A stretch of 64,000 bases of DNA from Acholoe squamosa (Eukaryota; Annelida; Polychaeta; Phyllodocida; Polynoidae). The stretch covers positions 29,646,733 through 29,710,732 of the forward strand of contig OX439044.1 of the NCBI GenBank assembly GCA_949317995.1, written 5' to 3'. Of this stretch, positions 1 through 64,000 are shown piece by piece. The notes under the pieces are model-generated. The model did not search any database and was not told the DNA's origin. It saw nothing but the letters and a program-made list of their open reading frames with translations. Each line of letters starts with the position of its first letter. The first letter of the stretch is position 1. A program made the position numbers and the translations under genes.

Positions 1-280
1 CCGCATACGTCCCTGCCTTGGTGTAGGGCCTATCCTACCCCAATCGTCGCTGCTTACCTCATGCTCACAGAATCCTCCTGACCAGATCTCGTCGACTCCA
101 TCCGTCTGCAACATTCCACAGCCTACCATAAACTCTAGCTACCATAAACCCTACACAGGATTCCCATAGCACTCTCTCATATAGCACACAATAAATACAG
201 ACATAATTGTACCCTGTTATACCCGTAAACTATAATTATTGGCTATTGATGACAAGACAGTATTGAGGGCCATACTTAAC
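1..280. other. no recognised feature
   Basis: Unique-looking AT-rich sequence before the minisatellite. I see no open frame, RNA gene or repeat in it. Confidence 0.5.
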
Positions 281-960
281 TTATATGTGTGTCCTGTGAC
301 CAACCCTGAAAAACATGTCCTCTGACCAACCCTGATTTGATGTCCTCTGACCAGCCCTTAAAAACATGTCCTCTGACCAACCCTTAAAAAAGGTGTGGGG
401 AAGGGGAAAAATAAGTTTGGGTGAGGGTTCAAACCTGCAATAGCCAGATATGAAGTCTGACACCATATCCATTAGGCCACTGGCTGTTGTGTAGTGGGCT
501 ATGGCATTGGGTGTAATATAGATATGCTTGTCCTGTGACCAACCCTGAAAACATGTCCTGTGACCAACCCTAAACATGTGTCCCCTGACTAACCTTGTAA
601 TGTTGTCCTGTGACCAACCCTGAAAACATGTCCTCTGACCAGCCCTAAACACATGCTTGGGTATGTCCTCTGACCAACCCAAAACACATGCTGGGGTATG
701 TCCTCTGGCCAGCCCTAAACACATGCTTGGGTATGTCCTCTGACCAACCCAAAACACATGCTGGGGTATGTCCTCTGACCAACCCTAAACACACACTGGG
801 GTATGTCCTCTGACCAACCCTAAACACATGCTGGGGTATGTCCTCTGACCAACCCTAAACACACACTGGGGTATGTCCTCTGATCAACCCTAAACACACA
901 TCCCCTGACTAGCCTTCTAATGTTGTCCTGTGACCAACCCTAAGTGTGTGAAAATAAGAC
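281..960. repeat. 35-bp minisatellite array, interrupted
   Basis: A tandem array built on the core TGTCCTCTGACCAACCCT. In the central part (about 655-895) the unit is 35 bp, adding a segment close to AAACACATGCTGGGGTA. At both edges the units shorten to about 25 bp and CTCTG alternates with CTGTG. Open frames across it on the minus strand, repeating an RGHTPACVLGWSED-like phrase, are a by-product of a period not divisible by three combined with few stops. They are not taken as genes. About 150 bp of unrelated sequence at roughly 390-530 interrupts the array and contains a tRNA-like segment. Confidence 0.85.
412..490 (-). pseudogene. degenerate tRNA-like sequence (tRNA-Arg-like), probably SINE-derived
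   Basis: Read on the minus strand, this holds an A-box-like GTGGCCTAATGGATA, then an anticodon-arm-like segment (TCAGA, a 7-nt loop, TCTGG), then a B-box-like GGTTTGAACCC, with tRNA spacing. The A-box region resembles tRNA-Arg. The sequences that should form the acceptor stem do not pair, so it is not a functional tRNA gene. It sits inside the unrelated block interrupting the minisatellite, so it is best read as the head of a tRNA-derived SINE or a tRNA pseudogene that landed in the array. Confidence 0.4.
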
Positions 961-3900
961 TGCTTATATACACATTATCTGTGTGTGTGTATAAGAACAG
1001 CTATATCCACGTCGATCTCGTATATATATATCGCCGGCGATACTCTACACCTTCCACGCCCCCATGCTGAGCTATGAACATAAACTGACAAATGCACACC
1101 TAAATCTGGACCAAGGGCCCTCCAATGGAGGATTTCCAGCTATACTTTATTCAGTCCTGAGACTTAGGACATCAGTATTGGTATTATCTTGTAATGTATA
1201 AGTTGTTCTCTCTGTTGTGAATATCATATAAAAGCTGTTTGCTCTTATACTCATACTATAACCAAGGCTTTATATTTGAAAAGTACAATTGCATTAACAT
1301 GAATCTTTGCCCCATCCTTGAATTCTCAAGTTTGAATGAACCATATGTGACATGATCTGCGAAAAGGGGGCTTAGTGCAAGGGGCCACAAGACCCCTTCT
1401 CCCAGTCCATGTCACATATACCTTATGCTTAAATCCCCTGAAAATAAATCATAACTCTACCTGATACTTCACCACTGCCATGACCTTTCATCATCATAAT
1501 TTAGGACAGGAAAATACCCAGATACTATTTGCCCCCTGACCTTGAGGCCCTCCATCCCTATTCCCGGATGGCACGCGCTACACGGAATCCCTCAGCAGGG
1601 GTGACAGCAGGAACGCAGACCCTGAAATCTGTCCAAGCCTTCCACCAGAAAAAGTAGTCCCTATAGAGTTTGCCTGCTGTTGGGTCTGTTTGCAGGGGGT
1701 GGGGCTTAGGGGTGAGTTGGGGTGCGATCTCTGTTATAAATCAGTATTAGATACGGGGTAGCATTGACGTGTGGCCACCCGGGGCTGGCACCGGCCACGT
1801 TAGAGGTTTATTAATTTTGATCTGGTCCTGGACAGTAGGAGAGGGAAGGGTAGGGAGGTATGGATAAAATAGGATCGATACAGTAATGCCATTTTCTGTA
1901 TTGCTTACAAATTTATTGCCAAGGGTGACATTTATCTGCAGAAAAATTAATCAAAATGTATACCTTGCCTATCAATATTAGACTTTTTAGGATGAGATTC
2001 AGTGCTTATGTGATCAGCTTTGATTCCATCCACAGAATTCAGTTACAACATCTATTGTAACATTCGCTTCACCATTTAGTGTCATTGACGAGCTGATGCT
2101 CAATTTTAAACCTTTCCCTCGTTTCTCTGTGAATGCTCGGTAAAATTAGTTTAGTATAATGTATGGTGAAATATATGGAGCAGTATCCTTCGTTGATTTT
2201 TTGCAGAAATGTATTCAGACATAATACTGACAGGAACTGTATTCTAATAGCTGCTGCAGAAAATGTTTTGTTTTCTTTAAATACCTGTCAGAAAGAGCAA
2301 AGCTTCTGCCTGGGATATGATGCAGCCAACAGTTCAGATATTCACCCACAGTGCTACAATATGGACAGTATTATTGTGCCAGAAGAGAGATAGACAAGTA
2401 GAAACGTTTAGTTACAGACAGTTATATACATTAAATTTTGAGATAATTGATAAAAATTTACATTTTATAGTACATGGTCGCTGCCCTAAGCCAGTATATC
2501 TATGGGGAGTAACGTGATGTGGTGTACATTGTTAAGAAGATTTCGATACTTATTAAGAAATGGTTCTTTAATATTCTTATATGTTTTGCAGGGTTTTCAA
2601 ACCTATCTTTAAAACTGCGACTGAGGAGCACCTGCTCTTAACTATCCTATTTACACTATCTATGGTAGCTAGATAGCTAGATGGTGGCTTCAATGTTTGA
2701 ATCAAAGTCCCCAATTTGGTCGCTTTAGTATAGAGTAGACTCAATAAAACTATCCATAGCCCCATAAAGATTGCCTCAGGGGCACCTTGATAGAACAACT
2801 GAGAGATTTAATATAGAGCTCTTCTCACCACAGTTTGTGTCTGGCACCTAGAAGGCCAAGTGGCACATTTTGCAGGCGTAGGACACCCCTCGGCGCCTCC
2901 AGGCATGCATCGGCGGTCAAGCCCTTCTCTCCAGGCAGCACCAGGAGTAGATTGAATTAGAGCCGATCTGTGGGCAGATTTGGCATTGAGAAGGGGTGGA
3001 TGGTTGCTATAAAGCTGACCACACTGTCCTAACAGCATCTGACGGCCTGCAGGGTGGAGGGAATGGGGATAAATAAGATTCCTCCTGGGTGTGTAGGTAG
3101 GGAGCAGAGGGATGCAGGGATTAAGGAGATCTAGTGCTCCAGTGGGGAGGATCAATGCCCTCTGTCCAGGAAAACTAATGTTAGGGTCTCTAACTAAAGT
3201 GAGACTGGTGCAGCCCATCTTGTGGCTTCCTACTGGCTTGAGAAGGATGGACAGGTTAGGTGGGAGAAATGAGTGTGTGGAAGGGAATGGGAGTCTAGCT
3301 TTGCTATCCTTAATACCCGGTTTGATCACACCGTGGAGAATTTGCTATGCCATCCAGACAGCCCAGAGTGCCCTTAAGAGGAACTGGATGAGAATAATTT
3401 GTGGCTGTTTTCTACATCGGAGTATTGGGATAGGGGCGGATAAGGGTCGGCGATCGGTCTTGAGGGGCTCTATAGTTTACTGCCAGGTATAACCCTGATC
3501 CAGGGTCTGAGATTTTGTTACTCAGGCTAACGGTCTAGTTCCAATAGGATCATATCAGTTATAGATGATAATTATGATAAAGAGGTTAGTCAGTGATGGT
3601 TATAGCTTATGAACATGAAAGAAGATCTACATGGAAAGGGATGAGGCTTGAATAAATATTATGTCGACATACGTGAATTTTGTATTTTGTGTATTTTGTG
3701 CGATTTCCCTATGTCAATAGATATGATGCTGTATATGTTCATGTCAGTACCATATACTTTTGAATTAATCAATATTGTGTATCAGTGTAGGATAGATAAT
3801 GAGTGATTGAGATTATATGGGACATTAATCATGATGCTTTTATAACCAGTCTAACAAATGTTCCCAGTTTGGAATGAGTTCCTTTAAATTTCAACCTGAC

Positions 3901-6900
3901 TATTCATAAAAAAAAATGTTCCCTTTGCCTAACGGCTGTATACTCAACACCTAGAAATCTGTTTTCCTTAATTGCGTCTAAAGCCACTTACATTGGTGTT
4001 GAATGTGCTGACAGAGTAATTTCTGAATGGCTAATGGCTTATAAAACGCCTGGTCGAGTACATGGCATCAATTTAGCTTTTGATATTTGATGAAATGGGT
4101 CACGCCGCTGGCAGGCTTAATCATCGCCTTTCATAGTCATTTCATTATGGAATAGTACCTGATATAAACTTTTATAAATGCTCATAAACACCTACCCTGG
4201 GGAGGGCTTTTAGATGCAGGTTCCCAAAGGGTATTACGTGATACCATTCTTTCCTCTGGCCTTGCCAATGTACATGTTGTTTTTTTTTTTCTTTTATTTC
4301 AATGGCCTTGAACAATGGCTTGTGAATAAATCATTGTTTCATATAGCCAAATAATGGTGGATCCTAATAGGCATGCAACCAGTGGTTTCTCTGCCTAAAA
4401 CCTTAATTATCCCTGTACAGGGTACATTTAAACTTCACATCCCAGTGGGATGGGAACAGCTGCCTCTCTTAAGTTTTCAAAAGCTCTCACTAATAGCATA
4501 GTCATGTCTGTATAAAATAGATTGGGAAGGCACCAGATGGGCCCCCCACCAGGGACAACAAGCTTTGTTATCTTGCAGTAAAGAGTATATTCACAAATGC
4601 ATTATTCAGCAGGTTTCTACTTTTTCTACTGCCCATCAACAAAACCTTGTTCACAAGATATGAAGAAATTCAATATCAGGCCACATGTCATTTGAGGCCA
4701 TGTTATGTGCTAATTATCTAACTTTTTTTATATTTTATTCAACGTCATGAAAGGTATAGGAGTGGCATTTGGTGTGGACATCTCAACGATAGTCCTCTAT
4801 ACATTAAAGCAATCAGGGTAAAATTAGGACTGTCACTGCAACCGTCCATTCCAGTCAGTCCCTGTCAAAGACCTCTGCTATTACTCTTTCAAGTGTTCCA
4901 GCTGCTAACAAGTTGGGACAGCAAGGCTTGTATCGCATTAGGGGAACTTTCCCCTTTTTCATTCTACTTGAGGGCTTCATTAGGCAGTGAGTTGTCTCCT
5001 AATGGGGATCTAGGACGGGTTACCTTGCCACGTCCTCCGGACCTGTCTGGCATGGTCAAAGGGGATTGGGAGAATAGGTCGTTAGCTGCCCTCCCTAATC
5101 TTATCAGTTAGAATGTCCCACCTTAATTAGCACTGCCTAATCGAGTAGAGCCTGTCTCCCCTGCCCACCCTACTGGAGTATACCCCACAGGCACCCTGAC
5201 AAGTCCCCACTAGCGATTGGATCCTCCTGGCAGAGGCAATTGGAATTACTCCAGGCTCCATTATTAGGCCAGCATCCATTGTGTCCTGTCTCTTTCGGGA
5301 GGTGCTGGAGGAGATCCAGGGTGGGGTGGTGGGTTAGGAGGAGGGAATCCAGTTTCAGACCTGAGCGAGCCCAGTTCTTCCACTCCAATGAAGTTGGTGA
5401 AGTTCTCCCAAATTGTCTAATTTACTACTACATTGGGCAGCTAGGAGGATGTTAACGACTCCCAACCTGCTACCCTGTCGTCGTCAGCAAACTCTTCCTT
5501 TGGAAAAGAAAAAACAAAATGGAATTTACTGAAAATTGGTTGGCACGTTATAAAAATCAGAAATGATGTACCGTGGTCTTAGTATTTCCCTATAACTTAG
5601 CAGGTATCATTTAGTTTTACTTCCCACAATTAAACATCTTTGTACAATAGATGAGGCTATATCTATATGAGTTATTCTTCATGCCTCGTGTTGACAAACG
5701 TTTAATACTATTTATTTAATACAATAATTATGCCTGTTGGTATAAATTCCCACTCATTATCCAAATAACATTAGTAGGATTATGGGAGTAGGGTGTACGC
5801 TATAAACTACCTAACCCCCTTTCCATCATTATCTTACAACCTCCATCGTCCCTCATGACAATGGCAATCTCCGTATCCCTTATTTACCACGAGGCTTACC
5901 TTCTGTACCAGATTATCTGTCTCCTTTAACCCTGCTTTACCACACGTTGCCCCTTTTCTCACCACGATGCATCATCAATCCATGCAGTCCTTATGCAGTC
6001 CCAATGATGGTGATTAATTAAATGGACACCATTTTGTCGGATGACTGATATAATAATTATGACCGATGGTAGTAAAGTTGTATAGATTAATACATACTGC
6101 TTATGTTGGCTTTACGGGAAAACTCCCCACGTTGGGAATGGTTTGTCACATAAAAATGAACTCTCAAAGTATTGCAGGGCATGACTGGATAGGGATGGAA
6201 CATGTGATTTAAGACCAGAGGTAGATCCTCCACATGTCCACAATGGGAAGGGAAGAGGTGGGGCATATTGGTTGTTTGTTAATAGATCCTTGTCTTTAAA
6301 TAACCCTCATTCTCTAGGGCCGTCTGGAGGAGGGGCTATCTCTGTACAAGGAGCTGGTTAATTGGTGCCCTGTAGGAGGCTCTTGTACCTCCAGCAACCT
6401 ACTCCAGCAACACCAGGAGTGGGGCAACAGGGATCAGTAAAGCGGACTATAGGCGCTGGAGTCAACAGATTATTTCCTTCTTGTTGTTTTTTCCATGTTT
6501 GAGTGGCCATGCGGCTGTCCTGGACCTGGCCAGATTGTATTCAAGGTGTTAATTGTTCAAAAGGATTGATTATTTGTAGACGAGTCAATGAGTGATCTAT
6601 GCTCTTTACTATATGAGTTTACACTTCTTTTAAAGTAGAATTTGCCATTTACAGTTAAAACAATTAGATATTAAGGAAGCATTTTTGTGAACTATGATTT
6701 ATAGTGGCAATTTCTCTCCTGTCCCTCGCCCACCAAGCAGGGCAGACATAACTATTTTTGAAATGCAGAATGAAATGTAATAAGTACGCAGTTCTTTACT
6801 TTTATATTGACCTGACTGAGATCCGCTACAGTTCTGAATTTGTGGAGAAAACGACAAACACATAATTATTCTGATCAAATTATTGAAATGCAGAACCACA

Positions 6901-8457
6901 GCAGTTAAGATTCGGATGAATAAATCTCACAGAAGTTAAAATGATGTCATGGAGAATAATCTTTTCTTTTCATGGTGAATCTCGGGGGGGGATTTATTTG
7001 TAAGTAAAGCGGACATTTAAGTAGCCTACCATGATCTAAAGGTATTGTACTTGAGTCAAGATAGAAATTGATCACATAAACGTCTACTAATAAGTAGGGT
7101 TGTGCAAAGTTCAAGGGCAATGAAGTAGTCATAGATGTTATCTGTTCCTAACAATACGCAGTATCATGCTAGTAAATTATAGATATCCTAGGCGATTATG
7201 TCTAGATTATATAATAAGATAATTTCATTTTGTTCAAACTCATAATGTATTCCATTGAATGCTACATAGTCATCTAGGAGAGAAAGTGTTGTGATACGAT
7301 TTGAAATTACATTGAAGTGTGAAATGAATAATGTCCTTTGTTATAACAGCTGTCTTTCTGTCATGCATCTTAATCTCCCTCCTTCCCAACAAATATAAAA
7401 ATGGCAACGTCCTCAGCATTGGGAATTGGCACACTATTAATTATTGATATGAGTAATTACACAAGAGGGGTTGATTCATAGCTCCATGCCAGCCTCTGTT
7501 CCTATTGCTCCTCATACATTTACAGAACATTCTTTTGTGATAACTTTCCCCATACATCATCTGCGTCTTGAGAGTCATTGTTGAACTAAACAAATTTGCA
7601 TTGTACTATTAGGCTAGAGGAATTGATGCTCATCTGAATCTATGAGGTTCAAAAGCAGCATCCTTTAGATCGCTGATGTGTTTTTTTATGACATAATTAC
7701 TTAAGAAATATAATGCCATACCCCTAGAATAGTAGGACCATCCTATAATGCTACTTGACATTATAAATCATGCATCCTGGGTGTGGCTTTTCAGTTTCAT
7801 AGACCAGTCTAGAGTAGACAGAATAATTACAGTATTTATATTGGTAGTTATGTCTATATTTATCTCTTTGTCCATGTATTCTACTGCAACGGAAAACCGA
7901 TGGATACGATGGCAAATACAAAACCAACAACAGGTGTTGAACCAATTTCTGGAAGCAGATATAGTTCGTGTTGAATACTTTAGCTCAGTCTTTATTAACC
8001 CCTCTTCCTTCAGGAGAAATTATCAGGCCCTTAGATAAGACAATCCTCTTAATTTACATCGTAAAGAATCTAGATTGCAAACCATCCCAAATAACCATAT
8101 ACTGGAACAAAGGCAGAAGTGTAAATTAAGGCAAAACTATAGGAAAATAAAAATTATATTAAAGAATATGGTTGACAAAAGCTATACTACACACCACAGA
8201 GGTTTGTTGGATCAATGATTGCTGGGTCCAACCCCACTTGGTATCCTGCATCTTTAAGGTGGGCTGGGTGGGCGGCTGGCAAGGACAATGTATATTTACT
8301 ATCCTTTAGCTGACTGGTGGGGATTCGATATTTACATAGATGAATCCCCCTTCCCTCTGCCTACACCTGTGGCGAAGCTGTCAGGGGAGTATCAGCAAGA
8401 TTAGCTGAGCCAGGAGAAAGGACTCTTACTTAAGGTCATATTTTTGTGGATTTTCAG
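961..8457. other. long non-coding stretch upstream of the TMEM268 exons
   Basis: Seven and a half kilobases with no supported gene. Contents: short TG and TA runs near 985-1030; a small foldback repeat at 1343-1419; purine- and GC-richer low-complexity patches near 2.8-3.5 kb and 4.9-5.4 kb whose open frames look accidental; otherwise AT-rich sequence. The missing 5' exon or exons and the promoter of the TMEM268-like gene may lie here or beyond the window start, but I could not identify them. Confidence 0.5.
1343..1419. repeat. small foldback element, copy 1
   Basis: Ends are inverted repeats: TATGTGACATG at 1344-1354 and CATGTCACATA at 1408-1418. The interior carries GAAAAGGGGGCTTAGTGC and a complementary CCCCTT segment. 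A diverged copy with the same interior lies at 57936-58012, so this is a dispersed family of about 75 bp. Confidence 0.6.
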
Positions 8458-8523
8458 ATGACACGCCCATGACAGAGGAGACGGTCCTGTCCATGTCTTC
8501 GTCTTTAGTTGGACTCAATCCAG
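8458..8523 (+). CDS. TMEM268-like exon A (first recognised exon)
   Basis: Acceptor TTTTGTGGATTTTCAG ends at 8457 and donor CAG|GTAGGT follows 8523. The open frame reads DTPMTEETVLSMSSSLVGLN, a polar N-terminal tail before the conserved part. Two nucleotides complete a codon begun in an upstream exon, and one is carried into the next exon. An in-frame ATG at 8469-8471 could be the initiator if the upstream exon is non-coding; otherwise the start codon lies further 5'. Confidence 0.7.
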
Positions 8524-11500
8524 GTAGGTGCAAGAATGTATACAAATTTATATCATTGTTTGATTGTTTGTTTACTCTTCTTTTTTGTTCCATTCCCTTT
8601 CAGTTTTTTTTATATATATAAAGGTAGACTTCTCAGTCCCTCCTTTCCAAGTTCGATGTGTCGTATTACATGTATTCCATTCACCCGGCATGTCCCTAAC
8701 CCTGCTATGTATCTACCAAGTTAGATCTATATGGGTCAATCCACTGAAAGTGGGCACTTGTCCATGGTAGAGGGTCATTTTTAAAAACTAAGAATTAGAT
8801 CATGAACCTTAATTGTTTTGATAGCCCTATATCTTGGCTCTTAGGAAAGTTCATTCAAGTCACTAACTCCCAAGCGGTCAGTTTTTATTGCAAATATTCA
8901 AAATTATGAAAATGTAATGGGTGTGAGCAAAATGAATTCTTCTCTACATCACAGAAATATTTGTCAGAACTACATGATTTTCAGTTAGGATATTTGACAA
9001 AATGTCCCAAAGACATACTATGAAGAAAATAGGAAAAAAAGATGGATATTTACAATACATAAGGAAATAATATAAATGTAATGGGCGTGAGCGTAATGGG
9101 CATGAGCGAAACAACTTTCCCAGGCTTCAGACAGCCACTCAGCAATATAACCTCACCCAGAATTAATCTAGGCAATATAAATAATCTAAGAATACTTATA
9201 GGATGCATTTGGAATGCATCAAGCCTGCCAACATGCTTGTAGTGCATTTTACTCATGCCCATTATGCTCAGGCCCATTACTCTCACGCCCATTACATCTG
9301 TCAGTTAACCCCTCTTTTTGGCATAACCAAGGCATGTAGAGACTCTAGTCTTTTTTTAAAATGACTTATTAACAATAGATCTTCAAGTTAGGCTGGTTGA
9401 AAGAAAGAAGACTATGATAGTATTTGTCCTGGATGGATAAATTTGAATGTAATGGGCGTGAGCAAAATGGACTTGAAAATACTTGAATATGTGCCACACA
9501 GTCATGCCTGCAAGTAGTTTTGTTCCATTCCCTTTCAGTTTTTTATATATATACAAAGGTAGACTTCTCAGTCCCTCCTTTCCAAGTTCGATGTGTCGTA
9601 TTACATGTATTCCATTCACCCGGCATGTCCCTAACCCTGCTATGTATCTACCAAGTTAGATCTATATAGTACACGCCGAACTGGACCTGTTTCTGGTGAT
9701 ATGCACTGTATAAAATGTTGAAAAGATGGGGACAAGCTAGTTCCTGGAACTCGATGTTTTCCATAGACAATCCTGGCACGTCATCTCAATTGAGTTTATT
9801 AAGACCCAGCAAGATCCAAAATGGTAGACGTGCAGAGATGATGGCATGAGAAAGATAAGTGTTAGTACAGACAACTCATCAATCTATACAGTGGATAGTT
9901 CAGGATGAAACCACATCATCATCATAGTATAAAAAATATGAGCTGTATATAATTATATTCTCTTTCCAGTAGCTTTCAAAGCATGTTTTAAAACCATAGA
10001 AACTCTAACTCTGCCACTGACAGTGATAGATGTGCATGTGTGAGAAGCAGACATTCCAGCGTCCCTCTGGGACCCTATGGGTCTCACAATTTTCCTTCCA
10101 AAGAGTCCCAGAGAAACCAAAGGTCAACTGGTCGGGGGCGGCTTCCTTGGGCCGGACGTAAAAGCCTCAAGCATAGCGGAAACGGGAGAGCTGTGTCTGA
10201 AGAATCCCAATCAGATATTCAGTGTTGAACAGGAAAGGCTGGGTCCAAAGTGGGAGAAAGAGGAGGAAGTGAGTGAGGAATGGCGCTGGGCAGCTTTCTA
10301 TGTATCCTGCATAACCAAGTTTGTTTTCTATCAAAGTCTGTGCAGAATTATAGTTGGCTGAGATTTTGAATGAGGAAGTCATTCCTTAGGAAGCCTTCTT
10401 ACTGCCTCTTTCCTGCCTCTTTTCCCTCCTCTCCATTCATTTCCTCTGCCTTCCCTCCCATCCCTTCCCCTTTCCTGCCACTCCCCACTCCCACCGAGCA
10501 TCCCTAGCCCATTTTAGTATAGGGTCGTTATCACTCCTTTTCTATTCCCTATATGTATCTGATACACATATGCAGGGCACTGAGACACACATAGTTTTCC
10601 CAATGCGGATATGACCTTAGCTCTTTAAATGGCATTTAAACAACCATCCTCACCCAACACACTCACTTCCATTCGTTCTTCATTTACCCCACCCCCTCCA
10701 ATTTACGCCTCCCTCCCTCCATTCCTCCTTATCACTGTCTCTTACTTTCTTTTTATTCCACTGTCTGTTCCATGTTCTATATGAATTTAACACATACTAG
10801 TGACAGGGACACACCAAGTAAGATCAGTATAGGTATTCTATAAGACAAGATTGGACATAATTTAACTTGATGTGTTACCCAAGTCCCTTGCTAGGACCTT
10901 GTTCTGCATGATATTCTGTGATAGAGGAGAATTATAGTAGAAACACAAACAGACGTCGTGTTTGCCTGATAATCATATGGTTGGACGAACCAGCAGGCCA
11001 GACTTATTTCTTGGTTCAGTAACCAACCCATGGTCGGAAAGGACCAGGAACTCAGGAGCACAGTCAATGTTATATTATGTTCGACCTAGGGGGTGAGCTA
11101 AAAGTTAACCATTTAACTAAAAGCGACTGTTCCTTAGTGTTTAATGGGGTAACTCGTTAGCGCTGCATGGTACAATGTAGTTTTAAAAAAGATACCTAGC
11201 AGGGCGCTCCAAGAAAGAGCAGAGGTGTTACGGTCAGTGCTACCTTAGTACATTACGACGGCCAATGAACACGGAGCATTCAGGCATCTTGCCTTCTATC
11301 AGGACGAAAGTACCAGTTTCTGTGTGTACACCAATATAGGTAGTTTTGTAAAGGGGGCAAGGGGGGGAGATGGCATAATCCTTATTATCGGGCTTCTCTA
11401 CAGATACTCGTCTGTAGATGGCTCTGAATTAGCTGTGTTGGCTTCCACACTGGCCTCTGACAGAGTCGACTCTTGAGTCGTCTTAATAACTGCTATGCTG

Positions 11501-14500
11501 CATCTTCCCTTTGCCCATTCCTCACAGGCCCTTCATGTTTCTTCAATTCCAGTGATCCCCTATGGCAAGTGTTTGCAAAGAACCTAGAAGCACAGGACTT
11601 GACTTGAACCATTGCATCACTATCCTAGCCCTCCAACTAAGGCGCTGCAAAAGGTCTGCCTTCCTTGGTGGGATATAAGGAGAGTATAGTTTGCATTATA
11701 ATGCTCCTATCCCACTACTCAAACACGCTCATCCGTCTTCTGGACTTTATCTGGCACCAACAATACTGCCATCTGGATCCCAGTTGTCTAGGCAAACAAA
11801 GCCTTGCCAAATTCCTATCCAATACCATCGTTGCCGCCGTCTTCCTTCTCTAAAGGCAAACGGTCCCCTTTTAAGGCACCTTTTAAGTCCTTCTTGGCAT
11901 GTATTGTAGGAGACAAACATCCTAGGGTAGGTACCGTCTGTCTGACCAAAGTTTGTTTCCTCCAGGCTCCTCTTGTTGACCTTAAGGTCTGCCCCCTATA
12001 TATGATGTGAAAAGATTACATGTTGCCGGCTCAGGAACCAATTCCTGAGTAATTTTAGGTCTGGTCATCCACCTAAGGGTTTCTCCCTCTTATCTACACC
12101 GTTTCATACTAGGGCTGGGTCTGTGGACTAGCGATTCTGGCCAAACTGGGCATTAAAAAGAGGAAAATGTCAACACATCAAAAACTTCATATTTTGTTCA
12201 AAGATGAGATGAGTAGCCATTTGACGCATTCCCTACAATGTAAGTCCATAGAGAGTGTCTGCACGGTGTAGATTTATCTGTAGAATCCTCATAATCATCT
12301 GTTAACGGCGTTGTACATCTCAGCTAGCCTATATAAATCAGACCAAGTTTTGTTGGTATGTTCAATTCACTTGTAAGGACTTCCAGCTAATTCGTTCCCA
12401 AATAAAGCATTTGAATGGTACTGGTATACTGACACTGCTTCAGGCTATATTGAACGCAGGTAGTTCAAATCCTAGTCTACAATGTTATCCTACACACACA
12501 GGAGAAATTTCATCCTCAGAAGGGGGGATTTTGCCAGTGATCTCAATGTCAGCCTAATATACAAGCCTATTACTAAATAAAACTTTCTTAATTAATGACT
12601 AAATCAATGGATTATCAAGAATTGCAAAACCAGACAAATCACTTTGAATAGTTAAACGAATATCAAATGCCTATTTTGGTCACAGTTTTCTAATTCCACC
12701 ATTTTGAAACGACTTGATACTGATATTTATCATTTTTGATGATTCCCGTTGTCCAGTGAGTTTCAGCATTGTATTAAAATTGGATTACCTATTAGATCTT
12801 AAAGTTTATAATTCAATCATTCGCAATCGACGATTTCCAGTGTTCTCTTGACAACAAATGTGCGATGACATTTTACCATTACCGTTGGTGCAGGATGAAA
12901 TTTATATACGCCACAATGACACTTTGGGTCAAAATCAAAAATGACTAGATGACGTTTCTATTCCACACAATACTACATAACATATAGCAGTGAAATGCTC
13001 TTTAGAACATAAAACATTATATATCATGTAAATCAGCCTTGTAAAGCTATATTGTATAGTACTGGGAACCAAGGGCATACAGCATACATTTATCTAACAA
13101 TTAATTTGTCTATTACCAATTGTCTTTACAGGTTTACAGAGCGGCCATCTTCTGCATAGTATCAAATCTAAGTGTCTGTGCTGTGGTCGAGAACTGGTTG
13201 ATCCTAGCGAGGTGCCAGATGAGCTAATAGCGCATGGTGTTCAGGTGAGATAACTCAGTTAGCTCTATCAAAACTTTGGTAGATCCTAAAACCCATCATG
13301 TTACAAGGGCATAAAGATCATAACAGCTGTAGTAGACTGGGCAGTTGTAGTAGACTGGACCATGCAATTACCAGTTCAATCTCTGTTAATCCTATGAATG
13401 ACTGGATCACTAACCATCAGGGAACAGAAGTATCTAGCATAAATAATGTACTCCCTGTGGCTATTAAATTTAAACTTGCATTAATTCAAATTGACAACAT
13501 TGTGTTGGATTAACTCTTAAAGTCCCTTTTCTGGTACAATCTTTTCAGATTCCGCCCGAAGAATATTGCCAAGCCATTCGTCAACTTATGTGTGAAAGCA
13601 AGTTCCGTTGCCATATTTGGTGCTACAATATGCCAGTTGCCATGGTGTTCTTTACCTTATTTCTCGGCCTCTGCCTAGCCATTATCCCCGTCATAGAAAC
13701 CAAATACATGTTTATTGGCACAGGTGAGAATGTTTATATCTCAGTTTCCAAAATACACCAGTGAGATAATTATATTGATTTTTGAATGTTGATCTGATGA
13801 ATTGTATCAAATGTTGATTAATACATTTCACAATGTAACACGCTGTTTTCATTTCAACACTTAAATTGTGATATTACACTGCTTTTTGTCTAGTAAGATT
13901 ATATTGTCGGACAGAGCCTTTATTGACAATAGACCAAATAAATATTAATCTAAGTTTCCTCCATTATTTATCATTAACAATTGATGTAACTGTCAATTAG
14001 TCTCATAATGTTTTAGTGGGCCTATCTAAAGTTCACATCATATAATCGTGTATTACTAATCAATAATAACATTATAATACAGAATTATCATATTGAAGGA
14101 ATATAAGTAGAAGTCACAAAAAAAATCAAAATGGCTACTTTTGTTTCCGATTTTGGAAACATTCTTGTCTGTTTTGGTCCGACCTTATGATTCTGTTGCT
14201 CATTGTACCTAATACTATGTTCCAATCATGTATCAGTTCAGTGTGTAATACAACATTGTTGTTATCAATATAGATCAGGGTGAACCTATCACCTACACAC
14301 ACCGTCCCGTTTTACTTGTAGACCTTACTCATCCCAGTTTGCCAACCCCTGCCTCTAAGGGGGTATCCGTGCAACCATCCAAAAAACGTGAGTTTAAGGT
14401 TAACTTAATAGACAGCAATAGGCTGTAATTTGATATCAATGTACCCAAAATGCCAGTACTATACCTTAAAATGTCAGTTGCAAAAAAGACTATTCCAAGA

Positions 14501-17500
14501 TTGTGGGGAAAGGGTATTTGCAGTAATTACATGCATTATAAAGTTTGATAGTTCCTGATTTTGATTTTCCCCCATATCATTTTAGTCTGCGAACTGAATT
14601 TATCTCCAAAAGCTGACATTGTTGCATACAATCCCGTTCAGGCCCTTTCTGTCAAACCATATGCATTGCCTTTCTCCGCCACACTCTATAAAAGCTGTAA
14701 GGTTTCTTTCCTCGAGAATTAAAACAAAAAAAAAGAATATTTCACACGGATTGCACAGTGTTCTGTTTTATCAGTGTCATGGCAGTGGTCTCAGTGATAA
14801 AGTCCGTTTGTGGTAATCTTAATCAGTCAGCAAATTGTTCATAGAGTTCATGGAATATAACACTAATGATCATTTTTGGTCTGTTAATGTTACTTTTACC
14901 TTTCATTAATTTTGGTTCTGGTAGTTAATTTGCATAAAGCAGAGCATAAAACTATGCACATATGTAAATGATACTTGCCTGGTGCAGCTGGACTTTGTAA
15001 TTGAATCACATAAGCTTTACAATTAACTTAGAATTATTTATCATACTAAGGGGATCATTTTCTTCTTAGAAGATAAATATGAAAAAAGAATTACAGTATG
15101 GTTGTAAACAGACATCAATAGTGCACAATCGTTCACAATCATGCCCAGGAGCGATACCCTCATAATCAAAGTAATCTTTGCCCCGAGTTATCATTTTTCT
15201 GACGTATTGCCCTAATTTGGTTTTCAGAAACGGGTTTAGAATACGTCCACGGGGCGGTGGTGTGGTTGTGTGTTTTGACTCTCTACATGCTATGTACTCA
15301 TCTGGCGAGACGAAAGGTAAGGGTACATACACTTTCTGCATTAAAAGTCTGCATTCAGAGGTGTTTTATGCCAAATCTACTATGTAAATACTATATGTGT
15401 ATAGTTGGCAGCTAGTTGGTCATAACCTAGATATCCTTTGTTAAGAGATGATTAAATCTTAAGTACACTTATAGATATATATGATAAGACTAAGAGATGA
15501 TTTCGCTGTATAACAAAGAGTATGATCATTGCAGAGAAAAGGGAGTCGTTGCTCTTTTTGAAGTAGTGTGAAAAAGTTGTGTGAGAGTAAACAAACAGAT
15601 AAAGATGATAGAGGAACTCATCTTTGTGACCATTTACCAGTCTTTTCTGGTCACAAAAGACATTACGAGTTAAAAGGGACCAACCTACACTGAGGATACA
15701 TCCTTATGCCCTACTGTCTAAATCTCTATCCAATCCTTCCTAAGGCACCAAACAGCTTAAATTAGGTACTGACCCTAATAGTTAATCATCACAAAGGGAT
15801 GTTCTTTTAGCAAAGCATTAAGTGTTTGATAAAATACCACAGCGGGGCATAGGTTTGTGTCTACTTATGTTAATTAGTTTGTGAACTTTTAGGTAGAATA
15901 CCAGATACCACGGGTGGTCCTTTAAAGTCACACACCAGATTGCCGAGTGTAAAGAAGCGTTTCCTCACAAGTGGAATAGTGTGCTGACTAAGGCATGGCT
16001 TCAAAGCCCCTGTACCTCCTACTCAGGAGCTCTCCTTGATCTGCTTTGTTTTCCCCATTTCAACACATTTAGATTCCGATCACGTACGGATGGAAGCATG
16101 AGGAACGTGCTCTTCTGCTCACCATCAGAATCCCTAGTTTTTTTCCTCGTGGTTTCTTGCCCTCCAGATAATACCAGTTTTAAGTTGTTGTTTTTTTTTG
16201 TGTGAAGGTATTTGAAACTACAGGAGAAAAAGTAGCGACTTTATAGAATTGTTTTAGATGTTTGTTAGCCCAGGCTCAGGGGCTGTGTTCAAATGGTGGT
16301 TTTATTGCCACTTCTGTGAGTGTTTTTACTATGGAATTTCTGAGGAATCTTAGTTGGCCAGGAAAATACTTGGGGTAGCCTTCTGAAGTGGTGTGTCCAC
16401 AGGGCGATAGAATTTGTAACGACAGAATATGTCTATGGCAACGACTTCCATCGTTCATTTCAAATGATAAAAACATTAAACAGGGTAGATATAATGATAA
16501 AAGAAAATAAACAGGGTAGATATCATGGTAGGAAATGGACGAAAGACGTGTAATCATAATCAAAAATGCAAGATAGAAGTGTTTTATCGTCGGAAATGGA
16601 AGATAGAAGTGTTTACCGTCGGAAATGGGCGATAGAATGGGTTGCCGATAAATATTTTGTTCTTTACATATTCAATCACCCTGTGCACACACAGCTTGAT
16701 TTTAAAATTGACCTAAACTGGTATCTCAGCCAATTTTACTGCTATTTGTACACATTCTCCGGTTCCTAGTTCAAATACATTTGGTTTTATCATATTATAA
16801 ACCCTCCCAGACACGCTCGAAAGGTCTATTTTGCTTTACCTCAAATATGAAACTTTGTTTGTAAACCAACAGATTGAGACATCTTTGGCTTCGGAATGAC
16901 TAGTAGGTTCAGGTTAACCTTTTACTGATTAAATAACCACATGATAACATAATTACAAATATTATTCATTCCAACAGGATATTCCACCTGGACCTGCCAT
17001 GTCATCCTTAATCTGGCCCAAGCACTGTGTGGGTTTTCCATGTAGCCTGAGATTTTTTAACAAATGTAATTTATGAGCACACCTTCCCCAGAATCGTATT
17101 ATGAAAATTTCACACGGAATCTAATGAAAATGGATATACCATTACCATCCGGTGTTTCCTTGAAGACGACTGAGAGAGTTTTAATTATTCTGAAAATTCA
17201 ATATGGGGGAGGAAATACGTTAAATTTATTTGCAAAGCTTTCACCATCTTTCCTTTATTTAAGGCACTAGGATGAAATCTGATATAACCTGTGTGTAGAT
17301 AATCACGTTCAGGATCTGACATGGGATGCGAGGACAAGATGGAACACGAGACTAACCTTATTTGTTCATTGCAGAATTCCCAACTTAAGAATAAACTTAA
17401 ACCCCCGTGTATTTATGTAAAAGTACCCACTTTGAAGAGAGATTTGAAAGATATTTGTCTATCTATACTGGGACCATACAGGAAAGGGATTGTAGTATGC

Positions 17501-20500
17501 AAACAGTGTCTATTTGATAGCAGAAACTGTGTACATGTATACCACTAGGGAGGTCAACTTAATAATACAGGATCCTTAATGATAGCACAAACCACAGTAT
17601 TGTTTTAAGTATGGCCTCGCCCCATGGTATACCTTCACCATTCCCCCCTGTGATCTGGACATTGCCATCAGTCTGCCTATACAACCCTGACCCCAAGCAC
17701 AAACCTCACTAAGGATGAATCCAATCTCTATGCATAGCCTGTTAATTCTACATCATGGTGGGCCCTATGGCATGCTACCACACCAGCACAGCTGAGATAA
17801 GGCCTACCACAGACTGGATCCCACTAGATACCATACACCATTACTCAAACAGTATAGAGGTCCAGATTGTCCCAGGCACCCTGCAGTCGACGCTTATCAG
17901 CTCCTCTATGCTGGGACATTAAAGCCACAAGTTGCTTGCAGCAAAGGCAATGGGACAATCAATCTATAGGATGATTTTCCAGCACTGTGTGATTTAAAAC
18001 GTGCTCTTTGGAATTTAGTGAGCCTCAGTGTTCGGTTATTGTACATAATCCTTATCCCTGACATTTCTTTGTTTGGCGAACGACAATTTATGCCAGCTCA
18101 TAGAATGATGCATTTCCTAAACGTTTCTGCCTTCCTCAATCCATCGCTGAAATGAAAAAGGGTCCAAAAGTAGTTTGATGAAGAACAGATATTCACATCA
18201 AACTCTCTGAGGTCTTGCCTCCTGGTTGCTGGCAATGTACCAGCATGCCCATATGGGGAGAAAGAAAAAAACACAGAGGAGAGATAGAGAAAGAAAAGAC
18301 CTTTTTGTAAGCGGAGCGTTCCTGTCCGGAAATGACCCCAGACGCAGGCGCGGCCGGATGTGGACCTGGCACAGTGTCTTCTGGGAGAAGAGCGGAAAGA
18401 GGAGTGCCTTGCCGCGTTGTGAGGTGGCGTGTCAGGTGGCACCAAGGTTAGGAGTAGACTTAATGCTTGCCCTGGCCACCTTTTGCATAAGTCTACTGTA
18501 TACAATTGCATCTCCCCCAATCCTACCTGCTACTTACCTCACAGCAGCGGGCATTGAAATTACATATAATTCTCCTATGCAAAATGCCATTTTTCTTGTG
18601 TTATCTGATGCTCTTTCTGTGGAGTAACAACTACAAGCACTACTTTTCCATACTTACATAGATCATACGAACCACATTCAGGGCTCCCTACTCTCCTGTG
18701 AAATGTCCCCTGGGAATAGTCGTACTGCTATGAATATGGTACAGACAGGAAGAGCATTGATGCTACCTTTTATGCCAAAGCATCTCCACAGAAAACATGG
18801 TTCAAAAGTTTCATCTTTTACTAACGATTAGTTATCATATCAGTGAGCATCTCTTCACAATCAGAGAGATAAGAAATACGAAAAGAAGTAACCGTATACC
18901 AGCCAATAACAGAAGAGACAGGCCATGTTCTAATCCAGAACAATCGATAGAGAATAGGCCAAAAGAGAAATAACAAAACCCTGTAGATTAAATTAGACAT
19001 TGGTATAAGCTTGAATTATAAATGAACTAATTTGTCTGAGTTCCTGTGGTCGACTGACCGGAATTAGGAGAGGCCAGAGCAGTTTGCGCAGGTGCAGATG
19101 CAGGATTAAGGGTCACGACCTTTATCTTGGGTATGACTTGTCTATAATTTATGGGGCTTTTATAACCATTTTGGTGTGTGGTTAAAGCACTGATTGGAAA
19201 ATCAAAGCAATTTTTGTAACAATTATAATTATTGTGACTATATCTTTTAAATATGTAGGTGAGCAAATTATATATAAGCACGGTATTTTGAAAAAAGTAC
19301 AAATGTAACCATCCCTTTTAAGCATGAATCATATTTTAAACTCTAAACACATACGTAGTTTAAAATATATCATGTATCATAGAACTGCATTATACTTGTA
19401 CGATTATGCTGCTTTGCTTCAATCAGTTATCAATGCAGAGGTTCTACTGTGAGCCAGACATTATCATTGGTTATTTATCAGCCATCTCTTCTCTATTCTA
19501 CATTTAAGACAGGTCTGTCTAGACACTTCATAACTAATAAGCTACCTGTTGTGACGTTTTTGGTGACCTTTCTATCCGTTTCATGTATTCAAAATATGCT
19601 AATCATCCATGAGAATCACAAGGAAACAAAAGACAAATTACATAATCATCTAATGCCTCCAAACATGACAGCACAAATATAATGCCTTCACCTCTCCCCA
19701 ATCGAAACCTCGCCCCCACCCCCTTCCAATAAAATCTCTCTATGCCTCTGCAGTAAGGGCAAAAGCAAAAGATAGGTTAAACAATGCCATACGAACCAAT
19801 GTGGATGGGGGCGGTCAATGGAGAGTGCATGGAATGCCTCCAAAGCTTAAGGCATTGTTCCAATGTTTTACCGAAAGCTTTATACTCTATAGCTTTATAA
19901 CCCAAATTATCTACCCCATTTCTTCATCACTGCATTATTTAGACTCCATTTGCGGCGTCTTCCCCTGTAATAAACCAAACAGATTTTCTAAAATGAGGTT
20001 CTTCTTGCACTCCCTCCCATGTTGTGGTCAAGGCGCAGAGGCGTGAACGCCATCTTCTGGAGTACTTTTCCCAAATGCACAGGATTTCATGACTATATTT
20101 TTAACTACTGTTGCCACCACCCGCACCCATTTCCCTGGGTCCTGTGGACCTCTTACAGCACGCATGGACATTCTAATCATTTCCAGTCGCGATCAGTGGG
20201 TATAAATGTATGGTTTAACAGCACTCATTCACGTAATTCTGATGAATCAATCCCTATATGTAAAACACATTCCTTGTGCTTCATATTTTGCAGATGAAGG
20301 ACAAGACATATCGTCGATTATCAGAAGTCAACACAGTATTTATAAAATATAACCTGCTTGTAGGGGTGGAGAACCTTGGACTAGCCGACTGCAACAAATA
20401 CTATGTATCCTTAAACTCAATCAAACAGCTTCAAGAGGGTCTCTTTGAGTGGCTGCAGTGCATGTTTAGGGCCCCTGAAAGTTACGATGTCACAGCTGCT

Positions 20501-23500
20501 TTAACTTAAACCCCTCGAAGTTAGGGGCCTATTAAACTGGTCTCTCATTTAAAGTAGAGAATAGCCCATTGTTATACAAACAGGATTATAACGACCAGCA
20601 TAAACAATTTACCTTAACCTGAAAAAGTTGCACTTTTTCTACTTCGAATTGGGGCCATGTTTGGTAAGTATGCTGTTATTATTATTTACATAGCTTTTCT
20701 ACAAACAATTTCTTCAGAGGTATTTATTTCACTATTACAGGACTACAATATAAATTGAACTTGATTTAACCTCTCCCCCAATAGTCATTTCCAGTGCTAC
20801 CCCTTGGTAAACCCACTTCTGATTAGGACCTCTCATGAGCTAATGGGAATGGGCCAAAAGGTTGAAAAAAGCCAATCCACTGGATAATTGGTTAGGCTGG
20901 AAAGAAAATTTTGAAATAAAACATCCATAACCCCAGTAATTGGCCCTCGACCAACACAAACAGCCAGTTAGGGATAAAAAGCATAATCATACAGACAGTC
21001 TGCAACGTAGTGTCCCCAACTGGTCAGTTATGGCAGGGCCGCCAGATGTCAGTACCCCGTCATCTGGGCACTTATTCTGCAGCCTCGCTCTGGTTATGAC
21101 CCATAAAGTTGGCCGGAAGTCCACATAAGTCAACCATAGCTGATTTACACGGGTCATAATGAATTTGCCTGGACACTGCCGTTGACGTTATGCTCGTCAC
21201 ATCCTGTGTTTAGGCCCATCTGAAATGCCACTCGGCGGCCATTTTGGCAGACCCAGTGGCCATTTTGTTTTTGGAATTGGCACCAGATGCTAATGGGTTC
21301 CGATGCACGCGTTGTGAATGCATCTTGTCAAGATTATTGGAGAAGTTGTGATCTAGATATCGTATCTTCCTGGGTACGGTCTCCCGGGAGACTGTTTCTC
21401 GTGAGCACTTATGTCACGGAACTCTTTTTCCATAAACCAAAACTTTCCTCCACTTTTGTCTTCGGGATTAGCACCACACAATGAAAAGTTCCGATATACG
21501 TATTGTGAATGCATCTTGTCAAGATTATTATAAAAGTTTTAATCGCTATATTTATCTATGCTATACATGGATCTCTTTTACCATTAACCAAAACGTTCCC
21601 TTGGTTATTTCTTTCTTTGTTTTATCTTAACTAGTCTTATCGTACAATCGAAAGAAAAGATTGTATTTGTAGGGGAAACTGGGCTCAGTAAAACGCACCT
21701 TCAGAAAGGGGAAAGAATGTTACCATGTTCATGGTTTTTAATGGTAACGGTCTTCTGGTGACCAAACAAACAAGTTAGACGACAATGCTATCCCTTTGAT
21801 AGTCGTTAGAAGTATGAGGACCTGTCATTCTTTACCATCCAAATGCTCCCTATAAGGAGAGCATAATTTGAACTTTATACAATAGCTTCTCTGGTTGTAA
21901 GAGTGAATCTACACGACATAGATCAGAAACCTTTCTACGAACCAATAATCCTCAGTATATCTATGATTATAAGTGTAACTATGGATTCATCTAAAGCACC
22001 GACTATTAAACAATAATTGCTAGCTGAAGACCTTCAACCACAATGCTTTATATCTTCAATGATCTTCCCACTCCTCTACACAGTAAAAAAGAATGCCCCC
22101 AAAAATACGGTGAATTCCCATTGAAAACTGCTGAGAATCCCCGTACAGTGAACATTAGGAGGGTATCTCAAAAAGATTTGGAATTGATCCTGTCGGAGAT
22201 GATAATTCCAAAATTGAACTCACTGACCTTCTGGAGTGGATTCCCTCTTGTATTGTAAAGAGGGAGTCAGTTATAGGGGTGGTATAGGAGGGGTCCAGTC
22301 TCTTATTTTGCAACTCGACCTATTTCCGTGCAGTTCACTTGTAGCAGAAGTCAAGCAGGGAAGTCTGTTCTTAGGGTGAGAAATGCAGGAGAACTGCAGG
22401 ATCAAATAGTTACGGTGAGAACTGGTTTCCCAATCTTTTTGAGATACCCTCCAGGAGGGTGAAACACTGTTCTCTTGAATAACGGTGAAGCACCTTAAAA
22501 ATTTACGGATTTACCATGCTAAATATAGGGAATTATTTAACAGTGTACACAGCTGGCCCCCAACTGTTGTTGGCTATCTGGTGTGATATCTTTAGCAGAG
22601 CGATTTGGCCGAGCACTTTGAAGCCGAATCCTTAGGTTTCTTTTATTAGAGACTGTTGGCTTCTGACCAAACCTTCAGCGGTCCCCAGGCTTCTCTGTTG
22701 ACAAACCACTTCAGCATGGTGGAATATTTTTGTGGTGGTGGCTAAAGCCTCAAATGTCTAGCTCGAGCACTCAGAGCAGCTCGCCAAATCACGGTCAGGA
22801 AATCCCTTGACCCCTTTTTGGCCCAGTCCTCTCAAAGATCTCAGAATATTGTGAGTGTGCAAAGTAGTCTTCGTGACTAATGGGACCATCCGCCTTCTGT
22901 GGCCGCCTATTCCCCTAAGTGTCCACAAGGCATAGGCTGTAGGAAAGAGGAGAGACCTGTTTAATCATTAACTTTTTTGTGTGCTGAGCAAAATATGGAC
23001 TCATGGACTTGGTATGATGTAGGCTGTACATTAAGTCGATTGCTCTATCCTTTGTAGAAGACTCTTAGGAGGTCCCTGATCTTAGTCTCAATTTTGCATA
23101 GGGTGAATCTTTTAAGATTTCCCGGCCACAGGTCTGTATTTAGGCCAAAACTGTAGACACTGTATGCATGCAGAATGACAGAATCAAGGTGTGTAGCTGC
23201 TAGGGTTATCATATATTGCTTGGATCAGCACTTCAGCTTCAGATAATGCACACTGCTGACTTTGCAAATTGCAAGCAACATTATCCCATCACAGATAATT
23301 AATCACGCCTATTAGGTTTGATATTAGGGACGCATTTTCATAATGAATAATTATAAAATGACAAAAAAAAAGCTCAAAAGTGTCAGGTATGCGGTTGTTT
23401 AGGTGTAATGGGCATGTTCAGCACTCCATTTATCTAGAGGAATATACAAAGACTTTAGTATTGTACAATTAAGTTTGCTGAAGGACGCAAATCCTACCAA

Positions 23501-26500
23501 AAGTTGGTTTATGACAATTTGTCCATGGCTAATTTTCCTACTAGCAAGCTATATTTATACTATTTTGCATGAAACTATTGGAAACAGTTTCAATCCAGGA
23601 TACATCTACTTGTGCTACTATTTGAATCTTCATATTTTACATATCGCATGTCATTTCCAATTTTACTATAAGGCATGCTGAATTAATTTTGAAAAAAAAG
23701 AGCATTTTGAAATGAACTTGAATTTTGAACATAAATGGCTGCTATGTTTTCGGGCTTTAGAAGAATACAAGTTTACTAAAGTTGTAGTTGACATCATATG
23801 AACAGCCGCCTCGTTTTATACCTTTGTCTTCTATAATATCTCTATCATAATGATGCTTAAAATTTAAACGTATATATATCAAAATGAAGGAAACTGATAT
23901 TATTCCTATTGGCATTAAAGCCATCCTTATCCAAATATTGATCTATGATACAATGCACCTTACCCAAATTTTAGTATAACTCTGCTAGAGTGTATTTTGA
24001 CTAAGGTTGAACCCGATTGACTAGTTAATTAACAGGAAGGTGGGTGCTGGTTGTGTTTGCAGGCCTACCTCCAGGAGCTGGTGGATAATCTAGAGGACGT
24101 CAGCCCTTGTTATACCAATCAGGTGCTCTATAGTCACTTAACACTGTAAATTACCTTATTTTCGCCCACTCCCCAAAGCCCTATGGCAATTCGCCATTGC
24201 AAACATACCTTATATCGCTCACTGGTGACCACACCAACGTTCCTTATTTCGCGTCCTGTGTTGGTATCGTGGTTTCAGTTCCCCTCCTTTGATGAAATAG
24301 TAATCATAAGCCATTATGTCAAATAGCTAGAGTTACCTTTCCACTGTTAATTAGCTAATGCTAGATTTTGGTAAGCTTATCAAAGGAAGTTTACGACAGG
24401 CAATTAAGTACGTGCACCACTACCAGCAGCACTATGGTACCTCCTTCCGATCCCACTAGATGTCACTGTCAAGTCACTTCCGGAAGTCCCCACTCTCGCA
24501 GCATCTCAGCATGCTAGAGGGTACTCTACTAGATTCATTAAGACGTTTTCCAATTTACTGTGTGTATTTGTTGAGAAAATTAACCCCATCCTTGCTTAGT
24601 GTTCGGTCTTTAGGAAGAAGGCACTGTCGTGAATTCCCACATTGTTTGGACCACTTTGTTAAGGTATTTAGATTCTGTGCACCGCTTAATTAAGTAATGT
24701 ACACGTAAACCCATGCTACTCCCGTCAAAATTAATGCTTTTCAGCCTAGCTATAGAGGCTGGGACAATGCCAGAATTATCACGAATGGTTATCTCATCCG
24801 TGGCATAGAATCCAGTGCTGGGATAATTTCATGGCGACTCGCTCATAATGAAACTGAGAAGCTCCCATACAGTTTAAGGAGAATATAATGGAGATCTTTA
24901 TGGGAATGCTTAATGGGATTACACTGAAAACCATAAAGGTGTCACAATCCTTCTTGAATTACAAAGTCCGCAACATGAATTCCGATGTAATTTGCCCCTT
25001 AATGTATGGTTTGAAATCGCATATACCAATAACAGTCTATAGAAAGTCTGATAATCCCCCAGTGGTTGCAGGGCGACCATAAAATCCTTATACCCCTGGT
25101 ATTTAAGATCATTGGATTCAATTTTATTATCCGAATACTAGCTTGGCCTTTCTCATAGATATTTATCTATGGCTCTAATTCCCTTGTTGATGATTATGTC
25201 TACACGCATGTGAAATGCAGACTGTAATTTTACAAGCACGTGACTGGTGTTTTCCTATAGCTTACACTAATCTAAGTAATGCCATGATGCTAAGTACCCC
25301 CCCCCCCCAAAAAAAAAAAAAAAAAAAAGAAGCCTAAATTAAGTCAACTCTCACAGCGTGTGGCATGAGTAGGACCTACAGTTTCTTAAAGTTCCTTGAG
25401 ACTAAGCATAATCTACTTCAGTAGGGCTCATGCAAATTAGAAAGTCATCTTACTTAAAATGACCTTTAATGATTACCTAATGGAATCCCTTAAGAAAATA
25501 AATAGGCTATTTTAAATAAATCACGTACACACGTAAATTCCATAGACTGTTTGAGCTGTCGAATCGCACATTTATTGTAATCTTATGCGTGGTAAACAGG
25601 CCCACATTGTATAAAAGCTTGCACACATAATGTTGTAACATTTGTTCAACCAATGCAACGCGCATATATACCTCTGTTTACTTTTTTACCTTGAGACTAA
25701 ATAGTGGTACCTGTAAATAAACAGCACCCTAGACGTTATCAAATCAGCACCATCCTATACTTTCACATAATGTAATCATATCATTAAGTTTCGCAGTATA
25801 GTAGCGGACGTTTGCACATCTGCAGTATTTAATCTTCTAATTGTAGCGTGAATGCAATACTTTTGTAAGGGTTGATTAGTAGATTGCGTAGTATATAAGT
25901 TAAGTAAACTTACCTAATCAAATAATGGAAAATGGTGAATTTCTCAGAACTTTATTTAAAAGCAATTATAGAAATCTTCACATTGCTATATCCTACAACA
26001 GAAATAGATTAGCCTTTCCGCTCATTCATGTAGCACTAATATTTTATCACTGGTCAGTGTAAATTAAAAGAACTCTAATATGATTCTAAATACAACTGAC
26101 AATCAGTAAGAAACTGAATGTAATTAAATTCATAGGAATTAGGAACACACACCTCTAGCAAATACATCCCTCGTATTCACCCATAAAACACTTCCTCCTA
26201 ACATCAACCACCCTTCCTATATCGTCCACATACCCATACACATTCCCAACAAACCTCTGTTCATTAAGTTTCCATCTTGATCCTCCTCCAGGCCTACCTC
26301 CAGGAGTTGTTGGTGAACCTGGAGGAGTGCACACCCTGCTACAGCAACCAGGCCATGGACAACGATGCCCAGCTGGAGGATCCAGACGACCCTGAGGGCT
26401 GCAACCAGGAGGCCTCTGCCTCAGACAGAATGAATGTATTAGACCAGAATAATATTACCAACGTCTCTATGCAGGTAAGGGAGCATGGCTGTGTCAGGGG

Positions 26501-26895
26501 TGGAGGTTGGTATATCTCTTGATTTTTGTTCTGTAGGAATTATGACGAACGATGAATAATGATGCATTTATTATGAGTCTAGAAACATTTGTATGTGAGA
26601 GGATGTCAAGAAGTTCAAATGTAGGATGTTATTACATAATGCACACCATTATCTAAGCCTCTAAACCTCACTATAAATGGGCATTACTTCTCAGCAAAGG
26701 ATGATAAATCACCATTGTCAATTTCCCCCGACATTTCAGACGCACGCAGAGGACCTTCTGCTCGATCACAGTGGAGAGTACCTCAATATGCTCATCACTA
26801 AGAAACTGGACCGTCCACGCAAACAGCGTCATGTCAAGGGAGCCTACTGCCTCTGTCAGTATGTAGAACAACGTGTGTACAAGATGGTCGTCTGA
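8458..26895 (+). CDS. TMEM268-like two-pass membrane protein (whole gene, 5' end missing)
   Basis: Reconstructed by splicing eight segments: 8458-8523, 13132-13244, 13549-13723, 15228-15316, 20294-20404, 20628-20663, 26292-26474 and 26740-26895. A ninth, alternative exon lies at 24063-24122. All junctions are GT-AG and the phases match (1-0-1-0-0-0-0). The model gives 308 residues from the first complete codon to the stop, against about 340 for vertebrate TMEM268. Matches, judged from memory of the human protein, run in order: GLQSGHLL region; GVQIPPEEY (human GIQVPADQY); a first membrane segment at residues 88-108; a second at 124-143; LLVGVENL (human LLGVTDTV); FFYFEL (human FVYFDL); AYLQEL; and a C-terminal EDLLLDHSGEYLNMLI (human RQLLAVFGGYYIRLLV). 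The family (DUF4481, as I recall) has no established biochemical role. The encoded protein is probably a membrane protein with both ends on one side. Introns range from 223 nt to about 5.6 kb (if 24063-24122 is skipped). Confidence 0.85.
8583..8732 (+). repeat. 150-bp direct repeat, copy 1
   Basis: Almost identical to 9518-9667; the only clear differences are in the T-run and TA-run near the start. The pair flanks about 785 bp. The ends lack TG...CA and I see no clear target duplication, so an LTR pair is unlikely. A recent segmental duplication or a transposon end repeat fits better. Confidence 0.85.
9076..9297. repeat. foldback element with repeated ATGGGCGTGAGC termini
   Basis: The left end holds two tandem copies of TAATGGGCGTGAGCG-like sequence (9076-9110). 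The right end (about 9247-9297) holds the same motifs inverted, with CTCACGCCCATTACAT. Single copies of the motif also occur at about 8917 and 9451, within the same interval between the 150-bp direct repeats. Confidence 0.65.
9518..9667 (+). repeat. 150-bp direct repeat, copy 2
   Basis: Second copy of the repeat at 8583-8732, same orientation and same length. The very low divergence suggests a recent event or gene conversion. Confidence 0.85.
10077..10290 (+). pseudogene. possible acyl-CoA synthetase-like fragment
   Basis: The open frame contains MGLTIF, then GQLVGGGFLGPDVKA, then ETGELCLKNPNQIF. The order and spacing resemble the core of AMP-dependent acyl-CoA synthetases (YGLTE, then GSVG.LLP..EAK, then ETGELCLKGPN.M). 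The match is short, the YGLTE motif is imperfect and there is no adjacent continuation, so this could be a decayed retrocopy or coincidence. It is intronic to the TMEM268-like gene. Confidence 0.25.
10384..10500. repeat. polypyrimidine tract
   Basis: About 115 nt almost entirely C and T on the plus strand, intronic. It is low-complexity, and no exon with a matching frame follows it. Confidence 0.6.
13132..13244 (+). CDS. TMEM268-like exon B
   Basis: Acceptor AATTGTCTTTACAG and donor CAG|GTGAGA. Enters in phase 1 and leaves in phase 0, encoding 37 full codons. The protein begins GLQSGHLLHSIKSKCLCCGR and ends AHGVQ. It lines up with the human segment leading into GIQVPADQY. A CLCC cysteine cluster is present that I do not recall from the human protein. 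Confidence 0.85.
13549..13723 (+). CDS. TMEM268-like exon C (first membrane segment)
   Basis: Acceptor AATCTTTTCAG and donor CAG|GTGAGA; 58 codons plus one nucleotide. Starts IPPEEYCQAIRQLMCE, matching the conserved VPADQYRSLAE-like helix of the family. It continues into a hydrophobic stretch PVAMVFFTLFLGLCLAIIPV, the first transmembrane segment. The preceding intron, 13245-13548, is short (304 nt). Confidence 0.9.
13724..15227 (+). other. intron of the TMEM268-like gene
   Basis: AT-rich, without recognisable repeats. An exon-like stretch near 14275-14388 with a GTGAGT downstream was examined and rejected because the frame required by the flanking exons is closed. Confidence 0.6.
15228..15316 (+). 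CDS. TMEM268-like exon D (second membrane segment)
   Basis: Acceptor TTTGGTTTTCAG and donor AAG|GTAAGG. Completes the split codon and encodes ETGLEYVHGAVVWLCVLTLY followed by MLCTHLARRK. The hydrophobic core is the second transmembrane segment and ends in a basic stop-transfer cluster (RRK), as in the human protein before its KKANTNTD segment. Phase 1 in, phase 0 out. Confidence 0.9.
15317..20293 (+). other. intron of the TMEM268-like gene
   Basis: About 5 kb with no supported gene. Contains a small tandem repeat at about 16565-16640 (unit close to AAATGGAAGATAGAAGTGTT) and a GC-richer patch around 18.3-18.45 kb with accidental open frames on both strands. Confidence 0.6.
16565..16640. repeat. 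short imperfect tandem repeat
   Basis: About two and a half copies of a roughly 31-bp unit containing GATAGAAGTGTT and CGTCGGAAATGG. Intronic, no coding value. Confidence 0.55.
20294..20404 (+). CDS. TMEM268-like exon E
   Basis: Acceptor CTTCATATTTTGCAG, 37 codons, donor TAT|GTATCC (weak). Begins MKDKTYRRLSEVNTVFIKYN and continues NLLVGVENLGLADCNKYY. It aligns with the human cytoplasmic stretch [28 protein letters not shown]. The frame stays open to 20509, but the continuation does not resemble the family. Alignment with exon F, which supplies the next conserved residues, fixes the donor at 20404. Confidence 0.8.
20628..20663 (+). CDS. TMEM268-like microexon F (12 codons)
   Basis: Encodes LHFFYFELGPCL between AAAAAG (acceptor, weak pyrimidine tract) and a strong donor GTAAGT at 20664. 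The motif FFYFEL..C matches human FVYFDLENC, which must lie between exon E and the AYLQEL exon. It is in frame on both sides (phase 0). An upstream acceptor at 20598 would introduce a stop, so 20628 is the only workable start. Confidence 0.7.
21263..21600. repeat. 191-bp tandem duplication
   Basis: Two diverged units beginning at 21263 and 21454. Shared landmarks include GTTCCGAT, TTGTGAATGCATCTTGTC, AAGATTATT and CATAAACCAAAAC/CATTAACCAAAAC. Confidence 0.65.
22104..22500. repeat. imperfect inverted repeat, foldback element candidate
   Basis: The core arms GGAGGGTATCTCAAAAAGAT (22159-22178) and its complement ending at 22453 are nearly perfect. Weaker complementarity, including ACGGTGAA motifs, extends outward on both sides. 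Ends are not sharply defined. Confidence 0.5.
24063..24122 (+). CDS. TMEM268-like alternative exon G (duplicate of the start of exon H)
   Basis: Acceptor GGTTGTGTTTGCAG and donor CAG|GTGCTC bound exactly 20 codons: AYLQELVDNLEDVSPCYTNQ. Fourteen of 20 residues equal the first 20 of exon H. Of the 13 codons that differ, seven differ only synonymously, which suggests the copy has been kept under protein-level constraint. Phase 0 at both ends, so it can be included before H, used in place of H, or skipped without breaking the frame. Used in place of H it would remove the acidic linker. Whether it is transcribed cannot be told from DNA. Confidence 0.65.
24123..26291 (+). other. intron between exons G and H
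   Basis: AT-rich. Contains a homopolymer pair (C run then A run, about 25298-25329) and otherwise no feature. A palindromic ACTTCCGGAAGT (Ets-like) lies near 24477. Confidence 0.6.
25298..25329. repeat. poly-C / poly-A tract
   Basis: A run of about a dozen C followed directly by about twenty A. It may be the tail of an old retroposed element on this strand, but nothing recognisable precedes it. Confidence 0.6.
26292..26474 (+). CDS. TMEM268-like exon H (with acidic linker)
   Basis: Acceptor CTTGATCCTCCTCCAG, 61 codons, donor CAG|GTAAGG, phase 0/0. Begins AYLQELLVNLEECTPCYSNQ, the counterpart of exon G. It reads on without interruption into an acidic, low-complexity linker containing DNDAQLEDPDDPEGCNQEA and ending NITNVSMQ. 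The human protein also has a variable, acidic linker here before its C-terminal domain. Exon H is the ancestral-type exon because it carries both parts. Confidence 0.9.
26740..26895 (+). CDS. TMEM268-like terminal exon I
   Basis: Acceptor TTTCCCCCGACATTTCAG and 51 codons ending VYKMVV, then TGA at 26893-26895. Begins THAEDLLLDHSGEYLNMLIT and includes KGAYCLCQYVEQRVY. This matches the human C-terminus (QLLAVFGGYYIRLLV ... CPCQLIEAYIL) in length and pattern, including the cysteine pair separated by one residue. Confidence 0.9.
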   Translation, partial: THAEDLLLDHSGEYLNMLITKKLDRPRKQRHVKGAYCLCQYVEQRVYKMVV

Positions 26896-28384
26896 CAGCA
26901 ACACAACTACCACCGCCACATCGGGCCACATTGGCACTGTAGCAGACGACTTTTTATCTCGTGTGTGGACGCGCGGCAAAGCAATCGTGCTCCCCGTTAT
27001 CTCACCAGCAGCGTCCTTCAAGTGCATCTGGTGGAGGTTCTAGAGGAAAAAGAGCAAGGAAGATGGGAGAGATTGAACAGAGGGAACTCTCAGGGTGCAG
27101 TCTTGGTACTGGGGATGGGTTGGCCAAGGTGTTGTTGTTATTGTTGTCGTTGTTGTTGTGGTGCTGTCTACAGTACAGGACCAATGGCGTTAATTGCTAC
27201 ACCCCTGGAAGTATGGTATCTTTCAGAATATTGTGTTGGCGGTGATACTGACGGAGAGGCGTTGTTGTTGTTAAAATCGACGCTCAGACGTAGCCAGGGG
27301 CCCTCATTTGGCAGCCATTTTTGTTGGTCGGCCCTGTTTGTCATGTGGTGTTGGTGCCAATGCCATCAAGGCCATCCTTTCTTTGCGGCATTTCTGAGTC
27401 AGATTTATTGCTGTCATTTGTCAACTGCTAATTCATTATACCAGGTTGAAAATGGCGTCGTTACTGTGGCTTAGGTGTCTTTGATAAGGTAAAGATCACT
27501 TTTAAATTGGGCTACTTTTATACATTCCAGTTATGAGAATGATTCAACAGCCATATTCTTTCCAGAGACTATTTCCAAATGGAAAGAAACAAAATGGCCA
27601 CAGACTGTATGTTTTGTTGGTATGTGTACTGGGGTGGGTGGTGTATGTGTGTATTTACACACCTTGAAATAACTGTCAAATACTCTTCGACCAGTCCGTT
27701 GTGATATTAGATACCTAAAATATAACATAAGGGAATAGGGTGTAGTAAAGGGGAGTCTAGAATTAGAAATAAACTGGGTGGGATGGGACAAATTTGTAAA
27801 AACGAAAACCTGAGAATTCATATATGATAAACAGATTGTCATTAACAGAGCTATAGCTTGTGGTACACTGGGTGATTTTGACTCCGATCTTGATTTGTCG
27901 ATTCCTGAGAGTGTGGCATAATCACTTGGTAAAATTTGAGTATCTGGATTTGAATGCGTCAGCCGTTTGGCTCAACTTTCAAGAGATTGTCACTATATTA
28001 CAGACAATATCATGGCAGTGGACCTTAGCTTTATGGCTTCATAGTCAGCTGTATACTGATAATTGCCCATCAGTGGTGAAGTTTTCAATGCGAAAGCCGT
28101 TTTAATTTTCAGGAGTGTAGATTCTACAATTATATTGTGACCATCTTGGTCTCACCTAACAAAATACTCAAATGACACCAGGTCATAACCGTGTAATACT
28201 AAAAACAATGTAGAGAAAAAAAAGCTGTGCATAAAACTGTCTTAAGTACAGAGCTCATACAGTCTTAACAAATTGCCCCTGTCCACTTTTTCTACCTAAT
28301 TATAAACATTCCGTTTTCATTCCTCCCCTCAACCATTCCCAACCTATACTCCCCTGACTAGCTGGACCCCCCTTCTCCTATACC

Positions 28385-28416
<32 letters not shown>

Positions 28417-29340
28417 AACCCTTTCTCTCCCTCCAACACCATAAGCAGTACTACATTATAAGGTTATGGTCGTGACTTCCATACAATGGCTCTGAGCACC
28501 AACATGCCCCTGCGTGACTTCTCATATATCAGTCTCTCTGAAATCATGTCACCGGATTCATAGTCTCGCCATTCACGCAACAAGCCATTCGGTCGGTGCC
28601 GGTAGTAGAGTATGATATTTACTTCCAGCCACATGCACGTGGAATGGCATGATAGGAGAAGTTGGTAGTTTGGTCTGAAAATAATGCTATCTGTTCAACT
28701 AATATGTCCTATGATTAAGATTTTTGTATACAAGACCATTTTTCCTGATGCAAAATGTTGGCAGTGTTTGACTTCAAGTTTATTCCCTCTATTTTGAAAT
28801 ACTCAGATATTTTCTTGAATTGATTTCAGATGTTTGAACCCCTTTTTTGTCATACTTTGTGTCAAGCTCTCCCCTCACATCATTCAGGAAACAAAACAAA
28901 ACCTCATTCCATATATTTTGGTTCTGGTGTCAATTCCCTTTAATGACTATCAACAGTCTTAGTTTCTGGTTTCTTTCATTTATCCTCAAATCTACATGAT
29001 AATTTGGAAGTTGAAGAGCTTTGGTTATCCAAAACATCGGAAGATAGACAGCACAAAAAGCATATATTCATGATCAACTAATAATGAGGAGATTGGACTA
29101 CACTACGTTGCCAGACTACTAGACAAGCTCGCACTCACAACACGGGCATTAACACCAGAAGTTACACTGACTCATATAGGGTAAAAAGCAAGATGGAATA
29201 TCACCAGTTTGCCTACACCATAAGAGAGGGCGCTGTGTTCTCAATTTGAAACCACGGCGTACCTTGATTGTGGGCCCTAATCAACATGAAAAGACCAGAA
29301 TCAGTGCTGCCCTTCTTTAGGAAAATCTAAACTCTACATC
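26896..29340 (+). other. 3' flank of the TMEM268-like gene and non-coding DNA
   Basis: Probably begins with the 3' UTR. An AATAAA lies at about 27767, roughly 870 nt after the stop, but there is no way to confirm its use. GTT-rich simple sequence at about 27127-27165 and a CT microsatellite at 28387-28416 are present. Open frames on both strands at 26.9-27.5 kb are attributed to the GTT run and to antisense of the last exon. Confidence 0.5.
28387..28416. repeat. (CT)n microsatellite
   Basis: An uninterrupted CT dinucleotide run of about 15 units within a pyrimidine-rich region. Confidence 0.9.
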
Positions 29341-29549
29341 AGAATCAGACTCTGACAGAAAAATAGCACTGGATGATCCATTGACCGTGGAGAGGTGTGA
29401 CTTTTATTTGGAATCCGGTGGCTTGATTCGCAGACGACAACTTGATCAATCGATTCAACGACATCGAATTGTCGTAAAGATGGTGATTACAGAAGGAGGA
29501 GAGAAAGAGGGCATCCAACAGTACACCGAATATCAGGCCAGAGTATAAG
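29333..29549 (+). other. unassigned exon-like open stretch
   Basis: One frame reads NSTSESDSDRKIALDDPL, then VERCDFYLESGGLIRRRQLD and on to a stop at about 29546, without an early methionine. Just past it is AAG|GTGAGA, a good splice donor. Two other frames are also open over the last 60-90 nt. The acidic-serine then basic composition is protein-like, but I recognise no family and cannot choose the frame or find partner exons. Confidence 0.25.
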
Positions 29550-29822
29550 GTGAGATAACTTGTCAGTTTTACCCATAGCTAGTGTTTTTAAATCGCCATT
29601 GACCGTTTACAGGTACTGTATTGTATTCTTTGGATTGGAAAATTGTATATAATCCATGATCTATCATTGACGAATTTGACTTAAAAAACTGTTTCTAGTA
29701 AAATGTCAGTTAGAGGGGGTATTTTACTCTTTAAACTATTCATGCATCCATAACATTCAATGTGGCTTATATGTGCAATCACAAAATTAACCATTATGGC
29801 CGTGACATATTCCCCATGCCAA

Positions 29823-29826
<4 letters not shown>

Positions 29827-29884
<58 letters not shown>
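29827..29884. repeat. (CT)n microsatellite, about 29 units
   Basis: Uninterrupted CT run. It gives rise to long Arg-Glu and Ser-Leu repeats in the translated frames, which are not genes. Confidence 0.95.
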
Positions 29885-29890
<6 letters not shown>

Positions 29891-30179
29891 GGGGGATACC
29901 ATGATACATCTCAGATCTAGAAGTAAAAGAGGACACGAACAGACCATACATTTTCATAAATCAGACTTATAAAGGGATCGTGCTAGCTCTTCTGTGATAT
30001 CTATAGACCTAGGCTAGAAGAGGTAAACAGATCCATTTAATGCCCAAACTAGGAATCACATCCAGATTAGATTATCCACCGCCTTAAATCCCCACAACAA
30101 CACAAGTCCAAGAACCATTGGGCCGAAATAAAATGTCGTCTAGATTCCCCATGGAGACGTAGCTAAACAATCGACCGGT

Positions 30180-30570
30180 CCATCTTTTTGGATCCTCTTG
30201 CAAAAGTTGGGATGCGGTGCGTGTGGCTAGGCGGAGCGTGTGGCTAGGCGGAGCCAGGGGTAAAAGCGCGGCAAATCCCGGGTATTGGGACGCAGCCAAG
30301 CAGACGGCTTCAGCAGACGACACGGACTGGATCCTTCCAGTCGGACAGCGCATGTGCAACTGGCCAGGCGGCAATTGGGCCACTTAGGCGTTTGATCAAT
30401 AAGCATTAGAGGGCCACTTACACATATGATCAATGTTGACCCGCGTGAAAGTTAACAAAATGGCTCGGAAGCGCTCGGGAGATCACAAGGTAGAAGGGGA
30501 AAGGACTTAAAAATGGCGGCAGACGCCTGAGTGTCTGCAGAGATTGTCTGACTTCCTTGCCTTGGTGAGT
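30180..30570 (+). promoter_or_regulatory. CpG-rich promoter-like patch with 5' exon signal
   Basis: CpG density rises sharply against the AT-rich surroundings. The patch contains a 17-bp tandem GCGTGTGGCTAGGCGGA, a YY1-type AAAATGGCGGC at 30510-30520 (typical just downstream of transcription starts), and a strong donor CTTG|GTGAGT at 30564/30565. ATGGCTCGGAAGCG lies a little upstream and could begin a short coding exon. No downstream coding exon was recognised, so the gene it would serve is unknown. Confidence 0.3.
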
Positions 30571-30997
30571 CGACCGACTCTGCATTGCCTAGATGGTCCC
30601 GCCATAATGGTCGTCCACAGGCCTATAAACTGTTACCTATTACTGAGGCATTACTAAACATCTGCGCAACGATTGCATAGGGGATATGCCCAGTGACAGG
30701 TGTCTGGTGTCATGTGATGTCCAGTAGGGACCCCTTTCCGTTTTTGATTATAAACCTAAGCAAAAGGGAAGATGGCACACATTGGAACCCCGTCTTTGAA
30801 TTATTAAAGCATCTAATAGGTGGAAACCCTTTCCTATTTCATATCGACCATCCAGATAAGAGAGGTTATCAGATAAGAATGATTACCATCCAACAACTCT
30901 TTGTTCACCGGCCTCCATACTTAAATTAATTTTTAAACCCCTTTCTCCACCCTGCCAAAACACCAACCTTTTCTCCTACTCAGCAACACTTCCTTAA

Positions 30998-31068
30998 CCC
31001 TTTAGGGACCTCTAATGCATTGGTGTTCACCAACACTCCATTAGTGCATTGTGTCGGCCCTCTAGGGT
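30998..31068. mobile_element. tiny TTAA-flanked element (piggyBac-type ends)
   Basis: TTAA at 30994-30997 and at 31069-31072 flank 71 bp. The left end is CCCTTTAGGGACC and the right end, inverted, is ACCCTAGAGGGCC. TTAA followed by CCC is the usual boundary of piggyBac-like elements. An internal palindrome around CTAATGCATTGGTGTT could form a stem. Confidence 0.45.
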
Positions 31069-31120
31069 TTAACCAACATGGCGCATGGATGCTTCCCTGG
31101 CAATCCTGTCTATCCTTCTA

Positions 31121-31150
31121 TGCATCATTACGACCATTGGTAATGATGCA
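31121..31150. repeat. perfect 11-bp hairpin
   Basis: Arms TGCATCATTAC and GTAATGATGCA with an 8-nt loop. Possibly part of a larger degraded foldback element. Confidence 0.6.
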
Positions 31151-32245
31151 CTTGAGTATTGAGTGACTTTGAAAGGCTAGCAGGAGAGGTCCAGGATAGA
31201 CCTCCTCCTAACATGGGAATCTATCACTTGACAGCCCCTGGGGGCATATATTCTTGATTTAAAATGGCAATATTACTCCACCATTGGTAGCTCCTATAAA
31301 AAAAAAGAAGAAATGACTCTTGCTACTGAGGTGAATCAAAATGTCACTCGCGTATTTGAGCGACCCCACGTACCAGGTACTTTGCCATCAAGGATATCTA
31401 GTCTGAATATCCCGGTAAACATTTATCCTCTATGGACACATAATCTGAGTGAAACCTTTGAGTGCCAGAAAAAAAATAAACAAAATTAGTAACAAAGTCG
31501 TGTTACCCTGGCCACTACTACAGATGGCATTGAGCTATCGCGTAGTGTTGAGACATAGTAGTATATGGAGAGTTGGGTTTGATGTAGGCCAATGTCCTGA
31601 CGTGGGCCCGATTCAAGCAGGGCAATAGACAACAAAATTCTTCAATCTGAATCGTCATCACTCAACTATCTTTTTTGTAACGTCAATCGGTTAATTATTA
31701 ATATCTATTTCCGCATTTGAACACAATGTAAAATTTTCATGAAATATTTCTCTGCATACCCTCTTGAACTTTTTGGGGTGCAATTGTACACCCATAATGA
31801 TGACTATCTTGTCAGTACCAGCGCAAGCAATGGTTGCGCCCTTAGGGCAATAGGCTTGACTCCTGAAAGACTAAACTTTTAGTGAGACAAGGTGTATCTT
31901 ACAGGAGGAGCAAGAAGAGATGCGATGATATGAGGCGGTAAAGCTAGTATAGAGAGGTAGGGGCTGAGAGGGAGGGTTGTCGTCACACACACACAGCTCT
32001 GCTAATATTTCAATTTGGCCCTGAATCCTTGCGGAAAATAGCTATTTGGGCGAGGCCAGGCGACGACATGGTTGGCTGCGTCTTAATCTAATCAGCCTCT
32101 CTCGGCGACCGCCAGGCGGCGCCGGCCGCTCACTTCTCGTCCCTAATCACGTGACCGAGGTCGTCCGTGCTTTACCAACGTTTAAACGACGTAATGAACT
32201 CAAGTCCCACCGCAGGGCGCTGTGGACGTTCCCCTATTGTTGTCT

Positions 32246-32360
32246 ACGTGTTTACAAATGGGTTTGGAGTGTTGGTCCCGTCACCAACCCACGAGGCCAG
32301 GGCCGCGGGCCGAGTGGGTTGGTGACGGGATCCAACACAACAAACCCACGTGTAAACACG
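32246..32360. repeat. GC-rich long inverted repeat
   Basis: Arms of about 50 bp with few mismatches: the left contains GGTCCCGTCACCAACCCA and the right TGGGTTGGTGACGGGATC. The outer ends are ACGTGTTTAC and GTAAACACG. The centre is GGGCCGCGGGCC. Resembles a compact foldback MITE; no clear target duplication is visible. Confidence 0.7.
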
Positions 32361-33840
32361 GTTCTATCATTGTCTTTTAAACTATATGCCTTTAGTCAGG
32401 GCACTAGTCCTAATGGGGGTGGGGGTTATTATACTAGATCTACGTGACGAGGAGCGTAGAGCGCAGAACACCACTTTGTCCCCGGCATCCGTTCGCCAAT
32501 GTCAGCACATCACCGCTCTCGTAGCCCTACAAAGGGTACATGTGAACGGCAAACCCGTAACACAGAAGATACTCAGTCTACACACCACCCCACCAAAGCT
32601 ACCAGACTTTTCAGCCTGACGAAAGTGTCGGGCCTCAGGCCCGGGTGTAGGTGATGTATGCTCATTGGTTATCACAATGGAGACAGTGCAGATTCCAAGA
32701 AACGTGTCATGAAATTAAGGCATGACGTCATCTCAGTGCATTGGTCCTCTGACCAACACCATGAACGTTGGTCCACTGTTTTCTATGGGAGTTGCACTGC
32801 CGACTATGATAGAACCCTGTCCATCGCATGCAGGACCCTGTGGAATGAGATATTGCTCAGAAATTTGAGGCCTGAGCTGCTTTGAGCTGTTCCTTGATGA
32901 GCATAATGAGCTTAGTCCTGTAAGGAGTCTGTCACTACAGAGGACTAATAATGAAGACTCTCCGCCCCCACCCCACCCCCACCCATGACGTACTCTCATA
33001 GGGTATTGCAGCTCTCAAATAGCCTAGCCATTTTTCCTCTTCTACTAAAATCTATACAGCCATACCAACTCAGTACAGTTATAACGTGAGACGTAGATTG
33101 ACATCTTTCTTAATTTATTGTCGTTGACTGGGTTGCATAAGTCATTTTCAGAGAAATATTAGAAATCGAAATTCTGAATGCTTTTGAACCTGACATATGA
33201 AAGACAGTAAATTAAGAAGGGCCAGTTACAAAATACCCAAAAGCATTTTATAATCTCTGTAATATTATACAATACTGAGGGTAGGGCCTATTGCTGACCA
33301 TGACAGCAGTTGTTGTTTTTTTTCTGTAAGGCAGATATGTATCATTGCACTATTATTCCAAATGACACAAGTTCTCTCTCATACATATCTACTTCTTGCC
33401 TATCTGGTGTGGATACTGCCATTATACGTGAATCTGCTCAGACCAGCTCTGCAGCTGAGGGCAATGGAGATTATGGCTGTGCTTAGGCTTAAGCTTATCG
33501 GCAGTGACCGGCGGTGTGGCCACATTAGTGGAGGGGTTAAGATAAAGTCATGGCATTAGTGGACAAGGCATTGGCCGGCAACCACTAAGCTATTGCTGAT
33601 CAGACGTCATCCATCCAGAGGCTGCTGGAAAGGCTTGGATCTCCCTGGAATAACTCTGATGTAAAGGTTAGGTTGTATGCTGGGGGGAAACTCTATAATA
33701 TCTGTGGCTGTTTTCCTGCCTGTGCCATTTCTGTGCACACACAGGTCACTCAGACAGAGGAGAATAAAGGGTCTTCAGGCAACATCTATACGTAAATCAT
33801 CCCTTTGATGTTGCCTAGAGAAACAATCAAACCTGATATA
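32361..33840. other. non-coding DNA
   Basis: CpG-containing sequence to about 32.6 kb, then AT-rich. A TGACGTCA (CRE-type) octamer lies at about 32723. Open frames here show no family resemblance. Confidence 0.5.
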
Positions 33841-34735
33841 CACACAAAAAAGCATACCTAAGAAAACTTAGTCAAAGTGACTTATTATTCTTACTTAGTA
33901 CTTATGACTAACAAATGACCAAGGAGGTCTAAGTTTTCTTAGTCATATTGACTACCCAGATCAGTTTCACTCTCCGAGCACTATCTTGAACAGGGTATCT
34001 GCTGGGAGTTTCAGGCAAGCTAACATATCTTAGTCACTTTCACTAAGAGATCTTAGTAATTTTGACCAAGGTCCGTTAGTGAATTTGACTAAGGGATAGA
34101 CACATGGTGTTACCTTTACACACCAGATGGCAGCATGGTTTTAAACAGGATTTTTCTAGTGGGTGGGTACAATAAATAGCTCCATGGATGTTAAAATTAT
34201 GATGATTTTTCAGAAACGACATGTATTTGAGGCTTTCAAAATTCAATCTAACATAACACTTGGAAAAATGTACCAAATAGGTTGATGCCTTGTCAAATGG
34301 AATAGGTAGTCAGAGAGGAACACCTATTCTGTGGTATTCCAGATAAATACAATATCCACATTTGAATTTGTTTCTTTGTTGGAAACCCAGAGTACTTTGG
34401 CTCAGGGGTTCTAAATGAATATGGTGTGAGGCATTTCAAATACTTCCTCAATGAGGAAACTCTGATCTGTCAGGTGTGAATCCTATATAGAGCTTAACAC
34501 AATCACCAGTTGAATTGAAGTAAAAATATCAAGAAGTGTACTTAGTCAAAACAACCAAGGAATCCTAGTCAAAATCAGGCAAGCCAAGGCAATTTGGCCA
34601 CTTTGTCTAATGGTTAGTCATAATCGACTAAGAAAAAGAGGGACGTTTAAAGACGGCGTTTTGACTAACTATTGCTAGAAAGTTAGACGGTTCGACTCGT
34701 ATATGACTAACATTTGGAACTTATTTTTTTCTGTG
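33841..34735. mobile_element. non-autonomous DNA transposon with subterminal TTAGTCA repeats
   Basis: About 895 bp bounded by TA on both sides. Terminal inverted repeats are CACACAAAAAAG on the left and, inverted, CACAGAAAAAAATAAG on the right. Within about 250 bp of each end the motif CTTAGTCA or its complement TGACTAAG occurs repeatedly, in both orientations, roughly fifteen times with variants. The middle third lacks it. Clustered subterminal motifs are typical transposase-binding arrays in several DNA transposon superfamilies. There is no transposase frame inside. Confidence 0.65.
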
Positions 34736-34984
34736 TAGAGTACGTCTAGCAGAAAGCCATTCATGTATGTAAACCTGGGGAGCAATGTATACAGTGATAC
34801 AAGTTCGGACACTCTTGGTAAAATCACTGATCAAAGTATCCACCTGGCATTGTATGCTATCCTTTTATGGTATCAGAACTTTAGATTGCGATTCAGTGAT
34901 CGTGACCTTGACAAGTCTTCAAGGGAGAACATTTTGTCTACTGTCAGCACCCTGGAGAAGAGAGCATATTGTAGTACAGGCTAT

Positions 34985-35205
34985 CTAAAGCCAATAGTCC
35001 GCTCTCTGCACCATATGGGTTTCCCTAGCCCACTTAAAAGGGTCTATATCTCCTCTTTCATATCCCCTCAGATGTGTGTGGTGCACATATGCATGGGCAC
35101 TGACATATTCCTCTGTGAAATTGTGTAATGTAGTTCTCGCCATAAATATGACATTAGCTGTCAAAATGGCGTTAAAACACTATTACTCACTCACTCCGCA
35201 CAATA
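34985..35205 (-). repeat. dispersed ACTC-repeat element, copy 1 (inverted)
   Basis: Homologous, in reverse, to 41137-41345: both share an ACTCACTCACTC/GAGTGAGTAAGTGAG run, TTTAACGCCAT (inverted here), the ATATTCATGGCGAGAACTA region, and an inner CCCTTTTAAGTGGGCTAGGG. Resembles SINE- or MITE-type repeats I associate with molluscs and relatives, but the precise family is not identified. A 121-aa open frame ends inside it and is not considered a gene. Confidence 0.7.
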
Positions 35206-36663
35206 CAGAGGAAAACCATTAATCACAGGCTGATGTACCCTTTAAGAACCACTGCTGCCCTTAGGCAGCACCTCCAAAATACAACTGTTATCTCAGGGCA
35301 GCACCAAAAAGAAGCCTAAGTTCAGCACCGCGAAGTGGCTGACATCTTCATTGGTGTCCATATCAGTAAAAGATTATGTCCGGGCAAATATAAAGGTGCA
35401 TTCACATGTGTCCTAGTCAGCAAAGCAAACACTTTCATTATAATTGTAAGTTTTATAACCCATAACTACTATTCTAGAGCAGCATTATGTTAGGGCCTTT
35501 CTGCTGCACCAGGCCAAATGCAGTCAAATGGTTAGGCCTTTTATCCACTGTCTGTACCAAACATAATGGACACATTTTCTCACAGTCTGCTTAAACCATA
35601 AGTCCACTGCCTATACTTTCTAGGAGGAGAATATTTTATCCTAGTCTTCCAGTATTCAACTGCCACAGATGGTCCTTTGCCATGCTTAAGCTGGAATTCC
35701 GCTCTCTGCATCAGATAGAGGAGAAACCTTTTGAATATTCTGCTTAAGCTAGCATCAATTACAGTGAGTGATTGTCATGAATGCTAGCTGTAGATATGGC
35801 ATTAATAATTCGTTATTCAATCACTTCCATCAATGCTTTATACACCAAAAACAGAGGTAGTACAAAAGACAGAACGTCTTTCCCTTTTCTTTCCTGGTGG
35901 TGTGCCATGAATACAGTTACGATAAGTTTACCCTTCATCTTCCCATCATCCCTGCATACCGCACTTTTAGCCAAGGGATCGAAAATGGTTAGGCACCAAA
36001 TTACGCTGGAAGATAGATTAGATTATGGCCTCTAGGATCTATTTACTTAGATTACCACCAGCCTGCCCTTAACCACTGCAGAGTTAACCATGTATGGAGA
36101 GATTATAGCCATCTAGCCCTCGCTGCCTCCAGCGCAATTCCTGCCACCCTAATGCCATTGTAGCTGGAAACGCGTATGCAGCCAAACCATTTCTATTAGG
36201 GAATTAGATAGCGGCCACCCAGACCTGTTCAATCTCTTATCTCCATGTGTGCTTACCTTTGAGTAATTCTGTTATCAGGGCCCTGTCATATCTGTATCCC
36301 TATTACTGGGAAGAGGCTGCTTGATGTTGGAAATACCGATTTTATGGGGCTGCATATTATTGCTAATGTCTCCCATTAACCATTTTCCTATGCTTTTCCG
36401 TTGGTTGTGTCCACATCATTCACTATTAGAGTCATTGGACAAATCTAATCAGCGAGACACTCCAGTTGTGTTCAATTGGTACGGCATGGTGATGGGATTG
36501 GTCGCAGAAAGTCCCTGCTTTTGACTCAGCAATGAGCTACTGTATACTGTACTCATTAGACTTGACTGAATGCAGAAGAAACGCTATACTGTTCCTGCAT
36601 TATGCCGATCCTTCGGGGGGGGTGTCAATTCTGCATAATACACAGATACAATGAGGACAAATT
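35206..36663. other. non-coding DNA with a diverged repeat copy
   Basis: Positions about 35520-35835 look like an older, more diverged copy of the preceding element (shared CCGCTCTCTGCA, a GTCTTC stretch and a degraded TGGCATTAA...ATTCAATCACTTCC end). Nothing else is recognised. Confidence 0.4.
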
Positions 36664-36840
36664 TGCATCTCCAGCATCAATGCACTAGCTGGTTAGACTT
36701 GACAAGCCTACATTCATGTGTCATAAAGATAAATGTGCATCGGCAGCAGTATTGCACTATGTGGTTAGACTTGCCAAGCCTGCAATCATGTATCACAAGG
36801 ATAGATGTGCATCGCCAGCAGTATTGCACTAATGCGGTTA
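36664..36840. repeat. 72-bp tandem repeat, about 2.5 units
   Basis: Units start at 36664, 36736 and 36808. Landmarks are TGCATC..CAGCA, then TTGCACTA, then GGTTAGACTTG(A/C)CAAGCCT, and an ATAAATG/ATAGATG end. Confidence 0.8.
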
Positions 36841-37059
36841 TGGGATAAGGGACTTCCGTGTGCATCCATTGCTGTAAAACCCCAGAGGTGTGTGAGGAAA
36901 TGAACAGATTAGACATCTCACTAAAGCTCTATAAATCCCATGAGTATAGGAAATGTTTGTAGGCAATCCCAAACCCTATACACTGTAGCGTTTCTGTACC
37001 ACCAGCTTAGTTTATTGGAGGTATGCAATTGGATAACAGAGCGAAATTCTTGTACATCA

Positions 37060-37124
37060 TACATTGAGTAGCGCCCGGTGCTACTCAATGTATCTGCAAT
37101 TGAGGGTGATCGTCAATTGCAGAT
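37060..37124. repeat. two adjoining perfect hairpins
   Basis: Hairpin one: arms 37060-37072 (TACATTGAGTAGC) and 37080-37092, 13 bp, 7-nt loop. Hairpin two: arms 37092-37103 (ATCTGCAATTGA) and 37113-37124, 12 bp, 9-nt loop. They abut at a shared base and could extrude side by side. Confidence 0.8.
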
Positions 37125-37488
37125 CTACGTAGTTAGTATTTGGTAATACTCTTTAATGTCATTTAAAAGGGTCACTTCCAAAAACTATATCATCACCAAT
37201 TCTACAGCTGTTTATCCCACACCGATGTGCTTGAAAATCATTGTTATGATTAGGTATAGATTGATATTCCGCCATTAATGTTCACTCATTAACGTATAAT
37301 TTTTAGTTGATTTCTCAAATTTTCACTGAAAACTCTAAAAGCAGAAAAAGTCGACAGTACTGGCGACTCTATATGTCATCATAATTTGCAGCGGCACTGT
37401 GGCGTTAAAAATGTGCTAGGCATGAGGATACCATGTATTCAATCTGGCTAATTTCACATAGTCTTTATCCCGTCTACCAATCATCAAG

Positions 37489-37674
37489 TACCGTAATGGC
37501 CCGGGCACTCATAAATTTCAATACCTCCTTACCCCCGGCCCTCATTTGAGACAGGCGCTTATTTGAATACTGTTTTCAGTGCTTAAGATTCCTTTCAATA
37601 CCCCTGTACCCCCGGCACTTATTCAAGACCAGCGCTTATTTGAGACCCTGGCGCTTAAATGGGCCAATACGGTA
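37489..37674. repeat. 186-bp element with TACCGTAATGGCCC ends
   Basis: Terminal inverted repeats TACCGTAATGGCCC and GGGCCAATACGGTA. The interior repeats the phrase GCGCTTATTTGA and related CCCCCGGCACTTATT. This resembles a short repeat I have seen in many invertebrate genomes, usually as a MITE. Confidence 0.65.
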
Positions 37675-38147
37675 TTATCTTTGTTGTGAGTGCACTACAC
37701 TGCATGTTAAAAAATTCCCTAAATTTAGCATGGAAACTCTGTAAAACTATACGGTGATTCACCATTATTTAAAAGAACGGTATTTCCCTATGATAATGGT
37801 GTTTCAGCCTCCTCAGGTTCACTGTATCGTGATTCTCGCAGTTTTCTACGGGAATTCACCATATTTTTATGATGATTCACTGGCAATGCAGGTGCCAGTC
37901 AATCACCGTTTTTTAGGGAAATTATTTTTATTGTGTACCCATTACAGATGGTCCCCATCTTTCTAAATCGAGTAATAGACACAAGTTCGTATCTATGATC
38001 TGTTTACTTTTTATATGAACATTAATTCCTCAAGTTTTCTTTCAAGAGAATAATTATGGATGCAACAGATGTATTCTTCTATGCATTTTCCAAACAGATT
38101 CTTTGACATTCAAGATTGATATATCACTGAAGATATTAGTCAATTCC

Positions 38148-38293
38148 TTTAGATATTGTTGATACAGAATTGCATAGCAGAGACCTGTACAGGCAGTAAC
38201 TTTGTATCATATGAGAGGGGTTTAGATATTGTTGATAAAGAATTGCATAGCAGAGACCTCTAGAGGCAATACCTTTGTACTATATTAGAGAGG
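38148..38293. repeat. 73-bp tandem duplication
   Basis: Units starting at 38148 and 38221 share TTTAGATATTGTTGATA and AGAATTGCATAGCAGAGACC, then diverge slightly in a GGCA(G/A)TA(A/C) segment. Confidence 0.8.
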
Positions 38294-38400
38294 TTAAGAT
38301 CACAATGTGCACGGCAACGTGTACGTCTAGAATGATAGAAAATGGTAGGCTAGACGTCACCGTACAGGTTATACAAGTAATCAAATCTCAACCTCTCTAT
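38284..38400. repeat. imperfect inverted repeat
   Basis: Outer arms TAGAGAGGTTAAGAT and ATCTCAACCTCTCTA. Inner partial arms GTACGTCTAG and CTAGACGTCACCGTAC. Possibly a small foldback element adjoining the 73-bp tandem. Confidence 0.5.
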
Positions 38401-41136
38401 TTACTACGGTATGTCGATTTGTCATTTAGGTCGTGAACAAGGTATCATCTGTAGTGACGACCTTCCCATAGGTCTGAGTTTTCAGTATAATGTATAGATT
38501 GGCCAAATCAGACCTAGTATTTAACATATTGTTACCTACTTTCGCCTTATCCATGCATTCCTTTGCTTATTTTCCAGATGTTATCTGATGTGGTGAGCCA
38601 ATGTCCTGGCGGGAGTCGCCAAAGCGGAAACGGTCACTCATCTTTCAGTATGAATTGATATCTCAATGGAGCCAAAGATAAGGAATATGTATGGAGTCAA
38701 ACCTGCTTGAATAACCTTTGTGAAGTAAATCAGGATGAACGACCTAAAACCAGTTACCATCAAGAAACTGCAAACCTGCTTATAGTTATAATCAAAATAA
38801 ATTCTTTCCCTTTATCCCATTAATCCTCAAACTGAGTCATTGCCATGTGCTATGACTCACGGCAGTGACGATGTGCAAAACCAAAACCAATGCGCGAACA
38901 TATATGTCATGCGCATGCATCAATGAAAAAGATCATGGGTTCCACATTTGTACATAAGTATGTACAATTTCATAAATGCGGGTGTTTTATTTATAATTGT
39001 ACACGAGAGATTTGGCTTCCTCAAAACTCTCAACTTGTCAACCTTAGCCCACAAGATATGATAGATTGAAATCTGCCAGCTATCATTCCCTTCTGTGAAT
39101 ATACTGAAATCACCACTGAGAGACCTATATCAAAACCTATTGCCAAATATCCCTAATGCCATAGCTGCAGCAACAGCTTCTTCTAGACTTGTCCACGTCT
39201 TTGCATCTTTGCCATGTGTTATATTCTGTCTCAACTATGTATAAGCATTTACGTTTACTTTAAAATGGACTGCATACTAAATATATTTTCTTACAATAAT
39301 GATCATTTCCATTGTGCAAGTCTGTATAAGATATGGTGAAATGGAAAATTGTAAGAAACCCTATTACCAATAATCAAAACCAAAGACATTTCTGACGTAT
39401 CATAGTGTTCAAGAATGCAAGAGATGCCACTTTTAAATGCCAAAAGAAAAGTGCTAGATGTTATAATCATACAACGAATTACTATTGCATAATGGATTTA
39501 TGAGACTGGTAGATCAATTGTTATAAATTGGTCACCACTTTCAAAGTTTGATTGGAAGAGGCAGAATTTGTTATTTCTATCATCTTTAAAATGGGGAATG
39601 TAAGTCCTCTACTAGAAATAATTGCGTATTACCTCCAGGAGTCAAACTCAAATATAATTTACAAATTTGTATCATATTTCAGCTTATTCTCTGTCTGCAT
39701 CCTGCCATTTATTTCATGATTATAAAACTATGTCAAGCATTAGTCAGCGACAACCCCAAAATGAAAACCAAAAAAGGGCACCAGATTAACTAAACGCTTA
39801 TCTACATCGGGTACAATCGGTGCCTTGATTGAGTGCCTTAGTTTCACAGCAATATTCGCAAAAGCTTGACTACCTTTGGACAAGAAGTTACAAATGTAGG
39901 AGAATGTTTGTATGAGGATCGAAAAAAAGATAAATAAAAATATACAACAAGATGACATTGTCTTAAACGATAATTACTCATAATTCTTTCATGGTTGTTC
40001 ACATATTGCATGTATATATGTATATTATATATACCTTTGAAAAGTAGTACAGCTGGGAATTGTAATCTTATTAGCTCTACTTTAGTTGGTTTATTTTTAC
40101 AGACTCTACCAATATCATATCGTAAGGATGATATAAGGTGATGATTAAATGCCACCCATAGGCAGTGAGGGGTCATGCGGGTCACAAAGAACTGACTGAA
40201 ATAGAAATAAAGATAAAATGAGAAGTAGTTTCTCATATAGAAATGCCAATTTCGGCTGGGTTTAAAGGCTCAAATCTTAGTTGCATCCAAAATTGAAAAA
40301 AAAATCACATGAAACATGAGGGGTAGGGGGGGGGGGAATGGTATCACCATGAATTGGGATATATTACCGGGTCACCATTCAAGCAAACATCAGTTGAATG
40401 GTGTATTGGTTAGATGGGGGTAACCAAAGACATTATCCAATTATATTCGGATAGATTATCTCATCTGGATGAATATTTGTCAAAATCGAGGGTAAATGTA
40501 TTGAGAGGGGGTGGTGAACGAATCATGGAGAAAACACCAATTAAAAGGCACAGCTTTGAAACATGGGTAAGGAGTTAGTCCGGGTAGATTGTCCACATAC
40601 ATGTTCATTATAATTATGTAAATGTGTTGTATGTAAGTTTTACAACTTCCTGACAATTAAAAGTGGATGAAATTCAGATAAATCCATGCTGAGAATAATT
40701 CAGGGATCTGCCATTTGTGAAGGCTACCCCGACCGAGATGGTGTTGCACTATTATTTTATCCCTATAGGCAATTTCTGATAGTGGGTCGGTCACACCACC
40801 AGTGGCAGTCAAAGGAACCATCTTATGTATAATGAAATATGAGGCTTTTCTATGGGATAGGACATAGCAAAAAGCGCCAGGCTCAGAGGTATTGAAAATC
40901 ATTACTTTATCAAGTATATAACGCACTATCTACCGTATATCAATAATTTTGTTCCTGAGTATAAACCTCTAACCCATCTTAAGTGAGGATAGCCCTTTGC
41001 TGCGCCTAGTAATACTAGTAGAATCTGTCTGAAATCAGGATCAGGGTGTGCCTTATGGGCAAGGGCTTTATACCATATGCCAGTACTAATTCCTTCATAA
41101 AGTTCAAGCATCAAATTCAGCTTATAAATGTGTTAA

Positions 41137-41345
41137 ACATGAGTGAGTAAGTGAGTAATAGAGGTTTAACGCCATTTCGACAGCTAAGGTCATATTCATG
41201 GCGAGAACTATATTACACAATTTCACAGAGGAATGTGTCAGTGCCCACGCATATGTGCGCCAAACACATCCTGAGGGGATAGGAAAGAGGAGAAATAGAC
41301 CCTTTTAAGTGGGCTAGGGAGGCCCGGTGTTAAGCATGAAACCAG
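41137..41345 (+). repeat. dispersed ACTC-repeat element, copy 2 (direct)
   Basis: Begins GAGTGAGTAAGTGAGTAA and continues with GGTTTAACGCCATTTCGACA and TCATATTCATGGCGAGAAC. It ends near GTGGGCTAGGG. Partner of the inverted copy at 34985-35205. Confidence 0.7.
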
Positions 41346-42317
41346 GGTGTGTCGTTTATCTCAAGTTGAATAAGACAGCTCCATAGGTTTGACCAAGAAG
41401 CTCCGCATCGCCCCCTCCCCCTCCAGTGTGGTAACCCCACCCTGTATCGCACTTCCAAGTAAGGCATCACACATGATCACATTGCTGAGATTTTGAACAT
41501 ATCTGGCCAAAACAACTTGAGATAGATAAAGCCTAAAATTTAATGAGAACTCGAAGTGGAACCTTACTACTGAGGGTTATCATACTTGGCTTCACTTCTT
41601 GTAATAACCCTCATTGGTGACCAATTCTCATGCACCTTTGTATATGTACACGATGTGTGCTCTGTAATCCTCACATTAACCAGGGACCTACGCTGGGCAT
41701 CTGCGGTCTGTATAACTATCAGTGATAACATCTGTATAACTACCGCAGGCATAGGGCTCCACCCCCAACCCCTCTCCCCTTACTTCCTCCTGTGTCAAGG
41801 TCAGGTGACAGACAGGGAGAGGGAGGATTACAGAAATATAATCTTGTTATATCAGAAAGATTCTTATCCTAATCCCTTAATTGGAGGTGATTAGTGGATG
41901 TTTATTCTGCACTCTGTCTGCATGTCTCATTCTCATTTCACACTCTCTCCCCACATATTCAGATAACCTATCAGTGATAACATCTGCTGGGAGAGTGTGC
42001 TCACTCATGCACATCCAACAGTTTCCAACAAGTTGGCCAAGGCTTCCACCTGCCCCATATGTAGTGGGGGAGAAGCGGGAGCGGAATTCAGGGGTAGGTT
42101 TCCAGCCTACCAGGGACCCACTCAGTGAAGTGCATTTGTAACACTAGGTGGCCCTGCTGTGAATCACTAACTTTTTGTAGTGCCCCTGCCAATGGTGCCA
42201 CGTACGCCATGCAAGGGCAATCATTACATTGTTTCTACTTTTAGCTCTCTCCACTCAGGCAAAACAAACACATAGGCCTACGTGGTGGTCTTAGGATACC
42301 ATATACTGTATATACAT

Positions 42318-42393
42318 AGTCCACTAGGCCTCTGTCGGCCGATTAAGCTATACACATCTTATGTTAAATATGGTGACAGAGGCCTAGTGGACT
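42318..42393. repeat. 76-bp foldback mini-element, copy 1
   Basis: Perfect 19-bp arms AGTCCACTAGGCCTCTGTC (42318-42336) and its complement (42375-42393) around a 38-bp core. The same arms at the same total length, with a different core, occur at 59064-59139. Confidence 0.8.
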
Positions 42394-43591
42394 ACGGGTA
42401 TAAGGGTATAGGTTGTTTGTTTTCATCCCCAGCTAGGTATTTCTCAAACACTACGATCTGAGCCTCCCCACTATGTATTGAACACCCCCTACGATCCTGT
42501 CAGATCATAGTAAGGGGGAGTGGGTGACCCTGTATTAGCTACGATTGCCTATACAGGTACATGTCTTTCCCCTCTATATCTGCACCAATTGTAGTGATTG
42601 ATCCTGTCAACCTAAGAATGCCCTTCCGATCCAGGTCAGGGTGGTACGATTTGGGGCTGCCCAAAACTTAGCATTTGAGAAATGACTTCCTGGATAACAA
42701 TGTTCTTACCATGGGCTCTACCTCGAGATGGCGCCACTGTCTGATAATCACTAATGCACTGGCTAATAGGAGGGTGAGCAGGCTTAGGGGTAAACCTGAC
42801 ACCAGTTACCCCTTACGCTGGTCCCCGCAGGTATTTGAGGGCATAATACCCGCTGGCCATGCCTGATGACATTCTCCCCAGATCATGGGGAGAAGTACTC
42901 TTGAACTCCACTAGATGGGAGTTTTTCTATTCTTCAATCACAGACTATATCCAAACATCTGTATAGGAGAGACAGGTTAACCCTTGGGGTACTAGGGTGC
43001 CCTCTTGTGAGTAAGGGCTAAAACAGGGGATGATTGACAGCTAACTTCTTAGACATGGCCTGCCTCTATGATGTCCCCAACATAGAGGTAGGTCGCCAGC
43101 CAAGTTACCCCTCACCCCAGCAGATTGATAATTTACACATAGTTATCATGAGAATTTGATGGGGAATAAGCTATGGCCTGAAGCTGAGTATTCAATAAAG
43201 ATATTGCAGTGATCTGTTCATGCTGACATACATTTACTAGGGAGAAAGCAGGTGTTCATTCCAGCCAACACCAATGACACCAGTTACCCCTCACCTGGAA
43301 TCCAGGAAGTGTCTGACTGCAGACCTGGTATACATGCTCAGTGGCTAAGCTCCTCCCCATAACCTGAATGTAAACATGGACCTTGTTGACATATGCTTTG
43401 TGAGTAAGGCAAATAAGCTATGAATGGATGATTCCCTTTGAGAAAAATGAATTTGATTCTTTCCCATGAGATATTTTGGATGGTATGTGTAAATGATTTT
43501 GGGTGACATTGTCTAGAAACGATTCACCTAAACAAAAAGGTCTTGGGGCAAGACTGAGGACTACAGAATGACACCATCTACCCCACACCAG
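42394..43591. other. non-coding DNA
   Basis: No recognised gene or repeat. Several short open frames are without family resemblance. Confidence 0.5.
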
Positions 43592-43941
43592 TAGGGAGTG
43601 GTCATTTAATAGGGAGTGTTATTTAAAGGGAGTATTCATTATTTAACAACGGGGGGGTGCTGGTTGGTTTGATGGGGGGCATCAAAATTTCAGACCCCTC
43701 CGGAGGGGCGGGATTAAAAAGATTTTGACCCCTCTTGAGGGGGGCTAACAACGTTTACTCTCTTTTTAGCAAAAACGCCAGCAACCTACTACAGATTAAA
43801 GAGGGGCCCGAAATTTCTCCGCGCCTCTGGTACGGGGGCCGCAATAAATTGTGACTGCATTCAGGGGGGGTGTAAAACATTTTCGCGCATCCGTGCAAAT
43901 AACAACCAGCACCCCTGTTGATAAATAATGACCACTCCCTA
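43592..43941. repeat. foldback element with nested inverted ends
   Basis: Outer ends TAGGGAGTGGTCATTTA and AATGACCACTCCCTA are inverted repeats. Nested inside are CATTATTTAACAACGGGG...GTGCTGGTTG and CAACCAGCACCCCTGTTG...ATAATG. The interior is G-rich with repeated GAGGGGCCCG-like phrases. Confidence 0.65.
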
Positions 43942-44270
43942 AAAAACTTACTCTTTTTAGCAACAAAAACTGTGCGCTACTACATGTCAAAGAGGGGCGT
44001 GCAAATTCTGTTCATCATTAGGGGGGGGCGTAATAATCTGTCGCACATCCTTGTCAAATTTGAATGTGCCTCCAGTACCAGGTATGGGGGGGCACAAATA
44101 TTTGGACCGTCGAGGGCGGGAGTCTACTGGTACTGTTGGGGCATAACATTTTCAATAGCCTGCTTAAATTTATGCACCACCTCCCCAGCTGTTCATAAAT
44201 GATAGCAGTGGGGGGTGGGGGGGCAATAATTTTTAACACCTGTAGATCTACACTCTCCCTCCTAAAAAAT
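43942..44270. repeat. G-rich diverged repeats continuing from the foldback element
   Basis: CTCTTTTTAGCAA...CTACTACA...AAAGAGGGGC at 43951-44000 repeats the interior phrase at 43760-43810. Further GGGGGG-containing segments follow. Probably one or two decayed relatives of the preceding element. Confidence 0.45.
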
Positions 44271-46479
44271 CTTAAGGGGCCTCCATGATCTATGAGGCCA
44301 GTATCCTGGGTAGGTCACATGATTCTGTGCCCTGTAAGCCTAATCACAGACAAGCCTTTGGGCCTATATACCACCTACAGGCAAATCCACTGTTGCAACA
44401 GACCCAAGCAGAGCTAGGGCATAAATATTTTTTCTGTGAACACAAAAGAGGTGTAATAGTCAGTGGAACTACATCCTGCAACACCTTACATATTACTGTA
44501 TTTGTTAGTAGCCATATTGTATATATAATTCCACTGGAGTTAAGAGTGCTGATGCTATTGTGTTTTGTATACATTAAAATAAATTACATTTTACCATTTG
44601 TAGCCAACCTTTCACTAGTTTAAGGACAGAACCTGTAGGGAAACTCTCCCCATGAAATACCCTGCCATCTAGTGTGAAGATCATTCAGTGACCACATGGC
44701 CACAACAAAGCACAACAACATTGGCTCCGCCCACTTTCTAGACTAAAGCATGCAAGGAAAAATATAAGACACACAAAATATTCATTTTTAGGGAGGATGT
44801 GTCAACTAGATTTTAATATTTTAGCCATTTTCAATAAAAAATATTTTTTATTGCCCTTCACTGCAGATCTGCAACTTGACCTAGTTAGACCATTCATACT
44901 CTGATCTAGCTATACCCACACAGCCATTCTGAAACGTCGGTCGTGCTCTTGGTTCTTACAATAAGTTATAGCTATTCAACAGCCTTGAGATGGAAATTAT
45001 CTACCATTGAATTTTCCTGAACTACTCCAACTGGCCCAGAACTGGTACCATTTACCAAAGGTCTACCAATATGTAGGCCGAAATACCTGCCTGCTTACAG
45101 GCAGGATCCAACATGTATACAAGTCTATAGTGGCACAAACACATGGCTATTCTGAACTAAGTACTCAATGTTACTTCCTGGAAATTGTCCCTCCTATTCA
45201 CAAACATGTACTCTTCCTGTACAGCAACTTAAAGTGGTTGAAGCATGAAATATTTCCAATAAATCAAACATGTTTATGTTCAGAGTGCAGTCTCCAACAT
45301 GGAAGGCCATGCTGTTTACTGAGGAAAGCAGTTTTAGAAACGACCTGGATTATAAATTGTTGTGTGTATTTCAAGTGCTTTGTGCATTGAGAACATTTGG
45401 ATATGCATTGAGGGAAGTGTTGGTGGAAGTATTTGACCTGACAGTAAATACTTCTGTGAGAACTGGGCACTCAACCAATCTGGCAGAGTAGATAGACTAC
45501 CAACAGACACCTTTGGTCTCTGAGGTTCCCTCAGAGTGTCTACGGAGTACTAATTTGAAATGTCAGTAGTTTCGGTCAGGGTTGAATGAGTCTAAAATGA
45601 TAGTATTTGGAGAATAGCCTCTTATCTCTGTGTCTATGGTTTCTTTATCTGAAACATAGGTGATTGTGCTGGGTGTCACTTGCTCGCCCTAGCACTGGTC
45701 GAATACCAGACGAGTAAAGTCTAAACTGACCACAGATGGCTTTATATGTATGTACATCCTTTCATCACCAGGAGGCAGTGCTGTTCCTACCTCCTCTGTA
45801 TGGTACCTGGAATGATCATATTAGTGTCAGTGTGCCAGGATTGCTTATTGAAAGTCGTTGGTTACTTTCGGAGACTTCGTCATTATTGGAATAGCCCAAT
45901 CAGGATAGTTTAAAAAGAACAAAGACAGGAATTTACTGCCTGCCAGATGAAACTGTGACATCATCCAATGATGGTGTTGTGGTATGATCAGAGACCTTAC
46001 ACTAGGTAGTGGTATTATAATATAGTCTCTGGTATGATCATTATGATAAGGCAAGGTCGTTCCTAACTTATGATATGACGCATACACTGCAGAAATATGA
46101 CTGAACGTACTGGATATAATATCATGTGGGGAGGCTTTACAAGGGGCAAAAGATTGTCATACTGTCGGCGGCAGGTTCCTACGGTCCCTATGCCATGCTG
46201 TTGTTACACAGTTATCAGTGCCTAGCTAGCACCCTCCTTTCTTTTGCAAATATTTTGTTTCGTTTTTCCTCTCTATCATGGTCTGTCATCATTGAAGAGA
46301 AGGCTATCAGGCTTTGTTTTAAACCCCAAGTCAAGCGTCTCATCTTAACATCTTTAATGCACTTTATCAAAATCAGAATAGATATGGAAATGAATATAAT
46401 CTCTTTCCATCTCTGGTCGATCATGTGAAATAGCCAAATGCGCACTCCATGCGTTCACGAGGCAACCCCTACAAAACAA
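44271..46479. other. non-coding DNA with isolated open frames
   Basis: Open frames of 112 aa at 44285-44623 and 127 aa at 45007-45390 show no recognisable domain, signal or splice context. I treat both as chance frames. Confidence 0.45.
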
Positions 46480-46630
46480 TGTAACATTATAAGAAATTTA
46501 TTTCCCACCTTCTCATATAGGACCTCCAAAAAGTTGTTTTTTTACCTTAAAACGTTGGGATTAATCGAGTCGGCTAGACTCCTATAGTCCTATATGAGAA
46601 GGTGGGAAATAAATTTCTTATAATGTTACA
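46480..46630. mobile_element. MITE with perfect 44-bp terminal inverted repeats
   Basis: Arms 46480-46523 and 46587-46630 are exact complements over 44 bp, starting TGTAACATTATAAGAAATTT. The spacer is 63 bp. Zero mismatches imply a very recent insertion or active maintenance. A-rich and T-rich flanks make the target duplication unreadable. Confidence 0.85.
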
Positions 46631-47254
46631 TTTTTTTCATTGTCTGTTGGACACTGCGCTACAGAGAAACTACCAATGAAAAATTTGAATAACCTTATTT
46701 AGGGAATAAATGATAGATAGACATGAACTTGGTGGTTTTATCTGCATATGAATCCACGCGCTAAAGTGGATTTATCACTTATTGCCTTTATATCATAATT
46801 TCCACCATTAATTCTAATTATTTACCTGTAAAACTGGTGAAATTAGAGATTTCCTTTGCTATTGTGGAACCAACATGTCCTTACAACTTGTGAAGCTGCG
46901 ACAACAGCTCTATATCAAAGACTGATTAACGCCTTCTAATTGATTGGGTGTCCTTTTGTTGTGTTATTCCTGAGATGAAAGACTCCTAAAAGGAAAGATG
47001 GAAAACTTTTTTGGAATGCCACGCCCTATGAGTATACGTACCCGTAATACATAAGTAATGAAGTCAGGCGTCTTTACCCCTGCATATAAAAAAACGCACT
47101 TATTACATAAGTATATGGTAAGAAGGCAATGTGTATATTTGTAGAAGCAAGACTTTGGCAGTTCTATTTCACAGCATGCCTTTGTATGAAGTCTTCTCTT
47201 GTGCCATTCGTTTGTACCAAGTGCAAGGCGAAAGCATATGAAAGCCTAAAGGTT
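46631..47254. other. non-coding DNA
   Basis: No recognised feature. Confidence 0.5.
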
Positions 47255-47510
47255 AGATGATCAGGCAGGCATAGGGTAGATTAACCTAAAGACGGCCACA
47301 TACCTTGAGACGTCCACCAAACATAATTATTTGCCAGGAAAAATAAACTTACTCCTACATGAACATTGTGAAATCATTGATGAGCATTAAATCTACCAGT
47401 TTGTTATGTTGATTCAGTAGCAAAACCAATATTTATGACTATTTTTGAGGGGTGGACATCTCAAGGTATGTAGTCGTCTTTAGGTTAATCTACCCCACGT
47501 CCGATCATCT
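47255..47510. mobile_element. foldback MITE, about 256 bp
   Basis: Inverted ends of about 70 bp start at AGATGATC and GATCATCT. The best-preserved part of each arm is GGGTAGATTAACCTAAAGAC followed by GGCCACATACCTTGAGACGT, with a few mismatches. The interior is AT-rich without a frame. Confidence 0.75.
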
Positions 47511-48429
47511 GAGTGGTCTGAAAGGGGCCTCTCCAAGATGACATATTTAATTAGGCCTACCATTATATATATCGTGAAGATCATTGAATTTTGATTTAAG
47601 TTCAATCTTATGAAATCATGTGTAATCATTACTCTCAATGCAAAGTTATCCAGAATATTTAGCAATTGAATGGGGATATGGAATTGGGGATATTAATTTT
47701 TATTCCCTATATAGAAGCCCTTTAGTTATCATGTATCCATATTTTAGCTCAGGAGCTAGGATTGTGATGTAAAAGAAAACTGGTTGCATAATCTTTGAAG
47801 TAGTCTATTGTTTGAGAATTCACTAATGTGCCATCCTCTATACCGCGGGGAATGCAAAAGTAGCCCAAGTATAAATAGAGACAAACGTATTCTGCTTTAT
47901 TTTCAAACGAAAAAGATAAATGATATCATATCAATGTCCCCACTTCTGTCGTAAGCTGCATTCACGTATGAGCAGCCCGCCACGTGCCCGACTTCGGGGA
48001 AACTATAATCCACACCTAGGGCCTGAAAATTGGTATTTTAGTACTCTATAGGCTACTGCAGGGGTAGACACGAACATTGGCCCAGTGGCCAGTGGTCCTT
48101 ACTTTTAGCTGCGGGCCAGTGACTTTTTTTCTTAGATTTGATATCTAACAGTGCATTGCTATAATACAGGACTGCTGCCCTCGGAGGCCAAAGACCAAGT
48201 ATTGGGCTGATTGGGGCCAAGGTCAAACCTCCCCAATAATATCAGATCTGAAGTTTGGCCTAAGATTTTCAATCTGCTATAGCAAGACTAGACGTTCAAA
48301 TCCATAAAAAAAATTATTTGAGGCCTTCATACGAACATAGGGAAAGGGAACGCAGCATTCAATTTGACAGTTTTGCTAAAATGGTTTTCAAGCTATCTAT
48401 ATGGCCATAGACAGGCCCATCTGGAATTA
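47511..48429. other. non-coding DNA
   Basis: No recognised feature. Confidence 0.5.
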
Positions 48430-48700
48430 AAATAAAAAGTCAGTTTAGGAGTGCCGCAGGGCCCCTGCTATTTATCCTCTATATAAACCAGAGTACCACA
48501 CTTATTGACACGGACATCATGCTATATGCTGATGACATAGTTTTAATTTCTGAGGATGAGGAGCAACGCAGGAGCCGCTAAGTAATCCAGGCAAGGTGGG
48601 GAAATGGTGTTCCCGGCATGGCCTGACTATAAACACTAAGAAAACGTTTGTAAGGGTAGAAATGGCAGTAGTAGTCCAGAAATTTTAGATCAAAATAGGC
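48430..48700 (+). pseudogene. decayed LINE (non-LTR) reverse transcriptase fragment
   Basis: Conceptual translation across one frameshift gives GVPQGP, then LLFILYIN, then IMLYADDIVLISEDEEQ with the catalytic YADD. After a stop comes KWCSRHGLTINTKKTF. These are the ordered RT motifs of jockey/CR1/L1-type retrotransposons. About four residues are missing between GVPQG and LLF, and stops follow. The 5' portion and endonuclease are absent. Its downstream sequence continues into the left arm of the inverted duplication. Confidence 0.85.
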
Positions 48701-49500
48701 CTCCAGGTTAAACAAATTCGGAACAACCTAGTTTTTTTTTCAGGAAAGAAGCCCAGAAGGGTCCTAAAACACATACTAAAAGTCCCCAAAAATCCCCTTT
48801 GTGCTCGCTTGGAAATTCAAGATGGCGTTCTTAATGGTACTTAACTCTTTCCAGTGCACTACCAGGTAAAATACAGTGCACTATGAGGAGGGCATTTATA
48901 GTATCTGATAGCATTATCCTGGGTCCCATCAATAATTATTTTCAATGAATAATACCAGGTATTAGGGTATCATATGAAAGGAAATTACATACAGATTTCA
49001 AATCAGTCATTTTTGTATACATTTCACAAAGATTTCCTCATGGTCACCCTAACCCTATGTATCAATATTCCAGGGCTTGGGACCTCATTCTGCCATATTC
49101 TAGGGACTTTTAACAATGATAGAGCCGGCTGGAAAGAGTTAACCTATATTTTCTACACTTTCTAAGCTATATAGCTGGATAGAAATAGTTTAAATGGTAA
49201 AAAGATATGTCTGTATATGGTTTGAGATCCAGGGAATGTGATAGAGTGACAAAATTATGATTACTTTTAAATGAGGTGTCAAAAATGGCTGCTGGGGGTG
49301 ATTTCACAGGATTTAAGCTAGATGCAAAGAATCTGAGAGTTAAAGTTCTAAACAAAGATTCTTAAACTCAGGTAACCCCTAAGATTGAAGAAAAGTGAAT
49401 GGATGCAGTCTGGACCTAGCATACAAACATAAGTTAAGCAATGAGAATGTACTGAAAACTCATAAAGTGTTATCTGTATAGATCTGTTTCTAATTAAAGG
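48650..49500 (+). repeat. left arm of a large LINE-derived inverted repeat
   Basis: Homologous in reverse to about 51015-51760. Shared landmarks: a translated phrase KHI.KVPKNPLCA..EIQDGV; a TATAGCTGGATAGAAATAGT block; CAAAAATGGC; CTCAGGTAACCCC; and GGATGCAGTCTGG. The arm contains one TTAA-flanked insertion (48845-49138) absent from the other arm. Confidence 0.8.
48845..49138. mobile_element. TTAA-flanked MITE in the left arm
   Basis: Inverted ends CTCTTTCCAG and CTGGAAAGAG, 294 bp, flanked by TTAA at 48841-48844 and 49139-49142. The other arm of the inverted duplication has an uninterrupted TTAT at the same point. That makes it an empty site and confirms the insertion boundaries. TTAA targeting fits piggyBac- or Kolobok-type transposases. 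Confidence 0.75.
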
Positions 49501-50126
49501 AACTTGAATTGAATGGTGAGGGGTCAAGGAATTCAATCATTAAAGGGAAAAGGTACTCCATTTTCCTGATATTGTATTTTGATAGCCTTCATATAAGATA
49601 AAATATCCTGACACTGGGATTGATGCAGATTGTTCTGTGAATATTGATGATACTGTGGCATCATCACATAGAGGTGGGCCTTGGATAACAGTTGCATTTG
49701 AGGTCTTTGACAGCATAACCTCAACCAAGGTAGTAAAGAAGAGAAAGCCATATTCAGTGATGATACTGTAGTAGCAATGCTAGGGGGGCCTACATATTTA
49801 TATTGCTGTCGAGTAGTTGCTTGCCAGTGTGGCTCTGTGACTTGATCAGTGAGGATGTACTAGCCTTACAACCAGAACCTCCAGGAACAGTCTTGGGTTT
49901 AAACGGTACCATCAGCATTCAAGAGCATTGTATGGTCCCATCACCACAGCTGTGTTCCACTGCTACAATACATGCATAATTTCTCACAACCATCTGACTC
50001 TTTTGTTATTCAGATTCAGCTTAAACATTAGATACCTTTAATGGTATCATGCAAACAACTACTACACAAGATGTACTAATAGCTTACTCCAATCACAAGA
50101 CCATGCTGATAGTTATGCTGTCAGAT

Positions 50127-50166
50127 AAAGTGCATTGAGTACAAACAAAGTGCATTGAGTACAAAC
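50127..50166. repeat. exact 20-bp tandem duplication
   Basis: Two identical copies of AAAGTGCATTGAGTACAAAC. Confidence 0.9.
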
Positions 50167-50666
50167 AGACTCAAAAGTACAACATTCCCAAAATACATAA
50201 TTCAATCTGATAACCCCAATACTGTCTACTTTTACTGCTGCCATAACTAATTGTGATGGAGTGTTGGCTTTACATCCCCAGGGTAAACAAGAGCCTTTTA
50301 ACATGCTTAATGAATACAAGACTAAGAACTATTGATACTTGCAAAGACTCAACGAGTGATGTCATAGACATTATGAACATTAATTGGAAAAGGATTAATA
50401 AGCTCACCATTTCAAATAAGCCATCATATTACCCACTAGCACTGCAGCAAAACAGCATTCTTACAGAATCTATCATACAATGCAGGAATGGCTCTGCCTC
50501 TTTTAAAAATGGGCTGGAAATTAGAGGAAGGTAAGTTGATAATCTAGACACACATGGCCACAGGACCTCATTTAACCTGCTGTTGAGAGATGACTGATGG
50601 CATGTGGGTGCAAAGCAGCATGATGTATCAAGTCATGTAGATGCAAAAGAATGCTCTAGTCACATA

Positions 50667-50919
50667 CACTGAGAAAAACCTCTTACTCACTTGAGTCTAG
50701 ATCTAGACTTAGACAATGTCGCCAAAATGAGTATGATTTGAGACTCAGCCTGATATTTGGATGGTACTCAGGCAGAACCTGAGGCTGATCATGGGGTAAT
50801 ACTCTGGCTTTGCCTGAGTGTCACCCAAGGATCAGACTGAATCTCGAATCATAATCATTTTAGCGTCATTGCCTGAGTCTGGATCTAGACTCAAGTGAGT
50901 AAGAGATTTTTTTGCAGTG
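50667..50919. mobile_element. 253-bp foldback MITE with CACTG ends
   Basis: Flanked by TA on both sides. Ends are CACTGAGAAAAACCTCTTAC and, inverted, CACTGCAAAAAAATCTCTTAC. Complementarity continues inward through ACTCACTTGAGTCTAGATCT and, more weakly, to the centre. No coding capacity. Confidence 0.8.
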
Positions 50920-51014
50920 TAGTCTAAAGATTTATTCAAGGTCCAAGGTAGTTTGAAACAGAGACCCTTACCACAAACTGAACATGTTCATTAGATTTAC
51001 ACCAAAATGTCTTC

Positions 51015-51760
51015 GCATTTTGATCTAAACTTCTTTAATTGAGACCAATACACATAGCACTTTACGAGTTTCAGTATATTTTCATTGCTTAAATTATGTT
51101 TGTTTGTAAGATCCAGACTGCATCCATACTTTTTTCTTTAATCACAGGGGTTACCTGAGTTTAACCCATTGTGGCCTAGCATCGGCTATAGTCAACACCA
51201 TGGTATGCCTAGCATTGACTATAGTCAATGCCCATTATATAGGATTTGTATAGGAATTAAAAATAGGCTCATCCTCTAGGAACTAAACTTTTTTCAGAGG
51301 CCGTCCCCATGGCCAGGGCAACCATTTTTTGCTCTGTCCTTAAAGGGTTAAGAGCTGATGTTTGGACCCTTTACCCTAAGATTCAGTACATCTAGCTAAA
51401 GTCTTGTACAATCACCACTGATGGCCATTTTTGACACCTCATTCAATAGTAACTAAAGGTTTTGTAAATGTAATTTAGTCCTTCGATCTCAAAATATATA
51501 CAGTCATATCTTGCTACCATTTAAACTATTTCTATCCAGCTATAAAGCTTACAACAGTGTAGGAAATATAGCATAAGTACCATCATGGACGCCATCTTGA
51601 ATTTCCCAGTGAGCACAAAGGGGATTTTTGGGGACTTTTGGTATGTGTTTTAGGAGCCTTCTGGGCATCATTTCTGATAAAACCAGCTTGTTCCGAATTT
51701 GTTTAACCTGAAAGTCTAAAATTCCTGGACTACATGGTAGGTCTATACAAATAGACATTC
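51015..51760 (-). repeat. right arm of the LINE-derived inverted repeat
   Basis: Inverted copy of the left arm. The minus-strand frame 51549-51758 includes RRLLKHIPKVPKNPLCAHWE, the same peptide read on the plus strand at 48.75-48.83 kb, so the shared segment was once coding and belongs to the LINE. A TTAA-flanked insertion lies within it. Confidence 0.8.
51165..51347. mobile_element. TTAA-flanked element in the right arm (piggyBac-type ends)
   Basis: TTAA at 51161-51164 and 51348-51351; the ends read TTAACCC and GGGTTAA, as in piggyBac-like elements. 183 bp. The left arm has a single uninterrupted TTAA at the equivalent point (GATTCTTAAACTCAGG, about 49357-49372), which is the empty site. 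The interior has a duplicated palindromic GACTATAGTC motif. Confidence 0.7.
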
Positions 51761-52460
51761 CTCCCTATTTCGACTGATCTAGCTTCGACCATGACGGAGA
51801 TACTCAGTAGCCACCAGTTACAAAACAAGGGGTTACATATCAGCCTGAAAGTGTTTGATCCGAGGATGACCACTGAAGGCGCTTCACACTGACACAGGTG
51901 TCAGTTTACTGGCAAGAGGACACCAGATGGCACTCATGATGTTCAAACAGAATTTAGAACTAAGACCTGTGGGAAAGTAAATTTTTTGGCAAAAGTATGT
52001 TTAACATATAGTTACTAGTTAGATCATCGTCACCATCTACCTTAACTTTATTTCTTTTCTCATATATATACTGTTTAGTGTCTGTGTAAGTTTTTTCTCA
52101 TCATCCCATGGCTCCATGTTTCCCAGATCACAGCCACTGTGGTATGTAGATGGTATCAGATTATGTAGGCCCTATGCAGTCTTAGAACATCACGAAGTCT
52201 ATCAAAATTACATGCTGATAAGCAATAGGGGGGACAGGGCTCAAAAATGATACTCTGTACAACATCTGTTATGGTACAGTTCGTGGAGGTTTCAGTTGTA
52301 TTTTGCATGTAATTGATGTGTACTTATCATCTTTCGCCTGAACAAGGGTTCTTGTGGATAGCACTCTGTCTGTCACAGCACTTAAAATCACTTTAATGGA
52401 ACCTGTGTTGTTGTTGTTGCTGTTTTAACAAGAGTTTGTTTCTGATTAATTATTCACCTC
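51761..52460. other. non-coding DNA
   Basis: No recognised feature. Confidence 0.5.
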
Positions 52461-53470
52461 ATTATCAGTAATTGATAAATTGCGGGTAATGAGACTGACA
52501 GGCAAATTCATACTCCACCTAGTGGTGGTTCCAAGTACTCACCACACTCTCAAGGACTCAGCCCGGTGGTTCCACCTTCTGCTATTCAATGAGCAACTCT
52601 CAACCCTGGTTGCAATGGGTGACACACTTTACCTTTCTCACCTGGCGTTAATAACAATACGCCTTATAAACTTTCCCACCACTCCCACCCTTCTAATAGT
52701 GTGGTTTTCATAATACTCAAGACTTCGTAGTATCTTGATATGTTGACTTACCATATATATTATACTCAAACTTTATACTATAAACATTTATCCATTGTTG
52801 ATAACATACGGTATAAGTTAGTGCCTTACCTCATCTACATATTCAACTCTTAGATACAAACCGGTATCTCATTAGTTTAGTTACATGTTTATCATATACC
52901 GTATTTACTTGTGTTAGTTTAATAAAATTCCAATTTATGAATTTCCTGTTCAGTGTTCTCATTATCAGTAATTGATAAATTGCAGGTAATGAGACTGACA
53001 GGCAAATTCATACTCCACCTAGTGATGGTTCCAATTACTCACCACACTCTCAAGGACTCAGCCTGGTGGTTCCACCTTCTGCTATTCACTGAGCAACTCT
53101 CAACCCTGGTTGCAATGGGTGACACACTTTACCTTTCACACCTGGCGTTCATAACAATACGCCTTATAAACTTTCCCACCACTCCCACCCTTCTAATGGT
53201 GTGGTTTTCATAATACTCAGGACTTCGTAGTATCTTGATATGTTGACTTACCATATATATTATACTCAAACTTTATACTATGGACTCTGAACATTTATCC
53301 ATTGTTGGTAACATACGGTACAAGTTAGTGCCTTACCTCATTTACATATTCAACTCTTAGATACAAACCGGTATCTCATTAGTTTAGTTACATGTTTATC
53401 ATATACCGTATTTACTAATGTTAGTGTAATAAAACTCCACTTTGTGAATTTCCTGTTCAGTGTTCTCATT
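52461..53470. repeat. tandem duplication of a 500-bp unit
   Basis: Copy 1 starts at 52461 and copy 2 at 52961. Copy 2 is 507 bp because of a 7-bp insertion near 53282, and it is followed by the first bases of a third unit (CTCATTA at 53465). Overall divergence is only a few percent. Each copy keeps a similar open frame (from MRLTGKFILHL), and the unit start CTCATTATC...GGTAATGAG is partly palindromic. No domain is recognised. Confidence 0.9.
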
Positions 53471-54316
53471 AACCTTACCATCCCTTCTGCAGCTTGTAAT
53501 ATTTTTGCGTCATTCTGCTTCATCCATCTTTGTATCCTGCTCCTGATCATGATGATGTTATTCCATAACATAAGCACTTTTAAATTCAAGTGTGACAGTT
53601 TTTAATGAAAGAACCACAAAGAAGGAATTGTGTGATGGGTGTTTATTTTGGTAGATACATACAGATTTTAGTCAGAGTGTACTCATTTCCTCTCACAATA
53701 TCAAAACCCTTGTCCATAGGTTGAAGATTATATAGGTGATATGGTGAGTGTGTCTACAAATCATCTCTGGATCCCTGCGATATGACATCATCACAAAAAG
53801 GTGTATCAAACACATATTGCAGGGATACTTCATAGGTTTGCAATATTCTTAAATGAGCTGTGGAAATATTGTGGTATGTCACAAATACAATAGATTCCTC
53901 TTGAAAATGTGTTCCAATTTTACCAGCCAATACATAACGGTGCTCAAAACACTTAATCAAGTATGTCTCTATTGAACAGTTAATCTATGATGATTTAATT
54001 GATAGGATGATATGTGCATCATGCTACTGATGTATACCTGCCTATTAAATATTTTCTAAATATATATCTAGCTAAACGTATGGTTTTAACCTGACCACAG
54101 ACAATTCAAGCTAAATGAAGTCTGTAAAAAACAAGGTTTCAGAGTTGTAGGTTTAAAGGCAATAATTTACACAGTTTGCATTCATAACGGCATGACTGCC
54201 AACATAATAATTATCAAGTCTATCCAAATGCTGGCTTCATGGAATAAGACAGTTCGAATATTATGCTCAAATATAGTGCAAATCTGCCAGCATACAGTCA
54301 AGGTCCTTTTGTTACC
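53471..54316. other. region downstream of the GPCR gene
   Basis: Includes its probable 3' UTR on the minus strand. No other gene is seen. Confidence 0.5.
53642..53647 (-). terminator. candidate polyadenylation signal of the GPCR gene
   Basis: AATAAA on the minus strand about 670 nt beyond the stop codon. This is the first canonical hexamer I noticed in that direction; use is not demonstrated. Confidence 0.3.
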
Positions 54317-55324
54317 TTATCCAGGGCCAGGGGTTTTACCACTAGCCTGAGCAGTCCCAGCTTTGATGCATGGACAGAGAGTCTTCAGTGTGGCTCTTCG
54401 GAATGCTGGCAGAAGTATGAAGTATACAAATGGATTTGCCACTGAATTAAATGCACTTAACCACAAGCCAATCAACTGCACCACTGTATTCTTGATGTAA
54501 GAAACAAGACCCAAACGCCCAAGCATGTAGTACCATACATCCCAGCTCATCGAGAGGATAAAAATGATTGTAACTGCTATGGCTGTTTTGGTCATCTGAG
54601 ATGTAGCACTGTTGACAAGATTTGATTCACCAAAGCTTGAGTTGTCACGACGAGCGATGAGAGTGGCCAGAACCTTTCCATAAAGAATGCAAAAGAGGAT
54701 AAAGGGGACTAGCCAGTAAATGACAAATACATACTGACCATAGATGAAGAAGAACCATTCCATAGCAGGTCCCGGAACGAGGTACTCGCTCACACAGCGC
54801 GCATTGCTCATCCTGACTTGGATGAAGCATCCAAGATTGGAACCAATACCAATTGCATAGGCAATACCAATGAGCCGTCTTATACGCCCAATTGTGAGAT
54901 CAACATGCTTGAAGGGATGACAGATGGCCATGAATCGTTCATAGCCTACCATGACTAGGTTCCATACAGAACTTAATACCCATATCCAGTAGAGAAACTG
55001 TCCATGCCATACCTGGCAGATGATGCTGTCCAGAATAGGATTCCCTGTGTAAAACATGGGTTTCTGGAGCACCATGACAGTCCCAACAGCGCATACCATG
55101 AAGTCAACAAAGGCCTGGTTACGCAGGAGCAGGAGATAGCCAGGAGCAAAAATCTCACTTGCTTCTTTCAGAATGAAAACTGTGGCTAAGTTGGCAAGTG
55201 CACCAATACCAGTCATGACATACTGACTCATTGAGATTATGGTTCTAACGTCAATACCAGAGTCAGCCTGCATGGCATCAGTTGTGTTCATGTCCATATC
55301 TACCATCCCGGATAGGTTAGCCAT
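54317..55324 (-). CDS. intronless class A (rhodopsin-family) G protein-coupled receptor
   Basis: 335 residues in one exon, start ATG at 55322-55324 (in-frame stop seven codons upstream) and stop TAA at 54317-54319. Seven hydrophobic segments follow an N-terminus with two N-glycosylation sites (N3-L-S, N13-T-T). Landmarks: N45 in TM1, D74 in TM2, C103 at the top of TM3 pairing with C177 in loop 2, E129-R130-F131 in place of DRY, P207 in TM5, NPFVY at 297-301, and CPC at 317-319 as a likely palmitoylation site ahead of a short tail. TM6 reads SMSWDVWYY: the toggle-switch tryptophan is kept but the following CWxP proline is replaced by valine. It should be a plasma-membrane receptor signalling through G proteins. 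The ligand cannot be assigned; the pattern looks like peptide- or amine-type orphan receptors expanded in invertebrates. Confidence 0.9.
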   Translation of the reverse strand: MANLSGMVDMDMNTTDAMQADSGIDVRTIISMSQYVMTGIGALANLATVFILKEASEIFAPGYLLLLRNQAFVDFMVCAVGTVMVLQKPMFYTGNPILDSIICQVWHGQFLYWIWVLSSVWNLVMVGYERFMAICHPFKHVDLTIGRIRRLIGIAYAIGIGSNLGCFIQVRMSNARCVSEYLVPGPAMEWFFFIYGQYVFVIYWLVPFILFCILYGKVLATLIARRDNSSFGESNLVNSATSQMTKTAIAVTIIFILSMSWDVWYYMLGRLGLVSYIKNTVVQLIGLWLSAFNSVANPFVYFILLPAFRRATLKTLCPCIKAGTAQASGKTPGPG

Positions 55325-55406
55325 TGTCAAGTCACAATGTTAAAAGGTCTCAATTAGGTTAAAGCGATTAATCTCAGTCAGTTGAACTGGTTGCTCAGCA
55401 TTTCAT
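55325..55406 (-). promoter_or_regulatory. probable 5' UTR start of the GPCR coding exon
   Basis: On the minus strand a good acceptor, TTAGCTTTCTTTAGCAG, ends at 55407. The coding exon may therefore begin at 55406 and be joined to an upstream non-coding exon. The leader holds an ATG opening a three-codon upstream frame (ATG AAA TGC TGA), which might dampen translation. Confidence 0.3.
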
Positions 55407-57190
55407 CTGCTAAAGAAAGCTAACAGGAGTTCCTCTTTATATATACCATCATTCAAGCATAACTTACAAATAATACAGAGGCAAGTACTTTACACAAAAC
55501 TGTATATATAAGTGCAAAAGGGATTCATCCCAAAGTTTCCATTGTCAAACATTTGAACAAAGTTTTGCCCACTTTGAAACTAAGTGGAATATAATAGCAT
55601 ATTTACACCAAAGGGCGAGGAGAGCTAGTGTTACTTAGTAATGATTGACTAAATTGTCTTTACTCATGTGTTCACGAACTGGGTGGGGCAGTGTATTCTG
55701 GTTCCAATCCTTATCTTTGGGAATGTGCAAAGGCATCCAGATTATATTTCTATAGCAATAGATAAGACACCTATGATTGTGCCAAGAGGCGGCAAGGTTA
55801 CCTGAAAGATATACAGCAACAAAAAACTGGTAGGTTTGTGATGGATGTAAAAATACTTTAACTTTTCTTAGAGAATTAAAGTTCCTGTGAAAAAGATCTG
55901 TCCTGAACCATGGTTTTGCCATTCACTTCTATAGTTAAATCATGTCCGCTTTTTCTAACTCCTCTAGAGCTCTGAATTCTTTTTTAGCGCCTTCCACGCC
56001 GCGTAGCGGCGGTACCGCGAAGCGGTACGGGAGTGCGCTATGATGATTGCATTTGCCCCATGTGATGAGGTCTCACAATGCAAAATTACTGAATAGAGAA
56101 ATTGATAATTGTGAAATCTTCTTTATGTCTGCTTTTATGAGACATTTCATCAAACACTGGTATACCGACATTAACGGCGGGAGGCGTTTTTTTAGGCGGT
56201 CACAACCGCATTTCTTGTTTTCTATATGTTTCTTTCTTGGTATATGTTATATCGTTGAATGGGACAGGTATAAATTAATATAGATATTCAATTGAAATGT
56301 GCGTTTGAAGGCCGTTAAAATGGACATCCTTGAGGTTTGGACTTAGCAATGGGGTATCTTTTCCCCTCAACAGTTCATTCTATGTAATCACACCCAATTC
56401 AAATGTCCGGACATAAGTAGTTCAAGTAGGGTAAATAAGGTACATGTGACTTGCCCAGGTTAATTGGATAATTGGGTTGTGCAGTGCATTTGTCACAACA
56501 CTCAGGTAGGTACAGGTGTTCTTACATGTGGCCTATGTGATGTGTTTGGGGTGGGGGTCTCTAAATGTCAAATAACCAGGCCATTACTCCGAGTCCTTAG
56601 TAGTTATATAATCCCCTAAGAGGTACAGTGCGGTATTTGGTCTGGAACTAGTTGCATGTCCTTTTAAGATCGCTACATAATGACACTGTGAACCCCTGAA
56701 CATAATAATAGAAGCAAGCATGATATGGTTATACTGCAGCTGCTAAGTTGATCAGAAAGTAGTTGCATGTATTTAAAAGATCACTATGTTAGCCTATGTG
56801 GACACTGCTAAGGTGATGTGATAGCTTTAAAACATCGTTTTTAGTTTATGCAGTCTGGCATATAAGCCACGGGTAGGTTTATTATATATCAACAAGACCG
56901 TCCTCACTGAGGAAGATGCCTCAAAATAATTGTTTTTGTCCCTTCATGGCTGCATTCTGGCATCTAACGTTTATAATCCAATTTTCAGTGTAATTCTATT
57001 GTTTTGTAGTTCTATATTTCTTTTGTTTTCTATTTCTATTATCCTATAGTTCTATTCCTATGAGCAGACAGGTATAAAGGTATATTTATGTGGGTATTAA
57101 ATCCTTCCTACTTTAGCTTATAATGATGGACATACGCACTCAGTTTTGATATATACACATATAGTAACATGGACTGCTCTATATTTAAAT

Positions 57191-57192
<2 letters not shown>
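55407..57192. other. upstream flank of the GPCR gene, non-coding
   Basis: Contains the GC-rich hairpin cluster at 55986-56039 and a weak duplication of AGTTGCATGT...AAGATC at about 56649 and 56760. No gene is seen. Confidence 0.5.
55986..56039. repeat. GC-rich three-stem cruciform
   Basis: An outer stem AGCGC/GCGCT encloses two hairpins: GCCGC-GTA-GCGGC (55998-56010) and GTACCGC-GAA-GCGGTAC (56012-56028). The block is strikingly GC-rich in AT-rich surroundings and folds like a compact three-way junction. Confidence 0.75.

Positions 57193-57279
<87 letters not shown>
57193..57279. repeat. (AT)n microsatellite, about 43 units
   Basis: Uninterrupted AT/TA dinucleotide run. Confidence 0.95.
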
Positions 57280-57283
<4 letters not shown>

Positions 57284-58302
57284 ATTATCTAGATTGAATA
57301 AGTAAATGATTTTTAAATCTGGCCTTTCTCATATTCTGCCAGTGAAGTATGGGGAAGGTGGATTGAATAGGCTGAAGCGAGCCAGATACATACATTTGGA
57401 AAGTTATCCAATGGTGCTATATCAATCATTAGCACAAAGTGCTGCCTGTGTAGCTAACTATTAAAAGCCGCCCAAAGTCAAAAGTTGGTGAATTGGCGCT
57501 ATTCTCCCCACACAAACCCCTTGTATATTATTAAAGCTGCACCCCGAGTTCAGGATAATGCCATAAAGTGCCACAGTAGGCCTCTGAGCTGATGTATGAT
57601 GCAATCTATAACAAAGTTTATACACATTAGGAGCAAATTTTACCGACTAATAACTGAATTGTAAAATATATTTTTTTATCTTCTAAAAAGAATATGATTA
57701 CACGTGTACGTATTATTTCAAGCACACATCTCAACAGTTCAGAGAAACTCGAACTGTAGGTATGGCTTACAGTCCGAATTACCTCTATAGAAACTTCTAA
57801 AGGTTGGCACACTAAAATGAAAATGGTCTAAATATCGCTTTTTGGCTATGATAATTCATTTGTAGTATGAAATCTCAAAAAGATACTAATATGCACTAAA
57901 ATGAATACAAGCTTTTATCTTAAATTGGTATTAGAAAATCAATGTGACACGATCTACGAAAAGGGGGCTTAGTGCAAAGGGTTTAAGACCCCTTTTCACA
58001 GTCCATGCCACCAATATTGATCTAGCCCTTACTACTTGTAAGTTGTAATCAACAAGGGTCATTGTCAACACTGCATAAGGTAAATTGGTTGTGATTTGAA
58101 TTAAATAGGTATACACACTGTAGTCATTGGGATAGAGACAGCTAGTAATCTACCACATATTTGAGTAGTCTACTAAAAACAAAGTCTGATTTTCTATAAA
58201 ATCAAGAAAATTGACCTATTCCATAGACGAAAGAGGGCAGGGTTAAGGAGTAAAGTCTACTCGATCATTTTACATGAGTAACATGGTAGGCAATCTATAG
58301 AT
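57280..58302. other. non-coding DNA
   Basis: Contains the second copy of the small foldback element (57936-58012). Nothing else is recognised. Confidence 0.5.
57936..58012. repeat. small foldback element, copy 2
   Basis: Shares GAAAAGGGGGCTTAGTGCAA and AAGACCCCTT with copy 1 at 1343-1419. The terminal inverted repeats are more decayed (AATGTGACACG versus CATGCCACCA). Confidence 0.6.
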
Positions 58303-58445
58303 CAGAGATGAAAGTCACAGAGCATGAAAATCCCTGAAATGGTCCAATATTCGCCCCAAAAACCTGGGTTTCTATATGAATGTATAGGGCCCTGGAGCTT
58401 CAAAATCTCTGAAATCAGGGAATGCCCTGAAGACTTTCATCCCTG
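58303..58445. mobile_element. 143-bp MITE, family X copy 1
   Basis: Ends CAGAGATGAAAGTC and GACTTTCATCCCTG. Interior nearly identical to the copy at 60627-60769, including TATATGAATGTATAGGGCCC. Both copies are exactly 143 bp. No clean target duplication here. Confidence 0.8.
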
Positions 58446-59063
58446 GAAGATAACTTTGTCTGGGGCCCTTATATCCCAGCCAGTCTCTCAGGGCTAGCAT
58501 ATCAAGAGATTCAATCCCATTTCTAAACCAAACAAAAGGAGTATTGCCGCATTCTTATACAAACCCAGCCTCGATCGTCCAGTCCCCAATAGCACCTCGC
58601 ACAAGTTTTGCATTGGGACTGGAACAATTCTTTTATCCAAAATCACTGGTCTTTTTTCAATTGTGGCTTATAGGGATGTAACATTTCATAATGGTGTAGG
58701 GCCTACCGGGGGAAGAGTTTTATTAATTTCAAGTATGAGTTGGTAGAAAGGCTCTATACTGAGGCTTACTAAAAAGGTAGTAAACAGGCAATTCAAAGCA
58801 GATGCCTATTGATACATGGAGTTTAACATAATTTCCCAAGTGTACGTTATGCCCCAAAGTCAGCCTAAATCAACCCCAGCCCCAAACCATAACATTGCAG
58901 CTGGTTCTATAGGCTCTCCCACCAACTGAATTATAGTTCCATCTGAGACTTAAAACCTCTAAACCCGCAAAAAGAGGAAATGGAACTGGAAAGAAATTGT
59001 TAAAAGAAGACTTACGAGATACTGTAAATGTCAATTCCAATCAAAGCATCTTTTCTGACACTG
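58446..59063. other. non-coding DNA
   Basis: No recognised feature. Confidence 0.5.
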
Positions 59064-59139
59064 AGTCCACTGGGCCTCTGTTGCACAAATTTATACAGGA
59101 AATGTATGCCTCAATCACGTTACAGAGGCCAAGTGGACT
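59064..59139. repeat. 76-bp foldback mini-element, copy 2
   Basis: Arms AGTCCACTGGGCCTCTGT and ACAGAGGCCAAGTGGACT. Same length and termini as the element at 42318-42393, different core. Adjacent bases on the right (ATGGGT here, ACGGGT there) are also alike, so the true element may be slightly longer. Confidence 0.75.
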
Positions 59140-60626
59140 ATGGGTCTTAGAGAACCGAATTTCTATGAAAACGCCAATTAAATGGGCTTCAAGATTTAAA
59201 ATTAATAAGACATTTATAACTGACACCTTTTTCCATTTCATAATAACACAGGTTTATTCAGACACTTTCACAACCAGAAAATAAAACACTTTGCACGTGT
59301 CCTTTAAAGCATAGACAGACAGGAGATTAGCGAACTTCAGTGTGGGCTTTGGTAGTTCAAGGTCAGACAACACTAACGCCCCCTTCAGTATAATAACAGG
59401 ACTACCCAGCTCACCTCTAAATCAGATTCACAACTCGAGAAGTATATTTTGCGAGATATTTACACAAAGATCATTTAACCTTCGATCTCCATTTGTTCTC
59501 ATGTCCTGTATTTGGGATTTTGAGAGTTGGCCGTTTAATAACCACTTTTTTTTTTTTTTTACATATGATAACAATATTCAAGCGGAATTTATTTCATTTA
59601 ATAATGCAGAGCTGCCAGGGGAGCAGCTGAATTTGAGATTAAGTCAAGATCATGGGTGTGGAAAACAGGGGGGACAGGGGGACATGTCCCCCCCCCCACT
59701 TTTGGCCAACTCCTCAAAAGGTCAAAACTAAAAGGTCAAGCAAAGGGACATCAAAAATTGCAGAAACCCCCCCTGGTCCCACCCACTCTGAAATTGCTTC
59801 CCACGCCCCTGAGATTCTGCAGGAAATAAACATAAGTTAGGAGGAATTCCAGTAAAAAAAAAAAAGTCATACGAGAGCAGGTACATAGGCACCCACAAGT
59901 TAAATAACTACGGTCGACTATATACATTGATAACTTTTTTTATGTGGTCAGCATATTTATCCAAATCCCTATGTCAGTTGTACCAACATACATTAAACAA
60001 TTTAAACAGAACTTGCTGCTCTTTTTATTCCCAGAAATGGTCACCAACAGTGACCAATGCTAATACTACAAATCCATTTTTGTCTGAAATTAAAATAAGA
60101 TCACACATTATCACACCACTAATGGGTGAGTGCAAGACTTTCACCAGTACATTTATAAAGACCGACCTTCAAATATCTATTTTGGATAGATTTAGCACCA
60201 TATTTTTGTTCTTGCGATAAGGAAAATACTTAGAATACCACAAACAAATACTGATAATAAACAATCAAGAGATGCATGCAAACTAAAATTCAGATTCTAA
60301 TTTTTTTTTCATTAAGTAACTTAATATCAAATCGGGAACAAGGATAGACATTTAAATTCGTATTGCCATTCCAGAGATTCGAAGTACTGGAGAGCCTTTA
60401 ACAACATATTATAGCATAAGAGTAGAGCTTCTTAAGTGATATGATAGACAAAAGAAAAGGCATGGACCATTTGGACTCGCATTGGGGATTTCACTTCCTT
60501 TTAGATGACCAGTAGAGGCCGAACTATATATTAGTAAACATACTTTCTTAACTGACTTTTTCTCAAGATACCATTAGTCACCATTGACACCCCCTTTTTG
60601 GTGTTTTATTTCATTTGTATTAGCCA
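59140..60626. other. non-coding DNA with a G/C-run element
   Basis: Contains the element at 59650-59811 and poly-T or poly-A runs. Open frames at 59.3-60.2 kb have no recognisable domain. Confidence 0.45.
59650..59811. repeat. element with G-run and C-run core
   Basis: Ends CATGGGTGTGGAAA and TTCCCACGCCCCTG are imperfect inverted repeats. The core GGGGGGACAGGGGGACATGT is followed by a long C run. Looks like a compact MITE with a strongly self-complementary 5' part. Confidence 0.45.
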
Positions 60627-60769
60627 CAGGGATGAAAGTCACAGAGGACGAAAATCCCTGAAATGGTCCAATATTCGCCCCAAAAACCTGGGTTTCTATA
60701 TGAATGTATAGGGCCCTGGAACTTCAAAATCCCTGAAATCAGGGAATTCGCTGAAGACTTGCATCCCTG
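60627..60769. mobile_element. 143-bp MITE, family X copy 2, with 6-bp target duplication
   Basis: Ends CAGGGATGAAAGTC and GACTTGCATCCCTG. Directly flanked by TAGCCA on both sides, a 6-bp target-site duplication. Confidence 0.85.
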
Positions 60770-61358
60770 TAGCCAAGCTTTACTGTATGAAATAGAAAAG
60801 GTGTACCTTGTCTAGTAAGTATCATAGATAGCTTTACACCCTTGTGGCAGCCAAACTTAAAAAAGACATTACATTTAATTATGATAGAAATAAATCAGTG
60901 TCGCCACAGGCCCTTGACCAAAAGAAAGTACCGTAAAATGTATATGAACATAAAATAAAGTAACTAGTGTACGCTGTCCATTTAAGCACAGAAGGCTCAG
61001 GGTAGAAATAGGTTTTACAAGTGTTATCGCTTGTTCTTGGGATAGAAAATTTGATTTGGTATTTGTCAAATATACAAATCCATTGCCAAAGCTATAGGGG
61101 TCGGTGCAGTTATTACAGTGAACCAGAACTTTGGCGTCTTACATTAAGACGCTATAAGTGGCCTAGGCGATGTTATACAGGAACAGAGAGAGAAGTCTCT
61201 GGTTGGGAAGTCATGTTCGTAGTAAGCTTATGGAGAAGTCCCATCAAGCAAAATCAGAGCAGAAATCTATGTTTTCTAAACATATGTTTAGGTTGTTGTT
61301 ACTAAATTCCTTTGTTTATTTTTGGATCAGACAGAAAGAGGAATGTCTGTTTTACTTA
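60770..61358. other. non-coding DNA
   Basis: No recognised gene; overlapping open frames at 61.0-61.45 kb show no domain. Confidence 0.45.
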
Positions 61359-61533
61359 CAGGGATGTAAGTCAGACTGTTTAAGAAATTCTGAAGACACA
61401 TTTAGAAATCCTCCATTTAGTGTAAACATTATCAAAACTTTGATGCAAGAAAGGTAATTTGGTCAAATCTATTAGACACATCTGGTTCAAAAAGTTCTGA
61501 AATCAGACAAAATTCTGAAAACTTACATCCCTG
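61359..61533. mobile_element. 175-bp MITE, family X relative, with 6-bp target duplication
   Basis: Ends CAGGGATGTAAGTC and ACTTACATCCCTG match the family termini, but the interior is different and AT-rich, with TTCTGAA(A/G) repeats. Flanked on both sides by TACTTA, again 6 bp. Confidence 0.75.
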
Positions 61534-62479
61534 TACTTAGTGACATCACTTTTATATCATGATTTCTTGTCAAAAATCGATGATGGAAAATGGATATCAC
61601 TTTTCTGCAAACCAATACCGCCAACCGGGCGGTATAGACTCAAGGGATACCAGGAGCCAATAATAAAGTATAATCAGGTGTTCTAAAATGCTGTATTTCC
61701 ATGAGATTTAAGTAATTGCTACACTGTTTGCTATGTTTTCACCTTGGGGGTGGAGGAGTGAAAGAATTTTGAGTGAATATTTGCATATCAGCATGGAAAA
61801 AAAGCGGTTGACCCAGAATGTGCAACTTGTATTTATTGAAAATAAAATATCTATGTCTAAGTTCCTCTAAATCCTCTCAAAGTTCTCAATTTTTCTTGAA
61901 AAATAAAGTATAAAAAGTATCTGATTCAATCAAAGTATAAATTGATAAAGTATAAATTTGCAAAATTGCTAAAATAAAGTATATACTGTAACTAACGTAT
62001 ACTGTGGTAACATTGATTGAATCAAGCTCATTATGAACAATGTTAACAAGTTATTGTTTACTAAACTGATAAGGACACCATGAAAAAATACCCAGATGGG
62101 ACAGTTCTAAGGGAGGAGTTATTCCAGTCAACTTTGAAAGTAACATACATTAATATTATTATTCTAGTTCCTTAATTCGCAATCAGTGTCAGGGGAATAA
62201 GCTTAATCAGATTGAAAGGGTTCTGAATATACATCTTATTCCCTTTGTTCCTGCCCACCACACATAGTGATAAATCTAGTTAAAATGGCGTAATTTACTG
62301 ACTTAATGCATAAAGAAATGAAAAGTCAAGTATCGCAAGTTTTCTTTGTAAAAATGTTAGTGCCTGCAGCATTAATGGAAGGAAGAGCTCTGCAATAGAA
62401 TTTACAACTTCAAAGATGATTTCATATTGTAAGCCTAAGCTTGCATACTGACAACACACAAATATATCTTATCACAAGG
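61534..62479. other. AT-rich non-coding DNA
   Basis: Contains several AAAGTATA repeats near 61.90-61.98 kb between short inverted TGATTCAATCAA and TTGATTGAATCA. No gene is seen. Confidence 0.5.
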
Positions 62480-62788
62480 TTAGTCTAAATAATTGGACAC
62501 ATGGCCAGACCTAAAATGACCAACGCTGCAAAATCTTTCCATTGCTCCGCCTCTTGATTCATAACAGAGATTATATCCCGGTACGAGAACAGCGGCCTTT
62601 CGCTGTATAATTTTCTCGTCGTTGAGTAAAAAGCACAGGCCCTGAAATGCAACACTCATACTACTACAGATATTATACCCTCTTCTGTGAAAAATAGCCA
62701 TGGATGGAAGCACATAGGTCTCTTGTATACAGGTCAGGTATAGGATACTACTGGACAGTCCCTCCAGATCTATGCAGTACCTTAACAC
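62480..62788 (-). pseudogene. possible LINE endonuclease remnant
   Basis: The minus-strand frame contains ILYLTCIQETYVLPSMAIFH followed by RRGYNICS and GLCFLL. The order resembles the CIQETHL...RGY...GGGVAILI signature of the apurinic-type endonuclease of LINEs. Catalytic context beyond the QET glutamate is not preserved and no RT follows, so this is a weak call. Confidence 0.3.
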
Positions 62789-64000
62789 CAGTGTCTAACA
62801 CTATTGGGCCGGCCTATTATATCCACCAAAGACAATGTCTGTTTTGCATATTATCCAGGAGACAACTGACAGAGGTAGAATCTAGTATGTGCACAAACCC
62901 GGTGACTATCATGATAGGTACAAAGGAATTAGTTTACACCTTCAAGTTTGGATTTTACTGACATGACACAATAATCATATATGAAGCCTTCCTTATTTTC
63001 TTTATCTTAAAATAGAAATATTAAGGTAAGTAAAGTAACAAGGAGAATGGTTTCCTTTTTCATGTCTTTGATTTAGCTTAAATATTGTAATCCTTCTAGT
63101 TATGCAAGCAGGAATAGTAAAAGTAATACAGTACAAAATATCTACAAACCCTTGTCATAAATTCCTGAATTTTGCAGTATTCAACTCAGGTGTCGCTGTG
63201 ATCTCTTTAGGATCTTAACATTTTGAGCAGGGCTTTTGCTAATACAGAAACAAACAAAAAAAAGAGCTCTAAAGTTATAATATACATGAGTAATGCTGAA
63301 ATAATATTAATCATCATATAGTGATTAAAAAATCAAATTTAATCATACAAAAAATTACTCAGTGCAAATTAGATTATGTCAAACATCAACCAAAACAGGA
63401 TGTCTAGATACAATTTGATTAAGAAAAGAGATCACAATGTTTACAAGACTGAGGACCTAGTCAGTGTTCCAGTTCACCTGCCATTACAAAAATATCACAA
63501 TATGTTAGGAGAATAACATGATGAGTATTCTTCGGGTCACATACATGTCTGCAAGGTTTGGACTTGTGAAACCAAAATGTAGAAACAGTGTTACAAATTA
63601 CCTTCAGAATTCAATTTATTATTCTGATTTAACTACAATTCTAATAAAACTAGTAGTGATGAAAGGGTCACCTCAGATATCCTGAGCTTTTTAGAGTTGC
63701 CAATTCCATGTATTTGGAATATTTATTGCCCCAGTTACTATGGGATGCAGGGATACCATTTTATCAATACCATCCACAATAAATTAATCCTTTAAAAAGT
63801 TAGTAATCGCATTAATTTCTGATAAAGGTTCGCTCTTTACCTACCCGGAAATATCAAATTCTTTACAGTTTCTGGGGAATTTTTCATCACTGGAAATACA
63901 AAATCTTTGAACTGATACAATGAACTACTAAAGTACCAACGACAAAATCTACCACAAATGACAAAGGACATTTGTGAGTCAAGTATAGCAAATATCTTAA
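62789..64000. other. non-coding DNA to the window end
   Basis: AT-rich, no recognised gene or repeat. Confidence 0.5.

Follow-up and report, generated by a model that had tools for sequence, protein, structure and literature searches.

The window analyzed here is a stretch of 64,000 nucleotides from the polychaete Acholoe squamosa (contig OX439044.1, positions 29,646,733 to 29,710,732), and its forward strand carries a multi-exon gene of the TMEM268 family (PF14800/DUF4481). The identification, already made in the sequence-only reading, is borne out by the profile score of the fullest gene model: 74.7 bits against a gathering cut-off of 25 bits. Elsewhere in the window we observed a minisatellite-like tract at 281-784, in which the minus-strand reading gives short repeated units (GWSED, GQRT and similar); a repeat at 8509-8767 and 9477-9666 with near-identical translations (SFPSSMCRITCIPFTRHVPNPAMYLPS); and, on the minus strand at 54317-55339, an uninterrupted frame of 340 codons for a rhodopsin-like GPCR (PF00001, 70 bits), for which the best of the 60 solved chains listed, those of opioid, galanin, MCH and rhodopsin receptors, score no more than 38 bits. 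The parts of the TMEM268 gene that were modeled are as follows:

13549-13723, forward strand: exon D, probable first transmembrane segment; open frame, phase 0 in and 1 out, donor CAG/GTGAGA
15228-15316, forward strand: exon E, probable second transmembrane segment; phase 1 in and 0 out, donor AAG/GTAAGG
20294-20404, forward strand: exon F, MKDKTYRRLSEVN..GLADCNKYY; residues 7-28 fall on profile positions 128-149
20405-20627, forward strand: probable U12-type (minor) intron of 223 nt; GTATCCTT at 20405-20412, CCTTAAC at 20612-20618, AG at 20626-20627
20628-20663, forward strand: microexon M of 36 nt, LHFFYFELGPCL, placed by profile scores; donor TTG/GTAAGT
24063-24122, forward strand: exon G, a copy of the first 20 codons of H, as judged by base and codon comparison, BLAST, dN/dS and simulation
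26292-26474, forward strand: exon H, 20 G-like codons followed by a 41-codon acidic linker; donor CAG/GTAAGG
26740-26892, forward strand: terminal coding exon I, the C-terminal part of DUF4481; stop codon at 26893-26895

Exon I by itself reaches 26.8 bits on the family profile (cut-off 25), and the human TMEM268 sequence used for comparison scores 460.4 bits on the same profile. Exon D, hydrophobic by eye only, contains IPPEEY..MFIGT, which we align with what we take to be the human VPADQY..MFALG, and E, with a 17-residue hydropathy mean of 2.01, is the one phase-compatible hydrophobic AG..GT candidate between D and F among the matches listed, at the thresholds used. Upstream of D no exons were found, and Pfam scans reading straight through 13001-22902 in three frames were empty. 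A candidate N-terminus near 12708, covering profile positions 1-33, was rejected, as its 76.7 bits were equaled by one hand-typed scramble of unchecked composition. Searches of viral contigs, with the M-less H form and with an alignment, and of genome contigs, with the alignment, yielded no confirmed relative.

Early gene models without M missed about 20-28 residues in the interval from F to H; adding M, which carries the conserved FYF.L..C block of the TMEM268 family, lifts the profile score from 48.5 to 74.3 bits, a value that none of six shuffled versions of M reached (55.7-70.1 bits). We take its LHFFYFELGPCL to be the equivalent of the human LWFVYFDLENCV, with the stretch from KTYRRL in F through the end of M aligning gap-free with what we take to be the human NTDLRL..ENCV. 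Several ways of joining F to the downstream exons were tried and rejected: F ending at NLL (CTT/GTAGGG; 38.1 bits); F spliced directly to H (43.5 bits); F reading through to VSLN..ESYD, whose 51.9 bits lie within the 44.2-52.6 of five shuffles of that 28-residue stretch, so that it acts merely as a spacer; and G as the filler of an M-less model (47.7 bits, with two of five shuffles higher in a range of 41.9-55.0).

The intron between F and M is probably removed by the minor spliceosome. U12-type introns are marked by a 5' site of the form RTATCCTT and a CCTTRAC branch site near the 3' AG, and the intron at 20405-20627 has both the 5' site (20405-20412) and the branch site-to-AG stretch (20612-20627). 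Taken singly, these motifs occur in the window no more often than chance predicts (4 matches against 6.84 expected and 12 against 11.5); hence, the assignment rests on both sitting exactly at exon borders that were defined by the alignment. Literature searches for C9orf91 with U12 and for TMEM268 with minor intron were empty, and one for TMEM268 with minor spliceosome or U12-type gave no TMEM268 case among the matches listed. Both the microexon and this probable minor-spliceosome intron matter to annotators, as automatic gene finders could easily overlook them.

In the intron between M and G we noted, at 22158-22452, inverted repeats of 26 nt that are 96% complementary and 243 nt apart; these may represent a short non-autonomous DNA element, and no clear target-site duplication was seen around them by eye. 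The sequence-only reading had described G as a copy of the first 20 codons of H, and its counts were reproduced in full: G and the 5' 60 nt of H (26292-26351) have the same base at 44 of 60 positions and the same residue at 14 of 20, and 13 codons differ, seven of them synonymously only. The first five codons are identical, with all 16 changes falling in codons 6-20, and the shared motif is AYLQEL..NLE...PCY.NQ. The H copy is the only strong match of G in the window (blastn E 1.6e-5 over 35 nt; tblastn E 2e-7 with all 20 residues aligned), the next-best tblastn match having an E of 0.33. The likeness is thus not due to chance. The 200-nt flanks of the two exons show no similarity above shuffles (fractions of shuffles reaching the score 0.27, 0.27 and 0.45), and hence the likeness ends at the AG and GT of G. 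G and H are therefore neighboring in-phase exons of a tandem duplication, and since G (60 nt) corresponds to only the first 60 of the 183 nt of H, it is a partial rather than a whole-exon duplication. What H has beyond the copied part is the acidic linker, whose 41 residues (10 D/E and a single K/R) agree with the earlier description.

A dN/dS calculation, proposed earlier as a check, gave a dN of 0.19 and a dS of 1.57 (NG86), i.e., a ratio of about 0.12, with a codon pattern indicative of constraint: changes at codon positions 1, 2 and 3 number 3, 4 and 9, respectively (one-sided P 0.050). When 16 random changes were placed in one copy, at least 14 residues were kept without a stop in 0.5% of trials. 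In a fairer model, conditioned on 16 differences and with G neutral and H constrained, a match of at least 14 of 20 without a stop arose in 2.0-3.4% of runs; with both copies constrained the same outcome appeared in 81% (omega 0.1), 44% (0.2) and 23% (0.3). Since so good a match is rare under a neutral G, G is probably an old exon retained by selection; given just 60 nt, we regard this as moderate rather than strong evidence for constraint.

Both exons are entered and left in phase 0, and the joined forms F-M-G-I, F-M-H-I and F-M-G-H-I all translate without a stop, as had been anticipated for the different combinations of G and H; skipping of G and H together is, by arithmetic, also frame-preserving. 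The splice sites of the two exons appear to be U2-type. The claim that G has gained a donor of its own fared unevenly: a GT does sit precisely where the similarity ends, but the site around it (CAG/GTGCTC) is weak. It has a log-odds score of 0.95, the lowest among the five modeled U2-type donors (the others scoring 7.1, 7.37, 4.25 and 7.96), with positions +4, +5 and +6 all away from consensus. Of the plus-strand GTs of the window, 7.3% equal or beat it in log-odds scoring and 17.8% in a second, percentage-sum scoring. The acceptor of G is good, within the top 1.4% of AGs. A weak donor of this kind would suit a cassette exon under regulation as well as one that is being lost. At the protein level, the helix ascribed to H is predicted at residues 2-11 by a structural model of H alone, at low confidence (mean pLDDT 51.6).

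The family profile offers a further angle on how the two copies might be used. M-G-H-I scores 74.7 bits, M-G-I 60.2 and M-H-I 59.9, the latter two each still above the 25-bit cut-off, and the form with neither exon 49.6. Replacing G by shuffled versions gave 71.3 and 65.5 bits in the G+H form, retaining 11.4 and 5.6 bits of the 14.8-bit gain, and 57.3 and 52.5 in M-G-I. With a shorter N-terminus, G+H reaches 74.3 bits and H alone 63.4, and shuffled G followed by H falls to 62.9, 65.3 and 66.3, i.e., −0.5 to 2.9 of the 10.9 bits gained are retained. Across both versions of the N-terminus none of five G shuffles in the G+H form reached the real score; as shuffled G keeps some of the bits, the gain is partly one of length alone. 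On the shorter N-terminus, the first 20 residues of H (H20) used twice score 73.0 and H20 followed by G 73.9, while shuffling H20 behind G costs 1.4-5.9 bits (71.7, 68.4 and 72.9 in three shuffles). Thus, the first slot favors a sequence of the G/H type and the second mainly length. The first eleven residues of either G or H, both of which follow M in phase 0, reach up to profile position 181 and align with what we take to be the corresponding eleven-residue human segment. The distance between the conserved block and the C-terminal block is 81 residues with G+H, 61 with H alone and 20 with G alone, and we take the same blocks to be 76 residues apart in human TMEM268. This suggests that a length typical of the family goes with joint use of both copies rather than with swapping, with the caveat that linker length may simply differ among species. 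Being best by profile and close to the human length, joint inclusion is favored, without this amounting to proof.

Hence, we tentatively propose that G is a true, old tandem duplicate under purifying selection, most likely a cassette exon spliced together with H; this is the leading reading, held at somewhat less than even confidence. The duplication itself, its boundaries, the open frame, the phase symmetry, the pattern of constraint and the better profile fit of G+H are what the DNA displays; that G is spliced, that it is spliced jointly with H and that this affects the protein we infer from them. Transcripts using G would be spliced M-G-H-I, and the resulting protein would bear two consecutive AYLQEL..NLE...PCY.NQ copies, lengthening a helix segment directly after the LHFFYFELGPCL block and ahead of the acidic linker and the C-terminal domain. 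The weak donor of G would make its inclusion partial or regulated, with the remaining transcripts being M-H-I. We counted against this proposal the same weak donor, the partly length-driven profile gain, the shuffles that outscored G in the M-less model, the possible variation of linker length among species and the exchangeability of G and H20 in the profile.

The most serious competitor, which we consider possible if rather unlikely, is that G is a duplicate in decay or seldom used, now essentially unspliced, with its conservation a relic of past use or an effect of its shortness. The donor, off consensus at +4, +5 and +6, and the modest constraint test on 60 nt (P 0.02-0.034) are compatible with decay, which is harder to reconcile with an open frame, a good acceptor, a dN/dS of about 0.12, and an AG and a GT intact at the exact limits of similarity. 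A product truncated within the intron is very improbable: were the weak donor ignored, G would read on for 8 more codons to an in-frame TAA (24147-24149) as an alternative terminal exon, and the product would lack both the linker and the C-terminal domain, but the first AATAAA/ATTAAA 3' of G lies at 25497, about 1.35 kb past the stop, and the halt of the similarity to H at the GT is what would be expected if the donor mattered.

There is also the arrangement suggested by the sequence-only reading, in which G toggles with H. Dual inclusion of tandem exons can be barred by a frameshift, an intron too short for both sites to be used, a mismatch of U2 and U12 sites or competing RNA stems. At this locus, dual inclusion and double skipping preserve the frame, the G-H intron of 2169 nt is too long for steric exclusion and the sites are of one apparent type. 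Candidate arms pairing the M-G intron with the G-H intron (22210/25105, 23769/25894 and 23829/25952) are imperfect, at 73-83% complementarity in an uncontrolled comparison, and the latter two pairs cross instead of nesting; no clear competing stems were found between these introns, and Rfam at gathering scores had zero matches over the window. With the frame kept, a long intron and no clear stems, nothing found enforces exclusivity. Mutually exclusive use (M-G-I or M-H-I, the G form being without the 41-residue acidic linker) is accordingly an unlikely reading, albeit one with points to commend it: the exons are homologous, tandem and in phase; G replaces H20 in the profile without loss when the linker is kept (61.8 against 59.9 bits for intact H, one shuffled H20 giving 53.2); and exclusivity is a well-known fate of tandem duplicates (PMC9741552). 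Beyond the splicing considerations, the parts to be swapped are unequal (20 against 61 residues), and M-G-I would be 56 residues shorter over this stretch than what we take to be the human protein. The more elaborate version, a regulated swap of G for H switching the acidic linker on and off, with the short form keeping the C-terminal domain near the membrane, is less likely still; as a toggle, it goes unsupported by a frame that tolerates both exons, a profile that prefers G+H and a weak G donor.

Tandem duplication of exons is known to generate protein variants, and in the terms of Exonize (PMC12343006), G and H could be exclusive, flexible or obligate. The 236 annotated human events of mutually exclusive tandem duplicated exons (PMC9741552) resemble G/H in being homologous neighbors within one gene with largely conservative changes; in contrast, G and H are unequal, G copying one third of H, and their exclusivity is putative. 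The nearest parallel to two retained copies of a helix exon appears to be that of the COE/EBF transcription factors, where the vertebrate H2d-H2a helix repeat arose via tandem exon duplication (PMC2394523). There, as is proposed for G/H, a short exon encoding a helix has a tandem copy and the protein carries the two; however, that case belongs to another gene family and draws on a metazoan-wide comparison as against a single sequence for G/H (PMC2394523).

Human TMEM268 (C9orf91) shares with the Acholoe squamosa gene the family profile (PF14800 DUF4481), the FYF.L..C block and the C-terminal domain (PMC6748091). Its available description records two mRNAs, distinguished at the protein level by a single Gln after Ile71, and, unlike the annelid gene, mentions no duplicated exon (PMC6748091). 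Among the literature matches listed, none reports TMEM268 jointly with exon duplication or a splice-controlled spacer in the family. Integrin beta4 binding is assigned to human residues 104-342 (PMC6748091) and CD11b binding to residues 1-152 (PMC11169502); G and H are C-terminal of the membrane segments, and an effect of their splicing on such binding is conceivable. G/H would add a case of tandem exons in a membrane protein family that has received little study: with joint inclusion of the copies it would be a helix repeat like that of the COE/EBF factors, and with exclusive use a switch of linker length.
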